Under the pieces are notes generated by a model that was given only the letters and a program-made list of their open reading frames with translations, searched no databases and was not told the origin of the DNA. A stretch of DNA of 25,683 bases from a virus, in the IMG/VR virus record IMGVR_UViG_3300018080_000543, positions 1-25,683 of that record; one strand, 5' to 3'. A program made the translations under genes and the position numbers. Shown here in pieces: positions 1-25,683 of the stretch (position 1 is its first letter; each line of letters begins with the position of its first letter).

Positions 1-1405
1 CATCAAGAAGATCAAAATAACGGCTAATTCCGCTAGAAGTTCTGTTTACACTCTTGATTTTTATTATTTCTTGACTCACTGCCAAGGGAACAATGCTGTA
101 GTCCTCTCCTGTGACCATTCTGTTTTGAGAATAATACATAGCGGGAGCATTTGCTCTTATAGAATCATTAGATTCTGAAGGAGAAGCGTTGTTTATAGAA
201 TACTTGAGTTCTACAGTAAGAGTCAGTGTTTCACGAGTTCCTGTTTTGCTTTGATAAGGTATAGAAAATGATATACCGGTCATATCTGAAGGTGTGATCA
301 AATAACTTCTATTATCACTTACCCTAAAGTATACTTTGAAATTCCCTTTGGGCAACTCTCCGAATACCCCATCTGAAAATACCAAACTTACACGATCATC
401 TACACGAGTTAAAACACTGTATATGTTTCTTATGTTCTTACTCAAACTGTTGTAGACAATATTGTTTCCTTCAATAGAATCCACTTTTGTCCATATTTCT
501 GACTCATTGCCTAGATTATCTAGTTTATAAAGCCATATATCAGAATTGTTTATGTTAGGAGTATCAATAGCCACGACTTGGCTTGTACTAGGTTGCGTGA
601 TAGAAAAATCTGCATTTTCTAGTCTTCCTTGTCTGAAGTATACAAAAAAACCGGTATTAGAACTGGTAAAACCCTGTCCATCATCTTTGTACAACATAGA
701 AAAATTGTTGCCTGGTATAGGCATTTCTTCGATTACTTTTCCGTCTGATATATCAGATGAAATTATTTCAAAATAAGTTGTTCTACCTCCTATGCTTTTG
801 GAAAATCCATACAAAGGAATGTCAGTGTTTATACTAGAAAACTTATACTGTTCCACACTGAGTCCTTCTACTATGTCTTTTTTATTAGGTCGTCCAATGG
901 TCCCGTTTACCGGAAGAGCAGCATTTAAAACCTTGATAAACTGTTCATTCCAAGAGGGATTCGTATCATCATTCCATAAAACAGTTTGTCCTGCTAGATT
1001 AACTCCATTAGTATCTACTACTGATTCCGTAGTAGAAACAGATTCTATTTTTAAATATCCGTGTGAAGGCTGTATTCTCTTGGGATTATAAGAGATGAGT
1101 CTAGCTAAACGAAGTATACTTTCTCTACGTTCAGCAAGTTCTAGAAAATTCTCACGAGCATTCAAATCTATTCTAAAGCTAAGATTCTGACCTAAAAATG
1201 CTATCAGATCAATGAGCGCAACATATTCACTGGATTCTACATAATCGTTGAAATCTTCAGGATAGTTATTTCTAAGATAGTTTATCATTACACGCCTGAG
1301 GTTTTCAAAGTCATAGCTTTGAAAATCAGCGTTGCTAAATGATTGATATATTTTTTTCCAGTCTTCTGCTAAGAGTAATTTATTTTGTCTTTGTGTAGAT
1401 GACAT
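1..1405 (-). CDS. gp6: Baseplate wedge protein gp6 (partial, C-terminus outside window)
   Basis: The start is the ATG at 1403-1405; about 468 codons are visible and the frame stays open to the left edge, so the C-terminal end is missing. The N-terminus (MSSTQRQNKLLLAEDWKKIY, then a stretch with SYDFENLRR, NYPEDFNDYVESSEY, FLGQNLSFRIDLNARENFL and ERRESILRLARLISYNPKR) is the pattern I know from gp6 of marine T4-like phages. In T4, gp6 dimers form the ring that holds the baseplate wedges together and drives the hexagon-to-star change on infection. It is the last visible gene of the minus-strand baseplate run, 54 bases downstream of gp25, with its own late-promoter-like ATAAATA just upstream. The ribosome site is weak (GGGA). 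Identity is by sequence pattern and gene order. Confidence 0.93.
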   Translation of the reverse strand, partial: MSSTQRQNKLLLAEDWKKIYQSFSNADFQSYDFENLRRVMINYLRNNYPEDFNDYVESSEYVALIDLIAFLGQNLSFRIDLNARENFLELAERRESILRLARLISYNPKRIQPSHGYLKIESVSTTESVVDTNGVNLAGQTVLWNDDTNPSWNEQFIKVLNAALPVNGTIGRPNKKDIVEGLSVEQYKFSSINTDIPLYGFSKSIGGRTTYFEIISSDISDGKVIEEMPIPGNNFSMLYKDDGQGFTSSNTGFFVYFRQGRLENADFSITQPSTSQVVAIDTPNINNSDIWLYKLDNLGNESEIWTKVDSIEGNNIVYNSLSKNIRNIYSVLTRVDDRVSLVFSDGVFGELPKGNFKVYFRVSDNRSYLITPSDMTGISFSIPYQSKTGTRETLTLTVELKYSINNASPSESNDSIRANAPAMYYSQNRMVTGEDYSIVPLAVSQEIIKIKSVNRTSSGISRYFDLLD

Positions 1406-1426
1406 AGCGTTTCCCGGTAGTTTATA

Positions 1427-1433
1427 TATTTAT
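1427..1433 (-). promoter_or_regulatory. T4-type late promoter for gp6
   Basis: The minus strand reads GATAAATATA in the gp25-gp6 gap, 22 bases before the gp6 start codon. It matches the core of the gp55-dependent late promoter (TATAAATA in T4, often ATAAATA in relatives). It lacks a -35 element, as late promoters do. AT-rich chance matches are possible, but placement ahead of a late gene supports it. Confidence 0.55.
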
Positions 1434-1459
1434 CGAATTTATAAACTACGTATAAAATA

Positions 1460-1906
1460 CTAATCCAGAAAACCTGCATCCTGATCGAATTTTAGTTTCA
1501 TTGACTCTGAAATATTATAAGGCAGATATGTTAATGTACATTCCACGATTATGCCATTTTCATAAGAATCCACTATTATAGAATCAACAGAAACACGAGG
1601 GTCATAATTTACAATGCCTGTTATATCAGCAGCAATCAATCTTTTGTTGTCATCTGTAAGAGGCTCAAAAAGTATATCCCATATTATTGTTCCAAACTGA
1701 GGATTCTCTAATTTCTCACCTCGCTTGATATGGAAATGGTTTAGTATGTCTTGCTTGATCAGTGATATATCATATAATTTATAATTTCCGCTTTTAGAAG
1801 CTACCGTGGAAATCCCTTTGTAAGCTTTGCTAGAAACTGGAATTGTCTCTGCTCGATTCCCTTCAATTACTATTTCTTGATATAATTTTTTTTCTGTGAT
1901 ACTCAT
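1460..1906 (-). CDS. gp25: Baseplate wedge protein gp25
   Basis: A 148-residue protein, close to the usual gp25 size (132 in T4). The centre carries the gp25/lysozyme-like-fold family signature: DISLIKQDILNHFHIKRGEK, then ENPQFGTIIWDILFEPLT and, near residue 107, NYDPRVSVDSI. The RGE..P.FGT..W...F pattern is shared by T4 gp25 and by type VI secretion TssE. gp25 joins the gp6-gp53 wedge core and contacts the sheath to trigger contraction. It lies 8 bases after the gp5-like gene and before gp6, the expected baseplate order. Only the N-terminal 30 residues are not family-typical. Confidence 0.95.
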   Translation of the reverse strand: MSITEKKLYQEIVIEGNRAETIPVSSKAYKGISTVASKSGNYKLYDISLIKQDILNHFHIKRGEKLENPQFGTIIWDILFEPLTDDNKRLIAADITGIVNYDPRVSVDSIIVDSYENGIIVECTLTYLPYNISESMKLKFDQDAGFLD

Positions 1907-1914
1907 AGTATTAC

Positions 1915-4512
1915 TTATCTGGTTGAACTATAATCTTCTAGAGGACCAGTAGCTAGTTTAGTGTCTATGATCGGGAAATCAAATTTTTCAGGAACTAGCC
2001 AATTTCTTCTCACAGTTTTAACATACAAATTACCGTTTACCTTAAAATTAGATATCTTTACCGTATCACTTTGATTTCCTCCTAGTATAGCAACTCGCCC
2101 TGTGCTAGGATTATAACCCCTAAAGAAACCTACATGACCGCCTGATCTAGTTCTACTCTTGAATACCACTATATCATTCGCTCTAACATTTTCCCAAGTT
2201 CTCCAGTTTATTTCTTGTGCATAAGAAGCGTATGCTTGTGAAGAAAGAGTTTTTAACGCTGCTATACCGGTATCTATTAGTGCCCAGCTAACAAACGCTG
2301 CACACCAAGGAGTTTTATCATCTTCAAACTCAAACCCACAGGCGCTATATGCTGTTAATATAAGAGAATTCCCAGGTTTACCTCGTTCTTTCCAATCAGA
2401 CTCAAGAGTGCCTTCTAGCAAAGAGTTTAATTCTAGAAATCCTTGACCTTGAGGTAATGGAGACTCAGGAGCCTGATACTGAACATAATTTCCTGCTACT
2501 GACCCTCCTCCAGGTGCTCCATAAAAACCAAATCCAGGATCAGACTCACCTGATATATCTCCGTAATCTGCTCCCGTCATTCTAGTAGATGCCAACGAAT
2601 CATTTAGTGTTTCTGTGTCTTCGACAGGAGGACTAACAGAAGGATTTCTCAGTATTGTCCTAGGTACATAAACAAAGCCATCAACAGTAGATCCTAGTGC
2701 TTGATTTGCAGCATTAAGTGTTTCAATCTCAGTTATAGATTCTGTGCCTAGTTCATACAACCCAGCCTTTTCTGAGGTTTCTACAGTTCTAATACCTGGA
2801 GGTTGATCAGTTTTCTTGAAGGTGTCGCTTTGTGGAGGTCTAAATGACTGTATCTGCTCTAGTCCTGCTCGTGTTTTATCAGGTTTGTAGGATTCAGGAT
2901 CATTGCTTTCATGCTCATACCAAGGCTCGTGCTGAGGTATACGTGCTGTGTGTGCAGCACGAACAGGATCAACTGCAGGCTCAGGTGCAGGAGTCTCAGG
3001 ATACTCTGCTAGTTCCGCTGATTCTGCAGCAGGTCCATTCATGTGTATCTGCGGTGCTGTTTCTATGTGATTGCCGCCACTGTTTATGTGGCTCGAACTG
3101 CCTGAAGTGATTCTAGTCTTTCCCGTAGTGTCTGTGTCTAGGTTTCCTTCTGTGGTGATGCGCGTATTTTCAACTGCTTTAAGTTGAAAATTTGCACCCG
3201 TGTACATTCTTATATCGCCGTCTTGTGCTTCTATACCCATTATATCCTTGGATTCTATGTTCATCCTGGCTGCTGATAGCATACACATATCTTCCCTGGA
3301 TATATTAGTCATAGTCAGTTCTGCATAGTTGCTTATGTAACCCGCTGAATTCGAAGTTATATTACCGCCAGCATTGCTGGCAATAAAATCACCAGTCGTC
3401 AAACTATAACTACTACCTACATCAGTTCTTGATTCGTTTCCTACTACTAGATTGAAATTCTCTCCCGCAGAAAGATTGATATCTCGATCTGCTGTAAAAT
3501 TTAAATCTTGTGCAGAATGTACACTAATGCTGTCTTGTGCATAGATGTCTATTTTTCCGTTAGATGTTAGTTCTATCCATGAAGTGCCTGCAGCATTCGC
3601 TATGTATATTAGATCTTCTGAATTATGAAGTAGTATCTGATGTCCTGTACGAGTGCGTATCCTGACCAGCTCATTCATAGGAATGGTAACATCACCGCCA
3701 GTTTCACCTGCTCTGAGATCTGCATACTCGCTTGGACTATCTGCGGCTGGTCCTTTTCTAAGATACTTGTCATCACCGTCATCAAATACCATGCTAGATC
3801 CTCCCAGACGGCTGGCGAACACACGAGTTTTTACTTCTTTTGGTCCAACTGGTGCTTTTGGTGCAGATTTTCGCTTGTCAACCGGACCTGGCGTAGATAT
3901 CCCGAATACCCCCGAAGGCACTTCTCGCCTGGCGCTAGATGAAGAATACCCTCTTACTTCATCTTCATCTAACCCTTGTTCTATAAGCTTTTTTAAAAAA
4001 TCATCCCTGACAGGTTTGGTATACTTTGTAGGTGCATTTCTTGCAGATTTCTGTGTTTTCTTGTTATACTCCCCCACGGGCAACTTTTTACCAGTATCTT
4101 GATTGTTTAATGTGCTAGCAACCCAGGGATCAGGAACGGTAAAGTTCATGTAAGTATCTTGAGCACACCCAAACCAGTACCCTCGACCTAGATTACCTTC
4201 TATGAATAATACTAAAACAATAGTACCCACATCAGGAGGAACAAACCACATCCCTGCTGCTTTTTGTGTGGAATTAAAATCATCATTATCAGAACTAGCA
4301 CTAACAGGCGTAACACTATAAAACGGTGATAGATATTTTACCTTTACAATCTGTCCTGTTCTCTCAGCTTGGTTGCCCGACGTTGTATGTTTTAATAACT
4401 CCACTTCTAGTGTTCCCATATTTCTAGGATCTAGGTGTGAAACTACTATGGCTTCATACGGGCCCGGTGAACGTCGGTTTTTAAACTCCGAAGGTCTAGA
4501 ATCTAAGCTCAT
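1915..4512 (-). CDS. gp5: gp5-like baseplate hub spike with C-terminal Cys/His peptidase-type lysin
   Basis: An 865-residue protein. Residues about 15-120 form the gp5/VgrG-like OB fold (SPGPYEAIVVSHLDPRNMG, then MWFVPPDVGTIVLVLFIEGN and GYWFGCAQD). Residues about 280-490 are a repetitive beta-strand stretch (TGHQILLHNSEDLIYI, IDIYAQDSISVHSAQDLNF, INLSAGENFNLVVGN) like the trimeric gp5 needle. A Pro/Glu-rich linker (about 500-690) leads to a CHAP/NlpC-P60-like domain at about 695-840: TPWCAAFVSWAL with C737 as likely nucleophile, GGHVGFF with H793, and LGGNQSD with N813. T4 gp5 instead has a muramidase in mid-protein, so cell-wall cutting here would be by a peptidase or amidase at the far C-terminus. 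The start overlaps the previous stop (ATGA), showing translational coupling to the hub gene. Confidence 0.88.
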   Translation of the reverse strand: MSLDSRPSEFKNRRSPGPYEAIVVSHLDPRNMGTLEVELLKHTTSGNQAERTGQIVKVKYLSPFYSVTPVSASSDNDDFNSTQKAAGMWFVPPDVGTIVLVLFIEGNLGRGYWFGCAQDTYMNFTVPDPWVASTLNNQDTGKKLPVGEYNKKTQKSARNAPTKYTKPVRDDFLKKLIEQGLDEDEVRGYSSSSARREVPSGVFGISTPGPVDKRKSAPKAPVGPKEVKTRVFASRLGGSSMVFDDGDDKYLRKGPAADSPSEYADLRAGETGGDVTIPMNELVRIRTRTGHQILLHNSEDLIYIANAAGTSWIELTSNGKIDIYAQDSISVHSAQDLNFTADRDINLSAGENFNLVVGNESRTDVGSSYSLTTGDFIASNAGGNITSNSAGYISNYAELTMTNISREDMCMLSAARMNIESKDIMGIEAQDGDIRMYTGANFQLKAVENTRITTEGNLDTDTTGKTRITSGSSSHINSGGNHIETAPQIHMNGPAAESAELAEYPETPAPEPAVDPVRAAHTARIPQHEPWYEHESNDPESYKPDKTRAGLEQIQSFRPPQSDTFKKTDQPPGIRTVETSEKAGLYELGTESITEIETLNAANQALGSTVDGFVYVPRTILRNPSVSPPVEDTETLNDSLASTRMTGADYGDISGESDPGFGFYGAPGGGSVAGNYVQYQAPESPLPQGQGFLELNSLLEGTLESDWKERGKPGNSLILTAYSACGFEFEDDKTPWCAAFVSWALIDTGIAALKTLSSQAYASYAQEINWRTWENVRANDIVVFKSRTRSGGHVGFFRGYNPSTGRVAILGGNQSDTVKISNFKVNGNLYVKTVRRNWLVPEKFDFPIIDTKLATGPLEDYSSTR

Positions 4513-6725
4513 AATCCTGCTCCATAACTAGCAGTTTTATCAGCAGATACTTCTGTGTTTTGTTCTTCTTCTACTACCCTGGTATCATTGGGTATACCTT
4601 CTGATTGCGCAGACTGCGACTGTGTTTCTAGACTGCATGAATTGGTTGTAGCTACTTCATCTTGTAGAGGTCTTCTGACTAGTTCTAGCACTTGTTTAAA
4701 TTGTCCTTTTTGGAATGTATTTTCTACTTTTATCACACGATATAATCCGCTAAAAGACGTAACAGGAAGAGCATACTGCTCAGGAAATACCATTCGCCCC
4801 GAAGAGTTATAATCAATAGGAGTTTTAAAATTTATCACCACGTCTACTTCACCATTTTGATAATTCATAGCACCATCTTTGGTTAAAGCAGGATTTATGT
4901 CGTCAGGCATACTGTTATAGTTGCCTAGTCCTGTGTCGGATATATAATAAGGGTCACCCATTATTGTAAGATTCAGAGTTATCAAATCAACTCGACTGTT
5001 TATAACAGCTTCATTAAATCTTCTAGCTACTTCTACTTCAGGACTAGTAGCATCACTGCCGCCTTCGAACCCATTGTCTATATCATGCTTTTCTGAAGCA
5101 AATGATATTCCTGCTGTGGGAACTGTGCATTCTTGTCCTTTGTCAGGAACTAATCCCACAGGTTTTTCCTCAGTAGATCCTGACTTTACTTCTTTTTTAT
5201 TTCCCGCAGATCCTTTATAGTTGTCTGGTGCTATAGCTTGATAATAAGCATTGTTTATTACAATAGAAAAATCTAGTATATCTTCGTTTTTTCCTGTATA
5301 TATATAATTGTATTCTTTTGCAGCAGCATTTTTCCTTGATTCTATGCCCACAGAAGGTTTAGTAACACTAGAGAAAGCCGAGCTATGCACGTAGTAAGGC
5401 ATTACTATATAAACAAACAACTTGGGATGCTCTCCGGATCTTTTTAGAGTTTCTTCATCCGGAACAATATAGGTGTGAGTTTGTATTCGATACCAAGGAA
5501 GATTTCCATTATTTTCTTCTACAGGAGCAGTTGCCGCCGATTGCCCGTATTCAGTCATAATAATCATTTCTTCTATGACTTTTTCCATGGTTGTACCCTG
5601 AGGGAATGTAAACTCACCTACATCCTTGTTTACTGTAACATTTTTATCATCAAATATAGCTTTTACACCGTCATAGACTTCGTTGGTTTTTCCAAATGGA
5701 GTGTCTCCTTTTTGTATGAAATCAAAATTGAACTTAGACAAGCCTATTTGATTGGTTCTAGACTCATCATTGGCTAATTCTCTTATTTTTTCTACGATAC
5801 CTGACTGTGTTTGTGCAGTTGCTTGCACTTGCTCCTGATCTTGATTTTCACTAGCTGCTTGATCTTCTTGTTGTGATATAACCATCTGTAGATCTTCTAG
5901 AGAACTAGGGAATAACACAATGTATTCGTCTTTTCGTATCAACGCATCGTTCTGATTTTTTTCTTCTAGATTATCATTGATGTTTTTTGTTAGACTTTTT
6001 TCGCCCGTTTCTAGTGCCGTAGATATATTATTTCCTTTTATAGTCACATCATGTTTGATTGTTTGAGCACTTTCCCCTAGTGCTTGCTCGTTCCAAGGAA
6101 AAGCATTAACTGTATACTTCGAACCTCCTTCGGTTACTTCGAACTCGATGTTCGAAAACTTCATAGGAATAACTCGACGAGTTTGAAAACTACTTTCTAC
6201 TACAGGAACTCTAGAATTATCTGTATATCCCACGAACTCTAGAAACAATGCATAAGGTGCACGATTATAATTTTCATATCCTGCTTTGATAGCTGCTAGT
6301 TGCAGAGTTTGTAAAAATAAACCCATGCTATAAGGTTCATAGACTTCAAACTTGAGTGAAAGTGCATTGCTTACCCTAGTAACTTCCGTGGGAGCTATTA
6401 TAGTTTCTATTTCTACATTATCTATAAAATAATCAAACTGTGAATTGTCTTGAACTTCATAAGCAGTACGAACTTTGTTTTCTGTTCCTCCACTGGATTT
6501 AAAAACCACAACTCGAGGCTTTGTAATACGATATGTACCTGCGGGATTATTTACTTCATCAGGAGTCAGACAAGCCAGTGTAAACACATAGTTAACACTG
6601 GAATATTTCCTTAGATAATTAGGTTGTTTAAGAGATATAAAATCCGTGATTGACACTTGATCAGCGGGCTTAGATGCTGCGGATGATTCAGATACTCGCT
6701 CACGATTTGATACAGTCACTGTCAT
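4509..6725 (-). CDS. Large baseplate hub protein (gp27 position)
   Basis: A 738-residue protein between gp53 and the gp5-like spike and translationally coupled to the spike (4-base ATGA overlap), the place where a hub subunit is expected. Visible stretches are FISLKQPNYLRKYSSVNYVF near the N-terminus, APYALFLEFVGYTD near residue 180, RRVIPMKFSNIEFEVTEGGS near 203 and VDVVINFKTPIDYNSSG near 640. These resemble an uncharacterised structural protein that sits beside gp5 in marine T4-like phages. The middle (about 235-340) is Glu/Gln/Asn-rich and probably flexible; the C-terminal 50 residues are low-complexity. It may replace T4 gp27, which anchors the spike, but it is about twice that length (T4 gp27 is 391), so extra domains are likely. 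The hub role is inferred mainly from position. Confidence 0.7.
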   Translation of the reverse strand: MTVTVSNRERVSESSAASKPADQVSITDFISLKQPNYLRKYSSVNYVFTLACLTPDEVNNPAGTYRITKPRVVVFKSSGGTENKVRTAYEVQDNSQFDYFIDNVEIETIIAPTEVTRVSNALSLKFEVYEPYSMGLFLQTLQLAAIKAGYENYNRAPYALFLEFVGYTDNSRVPVVESSFQTRRVIPMKFSNIEFEVTEGGSKYTVNAFPWNEQALGESAQTIKHDVTIKGNNISTALETGEKSLTKNINDNLEEKNQNDALIRKDEYIVLFPSSLEDLQMVISQQEDQAASENQDQEQVQATAQTQSGIVEKIRELANDESRTNQIGLSKFNFDFIQKGDTPFGKTNEVYDGVKAIFDDKNVTVNKDVGEFTFPQGTTMEKVIEEMIIMTEYGQSAATAPVEENNGNLPWYRIQTHTYIVPDEETLKRSGEHPKLFVYIVMPYYVHSSAFSSVTKPSVGIESRKNAAAKEYNYIYTGKNEDILDFSIVINNAYYQAIAPDNYKGSAGNKKEVKSGSTEEKPVGLVPDKGQECTVPTAGISFASEKHDIDNGFEGGSDATSPEVEVARRFNEAVINSRVDLITLNLTIMGDPYYISDTGLGNYNSMPDDINPALTKDGAMNYQNGEVDVVINFKTPIDYNSSGRMVFPEQYALPVTSFSGLYRVIKVENTFQKGQFKQVLELVRRPLQDEVATTNSCSLETQSQSAQSEGIPNDTRVVEEEQNTEVSADKTASYGAGL

Positions 6726-6728
6726 ATT

Positions 6729-7031
6729 CTAGTATCCTAAAAACTCTCTGAGTTTGCTTTCCCTGGGTAAAAAAATCTCAGTACCTGCAACAAAATCAAA
6801 CACGGGATCTTTGAGTATGTCCATGTTTCTCTGCGCAAATACCCACCATAATTTAGGAGATCCATACAAATCATAAGATAATAGATCCGGTCTGTACTGA
6901 TACTGAGGCTGTATGATGTACTTAGTATCGTTATCGCTAGATGGCACTGATCTTATTTTTAGTATATCTAGATACTGTGAATTAACAACCGGAGTAGATG
7001 AATACAAACTAGTAGATGCGTATTTTGCCAT
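6729..7031 (-). CDS. gp53: Baseplate wedge protein gp53
   Basis: A 100-residue protein with the gp53 signature in the middle: QYQYRPDLLSYDLYGSPKLW followed by WVFAQRNMD and DPVFDFVAGTEIFLP. In T4, gp53 (196 residues) has a LysM-like fold and clamps neighbouring wedges together; this copy is the short form that keeps only the LysM-like core. Its ATG shares one base with the stop of the upstream gene (TAATG), so the two are translationally coupled. Three bases separate its stop from the next start. Confidence 0.9.
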   Translation of the reverse strand: MAKYASTSLYSSTPVVNSQYLDILKIRSVPSSDNDTKYIIQPQYQYRPDLLSYDLYGSPKLWWVFAQRNMDILKDPVFDFVAGTEIFLPRESKLREFLGY

Positions 7032-7756
7032 TATATAAATCCTCCATTTTCCACATAATCACCGTCTATAAATGATTTTAAATTAAATTCGGACACTTTT
7101 GCACGTGAGTACACCGGTGAAACAGTAACAGCAATATCACTGCGAGTAGGAACCCATGCTACACCATTAGATGAGTCGAACTTTATTTCTGTACCGTCCA
7201 GCACTTTGCCTTTTACCTGAGTTCTTATAAAATCTACATCTGCGTTCATCTGCACTGAAAAGCTACGAATAGCCACAGGCACATCCGGGAACACGTAATC
7301 ACCGTATCCGTTCAGTCTTACTAGCACAGGCGGAGCACCGTTGTTAGGACTCTGTCCGTATGCCATCTTGGTTATCGAACGAAGGTAATGGACTGCTGCT
7401 ATCCAGTACTGCGCATCATCAGAATTTTGAACAATAAATTCCCCGGTTATAGTCATATCGTCAACCTGCGAGTTTTGATAACTCAGAAAAGGATAATTAC
7501 TATGTATGGGCTGTAACGGATTATAAGTAACAGAGTGATTTATCAATATAGTTGGGTTGTAGGGGAAAATTAATTTATCACCGGTATTAGACAAGGGTTT
7601 CAGTATATCTGTTCCTATGTATTCCGGAGGAACACTAAGACTCACTCTCCAGTCATATTCTTCTCCTACAAATCCTGCTGCTGCTTTTTTCTTTGTACTA
7701 GGCTCAGTTTCAGGAGGCTTGCGTAGATTTCTTACAAATGTATCAGTATTAGACAT
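7031..7756 (-). CDS. gp48: Baseplate tail-tube cap protein (gp48-like)
   Basis: A 241-residue protein. The stretch FPYNPTILINHSVTYNPLQP, then HSNYPFLSYQNSQVDDMTI, GEFIVQNSDDAQYWIAAVHY, PVLVRLNGYGDYVFPDVPV and WVPTRSDIAVTVSPVYSR is the pattern I associate with gp48 of marine T4-like phages, a tube-like protein that caps the hub and seeds the tail tube. gp54, a related tube initiator, is the main alternative, and only one of the pair is in this window. It is the first gene of the minus-strand baseplate operon. A good ribosome site (GGAG, 8 bases before ATG) fixes the start, and a late-promoter core lies 18 bases upstream. Confidence 0.8.
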   Translation of the reverse strand: MSNTDTFVRNLRKPPETEPSTKKKAAAGFVGEEYDWRVSLSVPPEYIGTDILKPLSNTGDKLIFPYNPTILINHSVTYNPLQPIHSNYPFLSYQNSQVDDMTITGEFIVQNSDDAQYWIAAVHYLRSITKMAYGQSPNNGAPPVLVRLNGYGDYVFPDVPVAIRSFSVQMNADVDFIRTQVKGKVLDGTEIKFDSSNGVAWVPTRSDIAVTVSPVYSRAKVSEFNLKSFIDGDYVENGGFI

Positions 7757-7773
7757 ATTTATCTCCTATACTG

Positions 7774-7780
7774 TATTTAT
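7774..7780 (-). promoter_or_regulatory. T4-type late promoter for the baseplate operon
   Basis: The minus strand reads CAATAAATACAG ahead of the first baseplate gene, with the ATAAATA core at 7774-7780. A second ATAAATA (7756-7762) lies between the ribosome site and the start codon and is less likely to act, because it would remove the ribosome site from the transcript. Its outermost base is also the first base of the divergent early -35 box. Confidence 0.6.
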
Positions 7781-7808
7781 TGACAAAATTAACCTAGTAT
7801 ATTATAAT
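7780..7808 (+). promoter_or_regulatory. Consensus sigma70-like promoter for gp55
   Basis: A perfect -35 TTGACA (7780-7785), a 17-base spacer and a perfect -10 TATAAT (7803-7808) lie 19 bases before the gp55 start codon. This is the ideal form for unmodified bacterial housekeeping RNA polymerase, so gp55 would be transcribed early. Confidence 0.88.
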
Positions 7809-7826
7809 AATGATCCAGGAGGACAC

Positions 7827-8651
7827 ATGAAAAAACAAAACTATCTAAACAACCGAGACTTGCTTACAGAAATACACAAATCCAAAAACAACTTTTCTAG
7901 TTTTACCAAGCCAGAATATGCGGACTATGATGCAATCGTGCATGATATATCAGAAATCAATCAAGATACCATCATTGCAGCAAAAAAATCAAAAGCTAAA
8001 TCACTAAAGCAACGAAATCTAGAACAAGCCCGACAAAAATATCCCAAGGCAAAAGCTTCAGACTTCGACGTTGATTATCAAACCATTGATAAACAAGATC
8101 TTGTATTTAGAGTAATGACATATGATCACATACCCGATGACCCTTCTAGAAAAAAGAATCCTAAATCTGACTCTGATTTCAAAATAAAATTGAACTTTCC
8201 CCCTTTTCAACACTTTAAATACAATGAAAATGATGAACTTGTGTGCGTGGGAAAAAGTCACTGGATAGGTGACATGGAACACGGGTATTTTTCTTCCGAT
8301 CATGCCCAGGCTACAGAAAAACTAGCACTAATGTGGATGAGACTGTGTGATCGTTATTCAACAAAAGCTAACTTTAGAGGTTATACTTATAACGATGAAA
8401 TGAAAGGTCAAGCTATACTACAACTAGCACAAATAGGACTACAGTTCGATGAATCAAAATCAGATAACCCATTTTCATACTATACTGCTGTTGTCACCAA
8501 TTCATTCGTTCGAGTGATAAATGTAGAGAAAAAGAATCAATCTATCAGAGATGATATACTAGAAATGAACAATCTCAATCCTAGTTACACACGCCAGCAC
8601 AACGAAGAGTGGCAATCATCACTTCGAAATCAAATCATCAACGATGCATGA
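7827..8651 (+). CDS. gp55: Late-transcription sigma factor gp55
   Basis: The start is the ATG at 7827, chosen because AGGAGG (7817-7822) stands just before it and a consensus promoter ends at 7808; a longer frame opening at 7617 would run through both and into the baseplate gene. The 274-residue product is longer than T4 gp55 (185), with a charged, probably flexible N-terminal half. The C-terminal half carries the sigma-like core: KLALMWMRLCDRYSTKANFR, then DNPFSYYTAVVTNSFVRVI and KKNQSIRDDILEMN, as in marine T4-like gp55. gp55 lets host polymerase recognise TATAAATA late promoters, several of which occur in this window. The last 8 bases overlap the next gene. Confidence 0.92.
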   Translation: MKKQNYLNNRDLLTEIHKSKNNFSSFTKPEYADYDAIVHDISEINQDTIIAAKKSKAKSLKQRNLEQARQKYPKAKASDFDVDYQTIDKQDLVFRVMTYDHIPDDPSRKKNPKSDSDFKIKLNFPPFQHFKYNENDELVCVGKSHWIGDMEHGYFSSDHAQATEKLALMWMRLCDRYSTKANFRGYTYNDEMKGQAILQLAQIGLQFDESKSDNPFSYYTAVVTNSFVRVINVEKKNQSIRDDILEMNNLNPSYTRQHNEEWQSSLRNQIINDA

Positions 8652-10380
8652 TCTAGATCAAGAAATCAAAAATCTTGCCGATAATAGCAGACTCACATAC
8701 AAAAAACTCATGTCATCAAAGTATGCACATGAGTTTTCAAGCATGTCTTCTAGACTAGGCACTAAAAACGCTCGTCAAATAATCTATCATGTTTCCAATA
8801 ACATTCATTATATACCTAAGTGCGCATGCGGGGAAACGCTAGCATGGAACTCTGACGAGCGAAACTACCGCAAATACTGTAGTAAAAAGTGTTCAGCAAA
8901 ATACACAGTAGCACAGAAAAAACAAGATAATATAAAAAAATACGGTGTAGAATGGCATTCACAAACCGATGCATGGTCTGAAAAAGTAAAACAAACAAGT
9001 CTAGAAAAATATGGAGCAGAGCACTACTCGAAAACCAAAGAGTTTGTAGAATCCGTAAAGAAAACCAGTATTGAAAAATACGGAACAGATCACTGCATGA
9101 AAAATACTGATATAAAAAAGAAACTAGAAAATACTGTTAACTCACTATACGGATCTTCTTGTGTTCTCAGCAATCAAAACATACGCGAAAAAATAAAAAA
9201 TACCAATATAAAAAAATACGGTGTAGAAAATCCTGCTCAACATGATGGTATACGAGAAAAAATAAAAAATACCAATATAAAAAAATACGGTGTAGAAAAT
9301 CCTGCTCAAAATCACGGTATTCGAAAAAATATCATATCTACGAGAAAATCTAATCATTATACTCCTGAGACATTAAACAAAATAAATGATGCTGAATATC
9401 TAAGCAAATTGAACATACAAGGAAAAACTCTAGGAGAAATAGCACAAGATCTAGATACCAGTCCTGGTAATATATCTTGCGTATTTCAACGATTGAATAT
9501 TCCTGTACTACGTCATCAACATAGTAGTGAAGAAAACAAGATATACAACTATTTTTTCAGTGATTTCTCTATAACTAGAAATTCCAGAAATCTTATAAGT
9601 CCTCGTGAAATAGACTTGTATTTTGATGATTATCGCTTGGGAATAGAAATAAATGGTGTATATTTTCATTCAGAAAAATTCAAATCTGATCCTAACTATC
9701 ACTTATCCAAACTGGAACTCGCACAAAAAAATAATATAACTTTGCTTCAGTTTTGGGATTTTGAAGTTAATAACAGCTTTGACACTGTAGTAAACATCAT
9801 AAAAAGCAAGCTAGGCGTTATCAGTACACGAATACATGCTAGAAAAACACAAGTAGTTAACCTCAACACTAGACAAAAAAGTGATTTTTTAAACAAGTAT
9901 CACTTGCAGAAAAACTGCGGTTCTAGCATAAACTTGGGTCTAGAGTACAATAATGAACTAGTTTGTGTAGCTGCTTTTTCTAGAAATAGGTTTTCTAAAA
10001 AACATCGTTATGAATTAATAAGACTATGCACCAAGCACAATATATATGTTGCAGGAGGTGCCAGTAAGCTATTATCTTACTTTAAACGAAACTTCATGAA
10101 TGCTGATGATAAACTGGTATCTTATGCTGATCGCAGATATAGTCAGGGAAAAATATATGATAGTTGCGGTTTTTATCTAGAAAGTATTTCCAGACCCGGA
10201 TTCTTTTACATAGACAATCAAGGGCGTTATGCAGGTTCTAGATATCAATGGCAAAAACATCATATGCAAAAAAAGTTGTCTAGATTTGATCCCCGATTGT
10301 CTGCTGTAGAAAACATGAAAAACAACAACTACTATCATGTGTGGGACTGTGGACAACTGGTTTATGTATTAAAAAATTGA
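8644..10380 (+). CDS. Free-standing homing-endonuclease-like protein (zinc finger, KYG repeats, Vsr/EDxHD-type nuclease, Mom-like C-terminal domain)
   Basis: A 578-residue protein inserted between gp55 and gp47, overlapping the gp55 end by 8 bases. In order: a probable zinc site C60, C62, C79, C83; six 23-residue repeats (residues about 98-235) headed by KYGVE or a variant, a NUMOD-like DNA-binding array; a helix-turn-helix-like segment (about 256-288, LGEIAQDLDTSPGNISCVFQ); and a nuclease core with E297, REIDLYFDDYRLGIEINGVY (D324, E335) and FHSE (H342), then LLQFWDFEV, fitting the EDxHD/Vsr-type fold of phage homing endonucleases. Residues about 400-560 (YELIRLCTKHNIYVAGGASK, VSYADRRYSQG, YRYQWQK-like end) look like the Mom/GNAT-like domain that I recall following such nucleases; its role is unclear. 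No catalytic residue looks lost, so it is probably active. The nuclease class is inferred from motifs only. Confidence 0.75.
   Translation: MHDLDQEIKNLADNSRLTYKKLMSSKYAHEFSSMSSRLGTKNARQIIYHVSNNIHYIPKCACGETLAWNSDERNYRKYCSKKCSAKYTVAQKKQDNIKKYGVEWHSQTDAWSEKVKQTSLEKYGAEHYSKTKEFVESVKKTSIEKYGTDHCMKNTDIKKKLENTVNSLYGSSCVLSNQNIREKIKNTNIKKYGVENPAQHDGIREKIKNTNIKKYGVENPAQNHGIRKNIISTRKSNHYTPETLNKINDAEYLSKLNIQGKTLGEIAQDLDTSPGNISCVFQRLNIPVLRHQHSSEENKIYNYFFSDFSITRNSRNLISPREIDLYFDDYRLGIEINGVYFHSEKFKSDPNYHLSKLELAQKNNITLLQFWDFEVNNSFDTVVNIIKSKLGVISTRIHARKTQVVNLNTRQKSDFLNKYHLQKNCGSSINLGLEYNNELVCVAAFSRNRFSKKHRYELIRLCTKHNIYVAGGASKLLSYFKRNFMNADDKLVSYADRRYSQGKIYDSCGFYLESISRPGFFYIDNQGRYAGSRYQWQKHHMQKKLSRFDPRLSAVENMKNNNYYHVWDCGQLVYVLKN
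9181..9318 (+). repeat. Tandem 69-bp repeat inside the homing-endonuclease-like gene
   Basis: Two near-identical 69-base copies start at 9181 and 9250, and a third partial copy starts at 9319. Each encodes one 23-residue unit beginning IREKIKNTNIKKYGVENPAQ. Older copies upstream are conserved only at protein level, so this pair is a recent duplication within the DNA-binding array. Confidence 0.9.
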
Positions 10381-10405
10381 CTTTTATCAAAAAGCAGTTT
10401 ATAAT
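10377..10405 (+). promoter_or_regulatory. Sigma70-like promoter for gp47-gp46
   Basis: The -35 TTGACT (10377-10382) and -10 TATAAT (10400-10405) are separated by 17 bases. The -35 box includes the TGA stop of the preceding endonuclease-like gene. The -10 ends 23 bases before the gp47 start codon. It would give the recombination genes early expression independent of the inserted gene. Confidence 0.82.
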
Positions 10406-10428
10406 AATATTATTTAGGAGTAATTATC

Positions 10429-11433
10429 TTGAATAATATTGCCGCATTTACCGATCTTCATCTAGGTCTCAAAAACAACAGTAGCACACACAATCAAGAC
10501 TGTGAAAACTTTATTGATTGGTTTATCAACAACGCACTAGAAAATAACTGCAGAACTGGCGTGTTCTGCGGTGACTTCCATCATAATAGAAATTCCATCA
10601 ATATTTCTACACTATCTCATAGTGTAAGAGTTCTAGAAAAACTAGGTCAAGCCTTTGATAACTTTTATTTTATACTAGGAAACCATGACTTGTTTTACAG
10701 GGATCGAAGAAGCACCCATTGTGCTGAATTTGCAAAACACATACCAGGTATAACTGTTATTGATGAAATCACTGAGATCGACGGAATATGTTTTGTACCT
10801 TGGCTAGTGCAAGAAGAATGGAAAAAAATATCTAGAATAAAATCCAAGGTTATATTTGGTCATTTTGAACTTCCTAACTTTTACATGAATGCCATGGTAA
10901 AGATGCCTGATACCGGTGAACTAAAATCCGAGCACTTCAAGGATCGTTCTTATGTATTCTCAGGACATTTTCACAAACGTCAGATATTAAACAACATACA
11001 CTATATAGGAAATGCTTTTCCTCACAACTATTCAGATGCTGGAGATGATGATCGAGGAATGATGATATACAATCATCAACAAGGCCCAAGATATCTAAAC
11101 TGGGCTGAATGTCCTAGATATCGTGTTGTAGATCTTTCTGATCTTCTCAACAACACTGATCAAATCATACTTCCTAATATGCATCTACGAGTAAACATAG
11201 ATATACCAGTTTCTTTTGAAGAAGCTAGTTTCCTCAGAGAAACGTTTATCGAAAATTATAATTGCAGAGAAATAACACTTATTCCTCAGACTCAAAATTC
11301 TGAAATAAACTCAGACTCTGATCTGAGTGCTTTTGCGTCTGTAGACAAAATGGTAATAGACGAGATTTCTCATATAGAGTCTGAATCTCATGATTCTAAG
11401 ATTCTACTAGAAATATACAATAATCTAGACTAA
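10429..11433 (+). CDS. gp47: Recombination endonuclease subunit gp47 (Mre11/SbcD-like), TTG start
   Basis: A 334-residue calcineurin-like phosphoesterase. Metal-binding motifs appear in order: DLHLG (D9, H11), FCGDFHH (D49), LGNHD (N85, H86), FGHFE and SGHFHKRQ. With gp46 it forms the Mre11-Rad50-type complex that resects DNA ends for recombination-dependent replication. The start codon is TTG: TAGGAG (10415-10420) lies 8 bases before it, motif I follows only 8 residues later, and no ATG lies between, so no other start would keep the D-x-H motif. The length matches T4 gp47 (339). Transcription is from the sigma70-like promoter immediately upstream; gp46 follows after 9 bases. Confidence 0.95.
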   Translation: MNNIAAFTDLHLGLKNNSSTHNQDCENFIDWFINNALENNCRTGVFCGDFHHNRNSINISTLSHSVRVLEKLGQAFDNFYFILGNHDLFYRDRRSTHCAEFAKHIPGITVIDEITEIDGICFVPWLVQEEWKKISRIKSKVIFGHFELPNFYMNAMVKMPDTGELKSEHFKDRSYVFSGHFHKRQILNNIHYIGNAFPHNYSDAGDDDRGMMIYNHQQGPRYLNWAECPRYRVVDLSDLLNNTDQIILPNMHLRVNIDIPVSFEEASFLRETFIENYNCREITLIPQTQNSEINSDSDLSAFASVDKMVIDEISHIESESHDSKILLEIYNNLD

Positions 11434-11442
11434 GGACATGAT

Positions 11443-13227
11443 ATGCTAAAACTAAAAAATCTAACAGTAAAAAACTTTATGAGTGTGGGAAATGTATCGC
11501 AAGCTGTTAACCTAGACAAAAATCACCTTACACTAGTCCTAGGAGAAAATACTGATCGAGGAGGCGATACTTTATCAGTAAGAAACGGAACCGGAAAAAC
11601 CACAATAATCAATGCTCTTTCGTATGCATTATACGGACAAGCACTTACTAACATCAAGAAAACTAACCTAGTAAACAAAACCAACGCTAAAAACATGTTG
11701 GTTACACTAAGCTTTGAAAAAAACAACACGAAGTATCGTATAGAACGAGGTCGTTCACCTAACATATTCAAATTGTTCATCAATGATCAAGAGCAAGAAG
11801 TAACCGATGAGTCACAAGGTGATTCTAGAAACACACAGCAAGAACTTGAGCTAATACTAGGCATGAGCCATACTATGTTCAAAAACATAGTAGCACTTAA
11901 TACTTATTCAGAGCCTTTTCTAAGCATGAGGGCCAGTGATCAAAGAACGATTATTGAGCAACTACTAGGTATCACTATACTATCCGAGAAAGCTGACAAA
12001 CTCAAAGAACAAATAAAAATCAGTAAAAACTCTATTCAAGAAGAAACATTTAGAATAAATGCTATTCAATCATCGAATGAAAGAATCAAAGATACCATAA
12101 AAAATCTCAAGAAAAATCAACAAGATTGGCATAAAAAACACCAAGCTGAATGCTCAAAAATACAACGCAGCATACAAGAACTGGAAAAACTTGATATAGA
12201 TCAAGAACTAGAAAATCATAGACTCCTGGAGAAATGGAATCAAATTAATAGTACACAAAGATCACTGATTAAGGAAAAAAGCAACTATGAAACAGCGGTT
12301 ATTCAATCTGAAAAACAAATCAACAAACTAAAAAATGATCTAGACGAACTAGAAAGTGCAGTCTGCTATGCTTGCGGACAATCTTTGCATCAAGAAAGCA
12401 AACACAGAATCACTCAAGAAAAACAGCAAGAACTCGATGATATAAATCAATATCAATTATCACTGGATGAAAAAATACAAGCAATAGATCTAGAATTATC
12501 ACAGATACAAGATCTAGAAAGTAGACCTCAGACTTTTTATGATAGCGCTAGAGATGCTTATGAACACAAAAGCAACGTCAGTAACCTAAAAAATATACTA
12601 GAAGAAAAGCTCAAAGAACAAGACCCATTTGAATCTCAGATAATCAGCTTGGAAAATGAAGCAATTCAAGAAATAGATTGGACTTATGTAAACAGTCTAA
12701 ATAGCTTCAAGGACAGCCAGGAGTTTTTATTGAAACTACTAACCAACAAAGATTCATTTATTAGAAAAAAAATAATAGAACAAAATCTATCTTATTTAAA
12801 CACTAGGTTATCTTACTATCTTGATAGTTTGAAACTTCCTCACAGAGTGGTTTTCTTGAGCGATCTGAGCGTAGAAATAACACAGTTCGGACAAGATCTT
12901 GATTTTGACAATCTCTCACGTGGAGAAAGAAACAGACTTATACTAGGTCTTAGTTTTGCTTTCCGTGATGTGTGGGAAGGATTGTATCAAAAAATAAATC
13001 TTTTATTCATTGACGAACTAATAGACAATGGCATGGACACTGAAGGCGTAGAGAGTTCGATTTCTATACTAAAAAATATGTCTAGAACACAGAAAAAAAG
13101 TGTTTTCTTGATATCGCACAAAGAAGAGCTGGTTAGTCGAGTTAATAATATACTCAAGGTTGTAAAATCCAATAACTTTACATCTTATAACACAGACGAG
13201 GAGGTTTCTACATGGGAGTCCGAGTAA
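11443..13227 (+). CDS. gp46: Recombination endonuclease subunit gp46 (Rad50/SbcC-like ATPase)
   Basis: A 594-residue SMC-like ATPase (T4 gp46 is 560). The Walker A loop is VRNGTGKTTIINALSYALYG at residues about 46-65, preceded by an inserted GENTDRGGD loop of the marine T4-like type. Two coiled-coil arms (about 180-300 and 315-420) flank a zinc hook, C308-Y-A-C311. The C-terminal half has the ABC signature FDNLSRGERNRLILGLSFA (about 490) and Walker B INLLFIDELIDNGMD (about 520), then the switch His in FLISHKEEL. It powers and regulates the gp47 nuclease. Its 3' end overlaps the next gene by 16 bases, consistent with one operon. Confidence 0.96.
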   Translation: MLKLKNLTVKNFMSVGNVSQAVNLDKNHLTLVLGENTDRGGDTLSVRNGTGKTTIINALSYALYGQALTNIKKTNLVNKTNAKNMLVTLSFEKNNTKYRIERGRSPNIFKLFINDQEQEVTDESQGDSRNTQQELELILGMSHTMFKNIVALNTYSEPFLSMRASDQRTIIEQLLGITILSEKADKLKEQIKISKNSIQEETFRINAIQSSNERIKDTIKNLKKNQQDWHKKHQAECSKIQRSIQELEKLDIDQELENHRLLEKWNQINSTQRSLIKEKSNYETAVIQSEKQINKLKNDLDELESAVCYACGQSLHQESKHRITQEKQQELDDINQYQLSLDEKIQAIDLELSQIQDLESRPQTFYDSARDAYEHKSNVSNLKNILEEKLKEQDPFESQIISLENEAIQEIDWTYVNSLNSFKDSQEFLLKLLTNKDSFIRKKIIEQNLSYLNTRLSYYLDSLKLPHRVVFLSDLSVEITQFGQDLDFDNLSRGERNRLILGLSFAFRDVWEGLYQKINLLFIDELIDNGMDTEGVESSISILKNMSRTQKKSVFLISHKEELVSRVNNILKVVKSNNFTSYNTDEEVSTWESE

Positions 13228-13472
13228 TACCTGATCTAGAAAATCTTACAGTCGAAGAAATTGAAGAACGTCTGGTTCTTGAATATTTAGAATTCTTTAG
13301 TGCCAATGATTGGTGGAATCGCAACAGAAGCACAAGGTCCTATTTTGCTATACGTAAACATCTATTTAACATAATATACATATCTAAATTCTTAGTGTCA
13401 GAAAACAGAAAAATATTTAAAAGTATAAAAGAAGAAAGAAAAAATGCCAAACAAAAACAAAACCAAGGGTAA
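13212..13472 (+). CDS. Small basic protein of unknown function
   Basis: An 86-residue protein whose start lies inside the end of gp46 behind a strong ribosome site (GAGGAGG, 13198-13204), which supports a real gene. It begins with an acidic helix (LTVEEIEERLVLEYLEFFS), has NDWWNRNRSTRSYFAIRKHL in the middle and ends in a Lys/Gln-rich tail, so it could bind nucleic acid. The gene overlaps its neighbours on both sides. I do not recognise a family; its place in the gp47-gp46-nuclease operon suggests a role in DNA processing, which is inference only. Confidence 0.75.
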   Translation: MGVRVIPDLENLTVEEIEERLVLEYLEFFSANDWWNRNRSTRSYFAIRKHLFNIIYISKFLVSENRKIFKSIKEERKNAKQKQNQG

Positions 13473-13959
13473 AACCTGGGAACGAGAGGTTGCAAAATAT
13501 CTATCCAACTGCTATAATAAGTCTTTTACACGAGTACCTGATAGCGGAGCATACACAGGTGGACAAAACTCACATCGCAGAGAGTTTTTATCTGAAACGC
13601 AGATTCGATCACGAAAAGGAGATATTGTACCACCTGATGATTGGAAACACTTTAATGCAGAATGTAAATCTTATGCAGAGTTTCCATTTCATGCGTTTTT
13701 AATAGAACAACGTATTCCGCTTCTAGAAAAATGGCTTGAACAAACAATAACATCAGCAGAACAAGGCGATTATTCAATAGTTTTTATAAAAATCAATAGA
13801 AAAGGCAAATTTTTGGCAATAACACCTTATCAAGACTTTACAACATCCAGGCATATATTATATACTGACTCCCATAACAACGAATGGCTCATCACAGGCT
13901 TCGAAGATTTTTTTCTTAAAAATGGCATCATACTTGAAAATCTCTGCATAGGCAAATAA
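13444..13959 (+). CDS. PD-(D/E)xK nuclease, Holliday-junction-resolvase-like
   Basis: A 171-residue protein. KGKTWEREVAKYLS (E13), FTRVPDSGAYTGGQN, RSRKGDIVPPDDW (D60) and FNAECKSYAEFPF (E73, K75) give the E...D...ExK active-site arrangement of archaeal Hjc-type resolvases and related nucleases. T4 uses gp49 (endonuclease VII, a different fold) to resolve branched DNA; a PD-(D/E)xK enzyme here could substitute for it. It is the last gene of the gp47-gp46 operon and overlaps the small gene before it by 29 bases. The ATG is the first in frame; upstream AAAGAAGAAAGAAAA is a poor ribosome site, so translation may depend on coupling. Branch specificity cannot be read from sequence. Confidence 0.78.
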   Translation: MPNKNKTKGKTWEREVAKYLSNCYNKSFTRVPDSGAYTGGQNSHRREFLSETQIRSRKGDIVPPDDWKHFNAECKSYAEFPFHAFLIEQRIPLLEKWLEQTITSAEQGDYSIVFIKINRKGKFLAITPYQDFTTSRHILYTDSHNNEWLITGFEDFFLKNGIILENLCIGK

Positions 13960-14345
13960 CAAGGCAATCACACAACAGCACATAAGGTTGGCAGGCCGGT
14001 AATAATACTGCTGTGGAAAAAGCGAGGTAGCAATCGCACACGTAACATACTGTTACTCTCCCCTTGGACAGTACCACAATTAGTCCTCGTATCCTGAAAA
14101 ATCGGAAGAGAGTTAAGTTTCAGTATAGAATGTTTGCTGTCATTCAGATCTGCATACTCCTAAAAACTATAGAATTGGAACGAGTCTATAGAGCACACCA
14201 TACGTGTGCGGTCGTGGTAGGTTGGGGAAAGCACAGAGCCCCTGGAGTCTAGCATAAAATACCTACTTCCATGTCCCGGTGAAGACAACTCACATGAAAA
14301 CCGCTTCTCCAAGACTGACGGAACCGTAAAATGGTTCCGTCTGGC
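13960..14345 (+). ncRNA. Candidate structured non-coding RNA of unknown class
   Basis: This 386-base segment has no credible gene and about 45% G+C, well above its surroundings. It is crowded with short helices: ACAGCA 13975-13980 with 14009-14014; GCGA 14022-14025 with 14034-14037; GTAACA 14042-14047 with 14051-14056; GGAC 14066-14069 with 14083-14086; CTGAAA 14094-14099 with 14118-14123; CTATAG 14167-14172 with 14186-14191; GCACAC 14193-14198 with 14204-14209; GTAGGT 14217-14222 with 14261-14266 enclosing GGGG/CCCC 14224-14242; and a 9-pair hairpin at 14317-14341. The stretch 14277-14307 can also form crossing helices (CGGT/ACCG and GAAG/CTTC), a possible pseudoknot. It lies downstream of the gp46-nuclease operon and upstream of a late promoter. 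Strand is inferred from the flanking genes. I could not match it to tRNA, tmRNA, RNase P RNA or a group I/II intron. Confidence 0.6.
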
Positions 14346-14575
14346 TCAACAATCTACATGAATATATCCCTTTTAATAATATTTAAAATATAGTGTTTTA
14401 CCATATATTATTTTTTATATTGTTTGATTTTATTCATATTCTAATTAATTTCTCTTTAAACAAAAAAATATGTATGAGCGACAGCGAATACATAGATCTA
14501 CGAAGTAGATCTCAAAACATTATATTAATTCACACATTTTATATCTTTGAAATCACCTTAGTTATGTATGATCTT
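14346..14575 (+). other. AT-rich untranslated stretch with hairpins
   Basis: No gene is supported here; a 70-codon frame starting at 14393 lacks a ribosome site and overlaps the next gene. A weak A/T stem (AATATA 14387-14392 with TATATT 14404-14409) followed by six T's could end the upstream RNA. A perfect 8-pair hairpin with a GAA loop (AGATCTAC 14494-14501, GTAGATCT 14505-14512) lies further down without a T tract, so it is more likely a processing or stability element than a terminator. Confidence 0.45.
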
Positions 14576-14583
14576 AATAAATA
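14576..14583 (+). promoter_or_regulatory. T4-type late promoter for the 14602 gene pair
   Basis: AATAAATA, a one-mismatch form of the T4 late octamer TATAAATA, lies 18 bases before the start codon at 14602, with an AAAAGGA ribosome site between them. Confidence 0.6.
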
Positions 14584-14601
14584 CATAAAAAGGAACAAAC
14601 A

Positions 14602-15426
14602 ATGAATTTGAGTGATTTATCACAACCTGATAATCAAGATATAACAGAAGCACCTGTTGGTATGATAAAACAAGGACTTCGTAATATAGGAGCTAAAGCA
14701 GCTGGTGCTGTTGGAATGAAAGGAACTGCTGCTGAACTTAGTGGAAGAGCAGATGCTGGTCGAGAAGCAAATCAACTATATACTGAGTTTAGAAGATTTC
14801 TAGGACAATCTGGTGGTGATATAAATCGAGTATCACCTTACTACCTTGAGAAGTACTTGAATTACAACGGATATCCAACCAGTGAAGCATTCAGAGGTAT
14901 AAACAAAAAAGCTAGTGTTATACCTAAAAAAATGGTAGATCGTGTAATTATGAAAGCTGTAGAAAATCGCATAAAGCGTGATTTTCACAGAGGAACCAGT
15001 GGATATACACCTGGTAAAAAATCAGATAGGGAGGACAATGCTTATACAACATCACAAGGATCTGGTGGATCCGGTAATAGATCATCAGGTTATAGACAAG
15101 GTTCGAGATCATATGATACGGATCAAGAACAAGCTACAACTGGAGGAAGTTCTCAACAGGCTACACAGCTTTCATTGGGCGCCACGTCACTGGGTCCTGA
15201 TGATCCTACTAGTAGATCTGTTATGGATCCTAAACGTGACTCACGAACTGCATCTAGCTCGTCTAAGAGAACAGCACAATCCACCAATCAGAGAGTATCA
15301 TCACAAAATACACAAACGAGTACGCAACAGCCTACCCAGATCACATTCCAAGATATAACTGCTAAGATTGATCAGTTGGATGCAGGGCAACTACAAGATT
15401 TATTAAGGAGACTGCAGCAGTCATGA
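14602..15426 (+). CDS. Probable virion protein, low-complexity, unknown function
   Basis: A 274-residue protein. The N-terminus (MNLSDLSQPDNQDITEAPVG) includes ITE-A, which fits the T4 prohead-protease cleavage pattern (hydrophobic-x-Glu, then a small residue). Residues about 55-130 are helical and basic (QLYTEFRRFLGQSGGDINRV, then YYLEKYLNYNGYPTSEAF). Residues about 130-245 are Ser/Gln/Thr/Gly-rich and disordered. The last 30 (ITFQDITAKIDQLDAGQLQD and on) form a helix. I do not know the family by name, though similar low-complexity proteins accompany structural genes in marine T4-like phages. A late promoter and a 4-base ATGA overlap tie it to the next gene, so the two are made together late in infection. 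A structural or packaged role is inference. Confidence 0.72.
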   Translation: MNLSDLSQPDNQDITEAPVGMIKQGLRNIGAKAAGAVGMKGTAAELSGRADAGREANQLYTEFRRFLGQSGGDINRVSPYYLEKYLNYNGYPTSEAFRGINKKASVIPKKMVDRVIMKAVENRIKRDFHRGTSGYTPGKKSDREDNAYTTSQGSGGSGNRSSGYRQGSRSYDTDQEQATTGGSSQQATQLSLGATSLGPDDPTSRSVMDPKRDSRTASSSSKRTAQSTNQRVSSQNTQTSTQQPTQITFQDITAKIDQLDAGQLQDLLRRLQQS

Positions 15427-17612
15427 AATTCAATGAAATATCAACATATAACCTAAAATCCCAACATCTACTAACTGAAAGTTGGAATATACTCACTGAA
15501 TCACAGAAACTGCATATCAGTAAATGGGAGCATCGCGTTTGGCCATTAATGGAAAAGCTGAACATACTTCTAGAAAATGATCTCAGTAATGATCAAATAC
15601 AGCAGATATTTCAAAATGCCGAAGAAGTTGCTATGTCAGGCGACAATAAAACTGCACTAGGTCGAGCAGGAAAAGCAGCATCTGACATAACCGGTAAAAT
15701 AAAACAAGAAATTCAGAAGTTATACAACGACACAAAAAATAGTCAAGAAGTCCAAGAGTTTGATCAGCAGTTCGAAGATCTAAAGAAAAAAATAAAAGAC
15801 AAGCTCGCAGGTTCTCAACAAGGTCAAAAAGTTATAAGTTCACTGGATAAGTGGAAAAAGTTTGGTAAAGATCATCCTGTGAAAACTGCGTTTATCATAG
15901 GTGCTATGACATCGCTGCTGGCATTTGCGAGCGGCGGAGTAATGAGTGGTGCTGCTATAGGATTTTTCATAAGAACTGCTAATAATATCATACAAGGTGA
16001 TAAGCTATCTACAGCAATCGGTAAAGGTGCAACAGGTGCTGCTATCGGTGCTGTAGCTGGTGCCATCGGGGATATACTGAGTGATCCAGGTGCTGTGGAA
16101 ATAAGTGAACCTGAGTTTGAAAACGGCCCTCAGACCGTGAGCAGCGAAATCTCTAGCGATCAACTAAAACAAGCATTATCAACTAGCTCAGCGGCTCAAG
16201 ATCAGTATTCGGTACAATCTCCCGGCTCATCGGGTATTGATAACCCCCAAGATTCATCACAAACAACTGATCAAGTCAATGACTTATTACCTGATTCACT
16301 TGATGAATACAAACTAGAATATGCTAATAAACTAGCAGAACATTCATTTGGTGCAGGAAAAACCAGTGATGCTATGATTCAAAAAATGGCTGATTTAATG
16401 ACTGTAGAAGGATCTTATCCCGACAATTTCAGTGTCAAGAGTGATTTTGTAGCACTTAGATCAATGGTCTTATCTCCTGAGGAACATGCAGCATTTATGC
16501 AGTTTATTGAAACTCAAGGAAACGGTGATCCCTATTTCTCATTATCTAGTGAGGCTCGTGAATGGATGATAGACAACGTAGAAGGCGCTAAAGAAGAATA
16601 CGAATCAGATCAAGCACTAGCAGCACAAGAACGTGAACAAATACGTAAAAGCAGATCAGATACGGTAGATCCGCGAGTTCAGCAACAATTAGATAGCTTT
16701 TTTGATTCCAAAGATCTACAAGAATACTACTGGGATCAGTTAGACTTGTATGAAGCAGGATTTAAAGATACGTTAAAATCAGCAGGCGGAAAAATTGCAG
16801 GAAAAGCTCAAACAGCAGCAAAGTCTGCTGCATCTAAAACAAAAAAAGCAGCTCAAGGAGCAGGCAAAGAACTAGGGAATCGTGTAACATTTAATAAACT
16901 GAATAGAATGTGGAAAAAAGCAGGGTCTCCTTCTGACATAGCATCCATAGTTAATATTCTAATAGATGCAGGACTCACAGATGAGCAAGTAGGAACTGTA
17001 GGCACTAATAATAACGTAGATCTAGCTGCAGCAGTAGCACAAGCTAATCCTCCTAGACGAGATGACAGTGAAATTTATGGAAATCGTCCCAGACAACAGG
17101 CAGCATCTGATAATGTGCAAGCATCTTCTCAAGATTCTTTAGAATCCCTGGCAACAGAAATTATTAATTCAGGCATGACCAGGGAAGCTATAAAGTACAT
17201 AAATCAGAAACTATCTGTTAATAGCAAGCCAGGTGATAAAAGACAAAATAATTATATGACCCGTGCAAAGAATCAGATGCGTAATCTAAATCCTTCCACA
17301 GGTGGTAAAAAGCTTCCTACAAAGCTACAAAGGTCACTAAACAGACAACTTCAATTGTTTAAAAAAGGTGACACGTATGCGGCCATAAAAGCAGCTAAAC
17401 GAATAGTCATATATGCAAACAAGGGTTATGATATAAGCAAGTTCCATGAAAAGTGGATACAGAATTTATCTGTTCACGGAAGAATCATTAATCAAAGTCT
17501 GTATTTTGATCTAGATAATATCTTAACGGAATTTAACTATAGTTGGCAGAGTTTTGGAGTCAGCGTTATGATTCTTGAAGATCACGGGTTATATCATATC
17601 GAAGCTTTGTAA
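15423..17612 (+). CDS. Probable virion protein with glycine-zipper membrane segments
   Basis: A 729-residue protein translationally coupled to the gene before it. The N-terminus (MKFNEISTYNLKSQHLLTES) has LTE-S, another possible prohead-protease site. Residues about 90-150 are a charged helix or coiled coil. Residues 155-220 are hydrophobic and Gly/Ala-rich (TAFIIGAMTSLLAFASGGVM, then GKGATGAAIGAVAGAIGDIL), a glycine-zipper that could insert in a membrane. About 465-540 is a Lys/Ala-rich helix followed by FNKLNRMWKKAGSPSDIASI, a motif I recall from marine T4-like structural proteins. The C-terminal 140 residues are basic and apparently globular. No enzyme motif is visible. It could be a head-packaged or tail protein that enters the host envelope during DNA delivery; this is inference from composition, late expression and location. 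Confidence 0.75.
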   Translation: MKFNEISTYNLKSQHLLTESWNILTESQKLHISKWEHRVWPLMEKLNILLENDLSNDQIQQIFQNAEEVAMSGDNKTALGRAGKAASDITGKIKQEIQKLYNDTKNSQEVQEFDQQFEDLKKKIKDKLAGSQQGQKVISSLDKWKKFGKDHPVKTAFIIGAMTSLLAFASGGVMSGAAIGFFIRTANNIIQGDKLSTAIGKGATGAAIGAVAGAIGDILSDPGAVEISEPEFENGPQTVSSEISSDQLKQALSTSSAAQDQYSVQSPGSSGIDNPQDSSQTTDQVNDLLPDSLDEYKLEYANKLAEHSFGAGKTSDAMIQKMADLMTVEGSYPDNFSVKSDFVALRSMVLSPEEHAAFMQFIETQGNGDPYFSLSSEAREWMIDNVEGAKEEYESDQALAAQEREQIRKSRSDTVDPRVQQQLDSFFDSKDLQEYYWDQLDLYEAGFKDTLKSAGGKIAGKAQTAAKSAASKTKKAAQGAGKELGNRVTFNKLNRMWKKAGSPSDIASIVNILIDAGLTDEQVGTVGTNNNVDLAAAVAQANPPRRDDSEIYGNRPRQQAASDNVQASSQDSLESLATEIINSGMTREAIKYINQKLSVNSKPGDKRQNNYMTRAKNQMRNLNPSTGGKKLPTKLQRSLNRQLQLFKKGDTYAAIKAAKRIVIYANKGYDISKFHEKWIQNLSVHGRIINQSLYFDLDNILTEFNYSWQSFGVSVMILEDHGLYHIEAL

Positions 17613-17618
17613 AAAATT

Positions 17619-17644
17619 AAAAGTTGCTTGCGAGAGCAACTTTT
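17619..17644. terminator. Bidirectional terminator between convergent genes
   Basis: AAAAGTTGCT (17619-17628), loop TGCGAG, AGCAACTTTT (17635-17644) is a perfect 10-pair stem. It ends in T's on the plus strand and is preceded by an A-run that gives T's on the minus strand, so it can stop transcription from both sides. The minus-strand frameshift extension ends inside the stem (stop codon 17643-17645). Confidence 0.85.
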
Positions 17645-17873
17645 AATAAAAAGGCATACCTGTTTTTTTGGTAATTTCTAGATTTTCATCAATTATTTTA
17701 GCTATAATTTCTCGTTCTTCATGACCTATTATAAAAGCATCTTCATAAGTCAATCCACCTCTCATATACCAACAGAGTTTGGATATGTCATGCTTTAATT
17801 GTTTGGTTTCTTGTTCTAACTTATAAACTTCGTCTAGAAATTCAGGTATACTATAAGTTAGAATCTTTATCCG
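17643..17873 (-). CDS. Frameshift-encoded C-terminal extension of the gp26-like protein
   Basis: An open frame of 76 sense codons lies in the -1 frame relative to the upstream gp26-like gene and continues straight out of the slippery run at its end. Product: RIKILTYSIPEFLDEVYKLE, a polar helix, SKLCWYMRGGLTYEDAFIIG, HEEREIIAKIIDENLEITKK and TGMPFY. The frame has no ATG or ribosome site near its beginning; the only alternatives are ATT at 17862-17864 or a late internal ATG. The SKLCWYMRGGLTYEDA and KKTGMPFY parts resemble a small reading frame that I recall after gp26 in marine T4-like phages. The expected full fusion is about 360 residues. It parallels the G/GT pair of lambda tail assembly chaperones. 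The region is clearly coding in composition; the mode of expression is inferred. Confidence 0.7.
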   Translation of the reverse strand, partial: RIKILTYSIPEFLDEVYKLEQETKQLKHDISKLCWYMRGGLTYEDAFIIGHEEREIIAKIIDENLEITKKTGMPFY

Positions 17874-18724
17874 AAAAAATTTGATTGGTCAAAAGTAATA
17901 GGAACTTCATATACCTCAGGAACACCTTTTTCGATATCTTCAGGAGTAGCTTGTATTTTTAATGGTTTAATGGTGTATTTTTCTTTTTGAGCTTCAATAT
18001 GTGAAATGATGGCACTAAAAAAATCCTTATCAGCATTTTTTATAAATTCTTCTATGTGAAGAGGGTTAGTAACTTCAGTATCTTCTAGAGAAATTTTAGA
18101 TATACTTTGTATTACAGTGTTTATAGTAAGTTCAGTTAGTTTGGTAAATGAATTAGTAAATGCTTGTAGTTTTTCTTGATCATTTATAGACTCATCATTA
18201 ACGATGCTAAAAATTCTTTGTTCTTCAAAGGTTTTTACAGCATTTTTTGTAAATTCTCGGTATGTAAGAGGTCTGATGTGAATTTTCATATCTCCAACTT
18301 CGACAGTTTCATCGAATTCGAGGTTAGAAAAACCATCATATAACAAACGAAGATCTAGTTCATAGTCTCGTTCATCACCGATTACAGGAGTTTTCGTGGA
18401 TATAGAAAGTTTGTCACCATATGTAGCCATTCTAATAGCTATTAAAACAGCGTCTAGATCTATGCTAGGCATCATCCATGCATTCTTTATATTAGGAACA
18501 CAGCTTTGTATGACATCAACAGTTGCTTGGCCGTTTAACAAAGCGTCAGGAGTTTTAAATGCAAGCTCGTCTTTTGCAGTCATAGAATATACAGGATATT
18601 CTTGAGTTTCTGTTTTTTCCAGACTTCCTACATTATAGAATTTGCCGTTGCTGGGTAAACTGATATAGAGTTTTGGTTGTCTAAAGTATTTTTGTAAGGG
18701 GTTGTTGTTTTGCTGTTCGGTCAT
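17867..18724 (-). CDS. gp26: gp26-like baseplate/tail assembly protein
   Basis: A 285-residue protein. The start is the ATG at 18722-18724 behind GGAGG (18731-18735 on the opposite strand); an in-frame ATG seven codons upstream has no ribosome site. Segments KYFRQPKLYISLPSNGKFYN, EYPVYSMTAKDELAFKTPDA, LLNGQATVDVIQSCVPNIKN, LDAVLIAIRMATYGDKLSIS and IHIRPLTYREFTKNAVKTFE are typical of the T4 gp26/gp51 family, which helps build the baseplate hub and is chaperone-like. T4 gp26 is shorter (208). It lies close to the tape-measure-like gene, as tail assembly chaperones do, but is divergent from it. It has its own late promoter. The end carries a slippery run two codons before the stop, suggesting a longer second product. 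Confidence 0.88.
   Translation of the reverse strand: MTEQQNNNPLQKYFRQPKLYISLPSNGKFYNVGSLEKTETQEYPVYSMTAKDELAFKTPDALLNGQATVDVIQSCVPNIKNAWMMPSIDLDAVLIAIRMATYGDKLSISTKTPVIGDERDYELDLRLLYDGFSNLEFDETVEVGDMKIHIRPLTYREFTKNAVKTFEEQRIFSIVNDESINDQEKLQAFTNSFTKLTELTINTVIQSISKISLEDTEVTNPLHIEEFIKNADKDFFSAIISHIEAQKEKYTIKPLKIQATPEDIEKGVPEVYEVPITFDQSNFFG
17873..17882 (-). promoter_or_regulatory. Predicted -1 ribosomal frameshift site
   Basis: The minus strand reads A AAT TTT TTC in the gp26 reading frame, which contains two overlapping X XXY YYZ heptamers (AAATTTT at 17882-17876 and TTTTTTC at 17879-17873). The zero-frame stop TAA comes one codon later (GGA TAA), while the -1 frame is open for 76 codons. The stem of the downstream terminator is too far away to be the stimulator, and I see no obvious close pseudoknot. 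Confidence 0.6.
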
Positions 18725-18752
18725 TTTATCCTCCGATAAATGCAACTCTAGG

Positions 18753-18759
18753 TATTTAT
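18753..18759 (-). promoter_or_regulatory. T4-type late promoter for the gp26-like gene
   Basis: The minus strand reads GATAAATACC with the ATAAATA core 28 bases before the gp26 start, in the short gap after the ADP-ribosyltransferase-like gene. It allows tail assembly expression separate from the kinase operon. Confidence 0.6.
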
Positions 18760-18791
18760 CAGAGGTTTTTCAAGTGAAAAAATATTATAAT

Positions 18792-19136
18792 CTAGTCTAT
18801 TATTTCTTGATCTATGATAAAACCGCCATCAGCAGTATATATATTCATGCCTTTTTGCTGTTTAAACAAGCGAAGATTCAAAGGTACAACTGTATATACA
18901 ACTGATCGTCCTCCCCATATCCTACGTGCTCTTCCGCTGTATATACGAGCATATTTTTTGCTATCAGACAAGAATATGATGTCATTATTCTTCTTTCGTT
19001 GTTGTTCAGTAGAATTGCCAGACTTGCCTGCAGGGATTATACTATCACCGATATCTAGTCCGTGTGCAGTGGTAGTACCGTGGAACACTATTCTAGGAAG
19101 ATCATCGTTGGTTAAGTAATCAAATACAGACTTCAT
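18792..19136 (-). CDS. ADP-ribosyltransferase-fold protein (Arr/KptA-like)
   Basis: A 114-residue protein. RIVFHGTTTAHGLDIGDSII (H19-G20-T21 and GD at 30-31), NDIIFLSDSKKYARIYS (about 52-67), GGRSVVYTVVP (about 75-85) and the closing GGFIIDQEIID follow the order of strands in small ADP-ribosyltransferases such as rifampin ADP-ribosyltransferase (HGT, GD.I.PG, a Y/F-x-T/S strand, then GR..VY.V.P). The conserved His is present; the second and third NAD-contacting residues are less certain, so activity is not assured. RNA 2'-phosphotransferase relatives share the fold and are an alternative. The start codon shares one base with the stop of the kinase-like gene (TAATG), so both are made from one late transcript. 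T4 uses ADP-ribosyltransferases (Alt, ModA, ModB) to modify host polymerase, which makes a host-takeover role plausible but unproven. Confidence 0.65.
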   Translation of the reverse strand: MKSVFDYLTNDDLPRIVFHGTTTAHGLDIGDSIIPAGKSGNSTEQQRKKNNDIIFLSDSKKYARIYSGRARRIWGGRSVVYTVVPLNLRLFKQQKGMNIYTADGGFIIDQEIID

Positions 19137-19774
19137 TATTTTTTTATTTGATCCCGTCCGGTGGTGAAAACATCCGGATTAGGTTCATACGGATCAATGG
19201 AAAAATCCATTTTTTCAGGCTTGAACCAATTATAGAACGGATCAATAATAACAACTTGATCGCCTCTCATCATTATATTTTCATTGTGAAGATCAAATAT
19301 ATTAGAATTTTTATTAAACAGATCAAGTATAGAATTTATATTTTCATCGTTTGTTCTATATGAATTATCATCTTCCCAACGACTTATAATAGTAGCAAAT
19401 TGATCAACACTGTCATGCATGCCTCGTATGGGTTTTAGTTTTTCTATTCTCACTGCATAAAAAATAGACGTTAGTTTAGAAACTTTTCCTCGTATTTTGG
19501 GAACATAAGGATTTTGCTGATTGTTCATGCAAAATCGTAACCATCTCATATATGCAGTATCACGCATGAAAATCTTTATAGCATATGGATAACTAGAATT
19601 AATGAATACTGTGCCGTATTTTCCTGTGCCAGAGTTGTTAAAACCATATTCTTGAAATGCTTGATTTAATAAACTCTGCCAACTTGTATCACGAGAGTCT
19701 ATATTTTTTATTTTTGACAAATCGCTTTTAACACCTGATAATTGACGAGGTTTGTTAAGCTCGTTTATTCTCAT
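19136..19774 (-). CDS. Protein-kinase-like protein
   Basis: A 212-residue protein with the compact kinase-fold landmarks: glycine-rich loop GTGKYGTVF (residues 49-57), YPYAIKIF with the ATP-binding Lys K67, FYAVRIEKLKPIRGMHDS as the hinge region, the catalytic loop FDLHNENIMMRG (D161, N166) and VVIIDPFYNW with D178 as the metal-binding Asp. The D-L-H-x-x-N form is closer to APH/choline-kinase and bacterial kinases than to eukaryotic HRD kinases. The lobe after D178 is very short, so the substrate site is reduced. The substrate is unknown. The N-terminus MRINELNKP resembles the starts of two probable virion proteins nearby (MKFNEI, MNLSDL). It is the first gene of a two-gene operon with the ADP-ribosyltransferase-like gene; AAGGATGGG serves as ribosome site. 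Confidence 0.68.
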   Translation of the reverse strand: MRINELNKPRQLSGVKSDLSKIKNIDSRDTSWQSLLNQAFQEYGFNNSGTGKYGTVFINSSYPYAIKIFMRDTAYMRWLRFCMNNQQNPYVPKIRGKVSKLTSIFYAVRIEKLKPIRGMHDSVDQFATIISRWEDDNSYRTNDENINSILDLFNKNSNIFDLHNENIMMRGDQVVIIDPFYNWFKPEKMDFSIDPYEPNPDVFTTGRDQIKK

Positions 19775-19791
19775 ATTCCCATCCTTTTTTA

Positions 19792-19798
19792 TATTTAT
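19792..19798 (-). promoter_or_regulatory. T4-type late promoter for the kinase/ADP-ribosyltransferase operon
   Basis: The minus strand reads AAATAAATATAAA with the core ATAAATA 17 bases before the kinase start codon. It stands back to back with the late promoter of the tape-measure-like gene. Confidence 0.58.
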
Positions 19799-19813
19799 TT
19801 CTTCTAGTATAAT

Positions 19814-19836
19814 TATGATTATTTCAAATAATCATA
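19814..19836. repeat. Perfect inverted repeat between divergent late promoters
   Basis: TATGATTATT (19814-19823), loop TCA, AATAATCATA (19827-19836): ten pairs without mismatch, three bases upstream of the plus-strand late octamer and 15 bases from the minus-strand one. It has no T tract, so it looks more like a binding palindrome than a terminator. Confidence 0.7.
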
Positions 19837-19839
19837 TCA

Positions 19840-19847
19840 TATAAATA
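19840..19847 (+). promoter_or_regulatory. T4 late promoter (exact TATAAATA) for the tape-measure-like gene
   Basis: The exact T4 late octamer TATAAATA, 31 bases before the start codon at 19879. It is the only exact match I noted ahead of a gene in this window. Confidence 0.72.
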
Positions 19848-19878
19848 GTATATATAATAAATTCTGGATGAAAATAAC

Positions 19879-22800
19879 ATGGTTGATGAAGTCAAAATTG
19901 TAGATGTTGCAGGAGGACCTGCAGCAGAAGCTACTTTACAAGAATTGCTAAAAACCGTCAAGAAAATTGCCAAAGATTGTTGCAATAGTTCAAAGCCTGA
20001 ATCTAAAGTACAAAGTCTCTATGAAAAATCAGTGGCACAAGGCACTAAGTCGCAGAAAAAAAATACTGCGGCACTAGATAATAGCACCACTAGTTTGAAT
20101 AGATTCTCAGATGCGCTTAAACGAGCATGGGGATTTTTTGGAAATCTAGCATCAGGTATAGCAAATCTACTAGGAAAATTCACTGAACTAGCAATCGGTT
20201 TGACCAATGCTAAAACCATGGGAGAACTCTTGGGCAAACTCCCCTTGGTTGGAAGTATTCTAGAAAAAATGACTGGCTATTATCAAGAAGGTGCAAATGC
20301 CTTGCGTGAGTTATCTAGTGTAGGTGCAGGTTTTAATAATAGCTTGATAGATCTTAAACGATCTGCTGCAGAAGCTGCACTCCCGTTTGATACCTTTGTG
20401 AATATTATACACAGAAATTCAGAATCCATGTTATTCTTAGGAGGAACTGTTACTGAAGGGGCAAAAAGATTTGGCAAGCTTACTAAAACTCTAAGGACCA
20501 GTGAGTCTAGTCTTCTAAGCTTGGGTTATACCATGGAAAGCTTGAGCGAGCACACTGCTGGCTATCTACAACTCCAAGCTAGATCAGGCAAGCTTAATCA
20601 AATGACTGATGCACAGTTGTTAAAAGGTTCACAACAGTATCTTTATGAACTTGATAGGCTAGCAAAGATAACAGGAAGATCTAGAAAAGAACAAGAAGAC
20701 ATAATGAATAGGCAAGCTGCAGAAGCTAATGTAGCTGCTATGCAAGCTCGCTTGAGTGGAGAAGCTCTGCAGAATTTCAGAGGTAATCTATCACAAGCTG
20801 CTATGCTAGGACCTGAAATGGAAAATGCATTCAAAGACCTAGCAGACGGAGTAGCTCAAACTGATCTAGGTAAAAAAATATCAGCACTTTCTCCGGAATT
20901 TGCAAGACTGGCACAAGATGCAGCAGCAGGAACTGTTACTCAAGAAGAATTTGTAAAAAGAATGCAATCTTCGGCAAAAACCTTGATAGACTTTAGTAAT
21001 GGCATGGGAGCAGCTGGCATACAAGCATTGATGACTCAAGGAGGATTCAGCGAATTATTAGGGTCGATGGGAACACTCAATGAATATGTCAGCAAAAAAA
21101 TGGATCCCAAAAATGCTGAAAATGAATCAAAGCGCAGGGAACAAATAACTGATACCTTCTTTAAATTTGAACAAGTGATGACTAGTATCAGAAAAACCAT
21201 AGAAAAAGCTTTGATAGACAGCGGCATCATAGAACTAGTAGGAACAGGTCTTACATCGTTATCAGAAATAATAACAACTTCTGGCGTAGAATTAACAAAT
21301 TTGTTCAAAGATCTAGTAGATAACCCTGATTTTAAATCATTGTTTACAGATACTAGTATGTGGGTAGAACGTTTGAAAACACAAGCGTTGGAATTTATCA
21401 AGAATATAAAAAATCTAGACTTCAAAGAAGTAGTTGAACAGTATTTTCCTGAAGGAATAGACTCTATTGTATCAGGTACAGCAGAAATTATAAAAGATTC
21501 TGTATCATCTATATTTTCTTTTATAGGAAAAAGTATAGTAGACGGGTTTAGTTCTATGTTTGCTAATCCGGTTGTTGTAGGATCAGTAGCTGCTGCAATA
21601 GCTGCATTTTTTGCTGGTAAAAAACTATTAGGTGCTATGTCTTTTGGTGGGTCCGGTGGGTCTGGTGGATCTGGCGGATCCGGAGGCAGCAGCGGAGGCT
21701 CCGGGGCACTAGGGAAAATAGGAAGAGGTCTAGGAGGACTAGGCGGAGGCATCATACAAGGTTTGTCTGAAGGTCTTGCAGCAGCAGGAGCAGTTGCGCC
21801 TAAGATGATTTTAGGTGCTACTGCTATAGGAACATCCATAACTCTGATTGGAGCAGGTATAGCAGGTGCAACTTGGATTCTAGGAAAAGCTTTGCCTAGC
21901 TTCAGTGAAGGTCTTAGATCATTTGAAGATATTAACGGGGATAATCTTAAAAACACAGCAGCGGGTATGTTAGCTCTGAGCGGAGCAATGGCAGCGTTTG
22001 GAGGCGGGTCGGTTGTGTCAGGCATAGGAAATCTAGTAGGTAGTATTGCTGATGGTATAGCTGGACTGTTTGGCGGAAATGATCCTATGGAAAAGCTAGA
22101 AAGATTTTCTTCTTATAATATAAATGCTGCTCGCGTTAAAAGTAATGCCGAAGCTTTGATTGCATACAGCGAAGCTATATCATCATCTGGGCTAGGACAA
22201 GCTGCCTCGGGTATATCTGGAATAGTCGGAGGAATAGCTAATGGAATTTTGTCACTGTTTGGAAAAGAAAAGATTCCATTCAAGGAATTAGAAAAATTTG
22301 CAGGATATCGACTGCAAACTACAAAAATAAAAGCCAATGCTGAAGCTATTATTGCTTTTAGTTCTGCTATGTCAGCTTTGTCAAAATTAAATATGGGATC
22401 TGGATTTTCTCGTGTGGTTAGTTCAGTCTTTGAAGGTATAGCTAACTTCTTTTCAGCAAGTAAAGAATTGCCTATTACTGAAATCCGCAGATTTGCTTCG
22501 ATGTCTTTGTCTGATGATAACATAAGAGAAAATTTTAGAATACTGACGTTGTTCGGGGAAACTATAAAGCAGCTTCCTGAAGAAATGAACGGTGAGCGAA
22601 AAGGCGGTATTTTTGAACTGATTACTAGTGTATTTGTAGGCAGCAAAGAAGTTCCTTGGAATAGCTTGCTAGATTTTGGTAATATGAAATTGCCTTCGTC
22701 ACTGCCTGATAAAATAGAATTGCTAGCAGCGTTCGGTAGAGCTATATCAGCATTACCTGATAATATAAACGGGGAACGAGCAGGAGGATTATTTGGAGCT

Positions 22801-25683
22801 ATAGCTTCGATATTTGCAGGTGGTAAGAAACTTCCCTATGATGAATTAAAGAAGTTTTCTAAAGTACAGATAAACCGTGAAGGTGTAGAGAACAACGCAA
22901 AAGCTGTTGTATCTTTTTCAGAAGCATTGAAAAAACTTACTGGTGTCCCTGATGTAAATTCTGTATTTGAAAACATAGATTCAAAAGAAATGGTTGAAAA
23001 ACTAGTTTCATTCCAATCACATGCCTTTGATCTAGATACAATAAAAAATAATTCTCAGGGTCTTCGTGAATTTTTATCCAGTTTCAGCGATATTAAGATA
23101 CAGATAAAACTAAAAGAAATTTCAGATATAAATGTTTCGGATATTAGGGAAAAAATACTAGAATTTACCAAAAGCAAGTTTGATAATTCAATTATAGAAT
23201 CTAACTCAAATGCAATAACCACATGGTTTAGCGCACTAGAACTTTTATCTAATGTTCCTTCTATACCTGATACTTTTTATAAAATAAACACTGCAGGCAT
23301 ACTAGAAACAATAGATCCTGCACAACGAACTGCGTTGTCATTATCTACTATCGAGAACAATTCACAAGCTCTTCAGTCTTTTAGTGCAGGATTGTTATCA
23401 TTGAAAGATGTTCCTTCTACAAGTGTATTATCTGCTATCACAGAATCACTAGAAATAGTTGCGCATCCTAGCTTTTTCAGCAAAATAGAACAAATAAGTA
23501 ACTCTGATTTGAATCTAGGAAATCTAGAAGCATTTTCTAGTGCTATGTTAACTATAGGGAATAGTTTTTCAGGGATAAGAGCAGATATAGATTCAGCGTC
23601 TATTATGTCTATAGCAGATAGTTTAAACTTGCTTAGCAAGTCAGGATCTGTTATAGATAATTTATCTATCATTAGTTCCGCGAACATAGATTCTAAAAAA
23701 ATACTCATGAATATAAAAGCTATTCAGTTTTATAATTCAATGATATCTGGTGTAAAAGAATTCACTAGTTGGGATTCATTAACTGCTTTATCAGATAGTT
23801 TATCTATGGTTGCTGACACTGTTATTAACAAATTACAAGAATTCAGTGAATATAAAATAGATAAGCGGGGTGCAGTTACTAATATAATGTCCCTTAAATT
23901 ATTTGGTGAGGTTCTTGGCGATATAAAATCATTAACAGATCCTAAATCATTGAGTTCTATAGTACAAGGTTTCCATATACTGCTAGGCAATAATAACTTA
24001 GTAAGTAAGATGCAGGAATTCTCTGCTCACGAAATAAACAGAAGCAGTTTAGTAACAAATGTCATGTCTCTTAAATTATTTGGAGAAGTGCTCAGTGATA
24101 TAAAATCATTAACAGATCCTAAATCATTGAGTTCTATAGTACAAGGTTTCCATATACTGCTAGGTAATAACTTAGTAAGTAAGATGCAGGAATTCTCTGC
24201 TCATGAAATAGATAGAAACAGTGTAGTAACAAATGTTATGTCACTAAAAATGTTTGCTGAAGTTTTGAGCGGTATTACTTCACTAGCAGATCCTAAATCG
24301 TTAAGTTCTATAGTACAAGGTTTCCATATACTGCTAGGTAATAATGATATAGCAAATAAACTATTAGAATTCGGCAGTTATTCTATTGATAGAAAATCTG
24401 TAGAAAGTAATCTGTATGCGCTAGAATCTTTTGGAAATACACTTGCAAATATTACTTCACTAGCAGATCCTAAATCATTGAGTTCTATAGTACAAGGTTT
24501 CCATATACTGTTTGCAAATAACAGTCTAGCAGAAAATCTAGAAAAATTTGGAAATTATGCAATAAACTCAGATGGAGTAACAAATAACATAGATTCATTA
24601 AGAATGTTCGGCCAGGTATTATCTAATATGACAAGCTTAGCTGACACAAAATCTGTTGAGTCTATAATGCAAGGATTTCAAACTTTATTCACTGATAAAA
24701 CTCTGATTAAAAATTTGCAGAGTTTCAGCGGGTTGGATATCAATAATGAAAGTATACAACGTAACACAGAATCTTTAGCAGTTTTTGCAGCAGCGATTAA
24801 TGATATCAGTTCTTATTCTAGTGTATCAAATATCAGTGAAGTGATAAGTTCTATTCAAGAAGTCTTATCTGATTCAAATTTAATTAAAAAACTACAAGAA
24901 TTCCAAGGTTATGAGCTTGATATTGACAAGATAAAAACTAATATCAGTGCATTATCAATTCTTCAAAATAGTTTGTCAGATATAAATTCTTCTACAGATT
25001 CATCTTCTACAGAAGGGATGCTATCTCAGTTATCATTGTTGTTTAACAATACATCTTTGTTAAAGCAGATGCAAAACTTTGGATCTTATGATATAAATTC
25101 TTCCGGAATAGAAAACAACGCTAGAACATTAAGTGTTTTGGGACGTATAATAAGCGAAACATCGCTGATAACGGATATAAGTTCACTGAGTTCCGTAATA
25201 GAAGGATTCAATCTTTTATTTTCTAATAGAGATCTGCTTACTAGACTACAAGAATTTGGAAATTATGGAATTAATCTAGACGGAGTTTCTACTAATACAC
25301 GTGCTATTGAGGTTTTCAGCAAAACTATATCTTCAATTACTTCACTAATAGATGTAAAATCGTTATATTCAATAGTTGAAGGATTCAATTTACTATTTTC
25401 CAGAAGTAATGTTGTTGAAAGACTGCAAGATTTTGGATCATATAAAATAAACCTAGATGGAGTTACTGCTAATACTCGCGCATTAGGTATATTCGGAAAA
25501 ACTATATCTTCAATAACGACTTTAGCAAACACAGATGTCTTGGGTTCTATACTAGATGGGTTTAATATCTTGACAAACAATCAAGATGTTATGCTTAATC
25601 TTCAGAAAATAGGAAACTATGATATAAATCTAGATGGAGTTACTGCTAATACACGTGCTTTAAGTATATTCGGAAAAACTATA
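19879..25683 (+). CDS. Giant tape-measure-like tail protein (partial, C-terminus outside window)
   Basis: The first 1,935 codons are visible and the frame is open to the right edge. An ATG at 19868 is in another frame and ends quickly, so 19879 (MVDEVKIVDVAGGPAAEATL) is the start; the ribosome site is weak (CTGG). Residues 1-540 are helical with amphipathic stretches (RAWGFFGNLASGIANLLGKF, then helices rich in Gln/Ala). Hydrophobic segments at about 543-587 and 640-676 (VVVGSVAAAIAAFFAGKKLL; ILGATAIGTSITLIGAGIAG) flank a GGSGGSGGSGGS linker at about 589-609. From about residue 737 to the edge are roughly twenty helical repeats of about 59 residues. Tape measures set tail length and enter the host membrane; helix content, hydrophobic segments, late promoter and the nearby gp26-like gene favour this. 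T4 gp29 is only 590 residues, so the length is striking, and a different virion role is possible. Confidence 0.65.
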   Translation, partial: MVDEVKIVDVAGGPAAEATLQELLKTVKKIAKDCCNSSKPESKVQSLYEKSVAQGTKSQKKNTAALDNSTTSLNRFSDALKRAWGFFGNLASGIANLLGKFTELAIGLTNAKTMGELLGKLPLVGSILEKMTGYYQEGANALRELSSVGAGFNNSLIDLKRSAAEAALPFDTFVNIIHRNSESMLFLGGTVTEGAKRFGKLTKTLRTSESSLLSLGYTMESLSEHTAGYLQLQARSGKLNQMTDAQLLKGSQQYLYELDRLAKITGRSRKEQEDIMNRQAAEANVAAMQARLSGEALQNFRGNLSQAAMLGPEMENAFKDLADGVAQTDLGKKISALSPEFARLAQDAAAGTVTQEEFVKRMQSSAKTLIDFSNGMGAAGIQALMTQGGFSELLGSMGTLNEYVSKKMDPKNAENESKRREQITDTFFKFEQVMTSIRKTIEKALIDSGIIELVGTGLTSLSEIITTSGVELTNLFKDLVDNPDFKSLFTDTSMWVERLKTQALEFIKNIKNLDFKEVVEQYFPEGIDSIVSGTAEIIKDSVSSIFSFIGKSIVDGFSSMFANPVVVGSVAAAIAAFFAGKKLLGAMSFGGSGGSGGSGGSGGSSGGSGALGKIGRGLGGLGGGIIQGLSEGLAAAGAVAPKMILGATAIGTSITLIGAGIAGATWILGKALPSFSEGLRSFEDINGDNLKNTAAGMLALSGAMAAFGGGSVVSGIGNLVGSIADGIAGLFGGNDPMEKLERFSSYNINAARVKSNAEALIAYSEAISSSGLGQAASGISGIVGGIANGILSLFGKEKIPFKELEKFAGYRLQTTKIKANAEAIIAFSSAMSALSKLNMGSGFSRVVSSVFEGIANFFSASKELPITEIRRFASMSLSDDNIRENFRILTLFGETIKQLPEEMNGERKGGIFELITSVFVGSKEVPWNSLLDFGNMKLPSSLPDKIELLAAFGRAISALPDNINGERAGGLFGAIASIFAGGKKLPYDELKKFSKVQINREGVENNAKAVVSFSEALKKLTGVPDVNSVFENIDSKEMVEKLVSFQSHAFDLDTIKNNSQGLREFLSSFSDIKIQIKLKEISDINVSDIREKILEFTKSKFDNSIIESNSNAITTWFSALELLSNVPSIPDTFYKINTAGILETIDPAQRTALSLSTIENNSQALQSFSAGLLSLKDVPSTSVLSAITESLEIVAHPSFFSKIEQISNSDLNLGNLEAFSSAMLTIGNSFSGIRADIDSASIMSIADSLNLLSKSGSVIDNLSIISSANIDSKKILMNIKAIQFYNSMISGVKEFTSWDSLTALSDSLSMVADTVINKLQEFSEYKIDKRGAVTNIMSLKLFGEVLGDIKSLTDPKSLSSIVQGFHILLGNNNLVSKMQEFSAHEINRSSLVTNVMSLKLFGEVLSDIKSLTDPKSLSSIVQGFHILLGNNLVSKMQEFSAHEIDRNSVVTNVMSLKMFAEVLSGITSLADPKSLSSIVQGFHILLGNNDIANKLLEFGSYSIDRKSVESNLYALESFGNTLANITSLADPKSLSSIVQGFHILFANNSLAENLEKFGNYAINSDGVTNNIDSLRMFGQVLSNMTSLADTKSVESIMQGFQTLFTDKTLIKNLQSFSGLDINNESIQRNTESLAVFAAAINDISSYSSVSNISEVISSIQEVLSDSNLIKKLQEFQGYELDIDKIKTNISALSILQNSLSDINSSTDSSSTEGMLSQLSLLFNNTSLLKQMQNFGSYDINSSGIENNARTLSVLGRIISETSLITDISSLSSVIEGFNLLFSNRDLLTRLQEFGNYGINLDGVSTNTRAIEVFSKTISSITSLIDVKSLYSIVEGFNLLFSRSNVVERLQDFGSYKINLDGVTANTRALGIFGKTISSITTLANTDVLGSILDGFNILTNNQDVMLNLQKIGNYDINLDGVTANTRALSIFGKTI
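22090..25683 (+). repeat. Array of about 59-residue (177-bp) repeats in the giant tail protein
   Basis: Units share the frame L..F..Y.I....V..N...L..FG..L..I..L.......S...GF..L..N. Units are highly diverged at the left and much closer at the right. In 23881-24510, the 20-base string AGTTCTATAGTACAAGGTTT recurs at 23953, 24130, 24304 and 24481 (steps of 177, 174 and 177). A second close family with CTAGATGGAGT or a near variant recurs at 25276, 25453 and 25630 (steps of 177). The array continues beyond the right edge. Confidence 0.9.

Follow-up and report, generated by a model that had tools for sequence, protein, structure and literature searches.

An earlier note on this viral DNA raised the question of whether a gp26-like gene ends in a programmed -1 frameshift, so that one gene would encode a short and a long protein after the manner of the lambda tail chaperones G and GT. 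We examined it in the window, the whole analyzed stretch of 25,683 bases, which is a virus fragment from an uncultivated marine T4-like virus allied to the jumbo phages Phosso and Atu_ph07. A slippery site and its conservation, a conserved extension, a downstream stem and a pair of T4 paralogues can be read from the sequence. Very probably, -1 slippage on T TTT TTC allows one gene to yield two tail assembly chaperones here, one short and one long. The device is genuine and ancient, and the window is a new example of it; according to papers that cite the original work, it was reported for T4-like phages in 2022.

The gp26-like open reading frame starts at ATG 18724, preceded by a GGAGG ribosome site, and its 3' end reads TCA AAT TTT TTC GGA TAA. 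Its product matches Pfam family PF12322 (T4_baseplate; E = 6.9e-10, 39.4 bits against a curated cut-off of 24.5) and phrog_150 (baseplate hub; E = 1.6e-12). The AlphaFold2 model of the short form is confident (mean pLDDT 85.5), and its top viral match in Foldseek is annotated 'Baseplate hub assembly protein, bacteriophage T4-like' (E = 2.9e-23, TM 0.86); phiKZ-like, Campylobacter and Bacillus phages supply weaker hits. Solved structures gave no Foldseek match to this model at E <= 0.001, in a library that may not include gpG, and sequence searches with gp26 or gp51 found no meaningful solved structure. Uncharacterized proteins of ~500 amino acids from the phiKZ-like jumbo phages Erwinia Special G, Ralstonia RSF1 and RP12, and phiEaH2 share the gp26 fold (Foldseek BFVD, E from 1e-7 to 3e-3), and they may be chaperones as well. 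At about 18755-18770 on the minus strand, ~40 bases 5' of the gp26 start, we noted by eye the sequence TGATAAATA, which is like the T4 late promoter TATAAATA.

Slippage by -1 on T TTT TTC yields ...SNFF followed by RIKILTYSIPEFLDEVYKLEQETKQLKHDISKLCWYMRGGLTYEDAFIIGHEEREIIAKIIDENLEITKKTGMPFY, and the tail of the window thus reads ...NFF-RIKILTYS...KTGMPFY up to its stop codon (Table 1). The earlier note had described this frame as open for 76 codons from the slip and as having no start codon of its own, and we find both to be correct: ATG, GTG and TTG are all missing from tail codons 1-25. Start codons in the tails of other loci occupy inconsistent positions, and a Shine-Dalgarno sequence is absent from nearly all of them. 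Searched alone, the tail has no match in Pfam, nothing significant in PHROG and no relative in a scan of viral contigs; tblastn with the -1 tail found Phosso (1e-9) and Atu_ph07 (3e-6).

Table 1. Features of the gp26-like locus in the window
Feature	Position	Strand	Basis or detail
gp26-like gene, short form (TAC-N / G-like), 285 aa	17867..18724	-	PF12322, phrog_150, AlphaFold2, Foldseek
Slippery heptamer T TTT TTC, likely operative -1 site	17873..17879	-	conservation in relatives, codon choice
Overlapping heptamer A AAT TTT, accessory or incidental	17876..17882	-	in frame; window's own clade only
-1 frame tail (TAC-C / T-like extension), 76 codons	17646..17873	-	stop 17645-17643; translation, start-codon scan, tblastn
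Stem-loop, 13 bp including one G-U, A/U-rich	17814..17863	-	arms 17863-17851 and 17826-17814

By tblastn, Sinorhizobium phage Phosso and Agrobacterium phage Atu_ph07 carry both parts in two frames, and the short form is present in RaK2-, 121Q-, GAP32-, PA5oct- and Eneladus-type jumbo phages. At the end of the gp26-like gene all 11 jumbo loci examined carry T TTT TTC or T TTT TTT, and their -1 frame stays open for 58-75 codons beyond the stop, starting with FFR in 9 of them. Scans of viral contigs contributed 19 closer relatives, 80 cyanophage-like loci and 3 RaK2/121Q-like loci. The conservation that the earlier note had proposed to look for is evident in the collected set: T TTT TTY lies immediately 5' of the gp26 stop in 117 of 118 related loci (contig ends truncate two of the 118), and the -1 tail is unbroken in every locus except one. 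Elsewhere in the same open reading frames T TTT TTN occurs at a background rate of ~2e-4 per codon, so that the site before the gp26 stop is not there by chance. The one disrupted tail, in Synechococcus phage S-SCSM1, follows an ordinary heptamer and lies in the +1 frame, which suggests one indel, either a sequencing error or a real loss. The -1 tail is kept in all IMG/VR relatives, and the same junction is found in phiN3, Nitratidesulfovibrio phage SRB7757, Melnitz-1, Vibrio phage 1.081.O, Aeh1, Moby and two further KVP40-like records. The heptamer is distributed over cyanophages, KVP40-like phages, Aeh1, rhizobiophages and several jumbo-phage genera. Window-type tails match the cyanophage-tail profile weakly (hhalign, E = 0.0055, probability 6.6%), and homology of the extension across all lineages, including the cyanophage/T4 type, is therefore not proven.

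Two overlapping slippery heptamers had been pointed out at the end of the gene. Both T TTT TTC and A AAT TTT are present and in frame with the gp26-like gene, but only T TTT TTC is kept across the relatives. A AAT TTT occurs in no clade other than that of the window, where loci L020-L023 lack it as well, and T TTT TTC is therefore the likely operative site. The codon before TTT TTC is AAT, CAT, AGT, CGT, TAT, GAT, GCT or TCT, so the residue varies while the third-base T is constant, and serine at this position is spelt exclusively as AGT or TCT. Compared with the codon usage of each gene, the choice of T/TTT/TTC has P ~1e-12 for 22 representatives with <60% tail identity and P ~1e-37 for 80 representatives under 90% tail identity, values that disregard shared ancestry and thus overstate the strength of the evidence.

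The stem-loop of the window begins 9 nt 3' of the heptamer (fold z = -2.8) and has a best-stem score of 26, a score of 20 being reached by 0.7% of control stretches. It had escaped the earlier note, whose range for the feature, 17643-18724, stands and takes in the stem-loop as well. Over the 70 nt 3' of the site the mean fold z relative to shuffles is -1.54, compared with -0.66 for stretches inside the same genes, and contiguous stems with a score of at least 20 begin 3-12 nt past the site in 22% of the loci, which are related and not independent, versus 0.7% of controls. In one clade of cyanophages a stem of 11 bp lies 5 nt past the heptamer, and one of its pairs occurs as T-A, G-C and A-T. 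A single downstream structure for all clades can be rejected: consensus folds are empty for the window clade and for the pooled cyanophage rows, and the stem positions are not homologous between clades. The stem is thus a supporting feature and not a defining one.

PF12322 matches two T4 proteins, gp26 (8.8e-64) and gp51 (3.9e-52), and a whole-genome search with this family returned two genes in T4 and one in each of 14 single-gene phages, with SCTP-2 below threshold. The cyanophage -1 tail profile hits the entire T4 genome in a single place, 117106-117222, which is the C-terminus of gene 51 (E = 1.6e-5); the jumbo profile did not recover the tail in a single-sequence hhalign comparison with T4 gp51. 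T4 gp26 ends in ...KEFFELL, with codons TTC TTT and no slippery run. On these sequence grounds gp26 and gp51 are paralogues, and because both belong to PF12322, the tail matches the gp51 C-terminus and gp26 has no run, we assign gp26 as the counterpart of the short form and gp51 as that of the long form, in separate genes. T4 gp26 and gp51 are listed among the hub assembly chaperones, and gp51 is absent from the final particle (PMC3004832). The gp26 copy number and the homology of cyanophage-type tails to gp51 join heptamer conservation, codon selection and stems in bearing out the central proposal, namely that a member of the gp26 family is frameshifted to yield two products, one short and one long. 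The accompanying statement that this T4-like phage uses the lambda-type device is thereby supported for the window virus; T4 itself does not use it and has two genes.

The two-gene state is also found in KARL-1, phiP4-3, Aeromonas phages 31 and phiAS4, and RB43, in all of which gp51 and gp26 are adjacent on the same strand. In a model of a T-even-group gp51 the C-terminal extension is all-helical and of lower confidence. The gp26 and gp51 copies unite within Straboviridae in our tree, next to the frameshifting Aeh1 and KVP40-like phages (support 82-90 by a quick method). The tree thus places the gp26/gp51 duplication later than the split from KVP40/Aeh1, and the simplest reading would be that the frameshift is ancestral and that duplication took its place on the T-even side of Straboviridae.

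A different situation is seen in Ackermannviridae (L127, L134-L148) and Pseudomonas phage Cygsa01, where the -1 tail is kept and ATT TTC replaces TTT TTC. In Cygsa01 the heptamer is missing and a stop and a start codon overlap as TAATG, which would permit coupled initiation. In Ackermannviridae the corresponding letters are TAATT, about the first dozen tail codons include no ATG, GTG or TTG, and the tail might be made via AUU initiation or non-canonical slippage. Both groups share a clade in the tree with Vibrio phage Bakedbeans, which has a normal heptamer, and heptamer loss thus looks derived. Since Cygsa01 and Ackermannviridae keep the tail without the heptamer, the tail can arise in another way, at least there. 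A relative that lacks the slippery run and has a good start codon, the case named beforehand as speaking against frameshifting, hence does exist in Cygsa01, but it belongs to this exception clade and the rule stands.

Could the tail then be a small gene of its own, whose translation reinitiates at, or is coupled to, the gp26 stop? It is annotated as a separate open reading frame in S-RIM8, S-SCSM1, phiN3 and several jumbo phages, cyanophage annotators name it gp51, 'baseplate hub assembly catalyst', and the Cygsa01 overlap without a heptamer fits such a gene. For the window a separate gene with its own start is rejected by the lack of any start codon over the first 25 tail codons, and the inconsistent starts elsewhere, nearly all without Shine-Dalgarno sequences, speak against it as well. 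The fusion of both parts in T4 gp51 makes it unlikely, and a separate gene would not account for a T run that is maintained against codon usage; we consider reinitiation or coupling highly improbable.

Runs of six to seven T can also be slippery for RNA polymerase, and the long form could in principle be translated from slipped transcripts. What is conserved, however, is T TTT TTC in phase with the codons and closed by a C, in most cases with six T, which is too short for strong transcriptional slippage, and a stem 5-9 nt downstream suits ribosomal pausing; we rate slippage by the polymerase as highly improbable. The window comes from a single-contig metagenome, and the S-SCSM1 record seems to hold one extra frame change in the tail, so a sequencing or assembly error, or a decayed gene, has to be considered as well. 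Because 117 loci, taken from complete genomes as well as numerous independent assemblies, show the same junction, we reject this reading, whose probability we regard as negligible.

Under -1 ribosomal slippage on T TTT TTC, most ribosomes would terminate at TAA 17869-17867 and release the 285-residue gp26-like short form. A minority would slip back one base on the heptamer, probably aided by the stem-loop, bypass the stop and produce a 360-residue long form with the 76-residue extension. If lambda G/GT is taken as the model, the abundant short form would cover the tape measure protein, the scarce long form would bring in tail tube subunits through its extension, and both would be missing from the virion. 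We infer the slippage itself, the ratio of the two forms and their binding partners; a role of the gp26-like gene in tail assembly as a chaperone is suggested by the T4 literature together with the lambda precedent. For the group as a whole a broader scenario can be outlined, to which we give slightly less than an even chance: gp26 was ancestrally frameshifted in T4-like, jumbo and related myoviruses, it became two genes once, in Straboviridae, another route was taken in Ackermannviridae and Cygsa01, and lineage-specific stems tune the ratio. That other route could be initiation by coupling, or use of ATT TTC as a non-canonical site, perhaps with AUU as the start codon.

The abstract of the 2022 study by Vladimirov et al. 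reportedly states that frameshifting is conserved in several T4-like groups and that T4 uses genes 26 and 51. The study identified tail assembly chaperone genes of T4-like phages (Vladimirov, Gautam & Davidson, Virology 2022, 566:9-15, doi 10.1016/j.virol.2021.11.003). It is cited in the PRFect paper for some T4-like phages having separate short and long fused chaperone genes without a frameshift (PMC10885494), and in the phage Adele paper for polyT slippery sequences in T4-like TAC-N genes (PMC12846349). The earlier note did not recall this device as described for gp26; judging from these citations, both the frameshift and the two-gene solution of T4 are published. What may be new is the coverage of jumbo and uncultivated marine lineages, the stems 3' of the site and the Ackermannviridae/Cygsa01 group with a tail but without the heptamer; the polarity, with the duplication placed after the KVP40/Aeh1 split, may be new as well.

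As far as the citing papers describe the T4-like TAC-N/TAC-NC system, the window shares with it the gp26-family short form, the polyT -1 site and the downstream extension, and gp26/gp51 is the two-gene version of T4. With T4 gp26/gp51 the window has PF12322 in common, whereas T4 uses two genes and has neither a heptamer at the gp26 end nor a frameshift. Lambda gpG/gpGT is likewise a short chaperone with a rare -1 long form from one gene (Xu et al. 2004; PMC5009743), and these proteins are not found in the virion (PMC5009743), a property in which the window proteins are likened to them by analogy. A sequence relation to gpG/gpGT is undetectable, however, the site in the window is T TTT TTC and not that of lambda, and the gene lies beside baseplate-type genes, divergent from a large structural gene. 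The window gene would thus be a functional counterpart of lambda G/GT and not necessarily a member of the gpG family. The TAC locus of phage Adele (Vandenendeviridae/Andersonviridae) also has a conserved -1 site, a GTTTTT run at the end of TAC-N, but it belongs to other phage families and lies upstream of the tape measure gene (PMC12846349).

Annotation pipelines split the protein in cyanophages and jumbo phages into a 'baseplate hub subunit' and a stray open reading frame called 'baseplate hub assembly catalyst' or 'hypothetical', and the long form is therefore missing from databases and from proteomic searches. The gathered loci form a natural experiment in which one ancient function is obtained via a frameshift, two genes or possibly coupling, and the reason why tail assembly needs a fixed short-to-long ratio becomes testable in genetically tractable relatives such as T4 and KVP40.

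On the plus strand, two small genes away from gp26 and divergent from it, lies an open-ended reading frame of at least 1935 amino acids with many internal repeats (19879-25683). Its jumbo-phage relatives, also located beside gp26, are annotated as 'virion structural protein' (Erwinia Kaldavass, Xanthomonas XbC2). It has no match in Pfam and a weak PHROG match to a family of unknown function, and we consider it a candidate tape measure protein. The minus-strand gene 19136-19774 encodes a kinase-like protein (phrog_15752, E = 3e-13) and has a poly-A run at its end; it overlaps by TAATG with a conserved gene of unknown function (18792-19136, minus strand, phrog_2110). The poly-A run was considered as a second frameshift site and rejected, as the next gene has its TAATG start, which is ordinary coupling. 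Further away, a 578-residue open reading frame on the plus strand (8644-10380) overlaps the end of the preceding one and contains repeated KYGVENPAQ-type motifs, and by eye it looks like a homing endonuclease inserted beside essential phage genes.
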